NCBI RefSeq assembly: GCF_001570565.1
Contig: NZ_BBXE01000014.1
Coordinates: forward strand, 186,001 to 250,000
Length of the DNA: 64,000 bases
Reading direction: 5' to 3'
Source: Herbidospora yilanensis
GTDB lineage: Bacteria > Actinomycetota > Actinomycetes > Streptosporangiales > Streptosporangiaceae
Part shown: piece by piece, positions 1 to 64,000 of the stretch
How the letters are laid out: each line of letters starts with the position of its first letter
Numbering within the stretch: position 1 is the first letter of the stretch
Made by a program: the position numbers and the translations under genes
The notes under the pieces: model-generated
What the model saw: only the letters and a program-made list of their open reading frames with translations
Database searches by the model: none
Told to the model about the DNA's origin: nothing

Positions 1-503
1 TTCCCGCACAACAGGGCCGGCACCAGATACCACGACGGCACCGCCACCGGGAAGTTCCCCGCCGTGATCACCGCCGCGACCCCGACCGGGGTCCGGAACG
101 TGAACAGGTTCTTGTCCGGCATCTCCGAGGGAACGGTCTGCCCGTAGAGGCGCCGCCCCTCGCCGATGAAGAAGTCGCAGGTGTCGACGATCTCCCGCAC
201 CTCGCCCAGCGCCTCGGCGTAGGGCTTGCCGATCTCCTCGCTGACCAGCCGCGCCAGCGCCTCGGCGTTGGCCTCCACGAGCCGCCCGATCGAGGCGATC
301 ACCCGCCCGCGCACCGGCGCCGGCACCGCCGCCCAGTCGCGCTGCGCGGAGGCGGCGTTCCGGCACGCCGCCGCGAACGTCGCCGCGTCGGCCAGGGCGA
401 CCTCGGCGACGACCTCCTTCAACCGGGCGGGGTTCCGGGACAGATAGGGCGTGCCGGACGGCTCGTCCTTCCCTCCGATGACGGAAACGATCTGCCGGGT
501 CAT
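1..503 (-). CDS. aldehyde dehydrogenase family protein (N-terminal part, cut by window edge)
   Basis: This would be an NAD(P)-dependent oxidation of an aldehyde to the acid; the substrate cannot be read. About 167 N-terminal residues are present. The reading frame gives the usual ALDH N-terminal half: an alpha-helical stretch with AQRDWAAVPAPVRG, the conserved EEIGKPYAEALGEV segment, then TPVGVAAVITAGNFPVAVPS, the start of the Rossmann region. The catalytic Cys and Glu lie outside the window. The style (GEGRRLYGQTVPSEMPDK) is like semialdehyde or aminoadipate-semialdehyde dehydrogenases. The ATG start is preceded by a strong GAGGAGG ribosome site and a -10-like TAGGGT at 536-541. It is divergent from the GNAT gene. 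Confidence 0.85.
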   Translation of the reverse strand, partial: MTRQIVSVIGGKDEPSGTPYLSRNPARLKEVVAEVALADAATFAAACRNAASAQRDWAAVPAPVRGRVIASIGRLVEANAEALARLVSEEIGKPYAEALGEVREIVDTCDFFIGEGRRLYGQTVPSEMPDKNLFTFRTPVGVAAVITAGNFPVAVPSWYLVPALLCG

Positions 504-535
504 CGTGCGACCTCCTCGTCGTGCGCGTGCCCTTC

Positions 536-541
536 ACCCTA
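536..541 (-). promoter_or_regulatory. -10-like hexamer for the aldehyde dehydrogenase gene
   Basis: TAGGGT on the minus strand lies 32 nt before the ATG at 503. Unlike most genes here, this one has room for a leader with a Shine-Dalgarno site. No convincing -35 box was recognised. Confidence 0.35.
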
Positions 542-563
542 TTCCGGGCGGCAGGATAGGCGG

Positions 564-1151
564 GTGTACGTCATCCCCGAGGTCGTCCCCGCCGGTTCCA
601 TGCGTGATCACCCACAGCCGTCGCTGACGACCGGAGACCTGCTGCTGCGCCCTTTCCGCGAGTCCGGGGACGAGCCGATCGTCATGGCCGCCTTCGCCGA
701 CCCCGACATCCGCCTGTGGAACCTCGAACACGAGGCCGACGCCGCCAGGGCCGCGACCGTCATCGCCCGCTGGCGGGCCCGCTGGACCCTGGAGACCGGC
801 GCGTCATGGGTGGTCGAACGCGGCGGTCTCGTCATGGGCCGGGTGGCCCTCCGCATGGTCGACCTGGAACTGGGCCTGGGCGAGGTCGCCTACTGGACCC
901 TCCCCGAGGGCCGCGGCCGGGGCGGCACCACCGCGGCGGTCGCGGAGGTGACCCGCTGGGCCTTCGACGACCTGGGCCTCCACCGCCTCGAACTCCGCCA
1001 CGCGATCGCCAACCCGGCGTCGTGCCGGGTGGCGGAACGGTCGGGATACGCGCTGGAGGGCGTCCTGCACAGCTCGCTGCTCCACGCGGACGGCTGGCAC
1101 GACATGCACCTCCACGCGCGGATCACCGATCGGCCAGCCGGAAGTCGGTGA
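564..1151 (+). CDS. GNAT family N-acetyltransferase (RimJ/RimL type)
   Basis: A predicted acetyl-CoA-dependent N-acetyltransferase of 195 aa. The fold is seen in TGDLLLRPFRESGDEP at the start, the strand GEVAYWTLPEGRGRGGTT holding the acetyl-CoA pyrophosphate loop (R/Q-x-x-G-x-G/A, here GRGRGG), and FDDLGLHRLELRHAIANPAS near the C-terminus, which is the RimJ/RimL signature. The substrate, protein or small molecule, is not predictable. A GTG at 564 is used because a -10-like CAGGAT sits 6 nt before it; ATG 600 (MRDHPQ) is the alternative and would remove twelve poorly conserved residues. The last 29 bases overlap the convergent cupin gene. Confidence 0.85.
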   Translation: MYVIPEVVPAGSMRDHPQPSLTTGDLLLRPFRESGDEPIVMAAFADPDIRLWNLEHEADAARAATVIARWRARWTLETGASWVVERGGLVMGRVALRMVDLELGLGEVAYWTLPEGRGRGGTTAAVAEVTRWAFDDLGLHRLELRHAIANPASCRVAERSGYALEGVLHSSLLHADGWHDMHLHARITDRPAGSR

Positions 1152-1557
1152 ACTCGAAGCCGGGGGAGACGACGCAGCTCACCAGCACGCCCTCGGCTCC
1201 CGCCGGCCGGGCCGCCTGCCAGACGCCCGGCGGGATCAGCACCTGGGGCCGCTCGCCCCGCTCGACGTCGGGGCCCAGGACGACGCTCTCACCGCTCTCC
1301 GGGTGGTCGCCGGCGCCGCCGAAGGTGAGGACCAGCGGGCCGCCGCGGTGCCAGAACCAGAGTTCGGCGGAGGCGACGACGTGCCAGGCCGACTCCTCGC
1401 CGGGTTCGAGGAGGAAGTAGATGGCGGTCGCGCTGTGCCTCGGGCCGTCGTAGCCGTCGGGGGAGAACATCACGGGAGACCGCCAGGTCTCCGCGAACCA
1501 TCCCCCCTCGGGGTGGGGCTCCAGCCCGAGCTCCTCGGCCAGCGGCGGCTTCTGCAT
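1123..1557 (-). CDS. DUF985 cupin-fold protein
   Basis: A 144-aa single-domain cupin of the DUF985 family. The hallmark LEPHPEGGWFAETWRS is at residues 12-27, followed by the first cupin strand motif (SAWHVVASAELWFWHRGG) and the second (PQVLIPPGVWQAA). Family members have beta-barrel structures and some bind sugars or metals, but no reaction is established. The ATG at 1557 is preferred over the in-frame GTG at 1602 because GGAGGGA lies six bases before it. It lies 49 bp downstream of the LAL regulator on the same strand and may be read with it. Its 3' end overlaps the GNAT gene. Confidence 0.8.
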   Translation of the reverse strand: MQKPPLAEELGLEPHPEGGWFAETWRSPVMFSPDGYDGPRHSATAIYFLLEPGEESAWHVVASAELWFWHRGGPLVLTFGGAGDHPESGESVVLGPDVERGERPQVLIPPGVWQAARPAGAEGVLVSCVVSPGFEFTDFRLADR

Positions 1558-1606
1558 GTCGGCTCCCTCCAGCGGCACCTGTGGTCCGAGGGTATCGATC
1601 ACCGGT

Positions 1607-4474
1607 TCAGTCGGCGGGAGGTCTCACCCCTTCCTGGTGGGCGATGGCGGCGGCCTGGGTGCGGGTGGCCGCGCCGAGTTTGGCCAGGATGTTGGACACG
1701 TGGACGCTCGCCGTCTTCTGGCTGATGAACAGGCGTTCGCCGATCTCGCGGTTGGAGCGCCCGGCCGCCACCTGGGCCAGGACCTCGCGTTCGCGGCCGG
1801 TCAGGCTGTCGAGCACGCCCGCCCGGACGGGCCCGGCCGAGCCGGGCACGGTGAAGCGGGCCCGGCGGCCCAGCAGGTCGAGGGCGTGGCGGAGCGGGGC
1901 GGCGCCCAGGTGGTCGGCCACCTCGACGGCCCGCTCCCACTCGGCGCGGGCCCGGTCGCGGTCGCCCGACTCCAGGAGGGTCTCGGCCAGCCGCCAGCGG
2001 GTGCGGGCCTGCTCGTAGGGGAAGCCGCCGTCGAACGCGGCCAGCGCCCGCTCCCACACCTCGGGGGTGGCGGTGCCGGACAGGCGGTGCCACTCGGCCT
2101 CCGCGCGGGCCGCCCAGCCCCGGCCCTCGGGGCCGAGCGTGTTCCCCGAGCCGGTGGGCCCGGTGGGGCCGTTGGTGGCGGCATAGCGGGCCCGCTCGAT
2201 GAACTCGGTGCCGCGCGCCCGGTCGGGATCGCCGGGCGGCAGGTCGGCGAGGGCGGCCAGACCGGTCGCGGAGACGCGGATCAGGCCCGAGTCGTAGGGC
2301 TGCTGCACGGCCACGACCGCGTCGACGTGACCGAGCGCCTCCTTCGGGTCGCCGCGCCACAGGGCGAGCTCGGCGGCCATGCCCCGGGTCATGTAGGTCA
2401 CCAGGTCGTCGGCGCCCCAGAACGGCTCCAGCCAGCGCAGCCGCTCGGCGGCCACCGCGCGCCCCCGGCCGACCTCGACGAACAGCGCGAACGACGACAG
2501 CAGCGCCTCGGGCGGGGTGCCGACCCGGACGCCGAACATGGCGGCCCGCTTCTCGGCGGCGTCCCAGTCGCCGGCCGCGTAGGAGATCAGGTAGCGCAGG
2601 AACCGCAGGTCGGTGCCGAACGTGCTCCACATCAGGCCGTTGTCGCGGGCCACCTGCAACCCGGTCTCGGCCGACTCCGCCGCCGCGTCGAGGTCGCCCC
2701 GCTCGTATTGCAGCCGGGCCAGGCTGAACAGGGCCCGCAGGTCCATCGACAACGATCCCGACGTCTTGGCCGCCGCCATCGACAGCAGCTCCTCGGCCAT
2801 GTCGGGATCGCCGAGCGACTCCTGCTGGATGCCCAGCGTCACCAGCGCCGCCGACTCGGCCTCGATCGAACCGGTGCGCCGCGCCACCTCCAAGGCGCGG
2901 GCGGCGGCCGCCTGCGCGTCGGTCACCCGCTCGGAGATCCACAACGTGCGGGCGTGGGTGGCCAGGGCGCGGGCCAGCATCGGCGTCTCGGGGCCGTCGT
3001 CGACGGCGTTCACCGCCGCCTCGGCCGCCTCGGCCATGCCGTGGAAGTCGTCGCCGTCGGCCTGATACCAGGCCAGCCGCTCGTTGGTCTCGGCCACGAG
3101 CTGCGGCTCGGTGACGAGCTGGCGCAGCCGCCGCAGATGGGCGATGGCCCGGTGGTTGTCGCCGCTGTCGGCCGCCGCGGCGGCGCTGTCGAGGATCAGC
3201 CGCGCCCGTGTCGTGGCGGTGATCGCCTCGGCGTCGGGGACCTGCTCCCACACCTCCAGCGCCCGGTCGAAATGCCGGTTGGCCTCGGCCGGGGCGCCCA
3301 TCTGGGTGGCCCGCACACCCGCCTCCAGCGAGGTGATCAGCGCGCCCCGCACGTCGTGGGCGGCCGAATAGTGGTGGGCCAGCTCGGCGGCCCGGCCCCC
3401 CGACTCGGTGAGCAGCGACGCGAACGTCATGTGCAGGCGGGTGCGCTCGCCCGGGAGCAGGTCGTCGTAGACGGCCTCCTGGAGGAGGGCGTGGCGGAAG
3501 TCGTAGCCGATGTGCTGGTCGACCGTCAGCAGCCCGCGCGAGACGATCTCGCGCAGCGCCTCTTCGAGCGGCCGGTCGGCCAGCCCGGCCGCCGCGCGCA
3601 GCATGTCGTGGTCGACCCGCCGCCCGGCCACGGCCGCCACCCGGAGCACCTGCTGGGCCGTGTCGGACAGCCCCTCGACCCGCGCCATCAGCAGGTCGGC
3701 CAGCGTCGCCGGCAGCCGGTCACCGCTGGCGGCCGCCTGGAGCAGCTCCTCGGCGAAGAACGGATTGCCCCCGGCCCGCCCGACGACCCCGCCGATCACC
3801 CCCGCGTTCCCGCCGCCCAGAGCGGTCAGGTGGGTCGCCATCGCCTCGTCGTCGAGCGGCGGCAGCTCGACCGGCACGACCAGCGGCAGCCGCTGAAGCT
3901 CCGCGAGCACCGGGCGCAGCGGATGACGGCGGTGCAGGTCGTCGGTCCGGTAGGTGCCGACCAGGACCACCCGCTCGCGCTGGAGCATGCGGGTCAGGAA
4001 CACCAGCAGGTCACGCGTCGAATGGTCGGCCCAGTGGAGGTCTTCGAACACCATCAGCACCGGCCGCTCCTCGGCCAGCTCGCCCAGCAGGCTCAACGTC
4101 GCCCCGAAGAGCCGCTGCTGCGCCAGCGCCCCGCTGAGCGCGTCGGGCCCGTCGGAGTCGGCTCCGGGCAGCAGCCGCCGGAGCACGGGCCGCGATTCGA
4201 GCGCCGACCGGAGGTCGGCGCTGCGGAGCGCGTCGGCGAGCGGCAGATAGGGCAGCGCGTTGCCCAGCTCGGCGCACTGCCCGACCAGAACGGTGAAATC
4301 GCGCTCCCGCGCGATCGTGCACAACTCGCACACGATCCGCGTCTTCCCGATGCCGGCGTCGCCGCCGACGAGCGCCACCCCGGCCATGTGCCCGGTCGCG
4401 GCGTCGAGCACCCGCGACAACCGGTCGAGCTGGAACCCCCGCCCGACAAGCCCGGTTTGTGTCTTTCGGCCCAC
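1607..4474 (-). CDS. LAL-family ATP-dependent LuxR transcriptional regulator
   Basis: A 955-aa regulator of the large ATP-binding LuxR (MalT/LAL) class. It opens with LVGRGFQLDRL and the Walker A box GGDAGIGKT at residues 37-45, followed by Walker B VLMVFEDLHWAD, the usual STAND/AAA_16 order. The middle half is alpha-helical and TPR-like. The last ~65 residues are a LuxR helix-turn-helix (LTGREREVLAQVAAGRSNRE, then SQKTASVHVSNILAKLG). It probably activates transcription after binding an inducer and ATP; the targets are unknown, with the divergent SWIM operon the nearest candidate. GTG 4474 is chosen because TACTCG at 4482-4487 lies 7 nt upstream, suggesting a leaderless message; GTG 4477 is equally possible. 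Longer upstream reading has no family similarity. Confidence 0.88.
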   Translation of the reverse strand: MGRKTQTGLVGRGFQLDRLSRVLDAATGHMAGVALVGGDAGIGKTRIVCELCTIARERDFTVLVGQCAELGNALPYLPLADALRSADLRSALESRPVLRRLLPGADSDGPDALSGALAQQRLFGATLSLLGELAEERPVLMVFEDLHWADHSTRDLLVFLTRMLQRERVVLVGTYRTDDLHRRHPLRPVLAELQRLPLVVPVELPPLDDEAMATHLTALGGGNAGVIGGVVGRAGGNPFFAEELLQAAASGDRLPATLADLLMARVEGLSDTAQQVLRVAAVAGRRVDHDMLRAAAGLADRPLEEALREIVSRGLLTVDQHIGYDFRHALLQEAVYDDLLPGERTRLHMTFASLLTESGGRAAELAHHYSAAHDVRGALITSLEAGVRATQMGAPAEANRHFDRALEVWEQVPDAEAITATTRARLILDSAAAAADSGDNHRAIAHLRRLRQLVTEPQLVAETNERLAWYQADGDDFHGMAEAAEAAVNAVDDGPETPMLARALATHARTLWISERVTDAQAAAARALEVARRTGSIEAESAALVTLGIQQESLGDPDMAEELLSMAAAKTSGSLSMDLRALFSLARLQYERGDLDAAAESAETGLQVARDNGLMWSTFGTDLRFLRYLISYAAGDWDAAEKRAAMFGVRVGTPPEALLSSFALFVEVGRGRAVAAERLRWLEPFWGADDLVTYMTRGMAAELALWRGDPKEALGHVDAVVAVQQPYDSGLIRVSATGLAALADLPPGDPDRARGTEFIERARYAATNGPTGPTGSGNTLGPEGRGWAARAEAEWHRLSGTATPEVWERALAAFDGGFPYEQARTRWRLAETLLESGDRDRARAEWERAVEVADHLGAAPLRHALDLLGRRARFTVPGSAGPVRAGVLDSLTGREREVLAQVAAGRSNREIGERLFISQKTASVHVSNILAKLGAATRTQAAAIAHQEGVRPPAD

Positions 4475-4555
4475 CACGCTGCGAGTATGGCACGTCACCC
4501 CGACAGAACCCGGAGCCCTCTTCGTGATCTCGCGCGTTTTGTCGCCCGGCGCGGC

Positions 4556-4561
4556 TAGGGT
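4556..4561 (+). promoter_or_regulatory. -10-like hexamer of the SWIM-MoxR-VWA operon
   Basis: TAGGGT ends 7 nt before the GTG at 4569. The distance fits a leaderless transcript starting at or next to the start codon. The divergent LAL gene has TACTCG at 4482-4487 in the same relation, so both promoters share the 94-bp gap. Confidence 0.5.
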
Positions 4562-4568
4562 GCGGCGC

Positions 4569-5888
4569 GTGATCGAACGATGGAGTCGAGACCAGGTGCT
4601 GGCGCTCGCGCCCGACGCCGCCTCGCAGAAGGCGGCCAGTGGGGTGAGCGCGCCCAGGAAGTGGTCCGCCATGGGGGTGAGCGGATCGGCGTTGTGGGGC
4701 GAGTGCGCCGGGTCCGGGTCGAAGCCCTACCAGGCGTGCGTCGACCTGTCCGAGCCCGCCTACCGCTGCAGTTGCCCCAGCAGGAAGTTCCCCTGCAAAC
4801 ACGCCCTGGGCCTGCTCCTGCTGTGGTCGGCCGACGGCGTGCCGCCCGCCGCCGAACTCGCCCCCTGGGCGGCCGAGTGGTTCGCCCAGCGGGCCGCGCG
4901 GGCCGAGAAGGCCGCCGAGAAGAAGACCGCGGAGAAGGCCGAGCCCTCCGCCGCGAAGCCCGACGAGGGCCGGGCCCGGCAGCGTGAAGAGCGGGTCACG
5001 GCCGGGCTGGCCGAGCTCGAACGCTGGTTGTCCGACCAGGTCGCGAGCGGCCTGTCCGACGCGCGGCAGACGGGCCTGGCCGAGTGGAGCGACCTGGCCA
5101 AGCGGCTCGTCGACGCCCAGGCGCCGGGCCTGGCCGGGACGTTCTCGGGGCTCACGCGGGTCTTCCGCGACGAGAACTGGCCGGGCCGGCTGCTCGGCGA
5201 ATACGCCATGGTCCACCTGCTGGCCGTGGCCCACCGCCGGGCGGCCGAGCTGCCCGGCGACCTGCGCGAGACGGTGCGCCAGCGGGTCGGCTACCAGGTG
5301 GCCAAGGAGACCGTGCTGGCCCTGCCGCCGATCCGCGACGAGTGGCAGGTCATCGCCCTGCGCGACGAGGAACGCGACCGGTTGTTGTCGCGGCGCGTCT
5401 GGCTCCACGGCCGGGCGACCGGCCGCGTGGCGCTGGTGTTGTCGTTCGCGCCGCCCGGCCAGCCGCTCGACGCGTCGCTGGTGCCCGGCACCCGGGTCGA
5501 CGCCGACGTCTCCTACTATCCGGGCGCGGCGCCGCTGCGGGCCCTGATCGCCGACCGCTACGGCCCGGCCGTGCCCGCCAGGGCGCCCGCCTCGGGGGTG
5601 ACCGTCGAGGGCGTGCCGCAGGTGATCGCCGACGTGCTGACCCGCGACCCGTGGACCGAGTCGTGGCCGCTGGTGCTCACCGGCGCCCGGGTCGGCCGCG
5701 ACGGCAAGGAGTGGTGCCTTCTGGGCGACTCGGGCCGGGGCCTCCGGCTTCACCCGTCGGCCGGTGATCCGTGGAAGCTGGTCGCGGTCTCGGGCGGCCA
5801 TCCGGTGACGGTCGCCGTGGAATGGACTCCCGACGGCCTGCGTCCCCTCACCACGTGGGACGAAAACGACGAGGTGGTGGTCCTGTGA
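4569..5888 (+). CDS. SWIM zinc-finger protein, first gene of the MoxR/VWA operon
   Basis: A 439-aa protein with a SWIM zinc finger: C67-x-C69-x6-C76-x-H78 (CSCPSRKFPCKH), followed by the helix ALGLLLLW. SWIM motifs bind zinc and mediate DNA or protein contacts. After it comes a Lys/Ala/Glu-rich charged linker (about residues 105-140), then an unassigned helical and beta region to the end. The GTG start is fixed by the -10-like TAGGGT 7 nt upstream; longer versions of the frame run into the LAL gene's promoter and start. It overlaps the next gene by four bases (GTGA), so the two are translationally coupled. It is the likely nucleic-acid or substrate-recognition partner of this operon, by inference. 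Confidence 0.87.
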   Translation: MIERWSRDQVLALAPDAASQKAASGVSAPRKWSAMGVSGSALWGECAGSGSKPYQACVDLSEPAYRCSCPSRKFPCKHALGLLLLWSADGVPPAAELAPWAAEWFAQRAARAEKAAEKKTAEKAEPSAAKPDEGRARQREERVTAGLAELERWLSDQVASGLSDARQTGLAEWSDLAKRLVDAQAPGLAGTFSGLTRVFRDENWPGRLLGEYAMVHLLAVAHRRAAELPGDLRETVRQRVGYQVAKETVLALPPIRDEWQVIALRDEERDRLLSRRVWLHGRATGRVALVLSFAPPGQPLDASLVPGTRVDADVSYYPGAAPLRALIADRYGPAVPARAPASGVTVEGVPQVIADVLTRDPWTESWPLVLTGARVGRDGKEWCLLGDSGRGLRLHPSAGDPWKLVAVSGGHPVTVAVEWTPDGLRPLTTWDENDEVVVL

Positions 5889-7288
5889 GGCTCGATCGGC
5901 GCAACGGGTGGAACGAGCTCGTCTCCACCGCTCTCGTGGGGACCGAGCGCCGGGGCCTCGACACCCCCTCCGACCTGCTGGAGCAGGCCGCCGCGCAGGT
6001 GGTGGCCCGCCGGGCGGGGGAGCGGCCCGGCGCCGGGATCCCGCTCGCCGGGGCGCCCGCCGACGGCGCGCCGCCGGTCCCGGCGAAGGCCGCCGACCGG
6101 CTGGCCCGGCTGCTGGGCGGCGAGTTCGCCCGGGTGCTGCCCGAATGGCTGGCGCTGGCGGCCGGCCGGTCGCTGCGTGTCCCGGCGCGGCTGCTGCCGC
6201 AGTTGCTCGCGGCCGGAACACGCGACCGGTCGATCCGGGCCGACCTCGCCGTCGTGGCGGGGGCCAGGGGGCGCTGGCTCGCCCGGCTCAACCCCGACTG
6301 GGGCTACCTCCTCCAAGAGAGCTCGGGCGGGGCCCCGGACCAGGCGGGCCTCGACCACGGGCCGTGGGAGTTCGGCACCCGCGGCGACCGCCAGGCCTTC
6401 CTCGCCGCCCTGCGGGCGGCCTCCCCCGACGAGGCCAGAGACCTCCTGGAGGTCACCTGGCCGAAGGAGGAGCCCGACGACCGGGCCGCCTTCGTCGCGG
6501 TCCTGGCCGACGGGCTGACCATGGCCGACGAGCCCTTCCTGGAGAAGGCGCTCGACGACCGCCGCCGCGAGGTCCGGCAGGCCGCCGCCGACCTGCTCAC
6601 CCGGCTGCCCGACTCCCGGCTCGGCCGGCGCATGGCCGTGCGGGCCGCGTCGCTGCTCACCCGCGACGGCTCCCGGCTCACCGCGGTCGCGCCGACGGCC
6701 TGCGACTCCGTCATGGAGCGCGACGGCGTCCGGTCCCGGCCGCCGGCGGGCACCGGGCCGCGTAGCTGGTGGTTGCAGCAGGTCGTCGCGCACACCCCGC
6801 TCCGGTTCTGGCCCGGCCACCTCGGCGCCGAACCCGCCGAGCTGGTCCGGATGACGATCGGCGACTGGGCCCGGGAGATCCACATGGGCTGGATCCGGGC
6901 CGCGATCCTCCAGGACGACCCCGTCTGGGCCCGCGCGCTGTTCGACGTCGAACCGCTGACCGACCTGCTGGCCGTCCTGCCGCCCGACGAGCGGTCCTGG
7001 CGGGCGGCCGAGATCGTCCGGGCGGGGAACGTCGACGGGCAGCTCATCATGATGCTCGGCGGAGTGCCCGGCCCGTGGAGCGGGCCGCTCGCGGCGGCCG
7101 TGCTCCAGCGGGTCGCCGACATCGCCTCCAGCCAGCCGTGGAACGCGGGCGAACTGGCCCGCCTGGCGGGCGAGCGGCTCGACCCGGCCGGCACCTACGA
7201 CCTCGACCAGATGCCCGACATCGGCGAACTGCGGACCGCCGCCGCCCTGCTCCGCTTCCGTTCCGACATGATCAAGGAGTTCTCGTGA
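5885..7288 (+). CDS. DUF5691 family protein
   Basis: A 467-aa protein of the DUF5691 type, known to me only as a companion of SWIM, MoxR and VWA genes. It begins NGWNELVSTALVGTERRG and continues as amphipathic helices rich in Arg, Ala, Leu and Asp (for example DDRRREVRQAAADLLTRLPD near residue 225), which look like HEAT/ARM-type helical repeats. No catalytic motif, signal peptide or membrane segment is visible. A scaffold role between the zinc-finger protein and the ATPase is possible but only inferred. The GTG start overlaps the SWIM gene stop, and its own stop overlaps the next start (GTGA). Confidence 0.8.
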   Translation: MRLDRRNGWNELVSTALVGTERRGLDTPSDLLEQAAAQVVARRAGERPGAGIPLAGAPADGAPPVPAKAADRLARLLGGEFARVLPEWLALAAGRSLRVPARLLPQLLAAGTRDRSIRADLAVVAGARGRWLARLNPDWGYLLQESSGGAPDQAGLDHGPWEFGTRGDRQAFLAALRAASPDEARDLLEVTWPKEEPDDRAAFVAVLADGLTMADEPFLEKALDDRRREVRQAAADLLTRLPDSRLGRRMAVRAASLLTRDGSRLTAVAPTACDSVMERDGVRSRPPAGTGPRSWWLQQVVAHTPLRFWPGHLGAEPAELVRMTIGDWAREIHMGWIRAAILQDDPVWARALFDVEPLTDLLAVLPPDERSWRAAEIVRAGNVDGQLIMMLGGVPGPWSGPLAAAVLQRVADIASSQPWNAGELARLAGERLDPAGTYDLDQMPDIGELRTAAALLRFRSDMIKEFS

Positions 7289-8370
7289 CGACCCCCACCG
7301 TCCTGCGGCCCCACGCGGAAGACCAGTACGCCGACGAACTGGCCGTCCTGGCCAAGCACGACGACCGGCCGCGCCCGCCCGGCTGGCGGTTGTCGCCGTG
7401 GGCGGTGACCACCTACGTCCTGGGCGACGCGAACCACCCCGGCGGCGTGATCACCCCGAAGTACATCGGCCCGCGCCGCATCGTCGAGGTCGCCGTCGCC
7501 ACCCTGGCCACCGACCGGGCGCTGCTGCTGCTCGGCGTGCCCGGCACCGCCAAGACCTGGTTGTCGGAACACCTGGCCGCCGCCGTCTCCGGCGACTCGA
7601 CCCTGCTGGTCCAGGGCACCGCCGGAACCGCCGAAGAGGCCGTCCGCTACGGCTGGAACTACGCCCGCCTGCTCGCCGAGGGCCCCTCACGCGAGGCGCT
7701 GACCCCCAGCCCCGTGATGCGGGCCATGGCCGAGGGCCGGCTGGCCCGGGTCGAGGAGCTGACCCGCATGCCCTCCGACGTGCAAGACGCGCTGATCACC
7801 GTGTTGTCCGAGAAGACGCTGCCGATCCCCGAGCTCAACCAGGAGGTCCAGGCGGCCAAGGGCTTCAACGTGATCGCCACCGCCAACGACCGCGACCGCG
7901 GCGTCAACGAGTTGTCGAGCGCGCTGCGCCGCCGGTTCAACACGGTGGTGCTGCCCGTCCCGGCCTCGGCCGAGGAGGAGGTGGAGATCGTCTCCCGCCG
8001 GGTCGCCCAGCTCGGCCGGTCCCTCGAACTGCCCGAGACCCCCGCGGGCCTGGAGGAGATCCGCCGGGTCGTCACGGTCTTCCGCGAGCTGCGCTCGGGG
8101 GTGACCTCCGACGGCCGCACCAAGGTCAAGTCGCCCAGCGGCACTCTGTCGACCGCCGAGGCGATCTCGGTCCTGACCAGCGGCATCGCTCTGGCGGCCC
8201 ACTTCGGCGACGGCGTGTTGCGGCCGTCCGACGTCGCGGCCGGGATCGTCGGGGCGGTCGTGCAGGATCCGGTGTCCGACCGGGTGGTCTGGCAGGAATA
8301 CCTGGAGACGGTCGTCAGGGAACGCGAGGAGTGGCGTGACTTCTACCGCGCCTGCCGGGACGCCGGCTGA
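7285..8370 (+). CDS. MoxR-family AAA+ ATPase
   Basis: A 361-aa AAA+ ATPase of the MoxR branch, whose members act as chaperones that remodel or activate partner proteins together with VWA-domain proteins. Walker A is GVPGTAKT (residues 84-91). Sensor 1 is NVIATANDRD (about 195-204) and the arginine-finger/sensor-2 region is SSALRRRF. At the Walker B position the chain reads ARVEEL, so the usual Asp-Glu is Glu-Glu. The helix that follows, PSDVQDALITVLSEK, is typical MoxR. The start is GTG, overlapping the preceding gene, and DUF5682 follows after 3 bp. A cognate VWA gene is present two genes downstream. Confidence 0.9.
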   Translation: MTTPTVLRPHAEDQYADELAVLAKHDDRPRPPGWRLSPWAVTTYVLGDANHPGGVITPKYIGPRRIVEVAVATLATDRALLLLGVPGTAKTWLSEHLAAAVSGDSTLLVQGTAGTAEEAVRYGWNYARLLAEGPSREALTPSPVMRAMAEGRLARVEELTRMPSDVQDALITVLSEKTLPIPELNQEVQAAKGFNVIATANDRDRGVNELSSALRRRFNTVVLPVPASAEEEVEIVSRRVAQLGRSLELPETPAGLEEIRRVVTVFRELRSGVTSDGRTKVKSPSGTLSTAEAISVLTSGIALAAHFGDGVLRPSDVAAGIVGAVVQDPVSDRVVWQEYLETVVREREEWRDFYRACRDAG

Positions 8371-8373
8371 CCG

Positions 8374-10542
8374 ATGACCATCACCCTGCTGGGCGTCCGC
8401 CACCACGGCCCCGGGTCCGCCCGCGCCGTGGTGGCCGAACTGGCCCGACTGAGACCCGACATCGTGCTGATCGAGGGCCCGCCGGAGGCCGACGGCCTCG
8501 TCGCCCTGGCCGCCGACCCCGACATGGAACCGCCGGTGGCGCTGCTGGCCCACGTGCCGGGCGACCCGACCAAGGCCGCCTTCTGGCCGTTCGCCGCGTT
8601 CTCCCCGGAATGGCAGGCCCTGCGGTACGCGGCGGAGGCGGGCGTCCCGGCCCGCTTCTGCGACCTCCCGGCGGCCCACTCGATGGCCGGGAAGGACGAC
8701 GCCGGCCAGGACGGCGACGACGTGACGCCGGTCCAGGCCGTGCGCGTCGACCCCATCGCCTCGCTCGCCGCCGCCGCCGGCTACGACGACCCCGAGCGCT
8801 GGTGGGAGGACGCCGTCGAGCACCGCGGCGACACCCCCTTCGAGGTCATCGCCGAGGCCATGGCCGCCGTCCGCGAGGGCTACACGCCCGACGAGAAGGA
8901 GGCCCGGCGGGAGGCCTACATGCGCCGGACCGTCCGGGTCGCGATCAAAGAGGGCTTCACCAACATCGCGGTCGTGTGCGGCGCCTGGCACGTCCCGGCG
9001 CTGAGCTCGATCGGCCCGGCCGCGGCCGACGACCGGATCCTCAAGGGCCTGCCGAAGGTCAAGGCCGAGATGACCTGGGTGCCGTGGACCCACGGCCGGC
9101 TCGCCCACTGGAGCGGCTACGGCGCGGGCGTCTCCTCGCCGGGCTGGTACGCCCACCTGTTCGCCACCCCCGACCGCCCGGTCGAGCGGTGGCTGGCCGC
9201 CGCCGCCGGAGTGCTGCGCGACGAGGGGCTTCCCGTCTCGTCCGCCCACGTCATCGAGTCGGTGCGGCTGGCGCGGAGCCTGGCGGTCATCCGGAACCGG
9301 CCCCTGGCCGGGCTGGCCGAGGTCACCGAGGCCGCGCGGGCCGTGTTGTGCGAGGGCGACGAGCTGCCCGTCGAGCTGATCCAGCGGCGCATGGTCGTGG
9401 GGGAGCGGCTCGGCCACGTCCCCGACTCGACGCCGATGGTCCCGCTGCAACGCCATCTGCGCGAGGAGCAGCGGCGGCTCCGGCTCAAGCCCGAGGCGCT
9501 CGACCGCGAACTCGAACTCGACCTGCGCAAGCCGCTCGACCTCGACCGCAGCCGCCTGCTGCACCGGCTCAGGCTGCTCAACGTCCCGTGGGGCGAACCC
9601 CGCCAGACCCGGGGCAAGGGCACCTTCAAGGAGGCCTGGGCGCTCCAGTGGCGGCCCGAGTTCGACATCTCGCTCATCGAGGCCGCGCCGCTCGGGGTGA
9701 CCGTCCCGGCCGCCGCCACCGCGAAGATCGCCGAGCTGGCCGGCCGCGAGGGCGCGGCGCTGGCCGACCTCACCGGTCTCGTCGAGCGGGCGCTGCTCGC
9801 CGACCTGCCCGCGTCGCTGCCGGCCGTGCTGGCCGCGATCGGCGACCGGGCCGCCGTCGACACCGACATCCGCCACCTCATGGCCGCGCTGCCCGCACTG
9901 GTCAGAGCCCAGCGTTACGGCGACGTCCGGGGCACCCCAGCCGAGGGGCTGGCCGTGATCGCCACGTCGCTGCTGGCCCGGATCTGCGCCGGGTTGTCGG
10001 CCGCCGTGTCGGGGCTCGACGACGAGAACGCGCGCGGCATGGTCGTCCACATCGACGCCGTGACCAGCGCGTCGGCGCTGCTCGACGAGGGGCGCGACCG
10101 CTGGCTGGGCGCGCTGCGCGCCCTCGCCGACCGGACCGGCCTGCCCGGGGTCATCGAGGGCCGGATCGTCCGCATCCTGTTCGACGGCGACCGGCTCGGC
10201 GACGCCGACGCGCGCATGTCGCGGGCCGTCTCGCTCGCCCATCCGCCCGCGCGGGCGGCGGCCTGGATCGAGGGTTTCCTGTCCGGCGGCGGGCTGCTGC
10301 TGGTCCACGACCCGCGCCTGCTGGCCATGGTCGACGACTGGCTCGTGGGCCTGCGCGGCGACGCGTTCGTGGAGGTCCTGCCGCTGCTGCGGCGGACCTT
10401 CGGCTCCTTCGCGCCGCCCGAGCGGCGCTCGATCGCGAGCCGCGTCCGGTCGGGCTCGGCCACCGAGAAAGACATCGAATACGACGACGAGCGCGCCGCC
10501 CCGGCCGTGCGCACCGTCATGGGCATCCTGGGGAGCGGCTGA
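8374..10542 (+). CDS. DUF5682 family protein, possible TIKI/TraB/EreA-like hydrolase fold
   Basis: A 722-aa cytosolic protein of the DUF5682 family. The N-terminal ~210 residues show GVRHHGPGS (7-15), an acidic LIEGPP (E34), and a late GAWHVPAL with H206. This G-x-x-H / E / H layout resembles the TIKI, TraB and erythromycin-esterase-like (ChaN/EreA) superfamily, where His and Glu bind metal or activate water. That relation is my inference from motifs only. The C-terminal ~500 residues are helical with no recognised motif. It is the best candidate for the effector or enzyme of the operon, with MoxR and VWA acting on it. Its stop overlaps the VWA start by one base (TGATG). Confidence 0.82.
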   Translation: MTITLLGVRHHGPGSARAVVAELARLRPDIVLIEGPPEADGLVALAADPDMEPPVALLAHVPGDPTKAAFWPFAAFSPEWQALRYAAEAGVPARFCDLPAAHSMAGKDDAGQDGDDVTPVQAVRVDPIASLAAAAGYDDPERWWEDAVEHRGDTPFEVIAEAMAAVREGYTPDEKEARREAYMRRTVRVAIKEGFTNIAVVCGAWHVPALSSIGPAAADDRILKGLPKVKAEMTWVPWTHGRLAHWSGYGAGVSSPGWYAHLFATPDRPVERWLAAAAGVLRDEGLPVSSAHVIESVRLARSLAVIRNRPLAGLAEVTEAARAVLCEGDELPVELIQRRMVVGERLGHVPDSTPMVPLQRHLREEQRRLRLKPEALDRELELDLRKPLDLDRSRLLHRLRLLNVPWGEPRQTRGKGTFKEAWALQWRPEFDISLIEAAPLGVTVPAAATAKIAELAGREGAALADLTGLVERALLADLPASLPAVLAAIGDRAAVDTDIRHLMAALPALVRAQRYGDVRGTPAEGLAVIATSLLARICAGLSAAVSGLDDENARGMVVHIDAVTSASALLDEGRDRWLGALRALADRTGLPGVIEGRIVRILFDGDRLGDADARMSRAVSLAHPPARAAAWIEGFLSGGGLLLVHDPRLLAMVDDWLVGLRGDAFVEVLPLLRRTFGSFAPPERRSIASRVRSGSATEKDIEYDDERAAPAVRTVMGILGSG

Positions 10543-11729
10543 TGGACGTGCACGACGACGAGCGGGCCCGCCGCTGGCGGCTGGTCCTCGGCGGCGAGGC
10601 CGCGAACGCGCCCGGCGGCGGCCTGGGCGACCTGTCGGGCGCCGACGCCGGCATGGACGCCGCCCTGGCCGCCCTCTACGACCTCGACGGCGACGGCGAG
10701 GCGGCGCCCCGCTCGGCCGGGCTGGGCGGTTCGGCGCCCCGGGTGTCCCGGTGGCTGGGCGACATCCGCACCTACTTCCCGTCGACGGTCGTCCAGGTCA
10801 TGCAGAAGGACGCCATCGACCGCCTCGACCTGAGCCGCCTGCTGCTGGAACCGGAGATGCTCGAGGCCGTCGAGCCCGACGTCCACCTGGTCGGCACCCT
10901 GCTGTCGCTCAACCGGGTGATGCCCGAGCAGGCCCGCGAGTCGGCGCGGGTGGTCGTCCGCAAGGTCGTCCACGAGCTGGAGAGGAAGCTCCAGCACCGC
11001 ACCCGGGCGGCGGTGACCGGCGCGCTGAACCGGGCCGCCCGCACCAACCGCCCGCGACGCCCGGCCGACATCGACTGGGACCGGACCATCCGGGCGAACC
11101 TCAAGAACTACCTGCCCGACCGCAACACGGTCGTGCCGTCGCGCCTGGTCGGCTACGCCCGCAAGCAGCAGTCGGTGCAGCGCGAGGTCGTGCTCTGCAT
11201 CGACCAGAGCGGCTCGATGGCCGCCTCGGTGGTCTATTCGAGCGTGTTCGGGGCGGTGCTGGCCTCGATGCGCTCGCTGAAGACGTCGCTGGTCGTCTTC
11301 GACACCGCCGTCGTCGACCTCACCGACCAGCTCCACGACCCGGTCGAGCTGCTGTTCGGCACCCAGCTCGGCGGCGGCACCGACATCAACCGCGCCATCG
11401 CCTACTCCCAGGGCCTCATCACCCGCCCCGCCAACTCGATCTTCATCCTGATCAGCGACCTCTACGAGGGCGGCGTCCGCGCCGAGATGCTGAAGCGGGT
11501 GGCGGCGATGACGGCGGCGGGCGTCCAGGTGATCGTCCTGCTGGCCCTGTCCGACGAGGGCGCGCCCTTCTACGACCACGAGAACGCCGCCGCCCTGGCG
11601 GCGATGGGCGTCCCGGCCTTCGCCTGCACCCCCGACGCCTTCCCCGACCTCATGGCCGCCGCGATCGAACGCCGCGACATCACCGCCTGGGCCGAACGCA
11701 ACCTGGGCGAGGGCAAACAGACCGGCTGA
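10542..11729 (+). CDS. VWA domain protein, partner of the MoxR ATPase
   Basis: A 395-aa protein with a C-terminal von Willebrand factor A domain carrying a complete MIDAS metal site: D221-x-S-x-S (DQSGS), T280 in GGGTDIN, and a third acidic loop at ISDLYEGG. The N-terminal half is helical and charged, with a short Asp/Gly-rich low-complexity stretch near the start. There is no signal peptide or membrane segment, so it acts in the cytosol. MoxR-VWA pairs load metals or remodel complexes in characterised cases such as magnesium or cobalt chelatases and CO dehydrogenase or Rubisco activation. It is the last gene of the operon; 328 bases follow without a gene. Confidence 0.9.
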   Translation: MDVHDDERARRWRLVLGGEAANAPGGGLGDLSGADAGMDAALAALYDLDGDGEAAPRSAGLGGSAPRVSRWLGDIRTYFPSTVVQVMQKDAIDRLDLSRLLLEPEMLEAVEPDVHLVGTLLSLNRVMPEQARESARVVVRKVVHELERKLQHRTRAAVTGALNRAARTNRPRRPADIDWDRTIRANLKNYLPDRNTVVPSRLVGYARKQQSVQREVVLCIDQSGSMAASVVYSSVFGAVLASMRSLKTSLVVFDTAVVDLTDQLHDPVELLFGTQLGGGTDINRAIAYSQGLITRPANSIFILISDLYEGGVRAEMLKRVAAMTAAGVQVIVLLALSDEGAPFYDHENAAALAAMGVPAFACTPDAFPDLMAAAIERRDITAWAERNLGEGKQTG

Positions 11730-12057
11730 GAACCCCGGCGCCGCGCGGGCCGCTCCCTCCCCTTCCGCTACGGCTCCGCCCACCCCGGCCCCGCCCGCCG
11801 CCCCCGCTCCCCGCCGTATCCGGCGCCGGTCGCCCGCTCTCGCGTCCCGCCGCGACGACCGATCCACGCCGGAAGGGACCTTCCGACCTAAGACCACCGG
11901 AAACGGAGCACGATCGAGATGCGAAGCCCACGTCAGCGGCCCGGCGAACCCGGCGTCACCAGGCGTGACCGGCCGCGGCGGCGTCCGACCAAGGTCCCAT
12001 GCCCTCCGGGGCCACGGCCCGATGCCCGGTACGCTCTCCTTCCGTAATGTCCGAATC
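11730..12057. other. gene-free stretch after the VWA operon
   Basis: No convincing gene is seen. The first 100 bases are a pyrimidine-rich, low-complexity GC run. A perfect inverted repeat lies at 11870-11885. The promoter of the MFS gene (TAATGT at 12045-12050) ends the stretch. A minus-strand reading frame at 11680-11931 is compositionally biased and has no family features. Confidence 0.6.
11870..11885. repeat. perfect inverted repeat (operator- or terminator-like)
   Basis: CGGAAGG-GA-CCTTCCG has 7-bp arms and a 2-bp spacer. It lies about 140 bp after the VWA operon and about 170 bp before the MFS gene. The very short loop favours a protein-binding site over a terminator. Confidence 0.35.
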
Positions 12058-13404
12058 ATGGTTTCCGTCATGACGTCCACGTCACCGCCTCCGGCGGTCT
12101 TCTCCACGCGCTACCGCTCCCTGAGCATCGGCATCACCGCGCTCATGGTGCTGGTCGCGTTCGAATATCTGGCGGTCGCGACCGCCATGCCCGAGATCGG
12201 CAAGGAGCTGCGGGGCTTCGGCCTCTACAGCCTCGCCTTCAGCGGCGCGGTCGCCGCGGCCCTCGTCGGCACGGTCGCCGGCGGCCGGTGGGGCGACCTC
12301 TCCGGCCCCGACCGGCCCCTGTGGACCGGCCTCGGCATGTTCGTGACCGGCCTGGTCATCGCCGGGCTGGCCCCGACGATGGAGGTCTTCATCGCCGGAC
12401 GGCTGCTCCAGGGCCTGGGCGGCGGGTTGTTCAACGTGGCCATCTACGTCCTGGTCGCGCGGGTCTACCCGGGCGCGATGCACCCGAAGGTCTTCTCGCT
12501 GCTGGCCGCCGCCTGGGTGTTGCCGTCGGTGGTCGGGCCGGCCATCACCGGCATGGTCACCGAGACGTGGACCTGGCGGGCCGTCTTCCTGGGCGTCGCG
12601 GTGATCGCTCTCCCGGCCGCGGCGATCTTCTGGCGCGGGCTGGCCTCCAGGGAGCCCGATACGGAGGACGAGGAGAAGGCCGACACCGGCCCGTTCGCCG
12701 CGCGGCTCGCCTGGGGAGGCGGCGCGGCCGTGGGCGCGGCGGTGCTCCAATACGGGTCGGGCGAGTCGAACCACGCCCTGATGGCGGTCGGCCTGGTCGT
12801 GCTGCTGGTGGCACTGCCGATGCTGGTCCCGGCCGGGACCCTGCGGGCGGCCCGCGGCCTGCCGACCGTGGTCGCGCTGCGCGGGCTCAGCATGGCCGCG
12901 TTCTTCGCCGCCGAGATCCTCGTGCCGCTGATGCTGACCAAGGAGCGCGGCCTGACGCTGACCGAGGCGGGCATCGCGCTCACCGGCGGCGCGCTGGCCT
13001 GGTCGGCCGGGTCGTGGCTGCAGGGGAAGTACCCGGGCGGGCGCGTGCTGCGGCTCTGGGGCGGCCACCTGCTGGTCGTCGCCGGGATCTCGGTGACCGC
13101 GCTGGCGTTCCTGCCCGCCGTCCCGGTCTGGGTGGCGTTCGCCGGCTGGGTGGTCTGCGGGCTCGGCATCGGGATGATCTACCCGACGCTGTCGGTGCTG
13201 GTCCTGGAGTTGTCCAAGCCCGGCGAGGAGGGCAAGAACAGCGCCTCGCTGAGCGTCGGCGAGTCGGGCGTGACCGTGGTCGCGGTGGCCGTCACGGGGG
13301 CGATCCTCACCTCGACCGGGGCCTACGCCGTCTGCTTCGCCCTGCTCGTGGTGATGGCGCTGGCGGGGGCGCTGCTGTCCCGGCGTGTCACCATGGAGGT
13401 CTGA
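12058..13404 (+). CDS. MFS transporter (drug:H+ antiporter type)
   Basis: A 448-aa integral membrane transporter with about 12-14 hydrophobic helices. Typical DHA-type elements are seen: AMPEIGKELRG after helix 1, a motif-A-like GGRWGDLSGPDRPLW between helices 2 and 3, and RLLQGLGGGLFNVAIYVL. A short cytosolic loop with acidic residues (EPDTEDEEKADTG) separates the halves. It probably exports a small hydrophobic compound in exchange for protons; the substrate is unknown. ATG 12058 is chosen because TAATGT at 12045-12050 lies 7 nt upstream, consistent with a leaderless message; ATG 12070 is the alternative. It lies 41 bp before the enolase-like gene and may be co-transcribed with it. Confidence 0.86.
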   Translation: MVSVMTSTSPPPAVFSTRYRSLSIGITALMVLVAFEYLAVATAMPEIGKELRGFGLYSLAFSGAVAAALVGTVAGGRWGDLSGPDRPLWTGLGMFVTGLVIAGLAPTMEVFIAGRLLQGLGGGLFNVAIYVLVARVYPGAMHPKVFSLLAAAWVLPSVVGPAITGMVTETWTWRAVFLGVAVIALPAAAIFWRGLASREPDTEDEEKADTGPFAARLAWGGGAAVGAAVLQYGSGESNHALMAVGLVVLLVALPMLVPAGTLRAARGLPTVVALRGLSMAAFFAAEILVPLMLTKERGLTLTEAGIALTGGALAWSAGSWLQGKYPGGRVLRLWGGHLLVVAGISVTALAFLPAVPVWVAFAGWVVCGLGIGMIYPTLSVLVLELSKPGEEGKNSASLSVGESGVTVVAVAVTGAILTSTGAYAVCFALLVVMALAGALLSRRVTMEV

Positions 13405-13445
13405 GAGCGGGAATCCGCCTCAAGAACAGCCAGGGGGAGCCATCC

Positions 13446-14447
13446 GTGCCGCGTGTCCGTGAGGTCGATGTGTTCCGGCTGGTCCTGCCCTACGGCAGGC
13501 GACCGGAGAGCATCCTGGTCAAGCTCACCGATCACGGCGGGATGGCCGGGTGGGGCGAGGTCGTCCACCCCGATCCCAAGGTCTGGAGCTCGCTTGAGGA
13601 GACCCTCGCCCAGATCCTCATCGGGGTCGACTGGGAGACCCCCCACGACCTGCCCGAGCTCGGCACCGCGGCCGACATGGCCTGCTGGGACCTGGCGACC
13701 CGCATGACGGGCGTGCCGCTGGCCCACGCGCTCGGCGGCACCCGCACCTCGCTCATGGCCACCGTCCGGCTGCCCGCCGTGCGGTCGCTGCAGTCGGCGG
13801 TCGACGGCGTCAACCGGTTCGTCGGGGCCGGATACGCCCACGTCACCGTGGAGATCCACCCGGGGTGGGACGTCGAGCCGCTGCGCGCGATCCGGGCCGC
13901 CTACCCGGCGCTGGCGATCACGGTCGACGCGCGGCGGGCCTACACGGAGATCGGGCAGCTCGAATCCCTGGCCGGTTACGACCTGTCGGGGATCGAGCGG
14001 CCCTGCGACGACCTCGACCTGAGCGCCGAGTTGCAGTCGCGGCTGAGCATCCCGGTCGTCGTCGAGGCCCGCTCGCTGGCCGAGCTCGACGAGGCCGTCG
14101 CCGCGCGGGCCGGGCGGGCCCTCATGCTCCGGCCGTCCTTGTTCGGCTCGCTGGCCGCCGTGAAGACCGCCCACGACCGCGCCCGCCGGGCCGGCTGGGA
14201 CATCACCTGCGCCGACGGCCGGGGCGCCGGTCTCGCCCGCGCGGCCACCGTCGCGGTGGCCGCCCTGCCGGGCTGCACCCTCCCGAGCGACGTGACCGAA
14301 CCACCCAGGAACGCCCAGATCGTCGACCCGCCGGTCGGCGCGTCGGGGGGAGTGGTGGCCATCCCGCTGACCCAGCCGGGGCTGGGCCACACGGTCGACG
14401 AAGAGCGGGTCAGGCGGATGGCCCGCGACAGCTTCGCCCTGCGTTAG
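13446..14447 (+). CDS. enolase-superfamily (OSBS/N-acylamino acid racemase-like) protein lacking catalytic lysines
   Basis: A 333-aa member of the MLE/OSBS/NAAAR branch of the enolase superfamily by overall pattern: the N-terminal capping domain (TDHGGMAGWGEV), GTAADMACWDLATR, and the barrel. Barrel motifs are altered. The K-x-K strand reads TVEIHPGWDVEP, where characterised relatives have KLKIEPGWDVEP. The metal ligands are VDAR (Asp kept), IERP (Glu kept) and VVVEARS (Glu where Asp is usual), and the final catalytic Lys strand reads LMLRPSLFGS (Arg for Lys). Normal 1,1-proton transfer or OSBS chemistry therefore looks unlikely. The start is GTG with AGGGGGAG upstream. It is convergent with the LCP gene and overlaps it by 4 bp. 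Confidence 0.8.
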   Translation: MPRVREVDVFRLVLPYGRRPESILVKLTDHGGMAGWGEVVHPDPKVWSSLEETLAQILIGVDWETPHDLPELGTAADMACWDLATRMTGVPLAHALGGTRTSLMATVRLPAVRSLQSAVDGVNRFVGAGYAHVTVEIHPGWDVEPLRAIRAAYPALAITVDARRAYTEIGQLESLAGYDLSGIERPCDDLDLSAELQSRLSIPVVVEARSLAELDEAVAARAGRALMLRPSLFGSLAAVKTAHDRARRAGWDITCADGRGAGLARAATVAVAALPGCTLPSDVTEPPRNAQIVDPPVGASGGVVAIPLTQPGLGHTVDEERVRRMARDSFALR

Positions 14448-15781
14448 GACGCGACGGGCGCGCAGCCCTCGGCCAGTTTCGGGGCCTTCGGCGAGCTGCT
14501 CGACGCACCGCCGCCGCCCGTGAGGGCCCGCGCGACGGTGTTCCTGATCAGGGTCCAGTCGGGCGAGGCGGTGCTGATCATCGGCGGGACGAACTGGACG
14601 CTGGTCACCCCGGCCCTCTTCGTCTTCGCCGCGAGCGGCACCAGGTGTTCGAGCATCGGGCCGGGGATGTCGGTCTCCAGCAGCCCCTCGGTCGCGCCCG
14701 CGATCTCGGTGAAGTGGGTCAGGACCTTGGCGGGCTCGGCCTGGGCCAGCAGGGCCGCGAACACGCACTTCTGCCGCTTCATCCGGGCGTAGTCGTCGGA
14801 GAAGGTGCGCGAGCGGGCGAACCACAGGGCCTGCTCGCCGGTCAGCCTGCGGGTGCCGGCCGGGATGAGGCCCTCGTTGCGGCGGCCGTAGACGACGTCG
14901 CGGTCGACGGTCAGCTCCAGGCCGCCGATCGCGTCGATGATCTTGGCGAAGCCGCCGATGTTGACCAGCGTGTACCAGTCGACGTGCAGCCCCAGGATCT
15001 CGCCGACGGTCTCCTTCAGGGTCGCCGGGCCCATGCCGGTGCGCCCGCCGAAGACCTCGGGGTGCTGGTCGGCGTACTCCCACACCGAGAACAGCAGATC
15101 CTCGCGCGAGCCGTCGGGGCCGCTCGGCAGCCGGAAGCCGAAGGGGAAGTGGTTGTACATCGGGCTGCCCTCGGGGAACCGCACCCCTTCGAGGTTGCGC
15201 GGCAGCCCGAACATGACCGTGTGCCCGGTGCGCACGTCGACGCTGGCCACGTTGATGCTGTCGGTCCGCACGCCGACCCGGTTCCCGGCCAGGTCACCGC
15301 CGAGCAGCAGGATGTTGACCCGGTCGCGCCCGCCGAACGGCTCGCCCGTGGGCATCTCGCCCGAGCTCTTGAACAGGCCGTCGATCGTGCGCTGCGAGAC
15401 CGCCGCGTAGTGGGCGGTCAGCCCGAACGGCAGCGCCGACCCGACCGCCAGCACGCCGGTCAGCACCCCCGAGACCAGCTGGCCCGGCATCGACAACCGT
15501 CCCGGCCGCAGGACGACGTACGAGTGCACCACGAGCACGAACCACGCCACGCCGAGGGTGCCCGACATGACCGCCAGCAGCCCGAGACGGCCGATCAGCC
15601 GCCCGGCCAGGTCGGCCCCCGCCAGCGCCGCCACCGTGATGACCACCGCGACGCCCGACAGATAGACCGCCAGCACCGACGCGCCGGTACGCCGCCAGCC
15701 CGCCCGCAGATGCGCCACCCCCGGGAACAGCACCGACAACGCGACCCATCCGATCACCTGACCTGGTTTCCGCACGCCCAT
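14444..15781 (-). CDS. LCP (LytR-CpsA-Psr) family cell-wall glycopolymer ligase
   Basis: A 445-aa membrane protein. The N-terminus has about four hydrophobic helices (to ~residue 130), more than the single anchor of many LCP proteins, followed by the extracellular LCP domain. Visible domain motifs are RVNILLLGGD, VRTDSINVASVDVRTG (phosphate-binding Arg and Asp), GLPRNLEGV, and RRLTGEQALWFARSR. LCP enzymes transfer undecaprenyl-linked glycopolymers onto peptidoglycan or arabinogalactan outside the cytoplasmic membrane. The C-terminus has a Gly/Ser-rich linker. The last 4 bp overlap the enolase-like gene tail to tail. Confidence 0.88.
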   Translation of the reverse strand: MGVRKPGQVIGWVALSVLFPGVAHLRAGWRRTGASVLAVYLSGVAVVITVAALAGADLAGRLIGRLGLLAVMSGTLGVAWFVLVVHSYVVLRPGRLSMPGQLVSGVLTGVLAVGSALPFGLTAHYAAVSQRTIDGLFKSSGEMPTGEPFGGRDRVNILLLGGDLAGNRVGVRTDSINVASVDVRTGHTVMFGLPRNLEGVRFPEGSPMYNHFPFGFRLPSGPDGSREDLLFSVWEYADQHPEVFGGRTGMGPATLKETVGEILGLHVDWYTLVNIGGFAKIIDAIGGLELTVDRDVVYGRRNEGLIPAGTRRLTGEQALWFARSRTFSDDYARMKRQKCVFAALLAQAEPAKVLTHFTEIAGATEGLLETDIPGPMLEHLVPLAAKTKRAGVTSVQFVPPMISTASPDWTLIRNTVARALTGGGGASSSSPKAPKLAEGCAPVAS

Positions 15782-15907
15782 CCCCGAAGATGCTCGATTA
15801 CGTGGTCACGGACCGTGTCGCCACGATTACATTGAACCGTCCGAGGGGGCCGAACGCCTTTACCTTCCAGACACCGGCGAGTTCGTAGCCGATTCACCCG
15901 GTTCGCG

Positions 15908-15913
15908 TACTCT
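15908..15913 (+). promoter_or_regulatory. -10-like hexamer before the alpha/beta hydrolase
   Basis: TACTCT ends 6 nt before ATG 15920, so the transcript is probably leaderless. Confidence 0.45.
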
Positions 15914-15919
15914 GACCCC

Positions 15920-16951
15920 ATGTCGGAAGACATCCTGGGCGCGGACTACGACGTCGTCACCATCCCCCTCCCGCCCGACGACGAGGGCGAGGTCGTCGCG
16001 ACGCTGGTCCGCCGCGTCGTGCCGGGAGCCCGCCGCGCGGTCCTCTACCTGCACGGTTTCACCGACTACTTCTTCCAGGCCCACCTGGCCGACCACTACG
16101 TGGCGCAGGGCGTCTCGTTCTTCGCGCTCGACCTGCGCAAGTACGGGCGGTCGCTGCTGCCCTACCAGACGCGCGGATTCGTGCGGAGCGTCACCGAGTA
16201 CTTCCCGGAGATCGACGCCGCGGTCCGGATCATCCGGGCCGAGCACGACGAACTGGTCGTCAACGGCCACTCGACCGGCGGGCTGGTCGCCGCGTTGTGG
16301 GCCGACCGGGTGCGCGGCCGGGGGCTGGTGCAGGCGCTCCTGCTGAACAGCCCGTTCCTCGACCTGAACGTCCCGGTGCTGGTCAAGGGCGTCGCCGACG
16401 CGCTGAAGGGGGTGTTCGCCCGGTTGCCCGCGCGCGCGGTGCTGCCGGTGGGCGTCTCGACCGTCTACGGCGACAGCATCCACCTGTCCCGCGAGGGCGA
16501 ATGGGACTACGACCTCGACTGGAAGCCCCTCGGCGGCTTCCCCGTGCACGCCGCCTGGCTGGCCGCGATCCGCCGCGCCCACCACCGGCTGCAGGGCGGG
16601 CTGAGGGTCGACGTGCCGGTGCTCGTGCTCTGCTCCGACCAGAGCCTGCGGGTCAGGGACTTCGTACCGGAGGTGCGCAACAGCGACACCGTGCTCGACG
16701 TGGAGCAGATCGCCCGGCACGCCACCCGGATCGGGCCCCGCGTGACGGTGGTCCGGGTGGCGGGCGGCGTCCACGACCTGGTCCTGTCGGCCGAACCGGT
16801 GCGCAAGCAGGTGTTCGACGAGATGGACCGCTGGCTGGCCTACGCACTCCCGGGCGCCCTCCCGGGCGCCCTACCAGGGAAAACCGAACAGCCCGTAGTA
16901 GGCGGCGGTGACCAGCATCAGGGCGGTGCCGCCCAGCACGCCGGTCAGTGA
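15920..16951 (+). CDS. alpha/beta hydrolase (S33/serine aminopeptidase-like)
   Basis: A 343-aa cytosolic alpha/beta hydrolase. The oxyanion-side motif YLHGFTDYFFQ is followed by the nucleophile elbow GHSTGG with S118, an Asp region (VLVLCSDQSLRV) and the catalytic His in VAGGVHDLVLS. The family includes lysophospholipases, monoacylglycerol lipases and peptidases; the substrate cannot be told. The last ~25 residues include a short repeated LPGA motif and are unlikely to be conserved. They overlap 81 bp of the convergent membrane hydrolase gene, so the natural stop may be an extension of an older shorter end. Confidence 0.84.
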   Translation: MSEDILGADYDVVTIPLPPDDEGEVVATLVRRVVPGARRAVLYLHGFTDYFFQAHLADHYVAQGVSFFALDLRKYGRSLLPYQTRGFVRSVTEYFPEIDAAVRIIRAEHDELVVNGHSTGGLVAALWADRVRGRGLVQALLLNSPFLDLNVPVLVKGVADALKGVFARLPARAVLPVGVSTVYGDSIHLSREGEWDYDLDWKPLGGFPVHAAWLAAIRRAHHRLQGGLRVDVPVLVLCSDQSLRVRDFVPEVRNSDTVLDVEQIARHATRIGPRVTVVRVAGGVHDLVLSAEPVRKQVFDEMDRWLAYALPGALPGALPGKTEQPVVGGGDQHQGGAAQHAGQ

Positions 16952-18349
16952 CACCTGCTGCGACCGAGTGATCTCCCAGCCGTCGCGCAGCCCCACGAGC
17001 ACGGCCCCGCTGGCGCCCACGAGCTGCGCCAGCATCACCACCGCCAGCACCCGCACCACCAGCCAGCCGGCCTGCACCGCGGGCCAGGCGCCGGCCTGGT
17101 TCACCGAGAACAACACGATCAGCATGATGAACGCGAGCACGGAGACGAGCAGCGCCAGGCTGGTCCAGATCATCCGCCACAACCGCCGCCGGATCGGCGG
17201 CCAGACCTGGGTGTTGGTCTGGTGCCGCAGGTCACGGCCGCGCAGCCGGACGAACATCTCGGTCACCGGCGCCGCGACGTAGCCGAAGGCGGCCAGGGTC
17301 AGGGTGAGGCCGAGGAAGCTGCTGGCGCCGTACCAGGGGGCGGCGGGCACGTCGGTGGCCTCGTAGCGCTGGACCGGTTTGGCGCCCGCGATCTTGACCG
17401 GTGACCGGTCGGGCAGGCCGGTGATCCAGTTGGCCAGGGTCGGCAGGTAGCCGGGCACGAACGGCCCGCCGTGCTGCCGCATCGCGTGGTCGGCCCCGGC
17501 GAGGAACCGGATCGTGTAGTTGTCGGCGGGTTTGGCGTCGATCAGCGTCTGGGTGCTCTCGACGAACGGGATCGACGGGTCGCCGGTGCCGTAGAGGGCG
17601 AGGGTGGGCTGCCGCATGCCGTGGAGGGCGGGCGCGCTGTCGTAGCGGAGGAAGTCGAAACCGACCCCGCCCATGGCCCGGGTCAGCAGGTCGCGCACCC
17701 CGGTCGGCGCGTGCAGCCGGAGGAGCTGCTCGTTGAGCGCCCAGGCGACCTGCCGCATCGGCGACACGTTGGGAGAGGAGACCAGCACCGTGTAGGCGAT
17801 GCCGGGGTTCCTGGACGCCGCGATCGGGACCACCCAGCCGCCCTCGCTGACCCCCCAGAGGCCGGTGCGCGAAGAGTCGGTGGACGGCCGCGCGCGCAGC
17901 AGGTCGACCATGGTCACCGCGTCGTCGGCGAGCAGGGAGAAGTCGCGGCTGCGGAAGGAGTAGCCGTGGGTGCGCTTGTCGTAGGCGAGCGTCACGATGC
18001 CGTGCTGGGCCAGCCATTCGGCCTGCGAGGTGAACTCGCCCCGGTCGCCCGAGCCCGAGCCCTGCACGAACACCATCGCCGGGAACGGGCCGGGGCCCTG
18101 CGGGGTGCGGATCGTGGTGACGAGGTTGTCGCCCCGGACCGGGACGGTGATCGTCTCGGTGGTGACCGGATAGACCGCAGGCGGAGAAAGCGTCTCGGCC
18201 GCGGGCTGGGCCGGCAGGTCGCGGAAGGCGGCCGGCGGCTCCAGTGGTGGCGGATCGAACGCGGGCGGTGGCAGGAGGTAACCGATCACTCCGAGCAGCG
18301 TCACGAGGACGCCGGCGAGAATCGTCAGCGTGCCCCGCCCAATGGTCAT
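16871..18349 (-). CDS. membrane-anchored alpha/beta hydrolase with C-terminal membrane domain
   Basis: A 492-aa protein. An N-terminal hydrophobic helix (about residues 5-25) acts as anchor or signal, and the hydrolase domain follows. It shows VFVQGSGSGDRGEF near the oxyanion hole, nucleophile elbow GVSEGG with S168, Asp region YGTGDPSIPF, and His in AGADHAMRQHG. The C-terminal ~150 residues hold about four membrane helices, an unusual addition. The hydrolase domain is expected outside the membrane. Related families are dienelactone hydrolases and CocE/BAAT esterases. ATG 18349 is chosen because GGGGAG lies eight bases upstream. It is divergent from sbcD. Confidence 0.83.
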   Translation of the reverse strand: MTIGRGTLTILAGVLVTLLGVIGYLLPPPAFDPPPLEPPAAFRDLPAQPAAETLSPPAVYPVTTETITVPVRGDNLVTTIRTPQGPGPFPAMVFVQGSGSGDRGEFTSQAEWLAQHGIVTLAYDKRTHGYSFRSRDFSLLADDAVTMVDLLRARPSTDSSRTGLWGVSEGGWVVPIAASRNPGIAYTVLVSSPNVSPMRQVAWALNEQLLRLHAPTGVRDLLTRAMGGVGFDFLRYDSAPALHGMRQPTLALYGTGDPSIPFVESTQTLIDAKPADNYTIRFLAGADHAMRQHGGPFVPGYLPTLANWITGLPDRSPVKIAGAKPVQRYEATDVPAAPWYGASSFLGLTLTLAAFGYVAAPVTEMFVRLRGRDLRHQTNTQVWPPIRRRLWRMIWTSLALLVSVLAFIMLIVLFSVNQAGAWPAVQAGWLVVRVLAVVMLAQLVGASGAVLVGLRDGWEITRSQQVSLTGVLGGTALMLVTAAYYGLFGFPW

Positions 18350-18481
18350 CAGGCCGCTCCCCGATGGGTGGTCCATATCCCGAGTCGTGCCTTCCTCCTT
18401 ACGATGCCCCCTGGTCGCCAGGTTAAGTCATTACGTGATGCCGTTGTCTCAGGGGAGGCCCAATTTGTCGGTGAGACCTGT

Positions 18482-18487
18482 TAGCTT
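18482..18487 (+). promoter_or_regulatory. -10-like hexamer for sbcD
   Basis: TAGCTT ends 8 nt before ATG 18496, consistent with a leaderless or nearly leaderless sbcDC transcript. Confidence 0.4.
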
Positions 18488-18495
18488 CGTGCGCC

Positions 18496-19587
18496 ATGCG
18501 GCTGCTGCACACGTCCGACTGGCACTTGGGCCGGTCCTTCCACCGCGAGAGCCTGCTCCCGGCCCAGGCGGCGTTCGCCGACCACCTGGTCGACACCGTC
18601 GCGTCGGAGCGGGTCGACGTCGTGCTGGTGGCCGGTGACGTCTACGACCGGGCGCTCCCGCCGGTCGACGCGGTGGCCCTGTTCGACGAGACGCTGCGCC
18701 GCTTACGCGGCCTCGGCGTCCACACCGTGATCATCAGCGGCAACCACGACTCGCCCGTCCGGCTCGGCTTCGGCGCCGGTCTGATGGACCGCATCCACCT
18801 GCGCACCGACCCCCACCAGGCGTGGTCCCCGATCGTCGTCGACGACGTCGCCTTCTACGGTGTTCCCTACCTGGAGCCCGAGCTCGTCCGCACCCCGTGG
18901 AGCCTCCCCGAGCGCACCCACACGGCCGCCATGACCCACGTCATGGACCGGATACGCTGTGACGACGCCGCCCCCGCGAAGGTGGTGCTGGCCCACGCCT
19001 TCGTCACCGGCGGCGCGGCCAGCGACAGCGAACGCGACATCACCGTCGGCGGGGTGGCCCACGTGCCGCTGCGGGTCTTCGACGGGGCCGGCTACGTCGC
19101 CCTCGGCCACCTCCACGGCCGCCAGACCATGAGCGAGACGGTCCGCTACTCGGGCTCCCCGATCGCCTACTCCTTCTCCGAGACCGACCACGTGAAGGGG
19201 TCGTGGCTGGTCGAGCTGGGCGGCGCGACCGAGTTCGTGCCCGCGCCGGTGCCCCGCCCGCTCGCCCGGCTGCGGGGGCGCATCGACGACCTGCTCGCGC
19301 TCCCGCCGTCCGACGACTGGATCCAGGCGACGCTGACCGATCCCGTCCGGCCCAAGGCCGCGATGGAGCGGCTGCGGTCCCGGTTCCCCCACACCGTCGA
19401 CCTCCAGTTCGCCCCCGACGACGTGCCCGAGGCGGCGCCCGCGCGGCCCCGGCTGGCCGGGCGGCCCGAGATCGACGTCGCGCTCGACTTCGTCCGCGAG
19501 GTCCGCGGCGAGGCGGCCGACCCCGACGAGCGCCGGATCCTCGAAGAGGCCGCGATGGCCTGCCGCATCAGGGAGACGACCGCCTGA
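18496..19587 (+). CDS. sbcD: exonuclease SbcCD, nuclease subunit SbcD (Mre11-like)
   Basis: A 363-aa metallophosphoesterase nuclease subunit. The five conserved motifs are visible: TSDWHLG (D8, H10), VAGDVYDRA, ISGNHDSP, a His in VLAHAFVTGG, and GHLHGRQ, which together bind two Mn2+ ions. With SbcC it cleaves hairpins and blocked double-strand DNA ends. The C-terminal ~120 residues form the capping region that contacts SbcC. The stop overlaps the sbcC start (TGATG), so the two are translated together. Confidence 0.95.
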   Translation: MRLLHTSDWHLGRSFHRESLLPAQAAFADHLVDTVASERVDVVLVAGDVYDRALPPVDAVALFDETLRRLRGLGVHTVIISGNHDSPVRLGFGAGLMDRIHLRTDPHQAWSPIVVDDVAFYGVPYLEPELVRTPWSLPERTHTAAMTHVMDRIRCDDAAPAKVVLAHAFVTGGAASDSERDITVGGVAHVPLRVFDGAGYVALGHLHGRQTMSETVRYSGSPIAYSFSETDHVKGSWLVELGGATEFVPAPVPRPLARLRGRIDDLLALPPSDDWIQATLTDPVRPKAAMERLRSRFPHTVDLQFAPDDVPEAAPARPRLAGRPEIDVALDFVREVRGEAADPDERRILEEAAMACRIRETTA

Positions 19588-22500
19588 TGCGCCTCCACCG
19601 GCTGACGATCTCGGCCTTCGGCTCCTTCCCCGACCGGGAGGAGGTCGACTTCGACCGGCTCGGCGAGGCCGGGCTCTTCCTGATCCACGGTCCTACCGGG
19701 GCGGGCAAGACGACCATCCTCGACGCCGTCTGCTGCGCGTTGTTCGGCGTGGTCCCCGGCCAGCGCAACGACGCCCGGTCGCTGCGCTGCGACCACGCGC
19801 CCCCGGGCAAGGGGCCCCAGGTCGTGCTGGAGACCACCATCCGGGGCCGCACCCTGCGCATCACCCGCTCGCCCGCGTGGGCCCGCCCGAAGCTCCGGGG
19901 GCAGGGCACCACCCAGGAACAGGCCAAGGTGATCGTCCAGGAGCTGCGCGACGGCGACTGGGCCCCGGTCACGACCCGGATCGACGAGGCGGGCGACTTC
20001 GTCGGCGGGCTGCTCGGCATGAACGCCGAGCAGTTCGGCCAGGTGGTGATGCTGCCGCAGGGCGAGTTCGCCAAGTTCCTGCGCTCCTCCGGCGACGACC
20101 GCCGCAAGCTGCTCGAACGGCTGTTCACCGTGCGGGTGTTCACCGGCATGGAGAAGTGGCTCGCCGACCACCGCAGGGAGACCGGCCGGGTCGCCGAGCA
20201 GCTCGCCGAGGAGGTCCGGGCCCGCGCCGACCGCATGCGCGGCGCGGCCGGCGCCGAACTGCTCGCGGAGGCCGGCGACGCCGACGATCCGCTCGAATGG
20301 TCGTCGGCCCTGCTCGCGGCCGCCTCGGCCGCCGTCGCCTCGGCCGAGGCGACGGTCTCCGAGGAGGCGCTCCGGGAGGCCCGCGACCGGCTGGCCGACG
20401 GCCGTGACCTGGCCGACCGGCAGCGCCGCCACACGGCGGCCCGCATCCGCCACGACGAGCTGGAGGCCCGCGCCGACGAACGCGCCGACCTGGAGACCAT
20501 CCTGGCCGAGGCCGCGTCGGCGTCCCGCGTGGTCCCCCTGCTCGACCAGCTCACGGCCCGCGAGCAGAGGGCGTCGGCCGCGTCGGCGGCCTTCGAGGCG
20601 GGCACGTCCGGCCTCACCGAGACCGACCACCGCCAGGCCGAACGCACCCGCCGCGACGAGCTGATCCGCCTTGAGGAGGCCCTCCACGACGAGGCCCGCC
20701 TCCGGGGCGTCATCCGCGAACAGGCTCACCTGAACGACGAGATCGCGACCCTGGAGAAGGGCCTGCGCGCGACCGCCGACCGCCTGGAGGCCGCCACCGC
20801 CGAGTTGTCGGAGGCCGAGGAGCGCCGCGCCGCCGCCGCGGTCGCCGAGGCCGCCCTGCCCGGCGCCGAGGCCGCCCGCGACCGGGCGGGCGACCTGCTC
20901 GAGGCCGTCCGCCGCCGCGACGCCGTCACGGCCGACCTGGCCGGGGCCGCGGCGGCCCGGGAGGCGGCCGGCCACCCGGGCCTGGGCGAACCGGAGCTCG
21001 CCGCCCTCGAACGCGACCGCCGCGACGAACTCGCCCGCCTCGACGCCCTCGACGGCGAGGAGACCCGCCTGACCGCGCTGAGAGCGGGCCGCGAGGCCGC
21101 CGAGGCCGAGGCCGCCCGCCTGGCGGGTGCCGAGGCCGAACTCGCCGACCGGCTGACCACCCTGCCCGGCCTCCTCGCCGAGACCGCCGCCCGCCTGGCC
21201 GCCTGCCGCGAACAGGCCGCCGCCCTGCCGGCGGCCCGATCCCGCCTGGTCGCCGCCGAGGAGCGGCTCGAAGCGGTGATCCGCCGCGACGAACTCGCCG
21301 CCGAACTGGCCGGGGCCGAAGACGCCCGCCGGGTCGCCGTCGACGCCGCGCAGGCGGCCGTCGACCGCCTCCACCAGATCCGCCAGGCCAGAATCGACGG
21401 CATGGCCGCCGAACTGGCCGCCCGCCTGGCCGAGGGCGACCCGTGCGCGGTCTGCGGTTCCCCCGCCCACCCCGCCCCGGCCGAGCCGCTGTCCGAGATG
21501 GCCACCGCCGACGACGAGGAGGCCGCCCAGGCGGAGGCCGACGCCGCCCAGGCGGCCAGGGAGTCGGCCGAGTCCATGGTGGCGGGGCTGGAAAGCCGGC
21601 ACGAACGCGCCGCCGACACCGCCGACGGCCGGTCCCAGGCCGAGGCCGAACAGGCCCGCGAGGAGGCCGGCACCGAGCTGGCCGCCCTGGAGGCCGCCGC
21701 CGCCCGCGAACCCGTGCACCGCGACGAGGCCGCCCGCCTGGAGACGGCCCTCATCGACGTCCGCGAGGCGGAGGCCGAGACCGCTCTGGCCCTCCGCGAA
21801 CTCCAGACCAGGCAGCAGACCTCCCGCGCCGAAGAGGAACGCGTCGAGGTCCGCCTGGCCGCCGCCCTCGACCCGGGTGAGACGGTCTCGTCCCGCCGCG
21901 CCCGCCTCACGGCGGAGGCCGCCGCGATCGCCGCGGCTCGCGCGGCCGAGACGAAGACGACCGCTCTGACCGGCCTCCTCGCCGAGGCCCACCGCCAGGT
22001 GGCGGCCACGATCAGAGGCACCGGCCTGGAGTCCGCCGCTCCCCGCGGGCCGGCCGAGGGCAAGACCGGCGCCGGTCCGGACGGCGATCTTCCACCGGGC
22101 ACCGGTCCCGGCCCTGCGGTCTGGCCCGATGTCCCGGCCGCGCGGGCGCTCCTGGCCGAGGCGCGGCAGGCCGTCGCGGAGCTCACCGCCGTGCTCGACG
22201 GCCGTCTCGCCGCCCGGCAGACCGCCGACCGCCTGACCCGCGAGGTCGGCGACCTGAAGATCAAGGAGAGTGCCGACACCAAGCTCCTCGTGGAGACCAG
22301 GGCCGCCCGGGGCAGGTTCGCCCACGAGGAGTCCGAGCTGACGGGCCGCCTCGACCGGCTGCGCGGCGACGACGCCTCCATCTACGAACGGGTCGAGCGC
22401 CTCCGCGCCGAGACCGAGGCCTACCGCCACGCCGCCGAGCTCTCCGAGGCCCTCCACGAGGCCGGGCGGGAACTGGCCGCCGCGCGGAACGCCGCGCTGG

Positions 22501-23384
22501 CCGCCGCCGTCGACGCGGGCTTCGCCGGCCTCGACGACGTGGCCGCCGCCCGCCGCACCCCGGCCGAGATCGACGAGATGGGCGGCCGGCTGCGCGAGCT
22601 GGGCGACGAACTGGCCGCCGTGGTCCGCACCCTCGCCGACCCCGAACTCCAGGCCGCCGCCGCCCAGCCCCCGCCCGACCTCCCCGCCCTCCAGCGGGCC
22701 GTCGACGAGGCCGACGCGACCCGGTCGGCCCAGGTCTCCGCGCGTGACGGCGCCGTCGCCCGCCTCAGCCGGCTCACCGCGCTGGCCGCCGAACTCGCCG
22801 AGGCGCAGGCCCGCCGCGCCCCCGCCGAGCGCCGCCACCGGCTGGCCCGCCGGATGGCCGAACTCGCCGGCGGCACCTCCGCCGACAACCAGTGGGACAT
22901 GCCCCTGTCGTCCTATGTCCTCGGCGAACGCCTCCGCCAGGTCGCCGACGCCGCCAACGAGCGCCTCTCCCACATGTCCGACGGCCGCTACCTGCTGCGA
23001 TACGACGTGAAGAAGACGGCCGGGCACCGCGGGCGCTCGGGCGGCGGCCTGGGCCTGCGTGTGCTCGACGCCTGGACCGGCGTCGACCGCGACCCGGCCA
23101 CCCTCTCGGGCGGCGAGAGCTTCATCACCTCACTGGCGCTGGCGCTGGGCCTGGCCGACGTGGTCGCGGCCGAGGCGGGCGGCGCCGAGATCGGCACCCT
23201 CTTCGTCGACGAGGGCTTCGGCACCCTCGACGAGGAGACCCTCGACGACGTCCTCGACATCCTCGACTCGCTGCGCGAGGGCGGGCGCGCGGTCGGCGTG
23301 GTCAGCCACGTCGCCGAACTGCGGGTCCGGATCCCGGCCCAGCTCCGCGTCCACAAGGGACGGGCGGGCTCGACCCTGCGCTGA
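19587..23384 (+). CDS. sbcC: exonuclease SbcCD, ATPase subunit SbcC (Rad50-like)
   Basis: A 1265-aa SMC-like ATPase, within the family's usual range. Walker A GPTGAGKTT is at about residues 33-41 and a Q-loop segment follows (VVMLPQGEFAKFL). Long Ala/Glu/Arg-rich coiled coils flank the zinc hook C620-A-V-C623. The ABC signature LSGGESFITSLALALG and Walker B LFVDEGFGTLD are near the C-terminus. Two SbcC dimerise and clamp DNA ends for the SbcD nuclease. The coiled coils make long open frames on the opposite strand (for example 19167-23027), which are not genes. Confidence 0.95.
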   Translation: MRLHRLTISAFGSFPDREEVDFDRLGEAGLFLIHGPTGAGKTTILDAVCCALFGVVPGQRNDARSLRCDHAPPGKGPQVVLETTIRGRTLRITRSPAWARPKLRGQGTTQEQAKVIVQELRDGDWAPVTTRIDEAGDFVGGLLGMNAEQFGQVVMLPQGEFAKFLRSSGDDRRKLLERLFTVRVFTGMEKWLADHRRETGRVAEQLAEEVRARADRMRGAAGAELLAEAGDADDPLEWSSALLAAASAAVASAEATVSEEALREARDRLADGRDLADRQRRHTAARIRHDELEARADERADLETILAEAASASRVVPLLDQLTAREQRASAASAAFEAGTSGLTETDHRQAERTRRDELIRLEEALHDEARLRGVIREQAHLNDEIATLEKGLRATADRLEAATAELSEAEERRAAAAVAEAALPGAEAARDRAGDLLEAVRRRDAVTADLAGAAAAREAAGHPGLGEPELAALERDRRDELARLDALDGEETRLTALRAGREAAEAEAARLAGAEAELADRLTTLPGLLAETAARLAACREQAAALPAARSRLVAAEERLEAVIRRDELAAELAGAEDARRVAVDAAQAAVDRLHQIRQARIDGMAAELAARLAEGDPCAVCGSPAHPAPAEPLSEMATADDEEAAQAEADAAQAARESAESMVAGLESRHERAADTADGRSQAEAEQAREEAGTELAALEAAAAREPVHRDEAARLETALIDVREAEAETALALRELQTRQQTSRAEEERVEVRLAAALDPGETVSSRRARLTAEAAAIAAARAAETKTTALTGLLAEAHRQVAATIRGTGLESAAPRGPAEGKTGAGPDGDLPPGTGPGPAVWPDVPAARALLAEARQAVAELTAVLDGRLAARQTADRLTREVGDLKIKESADTKLLVETRAARGRFAHEESELTGRLDRLRGDDASIYERVERLRAETEAYRHAAELSEALHEAGRELAAARNAALAAAVDAGFAGLDDVAAARRTPAEIDEMGGRLRELGDELAAVVRTLADPELQAAAAQPPPDLPALQRAVDEADATRSAQVSARDGAVARLSRLTALAAELAEAQARRAPAERRHRLARRMAELAGGTSADNQWDMPLSSYVLGERLRQVADAANERLSHMSDGRYLLRYDVKKTAGHRGRSGGGLGLRVLDAWTGVDRDPATLSGGESFITSLALALGLADVVAAEAGGAEIGTLFVDEGFGTLDEETLDDVLDILDSLREGGRAVGVVSHVAELRVRIPAQLRVHKGRAGSTLR

Positions 23385-23385
23385 G

Positions 23386-25596
<2,211 letters not shown>

Positions 25597-25603
25597 ATGC
25601 CCG

Positions 25604-25609
25604 ATTATG
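25604..25609 (-). promoter_or_regulatory. -10-like hexamer for the E1 gene
   Basis: CATAAT on the minus strand, close to the TATAAT consensus, ends 7 nt before GTG 25596. This supports a leaderless transcript and the chosen start. Confidence 0.5.
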
Positions 25610-25656
25610 TCGTCACCTCAGGCGTGCCGTCCCGCCCCTTACACAGTCCGGCGGGA

Positions 25657-25784
25657 TTTGACAAGTTTTCATCACAACATGTCAGCGGATCAAACCGTTT
25701 CGTCGCAAAAGCCGTCTACTAGAAAGGCAAAAGCGCGGCACCCTCACGTCGCGTTCGACACACCCGGGGAAGGAATACACCCGC
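25657..25784 (+). promoter_or_regulatory. AT-rich promoter region of the secreted repeat protein
   Basis: This stretch is much more AT-rich than its surroundings. It contains TTGACA near its left end but no clean -10 at 17 bp. TCTACT near 25716 is a second weak -10-like candidate. The leader is ~70 nt or longer and ends in GGGGAAGGA, so this gene is leadered, unlike many neighbours. Confidence 0.35.
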
Positions 25785-26834
25785 ATGTTGAAACGCATCA
25801 GCGCCGTGATTCTCGCGGCTGCCGTGGCGTCGGTGGGATTAGCCACCGGAACCGCGGCGAACGCCACCACGGCGGAGAAGCCGACCCTGTCCGACCTCAC
25901 GATCAACCCCAGTCCCGTGGTCGTGACCAGCCGTGACAAGGTCACCGCGACGTTCTCGTTCGTCGTGGGCAAGGAGGCCGACAAGGTCGAGGCGACGATC
26001 GCGCCCCGGCGCGGCGACGCCAGGTCGCTGACCCTGACCGCGCCGACGGGAACCCCCGACGGCAAGTACACCGGGACCTTCTCGTTCGGCCGCGGCGAGC
26101 CCGCCGGCGAGTGGAGGCTCTCCGTCAAGGCGAGCAACGAGACCGGCGCCACCGAAGCCTCCAAGGACTTCAGGGTGTTCCAGGTCTGGCCGACCGACAT
26201 CGTCAGGTTCGGCGCCGGCCCCGAGCCGGCCAGGTTCGGCTCCTCGCTGACCGTGTCCGGCCGGCTGGTCATCCACGGTTCCCGGGGCTTCGACGGCCTG
26301 AAGGACCAGCGGGTCAAGATCCTGTTCAAGGAGAAGGGCTCGTGGCGCTGGAAGACCGTCGCCTGGGACCGCACCAACTGGCGCGGTGACTTCGCGGTCC
26401 GCGTCAAGGCCCTGAAGTCGGGCTGGTGGAAGGCCGAGTACGACGGCGTCAGGGGCTTCACCCACGGTTCGAGCAGCGACGGCGACCAGGTCACCGTCTT
26501 CCGCCCGAGGCCGCCGAAGCCCGACGCCGCCAGCCGCGTCGTCGACTTCAACGCCTCCCCCGAACCGGTGAAGAAGGGCAAGAAGCTCTCCCTCGCCGGT
26601 GAGCTGCAGACCTGGGACCACGGTCGCTGGGACGGCTACGAGGGCAAGGTCAGCGTCTGGTTCAAGGCCAAGTGGGGCAAGTGGACCTACGTCAAGACCG
26701 CGTGGACCGACGGCTCGGGCGAGTTCTCGACCACGGCCACGGCCAGGAAATCCGGTGACTGGCGCGTCGTCTTCGCGGGCGACAAGGACACCAAGCCCAG
26801 CACCAGCAAGTCCGACTGGGTGCTCGTCAAGTAA
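25785..26834 (+). CDS. secreted protein with two tandem beta-sandwich-like repeats
   Basis: A 349-aa exported protein with a clear Sec signal peptide: MLKRISAVILAAAVASVGLA, with cleavage near ATGTAANA-TT. After an N-terminal Ig-like region (residues ~35-130) come two similar repeats. The first runs from about GAGPEPARFGSSLTVSGRL and the second from NASPEPVKKGKKLSLAGEL, and each ends in a Trp-rich strand (SGWWKAEYDG; SGDWRVVFAGDKD). The repeats are ~100 residues and look like bacterial Ig/cohesive folds. The function is unknown; it may be an extracellular adhesion or wall-associated protein. Upstream is an AT-rich region with TTGACA at about 25658 and a strong GGGGAAGGA ribosome site. A perfect bidirectional terminator follows. 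Confidence 0.85.
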   Translation: MLKRISAVILAAAVASVGLATGTAANATTAEKPTLSDLTINPSPVVVTSRDKVTATFSFVVGKEADKVEATIAPRRGDARSLTLTAPTGTPDGKYTGTFSFGRGEPAGEWRLSVKASNETGATEASKDFRVFQVWPTDIVRFGAGPEPARFGSSLTVSGRLVIHGSRGFDGLKDQRVKILFKEKGSWRWKTVAWDRTNWRGDFAVRVKALKSGWWKAEYDGVRGFTHGSSSDGDQVTVFRPRPPKPDAASRVVDFNASPEPVKKGKKLSLAGELQTWDHGRWDGYEGKVSVWFKAKWGKWTYVKTAWTDGSGEFSTTATARKSGDWRVVFAGDKDTKPSTSKSDWVLVK

Positions 26835-26847
26835 CACCCGCACCTGA

Positions 26848-26882
26848 GAATGCCCGGGACACCCCACGCGTCCCGGGCATTC
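26848..26882. terminator. bidirectional hairpin terminator
   Basis: A perfect 12-bp inverted repeat, GAATGCCCGGGA with TCCCGGGCATTC, has an 11-nt loop. It sits between the convergent secreted-protein gene (stop 26834) and the ABC permease gene (stop 26885). It lacks a long T run, as is usual in high-GC actinomycetes. Confidence 0.8.
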
Positions 26883-26884
26883 CG

Positions 26885-27738
26885 CTATTCGGTACGCCGG
26901 AACCGCGCGATCGCGAGCTGGAGCAGCACGAACCCGAACACCGCCACGACGACCAGCTCGAACCAGACCGGCAGCCGCCAGCCGAACCAGGTGATGCCCG
27001 GGTTCAGCAGGGCCATGACCTGCGGTTCCACGGTCAGGCGGGCGAAGACGGCCTCGCGCATCGGGTCGACCGCGTAGGTCAGCGGGTTGATCACCGTCAG
27101 GACGTGCAGCCAGGCCGGCAGGTTGGCCAGCGGGTACATCGCGCCCGACAGGAAGATCATCGGCATGATGGCCATCTGCATGACGCCGAAGAACGTCTGC
27201 ATGTTCTTCATCCCGGCCGCCAGCAGCGTGCCGAACGCGGTGATCGTGAACGCCGCCAGCAGCATCTCGGCCAGCAGCGTGACGATCAGGACGGGGTCGT
27301 AGGGGACCCCGACCAGCCCGGCCATGGCCAGGATGATCACGCCCTGCGCGGTGGCGACGAGCGCCCCGCCCAGGCACTTGCCGAGCACGATCGCGCCCCG
27401 GCTGACCGGCGCGACCAGCATCTCGCGCAGGAACCCGAACTCGCGGTCCCACACGATCGAGGCGGCCGAGAACATGGCCGTCGTGATCACCGTCATGGCG
27501 AGCACGCCGGGGTAGATGAAGGTGCGGTAGTCCAGGCCCGGGATGGCGGTCCGGACGATCGAGCCCAGTCCCGTACCGAGCACGAACAGGTAGAGCACCG
27601 GCTGGGCCAGCGAGGACACCAGCCGCGTGTGGTCGTTGACGAACCGCAGCATCTCCCGGTGCAGCACGACCTTCACCGCGCGCACGTCGTGGGCCAGGCC
27701 GCCCGTCGGCAGCCGCACCGCGGCGATCTCGGTCGTTG

Positions 27739-27742
<4 letters not shown>
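26885..27742 (-). CDS. ABC-2 type exporter permease (DrrB-like)
   Basis: A 285-aa integral membrane protein of the ABC-2 exporter class with about six helices. It shows the conserved features REMLRFVNDHTRLVSSLAQP before helix 1, WDREFGFLREMLVAPVSRGA between helices, and the ABC-2 C-terminal MREAVFARLTV segment. It would pair with the ATPase directly upstream to export a lipid, drug or secondary metabolite. The ATG overlaps the ATPase stop by four bases (ATGA). Confidence 0.88.
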
Positions 27743-28703
<961 letters not shown>

Positions 28704-28707
<4 letters not shown>

Positions 28708-28982
28708 CGATCCCCTTCCTCGTCGTCGTCGCCGGCCAGGATGCGGAACATCTCGCGGCGGGTGTCCCTCAGCAGCTTCTTCGTCTCGGCCACCTGCTCG
28801 TCGGTGGCGACGTGGGTGAGGTGGACGAACGCCTCGGCGAGCCGGCCCCAGAGCAGCCGCATCTCGTGGCGGTCCTCGGGCATCCCCTGGGCCACCTCGG
28901 TCCAGGGTTCGGGTCCGGTACGGCTGCCGGCGACCTCGTGGCCGTTCTCGGTCAGCCGGTAGACGCGCGCGCCGGCCGACTC
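28704..28982 (-). pseudogene. 5'-truncated PadR-family regulator (DNA-binding half missing)
   Basis: The frame upstream of the DrrA gene reads ESAGARVYRLTENGHEVAG, which is the end of a PadR winged helix, then the normal C-terminal effector helices (MRLLWGRLAEAFVHLTHVA, ETKKLLRDTRREMFRILAG). The preceding ~80 residues of winged-helix DNA-binding domain are absent. Immediately upstream are AT-rich bases containing the palindrome AGATATATCT (28985-28994) and an in-frame stop. The only usable start, GTG 28895, would give 63 residues of the C-terminal helices. The arrangement looks like an internal deletion that joined the operator region to the 3' half. If expressed, the product cannot bind DNA itself. 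Confidence 0.7.
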
Positions 28983-28983
28983 A

Positions 28984-28999
28984 AAGATATATCTCGATA
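28984..28999. promoter_or_regulatory. possible PadR operator
   Basis: AAGATATATCTCGATA contains the perfect palindrome AGATATATCT. AT-rich palindromes of this kind are typical PadR targets upstream of PadR-DrrAB operons. It now sits directly against the truncated regulator. Confidence 0.45.
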
Positions 29000-29018
29000 G
29001 TCGGAGGTGTCGACGGAT

Positions 29019-30131
29019 TCACAGCCAGTCGCGGCGTTTGAACACCACATAGAGCGTCAGGCAGACACACCCCATGAGCAGCACCGCGAACGGGTAGCCG
29101 AAGGCCCAGTGCAGCTCGGGCATGTGGTCGAAGTTCATCCCGTAGATCGTGCCGACCAGGGTGGGCGCGAACAGGATGGCCGCCCACGCCGAGATCTTCT
29201 TGACCTCGTCGCCCTGGGCGATGCTGGCGCCGGTGAGCTTGGTCATCTCCTCGTTCTGGGCCTGGCTGACCAGGGTGGAGTTGACGATCAGGATGTCCTG
29301 GAGCATCTGCCGGAACCCGGCCACCCGCTCGGTGACGGTGATCGCATGGTCGGCCACGTCGCGCAGGTAGCTCTGCAGCTCCTCGTCGACGCCGAACTTG
29401 GGGGCGTGCTGGATGAAGCCGTCGAGCATCTGGGTGAGCGGCAGGGTGGCCCGCTGGAACTCGATGACCTCGCGCGAGAGCTCGTAGATGCGCCGGGGGG
29501 CCGCCGGGTCGCCGCCGAAGACCTGCACCTCGATCTCGTCGATGTCGTTCTGCAGGCCGGCGACCACGGGGGCGTAGGCGTCGACGACGGCGTCGAGGAT
29601 GGCGTACAGCACCGCCTGCGGGCCCTGGCGGAGCAGGTCGGGGTCGTTCTCCATGCGCTTGCGGACCAGCGACAGGTCGGGGGCCTCGCTGTGGCGGACG
29701 GTGATCACGAAGTCGGGCCCGAGGAAGATGTGCAGCTCGCCGAAGGCGACCTCCTCCTCGGCGTCGAGGTAGTTGGCGGCCCGCAGCACCATGAAGAGGG
29801 TGTCGCCGTAGCGGTCGGCCTTGGGCCGCTGGTGGGCCACGATGGCGTCCTCGATGGCGAGGTCGTGCAGGCCGAACTCCTCGGCGACCTTGAGCAGTTC
29901 GCTGTCCTCGGGGCGATAGAGGCCTATCCACGCCATCGATCCCGGGTTGGCGCGCAGTGCGGAGAAGGCGCCCGCGAGGGACGCGGGTGAGTCGATCCGG
30001 TGCCCGTTCAGGTAGATCGCGTTGTCGATGACGCTCTGTCTGACCAGCACGTCTTCGGGCTTGCGGGGGTCCATGGACGCCTCGGGGGAGGCGTCTCGTC
30101 TCATCCAGGTCCGCATACGCAGCTTTGCCAC
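29019..30131 (-). CDS. CorA-family magnesium/cobalt transporter
   Basis: A 370-aa CorA protein. A large N-terminal cytosolic alpha/beta domain and long stalk helices are followed by two C-terminal membrane helices. The family signature YGMNF is present (GTIYGMNFDHMPELHW), with a basic C-terminal tail (KRRDWL). CorA proteins are homopentameric channels for Mg2+ and other divalent cations. The GTG start at 30131 has TAACGT (30138-30143 on this strand) 6 nt upstream, so it is probably leaderless. No riboswitch fits in the short upstream space. Confidence 0.9.
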   Translation of the reverse strand: MAKLRMRTWMRRDASPEASMDPRKPEDVLVRQSVIDNAIYLNGHRIDSPASLAGAFSALRANPGSMAWIGLYRPEDSELLKVAEEFGLHDLAIEDAIVAHQRPKADRYGDTLFMVLRAANYLDAEEEVAFGELHIFLGPDFVITVRHSEAPDLSLVRKRMENDPDLLRQGPQAVLYAILDAVVDAYAPVVAGLQNDIDEIEVQVFGGDPAAPRRIYELSREVIEFQRATLPLTQMLDGFIQHAPKFGVDEELQSYLRDVADHAITVTERVAGFRQMLQDILIVNSTLVSQAQNEEMTKLTGASIAQGDEVKKISAWAAILFAPTLVGTIYGMNFDHMPELHWAFGYPFAVLLMGCVCLTLYVVFKRRDWL

Positions 30132-30185
30132 AGGGTGACGTTATCCCTCCATACCTGGATCAATCCTCTTGGGCGCGGAAGCCCC

Positions 30186-30191
30186 TAGGCT
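30186..30191 (+). promoter_or_regulatory. -10-like hexamer for the M50 protease gene
   Basis: TAGGCT is followed by GGGAGG (30199-30204) and a CTG at 30212. This places transcription start near 30198, downstream of the only earlier non-CTG start (TTG 30125). Confidence 0.45.
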
Positions 30192-30211
30192 TTGCCCCGG
30201 GAGGTGGCCCC

Positions 30212-30907
30212 CTGAAAGCCCTCTGGAACCAGCTCATCGACACCCATCCGGCGCCGCCGCTGTGGGTGATCGCGGTCGCGGGAGTCGTGGCCTTCTGCGT
30301 CGTGGCCTATCCGCAGACCTGGCACCTGTCGCGCGGCCTGATCACGATCGCCCACGAGGGCGGGCACGCCCTGATGGCGGTGCTGACCCGGCGCAAGCTG
30401 CGCGGCATCCGGCTCCACTCCGACACCTCGGGGGTCACGCTGACGCGCGGCCGCCCGACGGGTCCGGGCATGGTGCTGACGGCGGCGGCCGGATACATCG
30501 CCCCCTCGCTCGTGGGGCTGGGCGCGGCGTGGCTGACCGACGCCGGCCACGTGACGCTGCTGCTCTGGCTGGTGCTGCTGCTGCTCGCGTGCATGCTCCT
30601 GCTGATCAGGAACGTGTTCGGGGTGGTCTCCCTGCTGGCGGTCGGCGGCGCGGTGTTCTGCGTGTCGTGGCTGGCGACGCCCGACGTGCAGGGCGTGGTG
30701 GCCTACGGCGCGGCCTGGTTCCTCATGCTCGGCGGGGTGCGGCCCATCCTCGAACTGCAGCGCAAGCGGCGGCGCGGCCGGGCCCCCGACTCCGACGCCG
30801 ACCAGCTCGCGCGCCTGACGCGGGTCCCCGGCGCATTATGGGTGTTTCTGTTTTTCGTGGTGTCGGTGGTGGCATTGGGATATGGCGGCTATTTGCTGGT
30901 GATGTGA
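30212..30907 (+). CDS. M50-family membrane metalloprotease
   Basis: A 231-aa membrane protein with about five to six helices. The zinc protease motif H48-E49-G-G-H52 (IAHEGGHALMAVL) sits in the second helix region, as in M50B/site-2-protease-like proteins. It may cleave within the membrane; the substrate is unknown. The start is uncertain. A CTG at 30212 lies seven bases after GGGAGG and fits the position where conserved sequence begins (LKALWNQLIDTHPAPPLWV). The only in-frame alternatives are a TTG at 30125 and a GTG at 30266 inside the first helix. The 3' end overlaps the convergent AlkZ-like gene by 19 bp. Confidence 0.78.
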   Translation: MKALWNQLIDTHPAPPLWVIAVAGVVAFCVVAYPQTWHLSRGLITIAHEGGHALMAVLTRRKLRGIRLHSDTSGVTLTRGRPTGPGMVLTAAAGYIAPSLVGLGAAWLTDAGHVTLLLWLVLLLLACMLLLIRNVFGVVSLLAVGGAVFCVSWLATPDVQGVVAYGAAWFLMLGGVRPILELQRKRRRGRAPDSDADQLARLTRVPGALWVFLFFVVSVVALGYGGYLLVM

Positions 30908-31809
30908 AGGAAATTCGCGATGTCCGCGATTTCCTCGTCGACGGGAATTTCCCGATCGTTTCCACCGAGCGACCACGTTCCGACGATCACCCCGTCCTTG
31001 ACAACGGCCGGGCGGATGATTCCCCCGCCGGGGGCGATCACGGCCGGTGGAACGGTCATCGGGGCACGTTCCTTCCAGCCGAGCAGAAACTCATCGAAGG
31101 CGGGCAGCAGCCGGGTGCCCTCCCAGGGCTCTTTCCCCGGTACGTCGTGATGCGCCCGCCGCGCCTCCCGCAGGCTCACCCCCGACCAGTAGGCGAGGTC
31201 CTCGGGCGTGGCCGGGGCGTGGGACCGGGCGTAACGCACCCCGAGTTCCCGCAGGGCCCTGTCACGGTCGGGCTCGAAGACGATCGGCGCGCCGAGCCAG
31301 TCGGCGGCGTGGACGTAGGTGGCCTTGCCGCCCCGGTCGGGACCGAGCACCAGCCGGCCCCGCTCGGCGGCGAGCGCGGCCAGATGGATGATCGCCTGGC
31401 CTTCGGCCCCGAGCCGCTCCCCGAGCTCGGCCTTGGTGAGCGGGCCCTGCCCCGCGGTGGCCCGCTCGACCCGTCCGGCCAGGTCGTCGCCGGTGACCCC
31501 GAGCTGGGCGAGACGCCTGGCGATGGTGGCGGTCGAGGGCCGGGTGAGCGACAACAACCAGGGCAGGTCGTCGGTCCTGATCAGGTGCAGCGTGCCGCGC
31601 GGCCCCCAGGCCCGGGTGATCTCCCCGGCGCGGATCGCCTCCTCGACGTCCCGCCTGGTGAACCCGGCGCCCCGGGCGCGCAGCGCGAGCGCCGCCGCCC
31701 TGGAATCCTGCGCCTGTACGGCCAGGAGCCGCCCCACCAGCTCGGGCACGCTCGTCCGGGGGCGGTCGAGGAGCTGCGCCGTCGCCCGTCTGGGCCATGG
31801 ATCGTTCAC
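30889..31809 (-). CDS. AlkZ-like winged-helix DNA glycosylase family protein
   Basis: A 306-aa protein of the HTH_42/AlkZ (YcaQ-like) family. It carries the QxQ motif (AVQAQDSRAA) near residue 32 that is catalytic in crosslink-unhooking and alkylpurine glycosylases. Other family features are RAWGPRGTLHLIRTDDLPWL and LPAFDEFLLGW. Characterised members remove bulky or crosslinked bases, and in Streptomyces some give self-resistance to DNA-damaging antibiotics. There is no antibiotic cluster in view, so general repair is as likely. The GTG start has TAGGAT at 31816-31821, 6 nt upstream. Confidence 0.82.
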   Translation of the reverse strand: MNDPWPRRATAQLLDRPRTSVPELVGRLLAVQAQDSRAAALALRARGAGFTRRDVEEAIRAGEITRAWGPRGTLHLIRTDDLPWLLSLTRPSTATIARRLAQLGVTGDDLAGRVERATAGQGPLTKAELGERLGAEGQAIIHLAALAAERGRLVLGPDRGGKATYVHAADWLGAPIVFEPDRDRALRELGVRYARSHAPATPEDLAYWSGVSLREARRAHHDVPGKEPWEGTRLLPAFDEFLLGWKERAPMTVPPAVIAPGGGIIRPAVVKDGVIVGTWSLGGNDREIPVDEEIADIANFLHITSK

Positions 31810-31859
31810 GGGACGATCCTAGGAACATCCTGCGAACCAGGAATGTCGGAGCGGTGCCC

Positions 31860-31865
31860 TACGGT
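31860..31865 (+). promoter_or_regulatory. -10-like hexamer of the SMC-like three-gene module
   Basis: TACGGT ends 7 nt before GTG 31873. The divergent AlkZ-like promoter (TAGGAT, 31816-31821) lies 38 bp away. Confidence 0.45.
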
Positions 31866-31872
31866 GGGGCGC

Positions 31873-33060
31873 GTGCTACCCGAGACGCTCGACTCGGCGC
31901 TGTCCGACGAGGCGGTGCTGGTCACCTACCGCCGCATGTTCGCCGCCCTGGCCCGCGACAGCGGCGCCGTCGTCGACGACCCCGCCCTGGTCGACATCGC
32001 CGAGACGCTGTTCGCGGCGTTCGCCGAGGCGGGCGAAGAGTGGCTGACCCACGAGCAGATGCGCCACGCCTGCCGCGCCCACCCGGTCGAGCAGTTCGAG
32101 AACCGGCTCCGCGTGCTGCGCGGCCTCGGCGCGATCCGCGAGGTCTTCCCCAAGCCCAACCAGCTCCGCTACCGGGCGTCGTTCACGTCGGTGGTCGGCC
32201 TGATGTTCATCCGCCGCATGATGGACGACGGCGGCCAGAGCGAGATGCACCGCCTGCTGGCCCTCGAAGACCTGACGGTCGCCGGCCCCCGCACCACGAT
32301 GGAGCAGGCCCGCCGCTCGGCCGACATGCTGGCCCGCGCCTTCCGCCTGTGGGCCCTCGAACTCGTCACCCTGACGACCGGCACCATCGAGGAGCTCCGC
32401 GAGCAGGCCCCCAAGTTGTGGGGCACCGAGGAGATCGCCCGCCGCGCCCAGAGCCTCCACACCACGATCCTGACCCGCTGGCCCGACCTCGACCGCGTCT
32501 GCACCGACCTCCGCTCGGCCATCTACGCCTACAGCGACGCCTCCCGCCGCGCGGCCGGCCGCCTGGCCGACTCGGCCGGCACCACCCGCAACCTGACCCT
32601 CCTCCCGGCCGAGACGTGGCGCACCTTCGCCCAGACGGCCTCCCGCGAACGCCTCGCCGCCGTCCTCGACGGGTTCGTCTTCGACGCCGCCGCGCCCTGG
32701 CACGACCCTTCCGCGATCGTCCGCGCGGTCGACGAGGCGCCCCGGCCCGTTCCCGTCCGGCCCGCGCCGCCGCGCTCCCCCCTGCCCGACGAGGGCGCGT
32801 CCTCCTCCTTGGCGGCGTCGGCTCCCGGGCGGTTCACGGAGGTGGCCGAAGCACTGCTCGGCGACCGCGACGCCGTGGCGCTCGAAGAGGTGCTGACGGG
32901 CGACTGGTCGACGATCCGCCGCGTGCTCGCCGACCTCGCCTCGGCCGACCTGCATCCCGAGGCGCCCTACCGGCTGGCCTGGTCCGACACCCTCTCGGCC
33001 GACCCTTCCGGGCACCCGAGCTGGCGGTCCCACGGCAGGTTGGAGCGCACCGATGGGTGA
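31873..33060 (+). CDS. winged-helix protein, first gene of an SMC-like module (kleisin/MksF-like by position)
   Basis: A 395-aa cytosolic protein of no firmly recognised family. Residues ~45-105 look like a winged helix (LTHEQMRHACRAHPVEQFEN, RLRVLRGLGAIREV), then FTSVVGLMFIRRMMDDGGQS and long helices. A Pro/Ser-rich linker (~290-320) leads to a second small helical wing-like region (VALEEVLTGDWSTIRRVLAD). An N-terminal and a C-terminal wHTH around helices is the layout of kleisins such as MksF/JetA. The gene order (this, tandem-wHTH protein, SMC ATPase) matches mksF-mksE-mksB, but residue-level homology is not shown. GTG 31873 is set by the leaderless -10. Its end overlaps the next gene by 8 bp. 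Confidence 0.7.
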   Translation: MLPETLDSALSDEAVLVTYRRMFAALARDSGAVVDDPALVDIAETLFAAFAEAGEEWLTHEQMRHACRAHPVEQFENRLRVLRGLGAIREVFPKPNQLRYRASFTSVVGLMFIRRMMDDGGQSEMHRLLALEDLTVAGPRTTMEQARRSADMLARAFRLWALELVTLTTGTIEELREQAPKLWGTEEIARRAQSLHTTILTRWPDLDRVCTDLRSAIYAYSDASRRAAGRLADSAGTTRNLTLLPAETWRTFAQTASRERLAAVLDGFVFDAAAPWHDPSAIVRAVDEAPRPVPVRPAPPRSPLPDEGASSSLAASAPGRFTEVAEALLGDRDAVALEEVLTGDWSTIRRVLADLASADLHPEAPYRLAWSDTLSADPSGHPSWRSHGRLERTDG

Positions 33061-34204
33061 GCTCCACGCCGAGGCGCGCTCCACGGGCCTGGTGAAGCTG
33101 ACCGGTTCCGTGCCGCCCGGGTTCGTCCGGGTGGGCGAGACCGGGGTGCCCGTGTGGCCCGACGGGGCCTCGCCCTCGTTGCTGGAGGAATACCAGATCG
33201 CCGGCGCGCCCGTGGAGCGGGCGGGGGAGACCCGGCGGGTGCTGGCCTGCTGCCTGCGCATGTGCTGGGCCGACCTCGACGCCGAGCCGTGGCCGGGGGT
33301 GTGGGCGGCGGTCGACGACGTGCTCGCCTGCTACCGCACCATGGTCGGCCGCACCGACGACTCGGTGCGGAGCTGGGCCGTGGGCGCGCTGCGGCGGCTC
33401 CACGACACCGGCTGGATCGTGTCGTCCGGCTTCGGGACGCTGCGGCTCGGGCCGCGCTGCGTGCTCTGGACCGCCGACGGCCACGTCCAGTTGCGGGAGC
33501 TGATGCGGCGCATCGCCGCGCCCGCGCCCTCGGGTGAGGTGACGCCCGTCGTGGAGGCGCGCGACGAGGGGCCCGAGGAGTTCGGCGACCTGCTGGGCGC
33601 CTTCGACGAGCGGCGGCGGGCCGAGCTGGTGGCCGCGTTCGTGGCGGTCGAGACGGCGGCCGAGCCGGTCCAGGAGGCGCGGTTCGCCGCGCTGCGCGAC
33701 CCGGCCCTGCGGCGGGCGCTGACGGAGATGCTGGCCCGCCGGGGGCGGGTGCTGCAGCAGCGGCGCGACGCGTGGATCTCCGGTTACGCCGACGCCTACC
33801 AGGCCACCTCCCTGCCGGAGGCCGAGCGGGCGGTGCTGGCGCTCGTGCTGGTCCATTCGGTGGCGATCCCCCGGGCCGAGGGCCTGCTGGGGGAAGACAC
33901 CTGGTTGTCGCACCATCCCGTCGCGACCGAGGAACTGCGGCGGCGCACGCTGCTGCCCATCGGCGAGCTGGAGGCCGCCCTGCGGTCGCTCCGGCAGGCC
34001 GGGCTGATCGCCCAGCAGAAGACCGGCGAGGAGGGCGCGGGCGGCTACGTGCCGGGCCCGCAGTTCCACCGGCTGACGCGGGCGGCGCGGGCGCGGCTGC
34101 AGGAGGAGCTCATCCTTGCGGCCGGTCCGCAGACGCCGCTGGCGGTCGCCATCAGGGCCAAACGCCGCCGCCACGAGCCGTCCGGCCCCGGCGAGGCGGC
34201 GTGA
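33053..34204 (+). CDS. tandem winged-helix protein, second gene of the SMC-like module (KITE/MksE-like by position)
   Basis: A 383-aa protein, family not recognised with certainty. Two wHTH-like regions are visible: about residues 95-145 (DSVRSWAVGALRRLHDTGWI with the wing GFGTLRLGPRCVLW) and about 255-345 (LPIGELEAALRSLRQAGLIA, wing EEGAGGYVPGPQFH). Two winged helices separated by helices is typical of KITE subunits (MksE/JetB/ScpB) that bind kleisins. The C-terminus is basic (IRAKRRRHEPS). The start overlaps the upstream gene, and the ATPase gene begins 79 bp downstream with its own AAAGGG site. Confidence 0.7.
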   Translation: MGELHAEARSTGLVKLTGSVPPGFVRVGETGVPVWPDGASPSLLEEYQIAGAPVERAGETRRVLACCLRMCWADLDAEPWPGVWAAVDDVLACYRTMVGRTDDSVRSWAVGALRRLHDTGWIVSSGFGTLRLGPRCVLWTADGHVQLRELMRRIAAPAPSGEVTPVVEARDEGPEEFGDLLGAFDERRRAELVAAFVAVETAAEPVQEARFAALRDPALRRALTEMLARRGRVLQQRRDAWISGYADAYQATSLPEAERAVLALVLVHSVAIPRAEGLLGEDTWLSHHPVATEELRRRTLLPIGELEAALRSLRQAGLIAQQKTGEEGAGGYVPGPQFHRLTRAARARLQEELILAAGPQTPLAVAIRAKRRRHEPSGPGEAA

Positions 34205-34283
34205 TGCGCGGTGCCGGGCGCCGGGGCCGGCTGGGCGTCGATGTGGTGCGGGTTGTCGTGATCGGTTCGGAAAGGGTGCGGGG

Positions 34284-37238
34284 ATGACCGAGGTCGTCGA
34301 TCTGAGCGGAGACAAGCCGGGAGAGCCGGGGGCCTCCGGGTTGTTCCAGGTCGTCGTGCCGATCGATGACGTGCGGCCGGTCCGGGCCCCGCAGGACGAC
34401 ATCGTCGGCGACCGGGTGCTGGTCGCGGTGCAGGCGGTCAACATCTCGCGGTTGTCGACCCACACGGTCCCGATCGTGCCGGGCACGCTCGTCGTCGTCG
34501 CGGGGGCCGGGCCGAAAGACTCCAACGGGGCCGGGAAGTCGTCGTTCATCGCCGCCGTCACGGCGCTGCTGGGCGACGAGCAGTGGCGGTTCGCCTCGGG
34601 CGCGAAGGCCGTCTCCGAGTTGCTGTTCAACGCCGAGCTGGCGGCCCACGGCGACCAGCAGTGGGCCAGCGCCGACCACGGTTACATCGTCGGCGTCTTC
34701 GACGTGCCGTCGGCCGGGGTGCCGGTGACGGTGTGGGTGCGGGTCAACCAGGAGGCGCCCCACCTGGAGGTGCGGTGGGCCGAGGGCGTCCACCTGGCCA
34801 CCGCCGCCTCCGAGGCCGAACGGGTCACCCACGCCGACGTCATCTGGTCGGGGCTGCCCAAGAGCGCCGGGCGGCGCGACGTCGTCGCCCGCGACCTGAC
34901 CCGGGTCCTCTACGGCGACCGGGTCAGGTGCGTGTCGTTCCTCTCCACGTCGGTACGCAGCAAGGTCGCCACCAACCTGCTCTCGCAGCCGCTGAACGAG
35001 ATCTCGCCCGACCGCATCTTCGAGGCCATCGCCGCCCTGACCGGCCTCGACGCCGAGCTCGACCAGGAACGCGAGGCCCGCCGCGACGAACACGCCAAAC
35101 GGGTGCGCGCCGAAGACGCCCAGCGGCGCCTGGCCGACTTCGAAGACGAGTCACGCCACCTGCTGGCCGCCTTCGACCGCCGCGACCGGGCCCGCGAACG
35201 GCTCGCCGACGCCCTGAAGCACTGGCGCGGCCGGCTCGCCCGCCGGGTCGCCGACGCCGCCGAGGCCGAGGGCGCCCTGGCGGCGCAGCGGGCGGAGTTC
35301 GAGGCCGCCGCCGAGACGGCCGAGTCGGCGATCGCCGAGGTCAAGGCCGAGATCGCGGCCCTGCGCGACGACTCGCTCGACCGGGCGCTGGCCACCGCGC
35401 GCCGGGAACTGGCCGCCGTCCAGGCGAGCGCCGCCCGCGTCGAGGCCGAACGCGCGGTCGCCCAGAACACCGCCGACCAGCTCCGGGCCCAGATCCCGGC
35501 CCTGGAGGAGCAGCGCCGCCGCGCCGACGGCCGCGACCCCGGCCGGGCCCGCGCCGAACTGGCCGAGGCTCGCACGGTCCACGCCGAGGCGCTCAAGGCC
35601 CTCGGCGTCGCCGACCGCGAACACGAGACCGCCCAGGCCGCCCTCCGCGACGCCGAGAACGGCCCGGCCGCCCTGCAGCTCACCGCGCTGGGCCTGGCGG
35701 GCATCCGGGCCGCCGGCCTCCTCGACGCCTTGGACGTGGCCGAACAGGCCGGCGTCGCCGAAGACGCGCGTGACGCCGTCGTGGTCGACGCCGCCGACAT
35801 GGACGCCGCCGCGACGGCGCTGGCCGCCTTCCCCGGGTCCGTCGTGGTCTCCTCGTCCGGCGTCACCGTCGTCGGCCTGGCCGAGGCGCAGGTCACCGGG
35901 CGTGACGCGCGGGTGAAGGCCGCCGCCAAGCGGGTCGAGCGGGCCGTCGCCGCGCAGGAGGCCGCCGCCGCGGCCGTGCGGAGGGCCGAAGAGGGCGTCG
36001 CCGCGGCCGAGCGCCGGGTCGAGGGCGCCGAGGCCGCCGACCGGCTGGCGGAGCTGGCCACCCGGCTCGACGCCCAGCGCGAGCGCCTCACCGAACTGAC
36101 CGCCGCCGCCGGCGAGCTCACCCCCGCGCTCGACGCCGCCGAGGAGCGGGTCGGCGCGCTCGACTTCCGGGCCCGCACCCGCGACGTCGAGGCCGACCGC
36201 CTGGAGGGCCGCCGCCACGCCCTGACCGCCCGCCGCGACGAGGCCCGCGCGGGCGCCGCCCGCATCGAGGCCCAGCGGACCGCCCTCGGGCTCGACCGGC
36301 TGGTCAGAGACTGGGGCGGCACCGTCGAGGGCGCCCAGGAGTGGCTGGCCGCCGACGAGCTGACCGCCGACGAGTGGTGGCGGGCCGCCGAACGCCACCT
36401 CGACGCCGCCCTGCGCGACACCTTCGACGACGGCGAGGAGATGCCCGAGGAGCTCGCCTACCTCATCGCCGCCCGCAAAGACGGCCGCGCCGCCGAAGAA
36501 CTGGCCACCTTCCAGGCGGTGTGCAACGCGCTGGGCTCCTACCTGCGCGCCCAGGAGGAGTACGAACGCCACCAGCGCCGCCAGATCGAGACGCAGATCA
36601 CCACCCGCCGCCGCGACCTCGCCGCCGCCACGCGGGGCGCCGAGGAGGCCGCCCAGTCGACCGCCGTCCACCGTGCGACCCTCACCGAGGCCATCCGCGC
36701 CCGCCTGACCCGCGTGGCCGAGGAGTTCGACCGTCTCGACACCGGCTACGGCGGCTACGGCGCCTCCCTCGACTTCCCCGTCCCGGCGGCCCCGGCCGAC
36801 CCCGAGCAGCGCTGGTCGTGGCGGGTGATCCCGAAGTGGAAGCGGGGCGAGGGCCAGGGCTACGTGCCCTACAACCGCCGGGCCAACACGGCGCTGATGG
36901 ACGAGAAGGCGGTCAAGCTGGTCTGCGCGGCGGCCATCGCGTCGAGCGGCGGCAAGCACCTGACGCTGGTCCTCGACGAGCTCGGCCGCAACCTCGGCAA
37001 GGAGCACCGCCGCGAGGCGGTCGCCCTGTTCCGCCGCATCGGCGAGACCTACGGCATCACCGTCATCGGCGCCCTGCAGGACGACATGGAGCCCTACGCC
37101 ATCGACGCGTGCGGACAGTATGTGAAGCTGCGGCGCTCGTCCGACGCGATGGCCTACAACGAGCCGCCCATCATCATCGCCCACGACAAGCACGCCGACC
37201 GGGTGAGGATGCTCGCCGAGCACGTGACCCGCGCGTAA
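34284..37238 (+). CDS. SMC-like ATPase with coiled coils (MksB/JetC-like)
   Basis: A 984-aa ATPase. Walker A is GPKDSNGAGKSS (K85), an unusually long P-loop approach. Two long coiled coils rich in Ala/Glu/Arg (about 255-460 and 540-700) surround a globular hinge-like piece (about 470-535; ALGLAGIRAAGLLDALDVAE, AVVVDAADMDAAATAL). The head returns at the C-terminus with a reduced signature (AIASSGGKHL) and Walker B LTLVLDELGRN, then VIGALQDDMEPY. It lacks the zinc hook of SbcC/Rad50. It resembles the ATPase of condensin-like MksBEF or Wadjet defence complexes, which fold or extrude DNA loops. No JetD/MksG-type nuclease gene follows; a TetR gene does, on the other strand. Confidence 0.82.
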   Translation: MTEVVDLSGDKPGEPGASGLFQVVVPIDDVRPVRAPQDDIVGDRVLVAVQAVNISRLSTHTVPIVPGTLVVVAGAGPKDSNGAGKSSFIAAVTALLGDEQWRFASGAKAVSELLFNAELAAHGDQQWASADHGYIVGVFDVPSAGVPVTVWVRVNQEAPHLEVRWAEGVHLATAASEAERVTHADVIWSGLPKSAGRRDVVARDLTRVLYGDRVRCVSFLSTSVRSKVATNLLSQPLNEISPDRIFEAIAALTGLDAELDQEREARRDEHAKRVRAEDAQRRLADFEDESRHLLAAFDRRDRARERLADALKHWRGRLARRVADAAEAEGALAAQRAEFEAAAETAESAIAEVKAEIAALRDDSLDRALATARRELAAVQASAARVEAERAVAQNTADQLRAQIPALEEQRRRADGRDPGRARAELAEARTVHAEALKALGVADREHETAQAALRDAENGPAALQLTALGLAGIRAAGLLDALDVAEQAGVAEDARDAVVVDAADMDAAATALAAFPGSVVVSSSGVTVVGLAEAQVTGRDARVKAAAKRVERAVAAQEAAAAAVRRAEEGVAAAERRVEGAEAADRLAELATRLDAQRERLTELTAAAGELTPALDAAEERVGALDFRARTRDVEADRLEGRRHALTARRDEARAGAARIEAQRTALGLDRLVRDWGGTVEGAQEWLAADELTADEWWRAAERHLDAALRDTFDDGEEMPEELAYLIAARKDGRAAEELATFQAVCNALGSYLRAQEEYERHQRRQIETQITTRRRDLAAATRGAEEAAQSTAVHRATLTEAIRARLTRVAEEFDRLDTGYGGYGASLDFPVPAAPADPEQRWSWRVIPKWKRGEGQGYVPYNRRANTALMDEKAVKLVCAAAIASSGGKHLTLVLDELGRNLGKEHRREAVALFRRIGETYGITVIGALQDDMEPYAIDACGQYVKLRRSSDAMAYNEPPIIIAHDKHADRVRMLAEHVTRA

Positions 37239-37273
37239 GAACTCTACTTTGTAAAGGCGCAGGCCCGGCGCGT

Positions 37274-37289
37274 GTTAACGGTCGCTAAC
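37274..37289. promoter_or_regulatory. second copy of the GTTA-n8-TAAC operator-like motif, over the TetR stop codon
   Basis: GTTAACGGTCGCTAAC matches the layout of the intergenic site at 37871-37886 and includes the stop codon of the TetR gene (37275-37277). It could be a downstream roadblock or auxiliary site. Confidence 0.45.
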
Positions 37290-37847
37290 AGCAGCCCGCA
37301 ACGACGCCCGGGCCATGACCTCCAGCACCGACGCCATCTCCGCACTCCCCAGCTCTCCGACGCTCCGGGGCGTCGAGTTCAGCAGCCCGAACACGGCGTG
37401 CACCGCGGCCCGCACCCGCGCCACCGCGCAGCCCGGATGGAGGTCACGCACCACGCCCACCCACTCTTCGACGTAGAGGCGCTGGAGCCGGCGGATGGCC
37501 CGCTGGTCGGCCGCGGGCACGTTGTGGAGTTCCCGCTCGTGGACGCGGATCAGCTCGGGATGCCCGAGGGCGAACTCGATGTGGCCTCTGAGCAGCACGT
37601 CGAGCGCGTCAGGCGGTGCGAGGGAGGCCGCCGAGGCGCCGGCGGAGGAGAGGCGGCCCGAGATGTCGAGCAGGATCTCGGTCAGCAGCGCCTCCTTGCC
37701 CCGGAAGTGGCGATAGAGCGCGGGCCCGGACACGCCGACCGCCGCGCCGATCTCCTCGATGGACACCCCGTGGAAGCCGCGTTCGGCGAAGAGGGCCGCC
37801 GCCGCGTCGAGGATCTCGGCCCGCCTGTTCCGGGTAGGTGTGCTCAC
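37275..37847 (-). CDS. TetR-family regulator of the leucine-degradation operon
   Basis: A 190-aa TetR regulator. The N-terminal helix-turn-helix is complete: RRAEILDAAAALFAERGFHG, IEEIGAAVGVSGPALYRHFR. The C-terminal helices form the ligand pocket and dimer surface. It is divergent from the liu-type operon and probably represses it until an acyl-CoA of leucine breakdown binds, which is common for TetR regulators beside such operons. The intergenic motif GTTAATGGCGACTAAC is the likely operator. GTG 37847 has TACCAT (37856-37861 on this strand) 8 nt upstream. Confidence 0.87.
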   Translation of the reverse strand: MSTPTRNRRAEILDAAAALFAERGFHGVSIEEIGAAVGVSGPALYRHFRGKEALLTEILLDISGRLSSAGASAASLAPPDALDVLLRGHIEFALGHPELIRVHERELHNVPAADQRAIRRLQRLYVEEWVGVVRDLHPGCAVARVRAAVHAVFGLLNSTPRSVGELGSAEMASVLEVMARASLRAAVSDR

Positions 37848-37870
37848 AAGCCCCCATGGTAGACGTTGAT

Positions 37871-37886
37871 GTTAATGGCGACTAAC
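37871..37886. promoter_or_regulatory. TetR operator-like inverted repeat between TetR and liu genes
   Basis: GTTAATGGCGACTAAC has GTTA/TAAC arms and partially symmetric centre. It overlaps a -10-like TAACGT (37883-37888) for the operon and lies 10 bp from the TetR -10, so binding would block both promoters. Confidence 0.55.
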
Positions 37887-37922
37887 GTGAGGCGCGGAGA
37901 ACACGGAGGAGGTGGCCGACAG

Positions 37923-39482
37923 GTGTGGCCGGTGCTGTCCAGTTCGGGTGATCCGGGCGGGGCGTCCTACAAGAAGAACGCCGAGGTCAACGAGAGGCTC
38001 GTCGCCGAGTTGCGGGAGCGGCTCGACACGGCCGCCAGGGGCGGCCCCGAGCGGTCGCGGATCCGGCATGTCGAGCGCGGCAAGCTCCTCCCCAGAGACC
38101 GGGTCGACACGCTGCTCGACCCGGGCGCGCGGTTCCTGGAGCTCTCGCCGCTCGCGGCGACGGGCCTCTACGACGACGCCGCGCCGGCGGCCGGGATCAT
38201 CACCGGCGTGGGCCGGGTGAGCGGCCGCGAGGTGGTGGTCGTCGCCAACGACGCGACGGTCAAGGGCGGCACCTACTACCCGATGACCGTCAAGAAGCAC
38301 CTCCGCGCCCAGGAGGTCGCCCTCGACAACCGTCTCCCGTGCGTCTACCTGGTCGACTCCGGCGGCGCGTTCCTGCCCAGGCAGGACGAGGTCTTCCCCG
38401 ACCGCGAACACTTCGGCCGCATCTTCTACAACCAGGCGACCATGTCCGCGAAGGGCATCCCGCAGGTCGCGGCGGTGCTCGGCTCGTGCACGGCCGGGGG
38501 CGCCTACGTCCCGGCGATGAGCGACGAGGCGGTGATCGTCCGCGACCAGGGCACGATCTTCCTCGGCGGGCCGCCCCTGGTGAAGGCCGCGACCGGTGAG
38601 GAGGTCACCGCCGAGGAGCTGGGCGGGGGAGAGGTGCATTCGCGGATCAGCGGGGTCACCGACCACCTGGCCGACGACGACGCCCACGCGCTGCGCATCG
38701 TCCGCGACATCGTGGCCACCTTCGCGCCCGCGAGGAAGGCGTGGGAGCGCACCGACACCGAGGCGCCGAAGTACGAGCCCCGCGAGCTCTACGGCATCGT
38801 GCCCCCCGACACGCGCACCCCCTACGACGTGCGCGAGGTCGTCGCCCGGATCGTCGACGGCAGCCGGTTCCTGGAGTTCAAGCAGGAGTACGGCCCGACC
38901 CTCGTCACCGGCTTCGCCCGCGTCCACGGGCACCCCGTCGGGATCGTCGCCAACAACGGCATCCTGTTCGCCGAGTCGGCGCTCAAGGGCGCCCACTTCA
39001 TCGAGTTGTGCGACCGGCGGGAGATCCCGCTCGTGTTCCTCCAGAACATCAGCGGGTTCATGGTCGGCAAGGCCTACGAGCAGGGCGGCATCGCCAAACA
39101 CGGCGCCAAGATGGTCACCGCGGTCGCCTGCGCGCGGGTGCCGAAGCTGACCGTGGTCGTCGGCGGCTCGTTCGGGGCCGGGAACTACGCGATGGCCGGG
39201 CGGGCCTACTCGCCGCGGTTCCTCTGGATGTGGCCGAACGCCCGCATCTCGGTCATGGGCGGCGAACAGGCCGCGACCGTGCTCTCGATGGTCGGCGACG
39301 CCGACCCCGAGGCGATCAGGGCCCAGTACGAATCGCAGGGCAACCCCTACTACTCGACCGCGCGCCTGTGGGACGACGGCGTCATCGACCCCGCCGACAC
39401 CCGGACCGTCCTCGGCCTGGCCCTCGGGGCCTGCGCGAACGCGCCGCTGGAGCCGGTCGGCTACGGCGTCTTCCGGATGTGA
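37923..39482 (+). CDS. accD1: acyl-CoA carboxylase carboxyltransferase subunit (methylcrotonyl-CoA carboxylase beta)
   Basis: A 519-aa carboxyltransferase that moves CO2 from biotin to an acyl-CoA, most likely 3-methylcrotonyl-CoA. Family features are [20 protein letters not shown]-type N-terminus ([11 protein letters not shown]), [40 protein letters not shown], and [14 protein letters not shown], which is typical of methylcrotonyl or geranyl-CoA carboxylases. The C-terminal half has [23 protein letters not shown] 37923 follows GGAGGAGG at the correct distance. It is the first gene of the accD1-accA1-mvaB-fadE operon; five bases separate it from the biotin carboxylase gene. Confidence 0.92.
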
Positions 39483-39487
39483 GGCCC

Positions 39488-41290
39488 ATGTTCGACACCG
39501 TTCTGGTCGCCAACCGGGGCGAGATCGCCCTCCGTGTCATCAAGACGTTGCGCCGCCTGGGCATCCGGTCGGTGGCCGTCCACACCGAGGGCGACACGAC
39601 CCATGCCGACGAAGCCGACGTGGCGGTGAAGATCGGCAGCTACCTCGACGCCTCCGAAGTGGTGGAGGCCGCCCGGATAACCGGAGCTCAGGCCATCCAC
39701 CCCGGCTACGGATTCCTCTCCGAGAACACGAACTTCGCGGCCGCGTGCCATGACAACGGCATCGTGTTCGTCGGCCCGCCCGCCGGCGCGATCGAGGCGA
39801 TGGGCGACAAGATCCGCGCCAAGGAGACCGTCGCGGCGGCCGGGGTCCCGGTGGTGCCGGGCGCGTCGACCGATCTGGCGGACTTCGCGGAGTTCCCCGC
39901 CCTGATCAAGCCGTCGGCCGGTGGCGGCGGCAAGGGCATGGTGCTGGTGCGCGCCAAGGAGGAGCTGCCCGAGGCGCTCGCCTCGGCCGCGCGGACCGCG
40001 CTGGCCGCCTTCGGCGACGGCACCCTCCTCATCGAGCGCTACGTCGAGAGCCCCCGCCACATCGAGATCCAGGTGCTGGCCGACGCCCACGGCAACGTGA
40101 TCCACCTGGGCGAGCGCGAGTGCAGCCTGCAGCGCCGGCACCAGAAGATCGTCGAAGAGGCGCCCTCGCCGCTGCTCGACGAGGCCACGCGGGCCAAGAT
40201 GGGCGCCGCCGCCGTGGAGGCCGCGCGCAGCGTCGGCTACGTCAACGCGGGCACCATCGAGTTCATCGTCCACGGCACGACCGGCGAGTTCTTCTTCATG
40301 GAGATGAACACCCGCCTTCAGGTCGAACACCCCGTGACCGAACTCGTCACCGGTCTCGACCTGGTCGAACTCCAGCTCAGGGTGGCGGCGGGCGAGGAGT
40401 TGCCGCTGACCCAGGACGACGTGCGGCTCGACGGCCACGCGGTGGAGGCCCGCGTCTACGCCGAGGATCCCGCGCGCGGCTTCCTCCCGAGCACCGGCCG
40501 CGTCCTCAAGCTCACCGAGCCGAAGGTCCGCTTCGACTCGGGCATCGCCGAGGGCGGCGTGGTCGGCACCGGCTACGACCCGATGCTCGCCAAGGTGATC
40601 GCGTGGGCCCCCACCCGGGACGAGGCCCTGGCCACGCTCGACAACGCGCTGCGGGAGACGGTCATCCTCGGGGTGACCACCAACCTGGGCTTCCTCCAGA
40701 AGCTGCTGCGCAACGACCGGGTCCGGCGGGGCGTGCTCGACACCGGGCTCGTCGAGCGCGAGGTCGACCCGGCCGAACCGGAGATCCCGGGTCACGTGCT
40801 CGCCGAGGCGGCCCGCCTCTTCGCCCCGGTCGCCGCCTCCGACGACCCCTGGGACATCCCCGACGGCTGGCGGCTCGGCCGGCACCGTCCGCCGGCCCAC
40901 CTTCTTGAGGTCGGCGGGGAGATCGTCGAGGCGCCCGAAGACGACGGGGTGACCCGCCGGTTCACGACCGCCCGCGACGGCGCGACCCTCTGGCTCCACT
41001 CCGAGGGGCGGACGTACAAGGTCGCCCGGCACGAGCCCATCGAGGAGCGGTCGGCCGCCGCCCAGGCGGGTGACGGCGCGGTGCGCAGCCCGATGCCGGG
41101 GACCGTCCTGGTCGTGAAGGCCGCGCAGGGCGACCGGGTGGCCGAGGGGCAGCCGCTGCTGATCGTGGAGGCCATGAAGATGGAGCACACCGTCACGGCG
41201 CCGGTCGGCGGGACGGTCACCCTCCGGGTGCGGGCCGGTCAGCAGGTCGCCCTCGACGAGGTCCTCGCGGTCGTGGAGGCGGCGCTGTGA
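39488..41290 (+). CDS. accA1: acyl-CoA carboxylase biotin carboxylase/carrier subunit (methylcrotonyl-CoA carboxylase alpha)
   Basis: A 600-aa fusion. The biotin carboxylase domain (1-~450) shows [20 protein letters not shown], the ATP-grasp glycine loop [11 protein letters not shown], and [21 protein letters not shown] linker domain leads to the biotinyl carrier domain with the attachment motif EAMKMEH (K564 carries biotin). It carboxylates biotin using ATP and bicarbonate and works with the carboxyltransferase encoded upstream. The ATG at 39488 follows GTGAGGCCC. Its stop overlaps the lyase start by four bases (GTGA). Confidence 0.93.
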
Positions 41291-42207
41291 CGTTCAAAGG
41301 CGCGACGTACCGGATCGAGAATCTGCCCGACGAGGTCACGATCTACGAGGTCGGGCCGCGCGACGGGCTGCAGAACGAGAAGACGATCGTGCCGGTCGAG
41401 GTCAAGGCCGAGTTCGTCACCCGGCTCGCGGCGGCGGGCCTGAAGGTCATCGAGGCGACCAGCTTCGTGCACCCCAAGTGGGTGCCGCAGCTCGCCGACG
41501 CCGAGGAGCTGCTCACGGTCGTCCACCGGAAGGACCAGGTGCGCTATCCGGTCCTGGTGCCGAACGAGCGCGGCCTGGACCGCGCGCTGGAACTCGGCTG
41601 CACCGAGATCGCGATCTTCGGCAGCGCGACCGAGACCTTCGCCCAGCGCAACCTGAACCGGTCGCTGAAGACCCAGTTCGACATGTTCGCCCCGGTGGTC
41701 CGGCGGGCGCGCGAGAACGGGCTCAGGGTCCGCGCCTACGTGTCGATGTGCTTCGGCGACCCGTGGGAGGGGCCGGTCCCGATCGGCCAGGTCGTCGACG
41801 TCGGCAGCCGGCTGCTCGACCTCGGCTGCGCCGAGTTGTCGCTCGGCGACACGATCGGCGTCGCCACCGCCGGGCACGTCGGCGCGCTGCTCGACGCCTT
41901 CCCCCGGGAGCGGCCGCTCGCGGTCCACTTCCACGACACCTACGGCCAGGCCCTGGCCAACGTCGTCGAGGCCCTCCGCCACGGCATCACCGTGATCGAC
42001 GCCAGCGCGGGCGGCATCGGCGGCTGCCCCTACGCCAGGTCGGCCACCGGCAACCTCGCCACCGAAGACCTGGTCTGGCTCCTCGACGGCCTCGGCATCC
42101 GCCACGGCGTCGACCTGCGGGAGCTCGCCGCCACCAGCCACTGGCTGGCCGGCAGGCTCGGCCGCCCCAGCCCCAGCGCGGTGGTCCGCGCCCTCACGAA
42201 GGAGTGA
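41287..42207 (+). CDS. mvaB: hydroxymethylglutaryl-CoA lyase
   Basis: A 306-aa aldolase-type lyase splitting HMG-CoA to acetyl-CoA and acetoacetate, the last step of leucine breakdown. It has the N-terminal [15 protein letters not shown], the metal-binding [13 protein letters not shown], and the active-site signature [19 protein letters not shown] with catalytic C247. The length and motifs are those of the bacterial family. It is in the operon with the carboxylase that makes its precursor (via an enoyl-CoA hydratase not encoded here). The start is GTG. Confidence 0.94.
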
Positions 42208-42209
42208 GA

Positions 42210-43361
42210 ATGCTCACCGAAGACCACGAAGACCTGCGCAAGACCGTCGAGGCGTTCGCCCGCGACGAGGTCGCCCCGGTCATCGGCGGCCTCTACGAGA
42301 AGGGCGAGTTCCCCTACGAGATCGTCCGGAAGATGGGCGCGATGGGCCTGTTCGGCCTGCCCATCCCCGAGGAGCACGGCGGCATGGGCGGCGACTACTT
42401 CGCTCTGTGCCTGGCGCTCGAAGAGCTGGCCCGGGTCGACTCCAGCGTCGCCATCACCCTGGAGGCCGCCGTCTCGCTGGGCGCGATGCCGCTCTACCGC
42501 TTCGGCACCTCCGAGCAGAAGGACGAGTGGCTGCCCCGGCTGGCGGCCGGTGAGCTGCTGGGCGCGTTCGGGCTGACCGAGCCCGGCGGCGGCTCCGACG
42601 TGCCCGGCGGCATGCGGACCACCGCCGTCCTCGACGGCGACGAGTGGGTGATCAACGGGTCGAAGGCGTTCATCACCAACTCCGGCACCGCCATCACCGG
42701 CTTCGTCGGGGTTGCCGCCATCACCGGCCGGAGGGTCGACGGCAAGCCCGAGATCTCCACGATCATCGTCCCGGCGGGCACGCCGGGCCTGGGGGTCTCC
42801 GAGAAGTACTCGAAGGTCGGCTGGTCGTCCAGCGACACCCGGGAGTTGTCGTTCACCAACTGCCGGGTGCCGGCGGCCAACCTCCTCGGGCAGCGCGGCC
42901 GGGGCTACGCCCAGTTCCTGCAGACCCTCGACGAGGGCCGGATCGCCATCGCGGCCCTGTCGGTCGGCCTGGCCCAGGGCTGCGTCGACGAGTCGGTCCG
43001 CTACGTCGCCGAGCGTCACGCCTTCGGCCACCCGATCGGCCACTACCAGGCGATGCAGTTCAAGGTCGCCGACATGGAGGTCCGCGCCCACACCGCCCGC
43101 CTGGCCTACTACCACGCGGCCGAGCGGATGCTGCGCGGCCTGCCGTTCAAGAAGGAGGCCGCCATCGCCAAGCTGGTCGCCTCGAACGCGGCGATGGACA
43201 ACTCCCGCGACGCGACCCAGGTCTTCGGCGGCTACGGTTTCATGAACGAATACCCGGTCGGCCGCTTCTACCGCGACGCCAAGATTCTGGAGATCGGTGA
43301 GGGCACGAGCGAGATCCAGCGCCTCCTGATCGCCCGTGAACTGGGCCTCGGAGGGCTCTGA
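42210..43361 (+). CDS. acyl-CoA dehydrogenase (isovaleryl-CoA-type by context)
   Basis: A 383-aa FAD flavoprotein. The three ACAD domains are visible: N-terminal helices, GAFGLTEPGGGSDVPGGMRT (FAD/substrate strand), and the C-terminal domain with DATQVFGGYGFMNEYPVGRF and IGEGTSEIQ. The Glu in IGEGT is the usual ACAD base; many isovaleryl-CoA dehydrogenases place it elsewhere, so substrate choice rests on context. In this operon it most plausibly oxidises isovaleryl-CoA to 3-methylcrotonyl-CoA, the substrate of the carboxylase. It starts two bases after the lyase stop, with AAGGAG upstream. Confidence 0.9.
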   Translation: MLTEDHEDLRKTVEAFARDEVAPVIGGLYEKGEFPYEIVRKMGAMGLFGLPIPEEHGGMGGDYFALCLALEELARVDSSVAITLEAAVSLGAMPLYRFGTSEQKDEWLPRLAAGELLGAFGLTEPGGGSDVPGGMRTTAVLDGDEWVINGSKAFITNSGTAITGFVGVAAITGRRVDGKPEISTIIVPAGTPGLGVSEKYSKVGWSSSDTRELSFTNCRVPAANLLGQRGRGYAQFLQTLDEGRIAIAALSVGLAQGCVDESVRYVAERHAFGHPIGHYQAMQFKVADMEVRAHTARLAYYHAAERMLRGLPFKKEAAIAKLVASNAAMDNSRDATQVFGGYGFMNEYPVGRFYRDAKILEIGEGTSEIQRLLIARELGLGGL

Positions 43362-43419
43362 CCACGATTAATTAATCCTTAGAAAGCCGATCAAGCGTGC
43401 GGGTCCACTCCCGGCTGCT

Positions 43420-43440
43420 GGTTGTCTGTGTACGACAACC
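43420..43440. repeat. inverted repeat upstream of the Rieske gene
   Basis: GGTTGTC and GACAACC (7-bp perfect arms, 7-nt loop) lie 28 bp before the GTG start, in an AT-richer 106-bp gap. It may be an operator or the terminator of the liu operon. Confidence 0.4.
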
Positions 43441-43467
43441 CCCGTAACCCAGATGAAGGGCATCACA

Positions 43468-43917
43468 GTGGACCTGAACGTCACTCGTCGTCGCGCCATC
43501 GGCACCGCCGCGCTGGCCGGGGTCGGCGTCGCGGTCGCGGCGTGTTCCGGAGAGCAGGCCCCCACCAGCGCCGAACCGGCTCCGGCCGACAGCGCGGCCG
43601 CGCCCCCGGCCGCGACCGACGCCCCCGCGGCCGGCGGCAACGCGCTCGCCGCGACGGCCGACGTGCCGGTCGGCGGCGGCGTGATCACCGAGCAGGCCGT
43701 GGTGACGCAGCCGGAGGCCGGCACCTACAAGGCCTTCAGCCCCGTCTGCACCCACCAGGGCTGCAAGGTCAAGAGCATCGACGCGGGCAAGATCGTCTGC
43801 CCGTGCCACAACTCGCAGTTCTCGATCGCCGACGGATCGGTCCAGGGCGGCCCCGCCGCCACCCCGCTCCCCGAGGTCCCGATCAAGGTCGAGGGCGACC
43901 AGATCCTCCTCGGATAA
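43468..43917 (+). CDS. exported Rieske [2Fe-2S] protein, probable Tat lipoprotein
   Basis: A 149-aa protein. The N-terminus TRRRAIGTAALAGVGVAVAAC has twin arginines and a lipobox (VAAC), so it is probably Tat-exported and lipid-anchored outside the membrane. An Ala/Pro-rich linker precedes the Rieske domain, which has C94-T-H96-Q-G-C99 and C111-P-C113-H114. C94, H96, C111 and H114 bind the cluster, and C99-C113 form the disulfide of high-potential Rieske proteins. It may donate electrons to an unknown partner; no cytochrome gene is near. GTG 43468 follows AAGGG by seven bases; ATG 43453 would add five residues. Confidence 0.87.
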   Translation: MDLNVTRRRAIGTAALAGVGVAVAACSGEQAPTSAEPAPADSAAAPPAATDAPAAGGNALAATADVPVGGGVITEQAVVTQPEAGTYKAFSPVCTHQGCKVKSIDAGKIVCPCHNSQFSIADGSVQGGPAATPLPEVPIKVEGDQILLG

Positions 43918-44068
43918 GTGCGAAAGTTTGGCACCATTACCATCAGTGGTACGTGGCCGGACGTACCACTTCCCACCTGCTTAAACTTCCGTCAAGCCGG
44001 ATGTTCCGGACGGGCTCGGTAGCCGGGCGACCGCATCCCGGTGATGGACGCGCAGGTCGGACGGATCC

Positions 44069-44074
44069 TAGAGT
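44069..44074 (+). promoter_or_regulatory. -10-like hexamer for the GNAT gene
   Basis: TAGAGT ends 6 nt before ATG 44081, suggesting a leaderless message. The rest of the 163-bp gap after the Rieske gene shows nothing definite. Confidence 0.45.
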
Positions 44075-44080
44075 CCTCTC

Positions 44081-44527
44081 ATGACGTCCGGTGATCTCCA
44101 GCTTCGCAGAGCAGAGAAGACCGACGCGGAGCAGATTTTCGCGTTGGCCCGCGAATTCGCCGTGTCGTTCCGACCAGAGCGGGCCGCCTTCGACGCCGCC
44201 TTCCCCGAGCTCCTGGAGAACGAGGAGGCGCTGCTCCTCGTGGCCACCGTCGACGGCGTCGTCCGGGGCTACCTCCTCGGCTTCACCCATCTGACCCTGT
44301 TCGCCAACGGCCGGGTCGCGTGGGTGGAGGAGGCGATCATCGAGAGCGGCTTCCGCCGCCACGGCCTCGGCCGCCATCTGCTCGCGGAGTTCGAGTTGTG
44401 GGCGCGCAGCCGCGACGCGGGATACGTCGCGCTGGCCACGCGCCGCGCGGCCGAGTTCTACAAGGCGACCGGCTACGAGGTGTCGGCCACCTACTACCGC
44501 AAGCTGCTCCGCCCGAGGAATCCCTAG
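44081..44527 (+). CDS. GNAT family N-acetyltransferase
   Basis: A 148-aa single-domain acetyltransferase. It has the N-terminal LQLRRAEKTDAEQIFALARE, motif A around EEAIIESGFRRHGLGRHLLA with the acetyl-CoA loop RRHGLG, and motif B YKATGYEVSATYYRKLL. The substrate is unknown. The catalytic Tyr of motif B is present in YEVSATYYRK. It is monocistronic and convergent with the large hypothetical gene at 44538, with 10 bp between the stops. Confidence 0.88.
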   Translation: MTSGDLQLRRAEKTDAEQIFALAREFAVSFRPERAAFDAAFPELLENEEALLLVATVDGVVRGYLLGFTHLTLFANGRVAWVEEAIIESGFRRHGLGRHLLAEFELWARSRDAGYVALATRRAAEFYKATGYEVSATYYRKLLRPRNP

Positions 44528-44537
44528 GAAGTGAGCC

Positions 44538-46283
44538 CTAGGAAGTGAGCTGGGCGTCGAGCCGGTAGCCGTCGACGGTCACGTAGACCGAGTCGCCCGG
44601 CCGCGCGTTCAACCGCATCAGCACCGGCTGCAGCGAGTCGAAGACCGGCTGCCGGTCGCGCCACACCAGCACCACGGCGTTGTCGCCGGGACCGGTCACC
44701 GACAGCAGGGTGCCGGGGCGCATGCCGAGCTGGGCCGCGTAGTTCTCCGGCACCGCGACCGGTTCACCGCGCAGGTGCCCGCTGGTGACGTCGATGCGCT
44801 GCCAGCGGCGCGGGTCGGACGCCGGGCTCGGCGTGCTGCGCGGGCTGGGCACCAGGTGCGGGCGCGGCGCTCCGCCGGTGAGGGCGTTGAGCGCGGCCAG
44901 CGCGGTCGCCGGGTCGGGGCCGCTGTGGGCCATCTTCGGTATCGGCACGCCCGCCGGGCGGGCCGGGTGGCCGTTGGCGCCGGGGGTGCGGCGCGGCAGC
45001 GGGGTGTCGCCCACCGGGGCGCCGTTGGCGGGGGACGTCGTGTTCGCGGGAGTTTTCGGCAGGGCTTCCATCCAGGCCTTGGCGGAGTGGGAACGGATGC
45101 CGAGCTGGCCGAGCAGTTCGATCACGTCGGCGTCGGCCGGGTGGGCCGACAGCAGCTGGCGGGTGCGGTCGCGCAGGCCGCCCAGGTCGCCCACGACGAG
45201 CCAGCCGTCCTGCAGCCGGCGGTCGGGCATGAGCGTCACCAGGACACGCCACAGGGGCGTACGCAGCGCCGGGACCTCGATCGGGTGGGACGGATCGGCG
45301 CCGATGAGCTGTTCCTGGGTGGCGGCGGTGCCGAGCCACTCGGTGAGGCCGAACAGGTGGCCCGTCAGGGCGGCGGAGTCGGGGGAGCGCAACCACATCA
45401 GCACGCGCTCCTCGGCGGTGCGCTGGGCCTGCGACAGCAGCTCGCGGTCGACGTTGAGCTCGTGGGCGAGGGTGCGGAGGCTGATCGGCTCGGCGGCGAA
45501 CAGGCGCTGCGCGGCGACCGCGCGCTCCAGCTGGTTCCACTCGCGGAACAGGTGCTCGACCAGGCCGACCATCGGGTGTTCGGCCGTGTTGAGCGGGGCG
45601 GGCTTCTCGGGCTCCTTGGCCGGGGCGGGCACCACGGGGGTGCCGTTGACGGCCGGTTTCACGCCGTTGACCTGGCCGCGCGCCGGGATCGCGGGGATCG
45701 CGGCCATCATGCCGGTCTCCTCGACGGCCGGCACGGGGGCCGACAGCGGCGCCGGCTTGGCCGGTTGCTGGACCGGAGCCGGAGCCGGAGCCGGGGCCTG
45801 CGGCGCGGCGGCCGCAGCGGCGGCCGGGGCCGGGGCGGCGGTCTCGGCGGGGATCTCGATGCGGATGTGCGTGAAGATCTCCTTGAACACCGCCGTCAGC
45901 ACCACGTCGGGCGTCGCCGCGGCCGACGGGGTGTCGAGGTCGCCGGCGGTGAGGCGGCGCAGGCGCTGCCAGCCGCCCAGCCCGATGATCACCGAGCGGA
46001 CGGGGTCGGGCCAGCCGGGGAGCTGACGGTCGACCGTGTGCACCTGCACGGCCGGCATGAAGTCGGTCAGCGGCAGATGGTCGAGATGGGCCACGGCGAG
46101 CCGGGCGAGCCGCTCGCAGACCCAGTCAACTCCGGTCGTGCCGAGGGCACGGCCCAGTGCGACGGAGCCCCACCAGCCGCCGGGGAGGCGTGGATCTCCC
46201 AGCACCTCGGCCACCTGCTGGGGGCGGCTCCAGCGAAGAGCGGGAACCAGATCGCTCAGGCAGATCGTTGACTCGGCGTCCAT
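44538..46283 (-). CDS. large hypothetical protein, possible regulator with a C-terminal barrel-like domain
   Basis: A 581-aa protein not assignable to a known family. The N-terminal ~140 residues form a compact helical domain (LSDLVPALRWSRPQQVAEVL). An Ala/Pro-rich linker (~150-260) follows. The middle region, RAVAAQRLFAAEPISLRTLA to LLSQAQRTAEER, recalls a sigma-factor helix-turn-helix, and the C-terminal ~75 residues (EPVAVPENYAAQLGMRPGTL) recall a SpoVT/AbrB-type swapped barrel. Both resemblances are weak. A role in transcription or as a DNA-associated scaffold is possible. ATG 46283 is chosen because similarity to a folded domain begins there and GAGGG lies upstream. It is 65 bp downstream of psuK. 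Confidence 0.65.
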   Translation of the reverse strand: MDAESTICLSDLVPALRWSRPQQVAEVLGDPRLPGGWWGSVALGRALGTTGVDWVCERLARLAVAHLDHLPLTDFMPAVQVHTVDRQLPGWPDPVRSVIIGLGGWQRLRRLTAGDLDTPSAAATPDVVLTAVFKEIFTHIRIEIPAETAAPAPAAAAAAAPQAPAPAPAPVQQPAKPAPLSAPVPAVEETGMMAAIPAIPARGQVNGVKPAVNGTPVVPAPAKEPEKPAPLNTAEHPMVGLVEHLFREWNQLERAVAAQRLFAAEPISLRTLAHELNVDRELLSQAQRTAEERVLMWLRSPDSAALTGHLFGLTEWLGTAATQEQLIGADPSHPIEVPALRTPLWRVLVTLMPDRRLQDGWLVVGDLGGLRDRTRQLLSAHPADADVIELLGQLGIRSHSAKAWMEALPKTPANTTSPANGAPVGDTPLPRRTPGANGHPARPAGVPIPKMAHSGPDPATALAALNALTGGAPRPHLVPSPRSTPSPASDPRRWQRIDVTSGHLRGEPVAVPENYAAQLGMRPGTLLSVTGPGDNAVVLVWRDRQPVFDSLQPVLMRLNARPGDSVYVTVDGYRLDAQLTS

Positions 46284-46348
46284 CGGTTTGACCGCACCCT
46301 CCCGAGAGTGACGCTTGTTGCTAATGGTGCAGCTTACGCCGCAAGCTA

Positions 46349-47353
46349 TCAATTGGTGTCAATAGGGTAAAGCTCTGTTGCGTTCTTGACGGCCGGAGGA
46401 CGGCCGCCGACAAGCCCAACGGCCCGCCGGCCTGCGCGGCAGCCCGCTTCGAGACATTCGGAACGGGTGGAACCCGCGAGTCGGGCCGTGAGGAACCCGG
46501 CCGCGAACGCGTCTCCCGCGCCGGTGGAGTCGACGACGCGGTCGGCCGGCCCCGCCGTGGCGGCACCGGCCCGAGCAACGATACGCCCGTCTTGGGCGAG
46601 AAGCGCGCCCGCCGGGCCGAGCTTCACGACCGCGGTTCCGTAGATGTCGCCGAGGAGTTCGGCTGCCCGCTCCGGATCGGCGGCTCCGGTCAGCGCGAGC
46701 GCCTCGTCGCGGTTGGGCACGATCACATCGGCCTCCCGCGTCTCGGCGAGGAACCGTTCGGTCCCGAACTCGCGCAGGAACCGCGTCGACGCGGGGTCGA
46801 CGCTGACCGTGCGGCCCCGCGCGGCCCGCATGGCGATCCGGGCCAGTTCCAGCCCCTCCGGCGTCCACATCAGGTAGCCGGACAGGTGGAGGCAGGCCAC
46901 GCCGTCGAGCAGCGCGTCGCTCCAGTCGCCGGGGCCCAGACGACGCGCCGCGCCCCGGTTCGTCAGGAACGACCGCTCGCCGGCGTCGTCGACCATGGCG
47001 ATGACGACGGCGGTCGGGCGGTCGGGGTCGACGGTCACATGGGTTTTGACGCCGCTCAGCGCGTTCAGGTGCCACACCGCCGTGTCGGAGCCGACGCGGG
47101 CCAGCAACCGGGCGTCGCCGCCCAGGTGGGCGGCCCACGCGGCGGTGTTGGCGCCCGAGCCGCCCGGCCGCAGCGTGATCTCGGCCTCGGTGTCGGTGCC
47201 CGTGGCCACCGGCTCGGAGTGGAGCGCGACGACGTCGGTCACGACATCGCCGATCACCAGCAGCCCCCTCGTGTCCCGGGTCACGGGGCCCTCGGATCCG
47301 GCGTCGGTCACGACCTCGCCGATCACCGGCCGCGCCCGCATCCCCGATCCCAT
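46349..47353 (-). CDS. psuK: PfkB-family kinase, probable pseudouridine kinase
   Basis: A 334-aa ribokinase-family enzyme. It shows the N-terminal GGSGANTAAWAAHLGGDARL and the ATP/anion-hole signature DSTGAGDAFAAGFLTARL with the catalytic Asp. Adjacent psuG makes pseudouridine the likely substrate (phosphorylation to pseudouridine 5'-phosphate). The start is ambiguous: a direct repeat encodes VIGEVVTDA and then VIGDVVTDV, so ATG 47353 yields a duplicated N-terminus, while GTG 47284 (311 aa, GAGGG upstream) gives a normal one. It begins five bases after psuG. Confidence 0.83.
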   Translation of the reverse strand: MGSGMRARPVIGEVVTDAGSEGPVTRDTRGLLVIGDVVTDVVALHSEPVATGTDTEAEITLRPGGSGANTAAWAAHLGGDARLLARVGSDTAVWHLNALSGVKTHVTVDPDRPTAVVIAMVDDAGERSFLTNRGAARRLGPGDWSDALLDGVACLHLSGYLMWTPEGLELARIAMRAARGRTVSVDPASTRFLREFGTERFLAETREADVIVPNRDEALALTGAADPERAAELLGDIYGTAVVKLGPAGALLAQDGRIVARAGAATAGPADRVVDSTGAGDAFAAGFLTARLAGSTRSECLEAGCRAGRRAVGLVGGRPPAVKNATELYPIDTN

Positions 47354-47358
47354 GTCCC

Positions 47359-48306
47359 TCAATTCTCCGGCGTCCAGGATGACGCGATTTCCGCCGCGAG
47401 GCGGGTGTTTCCGCGGACTGCCGCGAGGTTGGCGGCAAGTGAGGCGCCTTGGGTGGCCTCGACCAGGTATTCCAGCAAGTACGGGGTGATGGCCTGACCC
47501 GTCACCCCGCCGGTCTCGGCCGCCCGGAGGGCCTCGGCGAGGACGCGGTCGTGCAGGGCCGGGTCGAGCTGCTCGTCCTCCGGGACGGGGTTGGCGACGA
47601 TCAGGGCGGTCTCGGGGCCGCCGAGGGCGTCCTGGGCGCGCATGATGCCGGCCGCCTCCCCGGCCGACTCGATGCGCCAGTCGACCGGTTCGCCGGAGGT
47701 GTGCAGGTAGAAGCCGGGGAAGGTGTCCGTGCGGAAGCCGACCACGGTGACCTGGCGCGTTTCGAGGCGCTGCAGTGTGGCGGGCACGTCCAGGATCGAC
47801 TTCACGCCGGCGCAGACGACCGTGATGCGGGTGCGGCTCAGCGTGTCGATGTCGGCCGACTCGTCCTGCACCGAGGTGTAGCCGCGGTGCACGCCGCCCA
47901 GGCCGCCGGTGGCGAACACGCGGATGCCGGCCCGCGCGGCCAGGAACGAGGTCGCCGAGACCGTCGTCGCGCCGCTCAGCCTGAGCGTGGCGCACGGCGC
48001 GAGGTCGCGGAAGCCGAGCTTGCGCAGCCCCGGCTCGGTCGCGACCCGCACCAGTTCCTCGTCGGTCAGGCCGGCCCGGGGCACGCCGTCGAGCACCGCG
48101 ACCGTGGCCGGGACCGCGCCGCCCGCCCTGACGAGTCCTTCCAGCTCACGGGCCACTTCGAGGTTCCTGGGCTGCGGCAGGCCGTGGGAGATGATGGTCG
48201 ACTCCAGTGCCACCACCGGGCGGCCCTCCGCGAGCGCGGTCGCCACTTCCTCGGAACGCTTGATCATTTGAAATATCCCCATACGTCGCAGGTGGTCCCA
48301 GAGCAC
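47359..48306 (-). CDS. psuG: pseudouridine-5'-phosphate glycosidase
   Basis: A 315-aa enzyme splitting pseudouridine 5'-phosphate into uracil and ribose 5-phosphate, allowing reuse of modified RNA bases. Conserved family stretches are RPVVALESTIISHGLPQPRN, GATTVSATSFLAA, VFATGGLGGVHRGY, the catalytic-lysine segment VVCAGVKSILD, and IVANPVPEDEQLDPA. E. coli PsuG has a similar number of residues before the first conserved block, which supports GTG 48306; ATG 48282 and ATG 48267 are alternatives. It is followed by psuK in an operon. Confidence 0.93.
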   Translation of the reverse strand: MLWDHLRRMGIFQMIKRSEEVATALAEGRPVVALESTIISHGLPQPRNLEVARELEGLVRAGGAVPATVAVLDGVPRAGLTDEELVRVATEPGLRKLGFRDLAPCATLRLSGATTVSATSFLAARAGIRVFATGGLGGVHRGYTSVQDESADIDTLSRTRITVVCAGVKSILDVPATLQRLETRQVTVVGFRTDTFPGFYLHTSGEPVDWRIESAGEAAGIMRAQDALGGPETALIVANPVPEDEQLDPALHDRVLAEALRAAETGGVTGQAITPYLLEYLVEATQGASLAANLAAVRGNTRLAAEIASSWTPEN

Positions 48307-48326
48307 TCACAAATGTAAGGTGCGGA

Positions 48327-48368
48327 CATGGTGTCCCAGCCGCAGCCCCATTGGCAGACCGGTCTCTA
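48327..48368 (+). CDS. possible 13-codon leaderless leader peptide
   Basis: ATG 48327 lies 6 nt after a -10-like TAAGGT (48315-48320) and opens a reading frame MVSQPQPHWQTGL followed by stop. It precedes the FAD oxidoreductase gene by 46 bp. The spacing repeats the leaderless pattern of the window. It may be translated as a leader peptide or be chance. Confidence 0.3.
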
Positions 48369-48414
48369 GCCCCGCTCCCGCTTTCGTCACGCCACGAAAC
48401 CGAGGGGACTCACC

Positions 48415-49902
48415 ATGTTCGACGTCGTCATCGCCGGGGCCGGCCACAACGGCCTGGTCGCCGCCGCCTATCTCGCCCGCGCGGGCAGGAGCGTGCTCCT
48501 GCTGGAGCGGTTCGGCCACGTGGGCGGCCTGGCCGTCTCGGCCCAGGCCTTCCCGGGGGTCGAGGCCCGGGTCTCGCGCTACTCCTATCTCGTCAGCCTG
48601 CTGCCCTCCAAGGTCGTGACCGACCTGGGGCTGCCGCTCGACCTGCGGCGGCGGCGCTTCTCGTCGTACACGCCGGTCGGTGACGGCGGCCTGCTGGTCG
48701 ACGGCGGCGACGACGACCGCACGGCCGCCTCGTTCGCGAACGTCACCGGGAGCGGCCACGAGATCGTCGCCTGGCGGCGCTTCTACGCCATGACGGCCGC
48801 CGCCGCGACCGCCGTCGCGCCCACCCTGATCGAGCCGCTGATGCCGCGCGAGCGCCTCCGCGACCTGGTGGGCGAGGCGTGGACCGATCTGTTCGAACGC
48901 CCCATCGGCCAGGTGGTGAACGAGCGGTTCGCCGACGACGTGGTGCGCGGGGTGGTGCTCACCGACGCCCTGATCGGCACCTTCGCCGACCCCGACGCCG
49001 ACCTGCTGGCCAACCGGTGTTTCCTCTACCACGTCATCGGCGACGGCACGGGCGACTGGAACGTCCCGGTCGGCGGCATGGGCGCCGTCACGGGCGGCCT
49101 CGCCGAGATCGCCCGCAAGGCGGGCGCGCAGATCCGGGTGAACGCCGAGGTGGTCGCGATCGACCCGGCGACCGGCGAGGTGACGTACCGGGACGAGAGC
49201 GGCGAGCACACCGTGACCGGCGGGAAGGTCCTCGCGAACCTGCCCCCCTTCACGCTCGCGCGCCTGCTCGGCGAGGAGGTCCCGGAACGGCCCGAAGGCG
49301 CCCAGCTCAAGATCAACATGGTGCTGAAGCGGCTGCCCCGGCTGAAGGACCCCTCGGTCGACCCGCGGGAGGCCTTCAGCGGCACCTTCCACATCAACGA
49401 GAGCCGCGACCAGCTCGCCGCCGCCTTCCGGCAGGCGTCGGCGGGGGAGATCCCCGGCCTGCCGCCCGCCGAGGTCTACTGCCACTCGCTGACCGACCCC
49501 TCGATCCTCGGCGCCGACCTGCGCGCTTCCGGCGCGCAGACCATGACGCTGTTCGGCCTGCACATGCCCGCGCGGTTGTTCGACCGCCCGGAGGCCAAGG
49601 AGGAGGCGGTGCGCCGCACCCTCGCCTCGATCGACTCGGTGCTCGCCGAACCCATCGAGGACGTGCTGCTGCCCGGCTGCCTGGAGGCCAAGACCCCCCT
49701 CGACCTGGAGAAGGACGCGGCCCTGCCCGGCGGGCACATCTTCCACCAGGACCTGTCGTGGCCCTACGCCGAGGGAGAGGGCCGCTGGGGCGTGGAGACC
49801 GCCCACGAACGGCTGCTGCTGTGCGGGGCGGGCGCCCGGCGCGGCGGCGGGGTGAGCGGGATCCCGGGCCACAACGCCGCGATGGCCGTTCTGGGTCGTT
49901 AA
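48415..49902 (+). CDS. FAD-dependent oxidoreductase (phytoene-desaturase/PYROXD2-like)
   Basis: A 495-aa flavoprotein. The N-terminal Rossmann motif is [21 protein letters not shown] with the acidic end of strand two at LLLERF, then [20 protein letters not shown]. The C-terminal FAD contact is [20 protein letters not shown]. Family members oxidise carotenoid precursors or amines; no carotenoid gene is nearby, so the substrate is open. The ATG follows GAGGGGA by six bases. Its promoter is shared with the divergent psuG. Confidence 0.85.
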
Positions 49903-49924
49903 GGGTCCTCTCAGAGGCGGTCGT

Positions 49925-49930
49925 TACCGT
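49925..49930 (+). promoter_or_regulatory. -10-like hexamer for the two-component operon
   Basis: TACCGT ends 6 nt before GTG 49937. The small palindrome CCTCTCAGAGG lies just upstream (49908-49918) and may be a terminator remnant or operator. Confidence 0.45.
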
Positions 49931-49936
49931 GTGAGC

Positions 49937-50632
49937 GTGACGGACGAAACACCCCGGCTCCTGGTCGTCGACGACGAACCCGCCCTGCGTGAGGCGCTGC
50001 GGCGCAGCCTGGAGTTCGAGGGATACCGGGTCGGGACGGCCTCCGACGGGCTGGCCGCGCTGGCCGAGCTCCAGCGCGAGCCCTACGACGCCGTCCTGCT
50101 CGACGTCATGATGCCGCGCCTCGACGGGCTCACCACCTGCCGCCGCCTCCGGGCGGTCGGCGACCACGTGCCGATCCTGATGCTGACCGCCCGCGACGCC
50201 GTCGGCGACCGCGTCTCGGGCCTGGACGCCGGGGCCGACGACTACCTGGTCAAACCGTTCGAGCTCGACGAACTGCTGGCCCGGGTGCGGGCGCTGCTGC
50301 GGCGCGGCGCCCTGGCCGCCGGGGACGGCGCCGAACTGTCCTTCGAGGGCCTGCGGATGAACCCGGCCACCCGGGAGGTCCGGCGCGGCCGGCGGCCCCT
50401 CGACCTGACCCGGACCGAGTTCCTGCTGCTGGAGCTGTTCCTGGCCCATCCCCGGCAGGTGCTGAGCCGGGAGCAGATCCTCAGCGCGGTGTGGGGCTTC
50501 GACTTCGAACCCTCGTCCAACTCCCTGGACGTCTATGTCATGTACCTGCGCCGCAAGACCGAGGCCGGTGGGGAGCCGCGGCTGATCCACACCGTGCGCG
50601 GGGTCGGCTACGTGCTGAAGGCCGCGCCGTGA
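49937..50632 (+). CDS. OmpR-family response regulator (MprA-like)
   Basis: A 231-aa response regulator. The receiver domain has the acidic pair D12-D13, phosphoacceptor D56 (LLDVMMP), T in LMLTARD and K in YLVKPFE. The C-terminal winged helix is of the OmpR type ([34 protein letters not shown]). It is the partner of the histidine kinase, whose start overlaps its stop (GTGA). It is most similar in style to MprA/PrrA of mycobacteria; the signal is unknown. GTG 49937 is preferred because of the -10 box; GTG 49931 adds two residues. Confidence 0.92.
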
Positions 50633-51975
50633 GCCTGCGGCGGCGCGTCACGATCGTGATCGCGGTGGCGGTGGCCGTCGCCATCGCCGTCTGCGCCGGG
50701 GCGAGCTGGCTGATCGTCCGCGACCGGCTCCGCGACCAGCTCGTGGAGTCGCTGGAGCAGTTCCCCGTGCTCGACGTGCAGGTCGCGCAGGCGCTGGCCC
50801 GCTGTGGCCAGGACTACCCCGACCAGCCGTGGGACCCTTCGGGGCGCGGCTGGCAGCTCGTCAGGGCCGACGGGTCGATCTGCCAGGAGGGCTCCTCGGC
50901 GCTCGACCCCCTGCCCGCCGAACTCGCGCTCGCCGCCGCCTCGGGCCGGCCGGTGGTGCGCGACGGCGTCCTGCGCGGCAAGTACCAGACGCCCGTCATC
51001 GCCTACACCGAATGGTTCGAGCCCGGCACGGCGCTGACCGTGTTCCGGTCGACGCGGGAGATGGACACCTCGTTGCGGGTGCTCGGCCTGGTGCTCGCCG
51101 GGGTCTGCGCCGTCGGGGTGCTCGGCGCCTGCGTCACCGGCCTCTATCTGGCCCGGACGGCCCTGCGCCCCGTCGCGTCGCTGACGGGCGCGGTCGAGCA
51201 CGTGGCCAGGACCGAGGACCTGGAGGTCCGCATCCCCGTCGACGGCAAGGACGAGATCGCCCGCCTGGGCGCCGCCTTCAACACGATGACCGCCGCGCTG
51301 GCCGCCTCGCGGGACCGCCAGCGGCAGCTCGTCTCCGACGCCGGCCACGAGCTGCGCACCCCCCTCACCTCCCTGCGCACCAACATCGACCTGCTGCTCC
51401 GCAGCGAGAACACCGGCCGCCCGCTCGCGCCCGAGGCCAAGCGGCGGCTGCTGGTCAGCGTGAAGGAACAGTTCGAGGAGATGTCGTCGCTCATCGCCGA
51501 CCTGCTGGAACTGTCCCGGAACGCGGAGACCGGCGGCTCCTCGACCGATGTGGAGCTCCAGGACATCGTCTCGGCGGCGGTGGACCGGGCCCGGCGGCGC
51601 GGCCCCGGGCTGGTCTTCGACGTGGAGTTGTCCCCGTGGCGGGTGCGCGGGGATGTGCGCGGGTTGCAGCGTGCGGCCGTTAACATTCTGGACAATGCGG
51701 TCAAGTTCAGCCCAGAGGGGGGCACCGTGACCGTCCGCTTGCGGGACGGCGAACTGACCGTCCGGGACGAGGGACCAGGCATCGCCGACGAGGAGCTCCC
51801 GCACGTCTTCGAACGCTTCTGGCGATCGCCCGCCGCGCGCAGCCTGCCCGGTTCGGGCCTGGGCCTGGCCATCGTCGCCCAGGCGGTGCGGGCCGCCGAA
51901 GGCGACGTGCGCCTGGCGAGCGGCCCGTCGGGCGGGACGACGGTGACCGTGAAGCTGCCCGGAACCGCCGCGTGA
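50629..51975 (+). CDS. sensor histidine kinase (MprB-like)
   Basis: A 448-aa membrane kinase. TM1 is ~residues 8-28, an extracellular sensor region of ~115 residues follows, TM2 is ~146-170, then HAMP, the dimerisation box with phosphoacceptor H240 ([15 protein letters not shown]), N-box ([14 protein letters not shown]), G1 [11 protein letters not shown] and G2 [13 protein letters not shown]. It phosphorylates the upstream regulator. The sensor region holds two cysteines, possibly forming a disulfide. It overlaps both neighbours by four bases, and a glycosyltransferase gene follows in the same operon. Confidence 0.92.
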
Positions 51976-52703
51976 TCGAGATCGTGCTGCCCGTCTACAA
52001 CGAGGAACGGGTGCTGGCGTCGAGCGTGTCCACACTGCTCGGCTTCCTCCGCCGGGAGTGTCCCTTCCCGGCCCAGGTGACCGTGGCCGACAACGGCTCG
52101 ACGGACGCCACCTGGCAGGTGGCCCGATCTCTGGACGACGTCCGGACGATCCGCCTGGACGCCAAAGGCCGCGGGCTCGCCCTGCGGGAGGCCTGGTCGT
52201 GGAGCCAGGCCGACGTGGTGGCGTACATGGACATCGACCTGTCCACCGACCTGGCCGGCTTCGTGCCCCTCGTCGCCCCGTTGCTGGCGGGGGAGTGCGA
52301 CATCGCGGTCGGCTCCCGGCTGGCCCCCGGCTCGTCGGTGGTCCGCGGTCCCCGCCGGGAACTCATCTCCCGCACCTACAACCGGCTGCTGCGCTCGCTC
52401 GGCGCGGAGTTCACCGACGCCCAGTGCGGCTTCAAGGCGCTGCGCACCCCGGTCGCGCGGGAGTTACTCCCGCACGTGACCGACGACGCCTGGTTCTTCG
52501 ACACCGAACTGCTGCTCAAGGCCCAGTGGGGCGGCTACCGCATCCACGAGGTGCCCGTGCGGTGGGTCGACGATCCCGACAGCAGCGTGGACGTCGTGCG
52601 CACCTCGATCGCCCAGCTACGCGGCCTCGCCCGGGTGGTGTCGGAACACGATCGCGGGGTAGCCGCAGCCACATGGACAAACAGGCATTCATCGCGCTCC
52701 TGA
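51972..52703 (+). CDS. family 2 glycosyltransferase (dolichol-phosphate mannosyltransferase-like)
   Basis: A 243-aa GT-A transferase. The nucleotide-sugar motifs are [22 protein letters not shown], and the DxD metal site in YMDIDLSTD, then GSRLAPGS and DAQCGFKAL, typical of polyprenyl-phosphate sugar synthases. It lacks C-terminal membrane helices. It would charge a lipid carrier for cell-wall or glycoprotein sugars. It is third in the operon with the two-component pair, so wall stress control is plausible. The last 31 bp overlap the ferritin-like gene in another frame. Confidence 0.87.
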   Translation: MIEIVLPVYNEERVLASSVSTLLGFLRRECPFPAQVTVADNGSTDATWQVARSLDDVRTIRLDAKGRGLALREAWSWSQADVVAYMDIDLSTDLAGFVPLVAPLLAGECDIAVGSRLAPGSSVVRGPRRELISRTYNRLLRSLGAEFTDAQCGFKALRTPVARELLPHVTDDAWFFDTELLLKAQWGGYRIHEVPVRWVDDPDSSVDVVRTSIAQLRGLARVVSEHDRGVAAATWTNRHSSRS

Positions 52704-53089
52704 ACGAGGACCTCGAAAGCGAATACCGCTCGATCGTCCAGTACACCCAGCACGCGGCGACCATCAAGGGCGCCGAACACCAGCCCATCGTCGAGGAGAT
52801 GCGCGCCCACCTGTCACAGGAACTCGAACACGCCTCCGCCCTGGCGGAGCAGATCGACTTCCTCGGCGGCGTCCCCTCGGTGCAGGTCCCGCACATCCCC
52901 GACGCCCACGACGGCGCCGCCGCCCTCCGGCTCGACCTGGAGCTGGAGGAGACCCAGCTCGTCCGCTACCGGGAGCGGGTCGAACAGGCCGTCGCCCTCG
53001 GCCTGCCCGACGTGGCCGAAGCCCTGCGCCCGCTGCTCCAGCAGACCCAGGACCACGTCATGGACCTGCGGGGCGCCCTCGGCGGATGA
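52673..53089 (+). CDS. ferritin-like four-helix-bundle protein
   Basis: A 138-aa helical protein. The first helix reads FIALLNEDLESEYRSIVQYT, the second VEEMRAHLSQELEHASALAE, giving E...ExxH di-iron ligands like those of bacterioferritin, Dps or rubrerythrin-related proteins. The fourth helix is less typical. Iron binding or oxygen handling is likely; an iron store is not shown. Its ATG lies within the glycosyltransferase gene, with GGGTAG upstream. The last 32 bp overlap the convergent acyl-CoA synthetase gene. Confidence 0.8.
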   Translation: MDKQAFIALLNEDLESEYRSIVQYTQHAATIKGAEHQPIVEEMRAHLSQELEHASALAEQIDFLGGVPSVQVPHIPDAHDGAAALRLDLELEETQLVRYRERVEQAVALGLPDVAEALRPLLQQTQDHVMDLRGALGG

Positions 53090-55184
53090 CGGCGTCGACC
53101 GCCGTCGCGGTCCGTCCGCGCAGGATGACGGGGTTGACCTCGACCAGCGCGAAGCCCTCCCGGCGGGTCATGCCGGCGATCGCGACGGCGGTCCGGGCGA
53201 GTGTCCCGACGTCCGGAACGAGCCGGGCGGCCCTCAGTTCCCGTACGGCCCGCGCGACCCGCTCCGGCGTGACGGGGAGCGGGATGACGGCGGCGTCGTC
53301 GAACACCTCCACCCATGCTCCGCCGAGCGCGATGACGACGACCGGGGTGACGGCGTCGTACCGGACGGAGACCATGACCTCGACCCCCGGGGGGACCATC
53401 TCCTCGATCAGGACCGGCGGGGGGAGTTGCCGCAGGGCCCTGTCGAGGTCTTCTCGTGTCGAGACGCCCAGGATGACGCCGCCTTCGGCGGCCTTGTGGC
53501 GGATGTCGGGGGAGTGGACCTTGACCACGACGGTGCCCAGCTCCTTCCGGAGCGCTTCCGCTTCCTCCGGGCCGGCGGCCACCGCGCCTCGGGGGACGGC
53601 GATGCCGTGGGCCTTGAGGCAGGCCTTGCCGTCGGCCTCGCTGAGCCAGGTGTGCGGGTGGCGTTCGCCGGATGAGACGTCCGGCGGCGTGTGCGATGCC
53701 TGCTGGGAACAGTGGGCGATCTCGCGCAGGCGGTCCAGGTCGAGCCGGGCCGTCATGGCGTGAGCGCAGATCAGGCCCTCGGTGAGACCCGCTGCCGGGA
53801 CCACCCCCAGGTCGGTGAGGTGTTCGGCGGTGGCCTCCGGCATGAGCTCGGGGAGGGTGGCGGCCACGACGACCGGGATGTGCAGATTCGCCGCCGCGCG
53901 GGTGATGCCGTCGAGGGCGGCGTCCCACGCCTCCGTCTGCTCGGCGTCCAGCTCCTCCGGACGGTCGTGGTAGGCCAGCACCACGCCGATCGCCGGGTCG
54001 TGGGCGGCCGCGGTGATGATGTCGGCGGTCTGCCGCGTCTCGCCGAAGACGACGGCGGTGTAGTCGAGGGGGTTGGCGGCGGTGGCGGTGCCGGGAAGCA
54101 GGCCCTTCAGCCGGTGGACTGTGCCGGCGCTCAAGGGCGGGAGCGGGATCCTGAGCCGGGCGGCCTCGTCGGCGGCGACGGCGGCGTCGCCGCCGGAACA
54201 GGTCACCACCAGGACACCGCTTCGATGGGGCCGGGTGTTCCCCGGAAGGGCGCTTGGCACATCGCCGCCGGTGCCCGAGGGGTGCGGGCTCGCTTCGTCT
54301 CTGCCGGCGGAGCGCCCGGCGCGGCTCAGGGCTTTGGCCAGTTCCAGGAGTTCGTGGGGGTTGCGGGCCCACACGCCGCCCGCTTCCTCGATCAGCGCCT
54401 TCAGGACGCGGTGGTCGCCCGCGACCGCGCCCGTGTGGGCGGACGCGGCGGCGGCCCCCTGTTCGCTGGAGCCCGCCTTCAGGACGGCCACCCGGATGCC
54501 GTGTTCGGCCGCGAGCGCGAGGGCCGCCGGGAGGCCGGGGTCTTCGGTTTCGAGGTAGAGGGCGGCCGAGGTCACGCCGTCGAGTTCGGTCAGGGCCGCG
54601 AGGTAGTCGGATGCGGTGAGGATCGCCTGGTTGCCACCCGAGATGACGGTGTGGAGCCGCAGCGCGCGCCTGCTGAGCAGGGCGTTGACCGCCACGTTGC
54701 CGCTCTGCGAGATGAGCGCCACCGGGCCGGGGCGTCGGGGGAGGTAGGCGTCGCCCCACATCGGGGCCTTGCCGACCACGGAGACGATGCCGTTCCCGTT
54801 GGGGCCGCAGACGGGGAGGTCGTGGGCGAGGGCGATCCGGCGGAGGTCGTCCTGGAGGGCCCGGCCCTCGGGGACCTCGGCGAAACCGGCCGCGAGTACG
54901 ACCGCGCCGCCACACCCTCGTTCCCCCGCCTGCCGGAGAAGGTCCGGCACGGTGGCCGCCGGGGTCGCGATCACGAGCGCGTCCGGGACGATCGGCAGGT
55001 CGCCGATGGTCGGCACGCAGGACACGCCGCAGACCTCGCGGGCGGTGGGGTGCACCCCGTGCACGGGCCCCGGGAAACCGGCGGTGACCAGGTTGGCGAC
55101 CGCCTGGTTGCCATAGGAGCCGGGGCGGGTCGAAGCGCCGACGACGGCGACCGAACGGGGAGCGAGCAGGCGCGCGGGTCTCAC
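53058..55184 (-). CDS. ADP-forming acyl-CoA synthetase (acetate-CoA ligase family, fused)
   Basis: A 708-aa fusion. The CoA-binding domain (VAVVGASTRPGSYGNQAVAN) is followed by succinyl-CoA-ligase-like domains with GPVALISQSGNVAVNALLSR and the phospho-His site ASAHTGAVAGD. The C-terminal ATP-grasp begins at about residue 495 (VVVKVHSPDIRHKAAEGGVI) and contains PVLIEEMVPPGVEVMV. It makes acyl-CoA from an organic acid with ATP, giving ADP. A variable Ser/Pro/Arg insert (about 285-320) interrupts the second domain. It shares an operator motif with the TetR gene and the acyl-CoA dehydrogenase downstream. Confidence 0.88.
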   Translation of the reverse strand: MRPARLLAPRSVAVVGASTRPGSYGNQAVANLVTAGFPGPVHGVHPTAREVCGVSCVPTIGDLPIVPDALVIATPAATVPDLLRQAGERGCGGAVVLAAGFAEVPEGRALQDDLRRIALAHDLPVCGPNGNGIVSVVGKAPMWGDAYLPRRPGPVALISQSGNVAVNALLSRRALRLHTVISGGNQAILTASDYLAALTELDGVTSAALYLETEDPGLPAALALAAEHGIRVAVLKAGSSEQGAAAASAHTGAVAGDHRVLKALIEEAGGVWARNPHELLELAKALSRAGRSAGRDEASPHPSGTGGDVPSALPGNTRPHRSGVLVVTCSGGDAAVAADEAARLRIPLPPLSAGTVHRLKGLLPGTATAANPLDYTAVVFGETRQTADIITAAAHDPAIGVVLAYHDRPEELDAEQTEAWDAALDGITRAAANLHIPVVVAATLPELMPEATAEHLTDLGVVPAAGLTEGLICAHAMTARLDLDRLREIAHCSQQASHTPPDVSSGERHPHTWLSEADGKACLKAHGIAVPRGAVAAGPEEAEALRKELGTVVVKVHSPDIRHKAAEGGVILGVSTREDLDRALRQLPPPVLIEEMVPPGVEVMVSVRYDAVTPVVVIALGGAWVEVFDDAAVIPLPVTPERVARAVRELRAARLVPDVGTLARTAVAIAGMTRREGFALVEVNPVILRGRTATAVDAVIRRGRPAGP

Positions 55185-55193
55185 CCTCCCAAC

Positions 55194-55211
55194 ACTGGTT
55201 GGTCAACCAGT
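55194..55211. promoter_or_regulatory. TetR operator: perfect inverted repeat between the synthetase and TetR genes
   Basis: ACTGGTTGGTCAACCAGT has 8-bp perfect arms and a 2-bp centre. It lies 10 bp before the synthetase start and 42 bp before the TetR -10 (TAGGCT, 55253-55258). Confidence 0.75.
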
Positions 55212-55252
55212 CAGCAGTCAAGGATGGTCGTCAACACGAGGCGCTGCTGGGG

Positions 55253-55258
55253 TAGGCT
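55253..55258 (+). promoter_or_regulatory. promoter of the TetR gene
   Basis: TAGGCT is the -10, with GTCAAC (55230-55235) a -35-like box at a 17-bp spacing. The -10 ends 6 nt before GTG 55265, so the transcript is leaderless. Confidence 0.55.
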
Positions 55259-55264
55259 TGCCGG

Positions 55265-55900
55265 GTGCGCAGCGCGGAGGGCGCCCGGAGCAGCCGGGCC
55301 GATCAGGCAGATCAGCGCCGGGCCGAACTGCTGGACGCCGCCCGGCGTGTGGTGCTGGAACGGGGCCTCGCCAGCACCCGGGTCTCCGACATCGCGAAAG
55401 CGACCAACGTCAGTGGCGGGCTGATCCACTACCACTTCGCCACCAAAGACGACCTGATCACCGCCATGCTGCGGGCCACCTCGGAGAGCGAGGTCAGGCG
55501 GCTGCGCGAGATCATCGCCGGTCCCGGCACCGCCATCCAGCGGCTCGACCGCGTGTTGCGCTTCTACATCCCCTCGTCGCGCTCCGACCAGAGCTGGATC
55601 CTGTGGCTCGACGCGTGGGCGCTGGGTGTGCGGGAGCCCCACGTACGCGAGATCCTGCTCGAACTCGAAGGCGGCTGGATCGAGATCCTGTCCGAGGTGA
55701 TCTCGCAGGGCATGGAGGCCGGCGAGTTCACCTGCGACGACCCGCAGGGGGCCGCCGAGCGGCTCGACGGCATGCTCGACGGGCTCGTGGTCCGCTACAC
55801 CCTGCATTCGGGGGCGATGTCGCGCAAGCGCCTGCTGGAGCACGCGCGGATCGCGGCGGCCCGCGAGGTGGGCGTCGACCGGTCCTCGTTCCCTGCTTGA
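55265..55900 (+). CDS. TetR-family regulator (BetI-type C-terminus)
   Basis: A 211-aa TetR repressor. The helix-turn-helix is RRAELLDAARRVVLERGLAS, VSDIAKATNVSGGLIHYHFA, followed by a TetR_C_6/BetI-like ligand domain (LWLDAWALGVREPHVREIL). It is divergent from the acyl-CoA synthetase gene and 59 bp upstream of an acyl-CoA dehydrogenase gene. Two related inverted repeats flank it, so it probably represses both neighbours and itself, with an organic acid or acyl-CoA as inducer. Confidence 0.9.
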   Translation: MRSAEGARSSRADQADQRRAELLDAARRVVLERGLASTRVSDIAKATNVSGGLIHYHFATKDDLITAMLRATSESEVRRLREIIAGPGTAIQRLDRVLRFYIPSSRSDQSWILWLDAWALGVREPHVREILLELEGGWIEILSEVISQGMEAGEFTCDDPQGAAERLDGMLDGLVVRYTLHSGAMSRKRLLEHARIAAAREVGVDRSSFPA

Positions 55901-55922
55901 CACGGTGATCGCTCTCCGATTT

Positions 55923-55938
55923 GACTGGGTCGCCAGTC
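55923..55938. promoter_or_regulatory. second TetR operator, before the acyl-CoA dehydrogenase
   Basis: GACTGGGTCGCCAGTC has 6-bp perfect arms around GTCG. It shares ACTGG...CCAGT with the site at 55194-55211. It overlaps a TTGACT -35-like box at 55921. Confidence 0.65.
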
Positions 55939-55959
55939 AGGATCGTTGGGGAGAGCGAC

Positions 55960-57123
55960 ATGTCGCTGATACGGCTGTCGGACGAACAGATCGAGTTGCG
56001 TGACCGGGCGAAAACCTTCGTCGACGACGTGCTGATTCCACGGGAGGAGTCGGCCGAACGGGCCGGTGGGCGACTGCCCTCCTCCGACGTCACCGAGATC
56101 ATGAAAGCCGCCCTCGCGGCGCGGCTCAACGGCGGGCGGCACGCCGTCGAACACGGCGGGCAGGGGTGGTCGGCCACCGACTACGTCGTGGTGCACGAAC
56201 AGTTCGGCCGCAACACCAACGGATTGTGGTGGTGGGTCCCCGACGCCTACAACGTCCTGTCGGCCGGCACGCCCGACCAGATCTCCCGCTACCTGCGCCC
56301 CGCCCTGCGCGGCGAGGGATGGGTCTCCTACGCGGTGACCGAGGAGTATGCGGGCTCCGACCCGTCGGCCATCTCGACCGTCGCGGAACGGGTCGGCGAC
56401 CGGTGGCGGCTCGACGGCGAAAAATGGTTCGTGACCAGCGGAGACGTGGCGGCCGTCCACATCGTGGTGGCCCTGGCCGAAGACGCCGGGCCGACGTTGT
56501 TCCTGGTGGACGCCGAGGCCGACGGGGTCGAATACCTCGACGACCCGCCCTTCACCCACTCCTTCCCCCACGGGCACCCGACGCTGCACCTGAACGGCGT
56601 GCTGGTCGGCGACGACGCCGTGCTCGGCGGGCTGGGTCAGGCCGACGCGCTCCAGCGGAACTGGTTCGTGGAGGAACGGCTGGGCATCGCCGCCCACTGC
56701 GTCGGCGCGATGACCCGGCTGCTGGACGAGGCCGTGGCCTGGGCCTGTGAGCGGGAACAGGGCGGCGCGCGGCTCATCGACCACCAAGGCGTGGCCTTCC
56801 CGCTGGCCGACTCGGCGGCCGACGCCGCCGCCGCGCGGCTTCTCGTGTACGAGGTGGCGGCGCTTGCCGATTCGGGGGCCGACCGGAAGGTGGTGCACGC
56901 GAAGGCGTCGCTGGCGAAGCTGTTCGCGTCGGAGGCGGCGTGGCGGTGTGCGGACCGGGCGGTGCAGACCTTTGGCGGGCGGGGGTACATGCGGACGAAC
57001 GTGGCCGAACGGTTCCTTCGGGAACTGCGGGTCGACCGGATCTGGGAGGGGACGAGCGAGATCCAGCGGCTGATCATCACGCGGTCGATGGAGCGGCGAG
57101 GAGTCCGGCAGGTGATCGCCTAG
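55960..57123 (+). CDS. acyl-CoA dehydrogenase family protein
   Basis: A 387-aa FAD enzyme of the ACAD superfamily. Domains follow the normal order: N-terminal helices (SDEQIELRDRAKTFVDDVL), the mid beta domain (VSYAVTEEYAGSDPSAISTV), and the C-terminal helical domain with AVQTFGGRGYMRTNVAERFL and the catalytic Glu in IWEGTSEIQ. Substrate specificity is unknown, but co-regulation with the acyl-CoA synthetase suggests an acid is first activated to its CoA ester and then desaturated here. The ATG follows GGGGAG. It is convergent with the orphan permease gene; the 101-bp gap shows no clear hairpin. Confidence 0.9.
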   Translation: MSLIRLSDEQIELRDRAKTFVDDVLIPREESAERAGGRLPSSDVTEIMKAALAARLNGGRHAVEHGGQGWSATDYVVVHEQFGRNTNGLWWWVPDAYNVLSAGTPDQISRYLRPALRGEGWVSYAVTEEYAGSDPSAISTVAERVGDRWRLDGEKWFVTSGDVAAVHIVVALAEDAGPTLFLVDAEADGVEYLDDPPFTHSFPHGHPTLHLNGVLVGDDAVLGGLGQADALQRNWFVEERLGIAAHCVGAMTRLLDEAVAWACEREQGGARLIDHQGVAFPLADSAADAAAARLLVYEVAALADSGADRKVVHAKASLAKLFASEAAWRCADRAVQTFGGRGYMRTNVAERFLRELRVDRIWEGTSEIQRLIITRSMERRGVRQVIA

Positions 57124-57224
57124 CGGCCCCGCGCTCTCTCCTCGACAGGTGGCGCCGACTGCCGCCTGACCACGAAGTCTGCGATTTTCTGGCGGGTCAG
57201 CGGCATGTGATGGAGTGCAGCCTC

Positions 57225-58055
57225 TTACCGGCCGCGCAGGTGAGCGGGGATGCCGTCCTGTCGGGGCATTCGGCGTTGCATCAGCCAGCCCAGCAGCAAC
57301 GCCGCTAGTGAGGTCAGCATCAGCAGCGCCGCGAGTGCGTTCAGCGCGGGTGTGGGCGCGTTTCGTACGGCGCTGTAAAGCTTGATGGGGACGGTCACCG
57401 ACGACGCGTCGGGGGACAGGAACGCCGAAATGACGAAGTCGTCCATCGACGACGCGAAGACGATCATCGCGCCGGCGAACACGGCGGGGGTCAGCAAGGG
57501 GAGCAGGATCAACCGGACGGCGTTAAGGCGGCCGCAGCCGAGGTCGCGGGCCGCCTCCTCGTAGTCGGTGCCGATCGACGCGAGCCGGGAGCGGACGATC
57601 ACCACGACGTACGAGACCGAGAACGTCACGTGACCGAGGATCTGGGCCGGTTGGCCCAGCGGCACGAACAGATAGAGGTTGGTGAAGACCAGGTACAGCG
57701 CCGAGCTCAGAACGATCTCCGGGGTGGCCAGGGGCATCAGGGTCAGGCCGCCGACCGCGCGGCCCGTCCGGCCCCGCCAGCGTGCTAGGCCGAGGGCGGT
57801 CGCGACCCCGAGCGGGGTGGCGATCAGCGTCGTGAGACCGGCGACCGTCAGGCTGTTGACCAGGGCCAGTCGTAAGGACGGGTCTTCGGCCACCGAACCG
57901 GACGAGCCGAAGTACCACTGCAGGGAGAAACCTTGCCAGGTGCTGCGGGAGCGGCCGTCGTTGAAGGAGAACTGGATCGCCACCAGGATCGGCACCGCCG
58001 ACCACACGACATAGGCCCACGTCACCGACGCAAGCACCCACGGACGTCGTCTCAT
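57225..58055 (-). CDS. orphan ABC transporter permease (PotC-like)
   Basis: A 276-aa permease with six membrane helices. It has the binding-protein-dependent EAA loop (DYEEAARDLGCGRLNAVRLI) and the PotC-type MDDFVISAFLSPD. It would form part of a spermidine/putrescine or similar importer, but no ATPase, second permease or binding protein lies beside it, which is unusual. GGAGAGGAG precedes the ATG. A short frame upstream ends in ATGA on its start, as if another gene once preceded it. Confidence 0.85.
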   Translation of the reverse strand: MRRRPWVLASVTWAYVVWSAVPILVAIQFSFNDGRSRSTWQGFSLQWYFGSSGSVAEDPSLRLALVNSLTVAGLTTLIATPLGVATALGLARWRGRTGRAVGGLTLMPLATPEIVLSSALYLVFTNLYLFVPLGQPAQILGHVTFSVSYVVVIVRSRLASIGTDYEEAARDLGCGRLNAVRLILLPLLTPAVFAGAMIVFASSMDDFVISAFLSPDASSVTVPIKLYSAVRNAPTPALNALAALLMLTSLAALLLGWLMQRRMPRQDGIPAHLRGR

Positions 58056-58141
58056 GCGATCTCCTCTCCGGCCAGAGTCACGTATTGCACTGCCGGAGTG
58101 TCGAGCGCAAGACGTGAATGACCGAATTCGATTCCGGACAT
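58052..58141 (-). CDS. possible 29-aa ORF overlapping the permease start
   Basis: The frame begins MSGIEFGHSRLALDTPAV and ends ...GEEIA at a stop that overlaps the permease ATG (ATGA). There is no ribosome site before its ATG. It could be the 3' remnant of a lost upstream transporter gene or a coupling leader peptide. It may also be chance. Confidence 0.25.
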   Translation of the reverse strand: MSGIEFGHSRLALDTPAVQYVTLAGEEIA

Positions 58142-58342
58142 TCGGGCACGTCCGTTACAGACGCTTCATTGGGTGTGACTCTGATCACATCCAAGTCGAT
58201 CTCGACGGCATTGACGTCCATACATAACTACACGTGTGGGCGTTGTGACCTATGTCGGAGATTGTCCTCCTTTATCTCCGCCTTATTCCCATAAATGATC
58301 ACGCTGGCATCTAACGGGCCTGGTGATGCGGGGGAGTGTCGC
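58142..58342. promoter_or_regulatory. AT-rich intergenic region before the RHS gene
   Basis: This region between the permease and the RHS gene is markedly AT-richer than the rest of the window. It holds the palindrome ACACGTGT (58230-58237) and a hairpin CGGAGAT/ATCTCCG (58256-58280, 7-bp stem, 11-nt loop). No promoter could be placed with confidence. A GGGGGAG ribosome site lies six bases before GTG 58343. Confidence 0.45.
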
Positions 58343-61300
58343 GTGGTCAGAAGACGGGGCAGAGTCGTCGGTACGGCATTGGCGATCGTGGCGTCGGTGT
58401 TCGTCTCCACAGTTGGCATACCGGGTGGGCTGGTCGCGCCGGCTGCGGCGGCTGAGCTTCCGGAAGCCGAGAAGGAACCCTCCGTCAATGGAAACCCCGT
58501 CCCGGTGGGGCCAGAGGTGAAGGGCGCCGAGGACGTGCCACCCCCGCCCAAGCCACCCGCTCCCATCTGGCCCGAAGCCGGAACAGCCGAGATCGTCGTC
58601 CCCGCGGGCGCCCCGCAGGTGGCCGCCTCCGGTCTGCCGGTGAAGATCGGTGCGCCCAAGCTCTCGTCGGCCGCCGCGCAGATGCGGTCCGAGGTCGTGG
58701 CCGCGCCCGCAAAGGTCCGGGTCGAGAACCTCGGCCAGGCCGTCGCGGCGAAGATCGGCGGACACGGCATGGCCATGCGGATCAGTCGCGCCGATGGGCT
58801 GCGGGGCGAGGCTCCGGTCGCGGTAACCGTCGACTATTCGAAGTTCCGGAACACCTCCTCTTCCCATCTGGCCCTCGTCGAGCAGCCGTCCTGCGTGCTT
58901 GTGACCCTCACCGAGGAATGCTGGAAGAAGGTCGGCAAGGAGCGCCGTCACCTCCCCGTGGTGAACGACACCAAGGCGGGCACCCTGACGGCCGAGGTGG
59001 CGGCAGGTGCGGGCGAGTCGGTGATCATGGTCGCGCAGGTGGCAGCCGCCACCGACGGATCGACCGGCGGTTCCTTTGAGGCGACCGACCTGAAGCCGTC
59101 GGGCACTTGGCAGGTCGGCCCGTCCGGCGGCGCCTTCACGTACTCCTATCCGATCGCAGTGCCGCCGGCGCCGGCAGGTGAAGGCCCCAAGGTTTCGCTC
59201 GACTACTCCTCCTCCACCGTCGACGGGCTGAGCACCTCGACCAACAACCAGTCGTCGGTCGTGGGTACCGGCTGGGACCTCGGTATCGGCTTCATCGAGC
59301 AGGAGTTCGAGGCGTGCGGCGACGATCGCTGCTGGGGGCCGGCCGACCCGGGCGATTTCTCCTACTCCAAGCTGACCCTGTCGCTCGGCGGGCGCTCCAC
59401 GGGACTGGTCGAGGACTACTTCGGCTGGAAGACCGTGGAGGACTACGGGTGGAAGATCGAGAAGATCGAGGAGGGCGCCGAGTCGGAGATGCCCTACTGG
59501 CGTATCACCACACAGGATGGCACCACCTACCGGCTCGGCTACCGGCGTGACGCCAGCCTCCAGAACCCGTTCTTCGGCGACGATGTGGAAGAGCCGTGTA
59601 ACGAGGGTTACGCAGAGCCGGGCGACGAGGAATACGCCGAGGTCTGTTACGCCCCCTATCGGTGGATGCTCGACCAGGAGATCGACCCTCGCGGCAACGT
59701 GATGGACTACGAATATGAAATCGACTCCGACTTCTACTGCTCGATGCGCCTTTCCTTTGAGGACTGCTTTCAGGAATACGACCGCAGCGCCACCCTCACG
59801 TCGATCACGTACGGCTCCAACGTCAACCAGTGGCAGTCCAACCCGACGGCCCAAGTGCTCTTCGGATATGGCTCGAGGGAGTTCAACGGGAGCACGGACA
59901 TTCCGGACCCCGAAGAGGACCCCGGTTGTGGGGCCAATCCGATCTGTGGACAGGGCCCCACGTTCTTCACTGAGAAAAGACTGACCTCGATCACGACGCA
60001 GGTCCTCGGTTCGTCCAGCCCGGCCGATGTCATGCGCTATGACCTGACGCACCGCTGGATCACGAGCCCCGGCGGCTGGTACAACGTCCACCCGATGTTG
60101 TGGCTGGACAAGGTCCAGCAGACCGGGCGCGCGGGAAGCGCCCCCGAGATCTCGCTTCCCGCAGTGAAATTCGCCTCGATTCTGCTGGACAACCGGCGGA
60201 ACTACACCGCCGCCGAGGCTAACCGTTCGCAGATGCCGCGAATCAGCTCGGTCACCAACGAGATGGGCGGGCGGACCGACGTGACCTACGGTCAGCCGTC
60301 GGGCTGTGGCCTGACCACCGAGACCCCGGCCTCGATTCGTGACAACGGCGGTTACGACTGTTACTGGAAGCTGGAGTCGACCTATACCGATGCGAACGAC
60401 GTCTATCACGAGCTCGGCGGCGTCTGGAACAAATGGATGGTCACCAAAGTCGTGGACAAGGACCTGGTCGGCGGCTCGCCGGACCAAGTGACATCCTACG
60501 ATTACGTCGGCTCGCCCGGCTGGACCCTCCCCGATCTGCGTACCCGCGTCGGCGGCGCGTGGAAGAACGACGACTGGACCCGCTTCCGCGGCTACCCGAC
60601 CGTGCGCACGGTCAAGGGCGCCGGCACCGACCCGGCCGGCTACAGCGTCACCAGCTCGACCTTCTTCCGTGGTATGTACGAGGACCGCGTCGTCGGCAAC
60701 GGCCGGCGCCTGACCCAGATCGCCGACTTTGAGGGCAACTCCTACCCCGACCGTGACGTCCTTGCTGGTCGGCCCCTCATGGAACAGACCCTCCGGGTAC
60801 TGACCATGAACGGTTCCACCCCCGCCACGTTCGCGGAAGAGGAGGGGAAGCGGCACGAGTACGAGGTCATCGTCACCGGCGACGGGTACGAGGGCGAGGA
60901 GCCGTCCTTCGTAAACCAGACCAAAGAGGTCAGCCGGGAGAAGGTCAGCGCGGGCTGGCGGTACATCGACAAGGAGACGGTCTACGACGAGGACGCCCTG
61001 CCGGTCCAAGTCAACGACTTCGGCGAGCGCGGGGTCGCCTCCGACAACACCTGCACAGAGACCACGTACGCGAAGAACACCACCAACGGTGCGTGGATGA
61101 TCGCCTACCCGGCTTCCGAGACGCGTCGTAAGGGTGACGACTGTTCCGCGGGCGCTCTCCTGGGACGGGTCGTCAAGCTTTATGACGGCGCGACGAGCGA
61201 GAACGTGAACCGGCCCACGGCGGGCCTGCCCACGCAGACCCGCGAGTACACCAGCGCTACGGCCTTCACCACTACCAAGGCCACCTACGATGGCTACGGT

Positions 61301-64000
61301 CGGCCGACTTCGTCGACCGACCAGTTGAACAAGACGACCACCACCACCTACACCCCCGCCTTCGACTGGCCGACCGGCGGTGTCAGAGTCACCAATCCGC
61401 TTGGCCACACCACCACGACCTGGGAGAATCCCGAATTCGGTCAACCGGTCGGCTTGCGTGACCAAGCCGGTCACGACACCAACATCGACTACGACCCTCT
61501 CGGCCGGACCATCGCTCTCTTCAGCCCTGCCCAGCCCAAGACCGGTGGGGTGGCAGCGGCCACGGTGGCGTACACGATTCCGGTCGACGGTTCCGGCGTG
61601 GTGAATGGTCCCGCGCGCACGGCGGTGTCGAAGATCCAGGCGGCGAACACATATCGCATCGTTTACACCTACGACGACGGTCTCGGCCGCACCCGCGAGA
61701 CTCAGGTGGCGTCCCCTGCGGGCGGCCGGATCGTCAACGCGACCATCTATGACGCCCGTGGCCTGACTTCTGCCACCAGCGGCGCCGCGCACAACAGCGC
61801 CGCACCCGGGAGCGGGCTGCTCAACGCTGCGATGACGGCACTGCCACAGTGGAACAAGCAGACCTATGACGGCGTCGGCCGCGTGGTGGTCTCCGCGGAC
61901 ATGACGGGTTCGAGCGAACTGCGGCGCACCACCACGAACTACTTCGGCGACAAGACCGAGGTCATCCCGCCCGTCGGGGGCAAGACCGTCAGCTACACCG
62001 ACGTTGAGGACAGGGTGACCAAGATTGAGGAGTGGCTCACGGGCGTCGGCACCACCCCGGCCGCCCTCCAAGGGCCAGCGGCGACCAGAACCGGCGCTGG
62101 CCGCACTCTCTTGGCCGACCGCACGACCGCCGACTCCCTGACCTTCCGCAACTCCGATGGAACCCTCACCACGGAGTTCTCCTCGGGACCGGCCCGCGTC
62201 AAGCAGGCCGACGGCACCTGGGCGGACATCGACACGACGCTGGTCGAGGCCGGTGGAGTGCTCAGGCCGAAGGTCGCCGCCGCGACCGTCGAGATCTCCG
62301 CAGGCGGGAAGGGCACACTGGCCCGCCTCGAAGGAGGCAAGGGGGAGAAATTCGCTCTCGAATGGCTCAGCACGCTGCCGAAGCCGCAGGTCAAGGACAA
62401 CGTCGCGACCTACGTCGACGCGGCGGGGCCTGACGCCGATGTGGTGGTGACCGCGTTGAGCTCCGGATTCCGGCATGACGTGGTGCTGCGCAAGCCGCCG
62501 GCCGGGCCGGTGGAGTATCGCCTGCCGGTCGTCGCCGGGGGCATGACCCTGACGAAGTCTGCCAGGGGCGGCTTGGCGCTGGAGGACGCAGCCGGGAAGA
62601 CGGCCGCCTCCGCTCCCGCGCCGTTCATGTGGGATGCGAGCGGAGTTCGCGGCCGTACCGGAAAGATTTCGACGGAGATCGTCGACGAGGGCGGGCGGCA
62701 GGTGCTCGTGCTGCGACCCGACCCCGCGTTCCTCGCCGACAAGGCCACGGAGTACCCCGTTACCGTCGATCCCACGACAACCCTGCCTGTGGTCAGTGAC
62801 ACGTGGATCACCGACGACCAGGACGACACCGGGGCCGCGAACGACTCGGATCCGACCTTGATCGCGGGCACGGACGGCTTTGAGGGCCTGTTCATGCTCC
62901 CCTTCCGGGCTTACCTCAGCTTCAACACCTCAGAGCTGGTCGGCAGCACGGTTCAGTCGGCATCCCTGACCCTTGACAAGGAAGACGCGACCGGGTGCAG
63001 CGGCGGCATCCGGGCTCAGCGGATCACCGGTTCGTGGACCGTCCAGAATCTTACCTACCAATCACAGCCGGCGGTCACCACGACGGAGCAGGTCACGGGG
63101 ACGGAGTCGTCGTGTTCCGCCTCGGGCACCATGACCTGGAACGTCCTGCCGTTCGCGCAGGCGTGGGCCTCGGGCTCGGCCAACAACGGCGTCATGCTGC
63201 GCGGCGTCGATGAAAGCAACGTCAATGCGCTGTTCTTCCGGGAGTTTTCCTCCAACGAGTCGTTCGGCGGAACCCCGCCCTCCCTGTCGGTCACCTACAC
63301 CCCGCCGGGTTCCGCGCCGACCACGTCGCAGCTCGCCGTCGCTCCTTTCAGAACCGTTTCCGGTACGACCACCGCGACCTCCCTCACCCCCCAGCTCGCC
63401 GCCACGCTCAGCGACACCGTCACCGGCCCGTTGACGGGTGAGTTCCAGGTCGAGCACGACCCCTCTGTGCCCGCCCAGGGCTCAGGCCAGATCTGGTCCG
63501 GCAGTGTCTCGGGCGTTGCGGTGGGTGGTTCGGCCGCCGTCGTCCTGCCCGGTCTACAGCAGGGTTGGCTGGTCCGATGGCGGGTCCGGGCGGTCAACCC
63601 CGGCCAGTCGGGAAGCTCCTCCTGGTCGTCGTGGCAGACCTTGCGTATCGATCCGGGGGGTGCCCTGCAGTCGACGGTCGCGCCCCTTGCCCACTGGAAG
63701 TTCGACGGCAACGGCGGCGACGCGACCGGAACCCCGGGCCGCACCGCGACGCTGGGCGGCACGTCGTCGTGGACGACCGGCCTGCTCGGCGGTGCACTGG
63801 CCGCGACCGGAGGCGCCAACAGCGCCTCGACCACGGGCTCGGTGATGCGCACCGACCAGTCGTACACGATCTCGGCCTGGATGCGGGTCGAGAACGCCGG
63901 CCTGTACGAGCCGGTGCGGCAGAACGGCACCAACCGGTCCCAGTTCTCCCTGGGTACCACCGCCGCCGGCCAGCTCCAGATGCGGGTCAGCGCCAGCGAC
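58343..64000 (+). CDS. large secreted RHS/DNRLRE/LamG polymorphic-toxin-like protein (incomplete at window end)
   Basis: At least 1886 codons are open to the edge. The signal peptide is VRRRGRVVGTALAIVASVFV with cleavage near APAAAAE. Residues ~270-900 are SpvB/TcdB-like (VSLDYSSSTVDGLSTSTNNQ, GTGWDLGIGFI). RHS repeats follow at ~975-1190 (YDGYGRPTSSTDQLNKT, YDPLGRTIALF, YDDGLGRTRETQ). Then comes a second module that normally opens such proteins: SLTFRNSDGTLTTEFSSGP, a DNRLRE carbohydrate-binding-like region (WITDDQDD...LFMLPFRAYLSFNTS), an Fn3-like stretch, and a LamG domain start (LAHWKFDGNGGDATG). The toxin end, if any, lies beyond the window. The start is fixed by GGGGGAG six bases before GTG; ATG 58295 would add 16 residues. 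Base use is less GC-biased than neighbours, consistent with horizontal transfer. Confidence 0.85.
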   Translation, partial: MVRRRGRVVGTALAIVASVFVSTVGIPGGLVAPAAAAELPEAEKEPSVNGNPVPVGPEVKGAEDVPPPPKPPAPIWPEAGTAEIVVPAGAPQVAASGLPVKIGAPKLSSAAAQMRSEVVAAPAKVRVENLGQAVAAKIGGHGMAMRISRADGLRGEAPVAVTVDYSKFRNTSSSHLALVEQPSCVLVTLTEECWKKVGKERRHLPVVNDTKAGTLTAEVAAGAGESVIMVAQVAAATDGSTGGSFEATDLKPSGTWQVGPSGGAFTYSYPIAVPPAPAGEGPKVSLDYSSSTVDGLSTSTNNQSSVVGTGWDLGIGFIEQEFEACGDDRCWGPADPGDFSYSKLTLSLGGRSTGLVEDYFGWKTVEDYGWKIEKIEEGAESEMPYWRITTQDGTTYRLGYRRDASLQNPFFGDDVEEPCNEGYAEPGDEEYAEVCYAPYRWMLDQEIDPRGNVMDYEYEIDSDFYCSMRLSFEDCFQEYDRSATLTSITYGSNVNQWQSNPTAQVLFGYGSREFNGSTDIPDPEEDPGCGANPICGQGPTFFTEKRLTSITTQVLGSSSPADVMRYDLTHRWITSPGGWYNVHPMLWLDKVQQTGRAGSAPEISLPAVKFASILLDNRRNYTAAEANRSQMPRISSVTNEMGGRTDVTYGQPSGCGLTTETPASIRDNGGYDCYWKLESTYTDANDVYHELGGVWNKWMVTKVVDKDLVGGSPDQVTSYDYVGSPGWTLPDLRTRVGGAWKNDDWTRFRGYPTVRTVKGAGTDPAGYSVTSSTFFRGMYEDRVVGNGRRLTQIADFEGNSYPDRDVLAGRPLMEQTLRVLTMNGSTPATFAEEEGKRHEYEVIVTGDGYEGEEPSFVNQTKEVSREKVSAGWRYIDKETVYDEDALPVQVNDFGERGVASDNTCTETTYAKNTTNGAWMIAYPASETRRKGDDCSAGALLGRVVKLYDGATSENVNRPTAGLPTQTREYTSATAFTTTKATYDGYGRPTSSTDQLNKTTTTTYTPAFDWPTGGVRVTNPLGHTTTTWENPEFGQPVGLRDQAGHDTNIDYDPLGRTIALFSPAQPKTGGVAAATVAYTIPVDGSGVVNGPARTAVSKIQAANTYRIVYTYDDGLGRTRETQVASPAGGRIVNATIYDARGLTSATSGAAHNSAAPGSGLLNAAMTALPQWNKQTYDGVGRVVVSADMTGSSELRRTTTNYFGDKTEVIPPVGGKTVSYTDVEDRVTKIEEWLTGVGTTPAALQGPAATRTGAGRTLLADRTTADSLTFRNSDGTLTTEFSSGPARVKQADGTWADIDTTLVEAGGVLRPKVAAATVEISAGGKGTLARLEGGKGEKFALEWLSTLPKPQVKDNVATYVDAAGPDADVVVTALSSGFRHDVVLRKPPAGPVEYRLPVVAGGMTLTKSARGGLALEDAAGKTAASAPAPFMWDASGVRGRTGKISTEIVDEGGRQVLVLRPDPAFLADKATEYPVTVDPTTTLPVVSDTWITDDQDDTGAANDSDPTLIAGTDGFEGLFMLPFRAYLSFNTSELVGSTVQSASLTLDKEDATGCSGGIRAQRITGSWTVQNLTYQSQPAVTTTEQVTGTESSCSASGTMTWNVLPFAQAWASGSANNGVMLRGVDESNVNALFFREFSSNESFGGTPPSLSVTYTPPGSAPTTSQLAVAPFRTVSGTTTATSLTPQLAATLSDTVTGPLTGEFQVEHDPSVPAQGSGQIWSGSVSGVAVGGSAAVVLPGLQQGWLVRWRVRAVNPGQSGSSSWSSWQTLRIDPGGALQSTVAPLAHWKFDGNGGDATGTPGRTATLGGTSSWTTGLLGGALAATGGANSASTTGSVMRTDQSYTISAWMRVENAGLYEPVRQNGTNRSQFSLGTTAAGQLQMRVSASD

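Follow-up and report, generated by a model that had tools for sequence, protein, structure and literature searches.

The operon at 4,569–11,729 of the window, by which we mean the whole 64,000-nucleotide stretch of Herbidospora yilanensis DNA analysed here, may encode a DNA-damage-induced protein machine in which a MoxR ATPase and its VWA partner act on DUF5682, a predicted hydrolase, while a SWIM–DUF5691 module provides targeting; we put the probability of this reading slightly above one half (about 0.55). The names ddrTUVWX and yeh were already known. What is new is the joining of the ddr and yeh sets, the actinobacterial PafBC-type promoter, and the fold of DUF5682 together with its predicted active site. 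Families labelled as being of unknown function are thereby brought under a single testable hypothesis, that of a damage-induced, chaperone-activated hydrolase. The original prediction, made from the letters of the DNA and proposing one machine for stress response or conflict, is partly supported: the unit, the DNA-damage stress and the DUF5682 partnership find support, and the conflict role does not.

A conserved five-gene unit

Five open reading frames on the + strand form one operon. A SWIM zinc-finger protein, the DdrT orthologue (4,569–5,888; 439 aa, GTG start; Pfam PF04434), is followed by a DUF5691 protein in the DdrU position (5,885–7,288; 467 aa, GTG start; PF18944, E 8e-138), a YehL-like MoxR AAA+ ATPase in the DdrV position (7,285–8,370; 361 aa, GTG start; AAA_5, E 2e-38), a DUF5682 protein in the DdrW position, equivalent to YehM (8,374–10,542; 722 aa, ATG start; Pfam E 1e-274), and a VWA_CoxE protein equivalent to DdrX and YehP (10,542–11,729; 395 aa, ATG start; PF05762). 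The recomputed junction overlaps, 4, 4, -3 and 1 bp in order, are identical to those first described, and every protein exceeds its own Pfam cut-off, with bit scores of 26 for SWIM (cut-off 19.6), 461 for DUF5691, 132 for AAA_5, 913 for DUF5682 and 185 for VWA_CoxE. The zinc-finger residues already picked out in the SWIM protein, C67, C69, C76 and H78, are invariant in 44/44 aligned proteins (the window protein and 43 out of the 76 from related loci), and the description of the VWA protein as MIDAS-complete is borne out by D221, S223, S225, T280 and D306, all invariant in the 27 sequences aligned, E. coli YehP among them. DUF5691 may be helical-repeat-like, a label based on sub-threshold Pfam matches to HEAT families (best E 0.06).

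Among the 80 related loci with the highest DUF5682 similarity (out of 579), 71 have all five genes, which is more than chance adjacency; being picked in this way and mostly actinobacterial, these loci are neither an independent nor an unbiased set. Rarity of adjacency in other genomes had been named in advance as a finding that would count against the proposed machine, and adjacency is instead the rule, with exceptions that include some cyanobacteria in which DUF5682 stands separately (L099, L187, L189, L190). DUF5682–VWA fusions occur at 11 loci in eight genomes (with Pfam confirmation on one), pointing to a client relation, and MoxR, DUF5682 and VWA are retained where this type of SWIM and DUF5691 is missing. 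The fusions and the persistence of the trio together support DUF5682 as the probable partner of MoxR–VWA, as had been proposed. Fused SWIM–DUF5691 reading frames, found at 9 of the same best 80 loci and in two further genomes, support the view that these two proteins form one module.

Counterparts in Deinococcus and E. coli

Judged by its five families and their identical order, the window operon is the orthologue of Deinococcus ddrTUVWX (Deide_18730–18690), which has been published as radiation-induced, is damage-inducible in D. deserti and belongs to the IrrE/DdrO regulon (PMC5552922). The set had been thought to lack a characterised function. Its function is indeed given as unknown, ddrTUVWX being listed as such among Deinococcus radiation-response genes (PMC8072749), but the set is not nameless, since it is ddrTUVWX with a YehLMP core. 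In D. taeanensis (L246) the order is SWIM–DUF5691–AAA–78 aa–DUF5682–VWA, and the 78 aa reading frame matches the 78-residue gene reported between ddrV and ddrW (PMC9510100). BLASTP identities between the window and D. taeanensis proteins are 35% for SWIM, 70% for MoxR, 43% for DUF5682 and 54% for VWA; the two DUF5691 proteins gave no BLASTP match at 1e-5 and share the annotated family only. The operons differ in control, Deinococcus using DdrO and the RDRM, and the window operon a PafBC-type promoter. No RDRM was found in the D. taeanensis locus with one form of the consensus, and with the published consensus the best site has two mismatches, three sites being found against 1.5 expected by chance. 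By the column reading of Table 4 in PMC5552922, the operon is listed for 4/7 Deinococcus species, D. radiodurans excluded, so radiation resistance in itself does not depend on it; Deide_18700 does not appear in the part of Table 2 quoted from the same paper.

By sequence similarity, MoxR, DUF5682 and VWA correspond to E. coli YehL, YehM and YehP (42% identity over 356 residues, 27% and 37%, respectively), encoded in identical order in yehL-yehM-yehP-yehQ, and both its similarity to YehL and its linkage to YehM/YehP homologues mark the window MoxR as a probable member of the YehL subfamily. Unlike the window, the E. coli control genome has no DUF5691, and carries WGR and DUF4132 genes upstream instead. 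WGR is a nucleic-acid-binding domain. YehQ has the SWIM finger alone in common with the window SWIM protein (Pfam), with no phmmer match between them. A search of the PMC literature for yehL, yehM, yehP and yehQ listed genome papers only.

DUF5682 as a predicted hydrolase

The structure model of DUF5682 (pLDDT 88.2) comprises an EreA/ChaN/TraB-type N-domain (about residues 1–240) and some 480 further, mainly helical residues. GxxH is a hallmark of the EreA/ChaN/TraB-type (Tiki) superfamily. With it DUF5682 has in common the core fold, an H/E/R/H quartet and, in most members, two GxxH motifs; it is set apart by the additional helical residues and by having no Pfam match to any EreA/ChaN/TraB member family. 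The fold resemblance includes ChaN among the best matches listed, and profile comparison (hhalign) matches the N-domain to TraB, the ChaN comparison being weak (20.8%). Foldseek against the PDB returned nothing at E <= 0.001 for either the full model or the N-domain, and a sequence-profile search of the PDB with the N-domain found nothing related (best E 0.65). PMT and BcR136, two of five EreC-fold structures named in PMC7979712, are absent from the 50 fold matches listed.

The quartet H10, E34, R179 and H206 is present in 121/121 DUF5682 sequences, and hhalign pairs it with the GxxH, E, R and GxxH of TraB. The codons lie on the + strand at 8,401–8,406 for H10–H11 in the first GxxH motif (both residues 121/121, the HH of the 6 type D rows being selected for because those rows were located by their CHHSP motif), 8,473–8,475 for the predicted catalytic E34, 8,908–8,913 for R179–E180 in the predicted catalytic Arg region (121/121), and 8,989–8,991 for H206 in the second GxxH motif. 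The G of the first GxxH is replaced by P in 5/11 type B and 6/6 type D sequences. The corresponding active-site set of EreC is H50, E78, R261 and H289 (PMC7979712). DUF5682 is a predicted hydrolase, and a search of the PMC literature for the name DUF5682 found no proven unrelated function. The fold by itself establishes neither metal loading nor catalysis, since EreC is reported to work without metal and ChaN to bind heme (PMC7979712).

The same fold admits another account, which we regard as unlikely though the strongest of the alternatives: DUF5682 would be a ChaN-like cofactor or metal binder, and MoxR–VWA a CoxD–CoxE-like insertion chaperone maturing a metal or heme site after damage. CoxE is the partner of CoxD. 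Like CoxD–CoxE and RavA–ViaA, the window operon couples a MoxR ATPase to a VWA partner, which falls in VWA_CoxE, and among the described MoxR systems CoxD is needed to assemble the CO dehydrogenase cluster (PMC3893208). The place of ChaN among the listed fold matches also suits cofactor binding, as does the E. coli-type neighbour DUF4132/MolR with its old molybdate link (PMC8533742). On the other hand, the esterase set of EreC, kept throughout the 121 sequences, is not obviously needed for binding a cofactor alone, and no cofactor enzyme was recognised in the nine neighbouring reading frames scanned. The window operon further departs from CoxD–CoxE and RavA–ViaA in its predicted client, DUF5682, and in its DNA-damage-type promoter.

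A promoter of the DNA-damage type

The promoter-like TAGGGT of the original prediction is real. It occupies 4,556–4,561 and makes up the -10 part of a longer promoter, TTGTCGCCC-N8-TAGGGT, which reads TTGTCGCCC-GGCGCGGC-TAGGGT at 4,539–4,561 on the + strand, is of PafBC/RecA-NDp type, and is conserved as a motif upstream of the SWIM genes of relatives. The PafBC/RecA-NDp damage consensus is tTGTCRgtg-8 nt-TannnT (PMC5656591). The window promoter fits it as TTGTCG-N11-TAGGGT; at the gtg position the window has CCC, and the triplet is mostly conserved in relatives. A leaderless transcript is likely, because the TAGGGT hexamer ends 7 nt upstream of the GTG start. The strict form stands upstream of SWIM in 35/76 relatives (one DUF5691 row and one DUF5682 row with short upstream stretches being left out of the strict counts) and the relaxed form in 59 of them, the shuffle controls for these counts preserving base composition alone.

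Genome-wide, 31 strict sites were found against 2 in the reversed control, and some of them precede uvrA-, uvrB-, ssb-, recQ- and sbcD-type genes, the downstream gene being picked mechanically as the longest reading frame beginning <=250 nt away. The genome also encodes a PafC regulator (HTH_PafC, E 6.6e-39, the single match above cut-off). The promoter, taken with the published Deinococcus data, supports DNA-damage control of the operon, so that the stress half of "stress response or conflict" is supported and narrowed to DNA damage. No tie between the five-gene set and PafBC was found in the portions of the PMC literature consulted. On the Streptomyces side, the pattern TTGTCA-N11-[TC]AnnnT, drawn up after some of the sequences had been seen, precedes 27/27 MoxR genes, and the unmodified TAnnnT form 0/78. 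This suggests a use of the PafBC-type motif in Streptomyces; for S. venezuelae, an initial search had led to the report that the motif is not conserved (PMC9380542). LexA control was dropped, since a degenerate actinobacterial pattern (<=2 mismatches) gave 77 window matches against 49 expected and none at the operon promoter. An exact LexA-type box (CTGT-N8-ACAG) is absent from the 32 kb E. coli yeh stretch, which means that control by damage is not a universal feature.

The regulon also bears on a general protein-repair or disaggregation machine acting after irradiation or desiccation, with SWIM binding partner proteins or RNA, not DNA. We consider this improbable, as 11/28 genes scanned downstream of the shared promoter are DNA repair genes, a raw share uncorrected for background, and as the alternative E. 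coli module bears the nucleic-acid-binding WGR.

Proposed mechanism

In the damage-induced machine that we favor, DNA damage would switch on the operon via the PafBC-type promoter, which is conserved across genera. The MoxR ATPase and its VWA partner would then bind DUF5682 and, as the protein families and gene fusions suggest, spend ATP on its remodelling, metallation or loading; the hydrolase would thereby be switched on, with proteins as its most likely substrate. More conjecturally, SWIM–DUF5691 might direct the hydrolase to its site of action, either DNA or a nucleoprotein lesion; in the E. coli-like version, WGR–DUF4132 proteins could play this part. A wider and clearly more tentative proposal is that of a new bacterial DNA-damage pathway, in which a MoxR–VWA ring, driven by ATP, places a protease or esterase of the EreA/TraB fold on DNA that is damaged or blocked by protein. 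If this were true, the reader module would be exchangeable, SWIM–DUF5691 in one lineage and WGR–DUF4132 in another, and the pathway would have come under PafBC in actinobacteria and, independently, under DdrO in Deinococcus.

Neighborhood and distribution

The paper on MoxR–vWA ternary conflict systems filed as PMC7159879 is presumably that of Kaur et al. 2020. Such systems join MoxR and VWA with a dedicated third component, as the window operon does, and are found with effector domains (PMC7159879); by Pfam, the five window proteins have no VMAP, iSTAND, FtsH, beta-propeller, fused effector or known toxic effector domain, and the bpMoxR match is sub-threshold (24.1 bits against a cut-off of 27). 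PADLOC-DB 2.0.0 matched no defence model to the five proteins; its only hits were to IetA (E 0.003 and 0.017) and covered MoxR residues 72–101. The nine neighbouring reading frames are ordinary by Pfam, sbcD-sbcC among them, and with neither search lending support, a defence island was rejected and the conflict half of the original prediction is left without support.

The least likely reading is one of phage defence or abortive infection by a ternary system, damage-induced because phages cause damage: the effector domains seen alongside MoxR and VWA in ternary systems, the sub-threshold bpMoxR match, a patchy distribution (21/296 actinobacteria, 12/299 Pseudomonadota) and the presence of DUF5682 on 35/72,556 plasmid records, some of them chromosome-sized, speak for it, but the poor PADLOC matches, the lack of an effector, the ordinary neighbours, the position within a repair regulon and the steady presence in close relatives (6/6 same-genus and 14/18 same-family genomes) speak against it. 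Outside the family, DUF5682 is missing in 16/16 same-order or same-class genomes. In the phage collection, a single record carries MoxR–DUF5682–VWA, and it is an unverified fecal contig.

Composition and Conservation of the Operon

As the original prediction held, the five ORFs at 4569–11729 on the forward strand form a single-strand operon, with overlaps of 4, 4, −3 and 1 bp. Each product matches a Pfam family above its own cut-off (SWIM, DUF5691, AAA_5 (MoxR-like), DUF5682 and VWA_CoxE), while an NCBIfam scan of the five proteins gave no family over its cut-off. All 44 aligned rows keep the proposed zinc ligands of the SWIM protein (C67, C69, C76, H78), and the VWA protein is MIDAS-complete as claimed, with D221, S223, S225, T280 and D306 invariant in 27 of 27. 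Sub-threshold HEAT matches suggest that DUF5691 may be a helical-repeat protein.

Using DUF5682 as bait, the best 80 of 579 confirmed loci in named genomes were kept, a mutually related set selected by DUF5682 similarity. All five genes are found in 71 of these 80, so that the expected conserved adjacency is confirmed. The window's gene order and orientation recur in 48 of the 71 complete loci, and SWIM-DUF5691 is divergent from MoxR-DUF5682-VWA in 23, mostly from Streptomyces. The remaining nine loci lack one or more genes, several being short contigs or contig ends; a Nostocaceae locus (L099) is a real exception, with MoxR-DUF5691-SWIM located elsewhere in the same genome. The nearest named relatives, Sphaerisporangium, Streptosporangium and Nonomuraea, mark the window's genome as actinobacterial.

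A Putative Damage Promoter

The promoter-like TAGGGT noticed ahead of the operon proved to be the closing hexamer of a longer element, TTGTCGCCC-GGCGCGGC-TAGGGT (4539–4561, forward strand), which computation supports as a putative PafBC-type damage promoter. A LexA-independent mycobacterial damage promoter has been reported as tTGTCRgtg-8 nt-TannnT (PMC5656591), through which PafBC is described to work (PMC8223512, PMC6789036), and a −26 motif specific to PafBC has also been described (PMC11804915). Among named relatives, the strict pattern TTGTCR-N11-TAnnnT lies upstream of SWIM in 35/76 and before none of the DUF5691, MoxR, DUF5682 and VWA starts; the shorter TGTCR-N11-TA lies upstream of SWIM in 57/76 and of DUF5682 in 2/79. 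A relaxed form, sought over a wider region, precedes SWIM in 59/76, with a spacer of 11 in 58 of the 59 sites and the majority sequence TTGTC[AG]GTG. Since the hexamer ends 6–8 nt ahead of an in-frame start codon in 49 of these 59, a leaderless SWIM mRNA is suggested in the relatives.

SWIM is divergent in 27 loci, 23 of which have the full set of five genes. On the MoxR side, 27/27 carry a further TTGTCA element in reversed orientation, with C replacing the first T of its hexamer; the pattern used to find it was composed after examples had been viewed. These Streptomyces-type loci (L085–L140) carry TTGTCAGTG-type elements upstream of both SWIM and MoxR. A first search in S. venezuelae, however, is reported to have found no conservation of the PafBC motif (PMC9380542).

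Sites spread over the whole genome, and not a single hexamer, underlie the promoter assignment. Across the 7.85 Mb genome, the strict pattern occurs at 31 sites versus 2 for the reversed control. Thirty sites were fetched, 29 had a downstream ORF, and 28 ORFs were scanned, the 29th being the window's own SWIM. Pfam domains of DNA repair, replication or recombination appear in 11/28, comprising three proteins with helicase domains (L211, L216 and the RecQ-type L237), AlkZ-like, SbcD, Pol III beta, SSB, UvrA, UvrB, FtsK and a tyrosine integrase. Other domains occur in six ORFs, among them YdjM and the WYL domains of two regulators (L230, L234), one of which shows a weak PafC-HTH match; 11 ORFs gave no Pfam match. 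The recA gene carries TGTCAGTG-N8-TAGCGT, and the genome encodes PafC. The 64 kb window has just one further strict site, the near-consensus PafBC-type TTGTCGGTG-AGACCTGT-TAGCTT at 18465–18487, which directly precedes the sbcD-sbcC pair (18496–23384).

Counterparts in E. coli and Deinococcus

The core resembles YehL, YehM and YehP of E. coli K-12, which share 42%, 27% and 37% identity with the window's MoxR, DUF5682 and VWA, respectively; YehL gives its name to one of seven MoxR subfamilies (PMC3893208). In Deinococcus deserti, the five-gene operon ddrTUVWX (Deide_18730-18690), its function given as unknown, has an upstream RDRM and is under IrrE/DdrO control, with radiation induction >10-fold for the SWIM gene and >5-fold for Deide_18720, 18710 and the VWA gene 18690; these figures, from part of the published table, cover four of the five genes, Deide_18700 falling outside it (PMC5552922). 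As its Table 4 columns read, ddrTUVWX is listed for 4/7 Deinococcus species, always together with the motif, and D. radiodurans is not among them (PMC5552922). A 78-residue gene is reported to separate ddrV and ddrW in D. taeanensis (PMC9510100), and the annotated locus has such a gene between AAA ATPase and DUF5682. From this matching order we infer that ddrT, U, V, W and X correspond to SWIM, DUF5691, MoxR, DUF5682 and VWA. The damage-promoter evidence covers actinobacteria and Deinococcus; the E. coli yeh stretch gave no exact LexA-type box.

Layouts, Modules and Proposed Mechanism

The MoxR/DUF5682/VWA core occurs in four layouts, the window's being A. Layout B resembles E. coli yeh: WGR genes, DUF4132 genes or both accompany the core, together with a SWIM protein of another kind (L001, L044, L045, L178); further B loci have DUF4132 and no SWIM detected by the models used. 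In layout C (11 loci, 8 genomes), MoxR is followed by a DUF5682-VWA fusion, as in L043 (Pfam: DUF5682 19–934, then VWA_CoxE 963–1184), and layout D pairs VWA-MoxR with divergent DUF5682. Among 13 actinobacterial B–D stretches (L042–L054), a strict co-directional site lies within ~120 nt upstream of the first operon ORF in six (L042, L043, L044, L045, L047, L051). Four more (L048, L049, L053, L054) have such a site at a greater distance or in another place, and L046, L050 and L052 have none. The L042 operon begins with a DUF4132 gene. In two layout C operons (L047:2326-7266, L043:12112-17709), proteins of 1,647 and 1,866 residues, with no Pfam match at 0.01, directly precede MoxR.

SWIM and DUF5691 form a single ORF in 9/80 named loci and two further genomes. 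Together with the DUF5682-VWA fusions, this defines two physical modules, SWIM-DUF5691 and DUF5682-VWA with MoxR. Most likely, the operon works as follows: DNA damage would activate PafBC or, in Deinococcus, remove DdrO; SWIM-DUF5691 may then recognise a site on nucleic acid or nucleoprotein; MoxR with its VWA partner would spend ATP remodelling or loading DUF5682, as in other MoxR systems; and the DUF5682 N-domain would hydrolyse a substrate. The fold of this domain is supported by computation, and the client role of DUF5682 by the fusions; the targeting role and the substrate are presumptive. A role in phage defence, the "conflict" half of the original prediction, is less likely, because PADLOC gave no convincing match and the neighbouring genes are ordinary.

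Distribution Beyond the Named Relatives

DUF5682 is present in 6/6 same-genus, 14/18 same-family and 0/16 more distant genomes. An independent, evenly drawn sample of the phylum, 296 genomes in all, contains 21 with DUF5682 and 18 with DUF5691 above cut-off; each of the 18 also has DUF5682, at a distance of 1.1–3.3 kb (Fisher p 5e-26, kinship uncorrected); three more DUF5691 matches, below cut-off, lie in genomes without DUF5682. In the phylum of Thiofilum, 12/299 genomes have DUF5682, and the 12 fetched stretches comprise five with the five-gene order (L172, L173, L174, L180, L183) and seven E. coli-like layouts. In L172, TTGTCA-N11-TAGGCT (position 3901) stands 62 nt ahead of the SWIM match. 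In the phylum of Leptolyngbya (DUF5682 above cut-off in 10/194), the order occurs in four of eight fetched stretches (L184, L185, L186, L188); the other four are one layout D stretch and three (L187, L189, L190) that have DUF5682 without the other genes. In some cyanobacteria (L099/L142, L187, L189, L190), DUF5682 is separate from MoxR-DUF5691-SWIM, so the genes need not be linked in an operon.

The five-gene order is present in Thiofilum and Leptolyngbya themselves, in Deinococcus taeanensis and Rhizobium, and in Hymenobacter, where SWIM and DUF5691 are fused. On a Methylosinus plasmid, the annotation shows the four genes from SWIM to DUF5682 and not the VWA gene. An unverified fecal record labelled bacteriophage (L250, MT835988.1) encodes MoxR-DUF5682-VWA and may be bacterial contamination.
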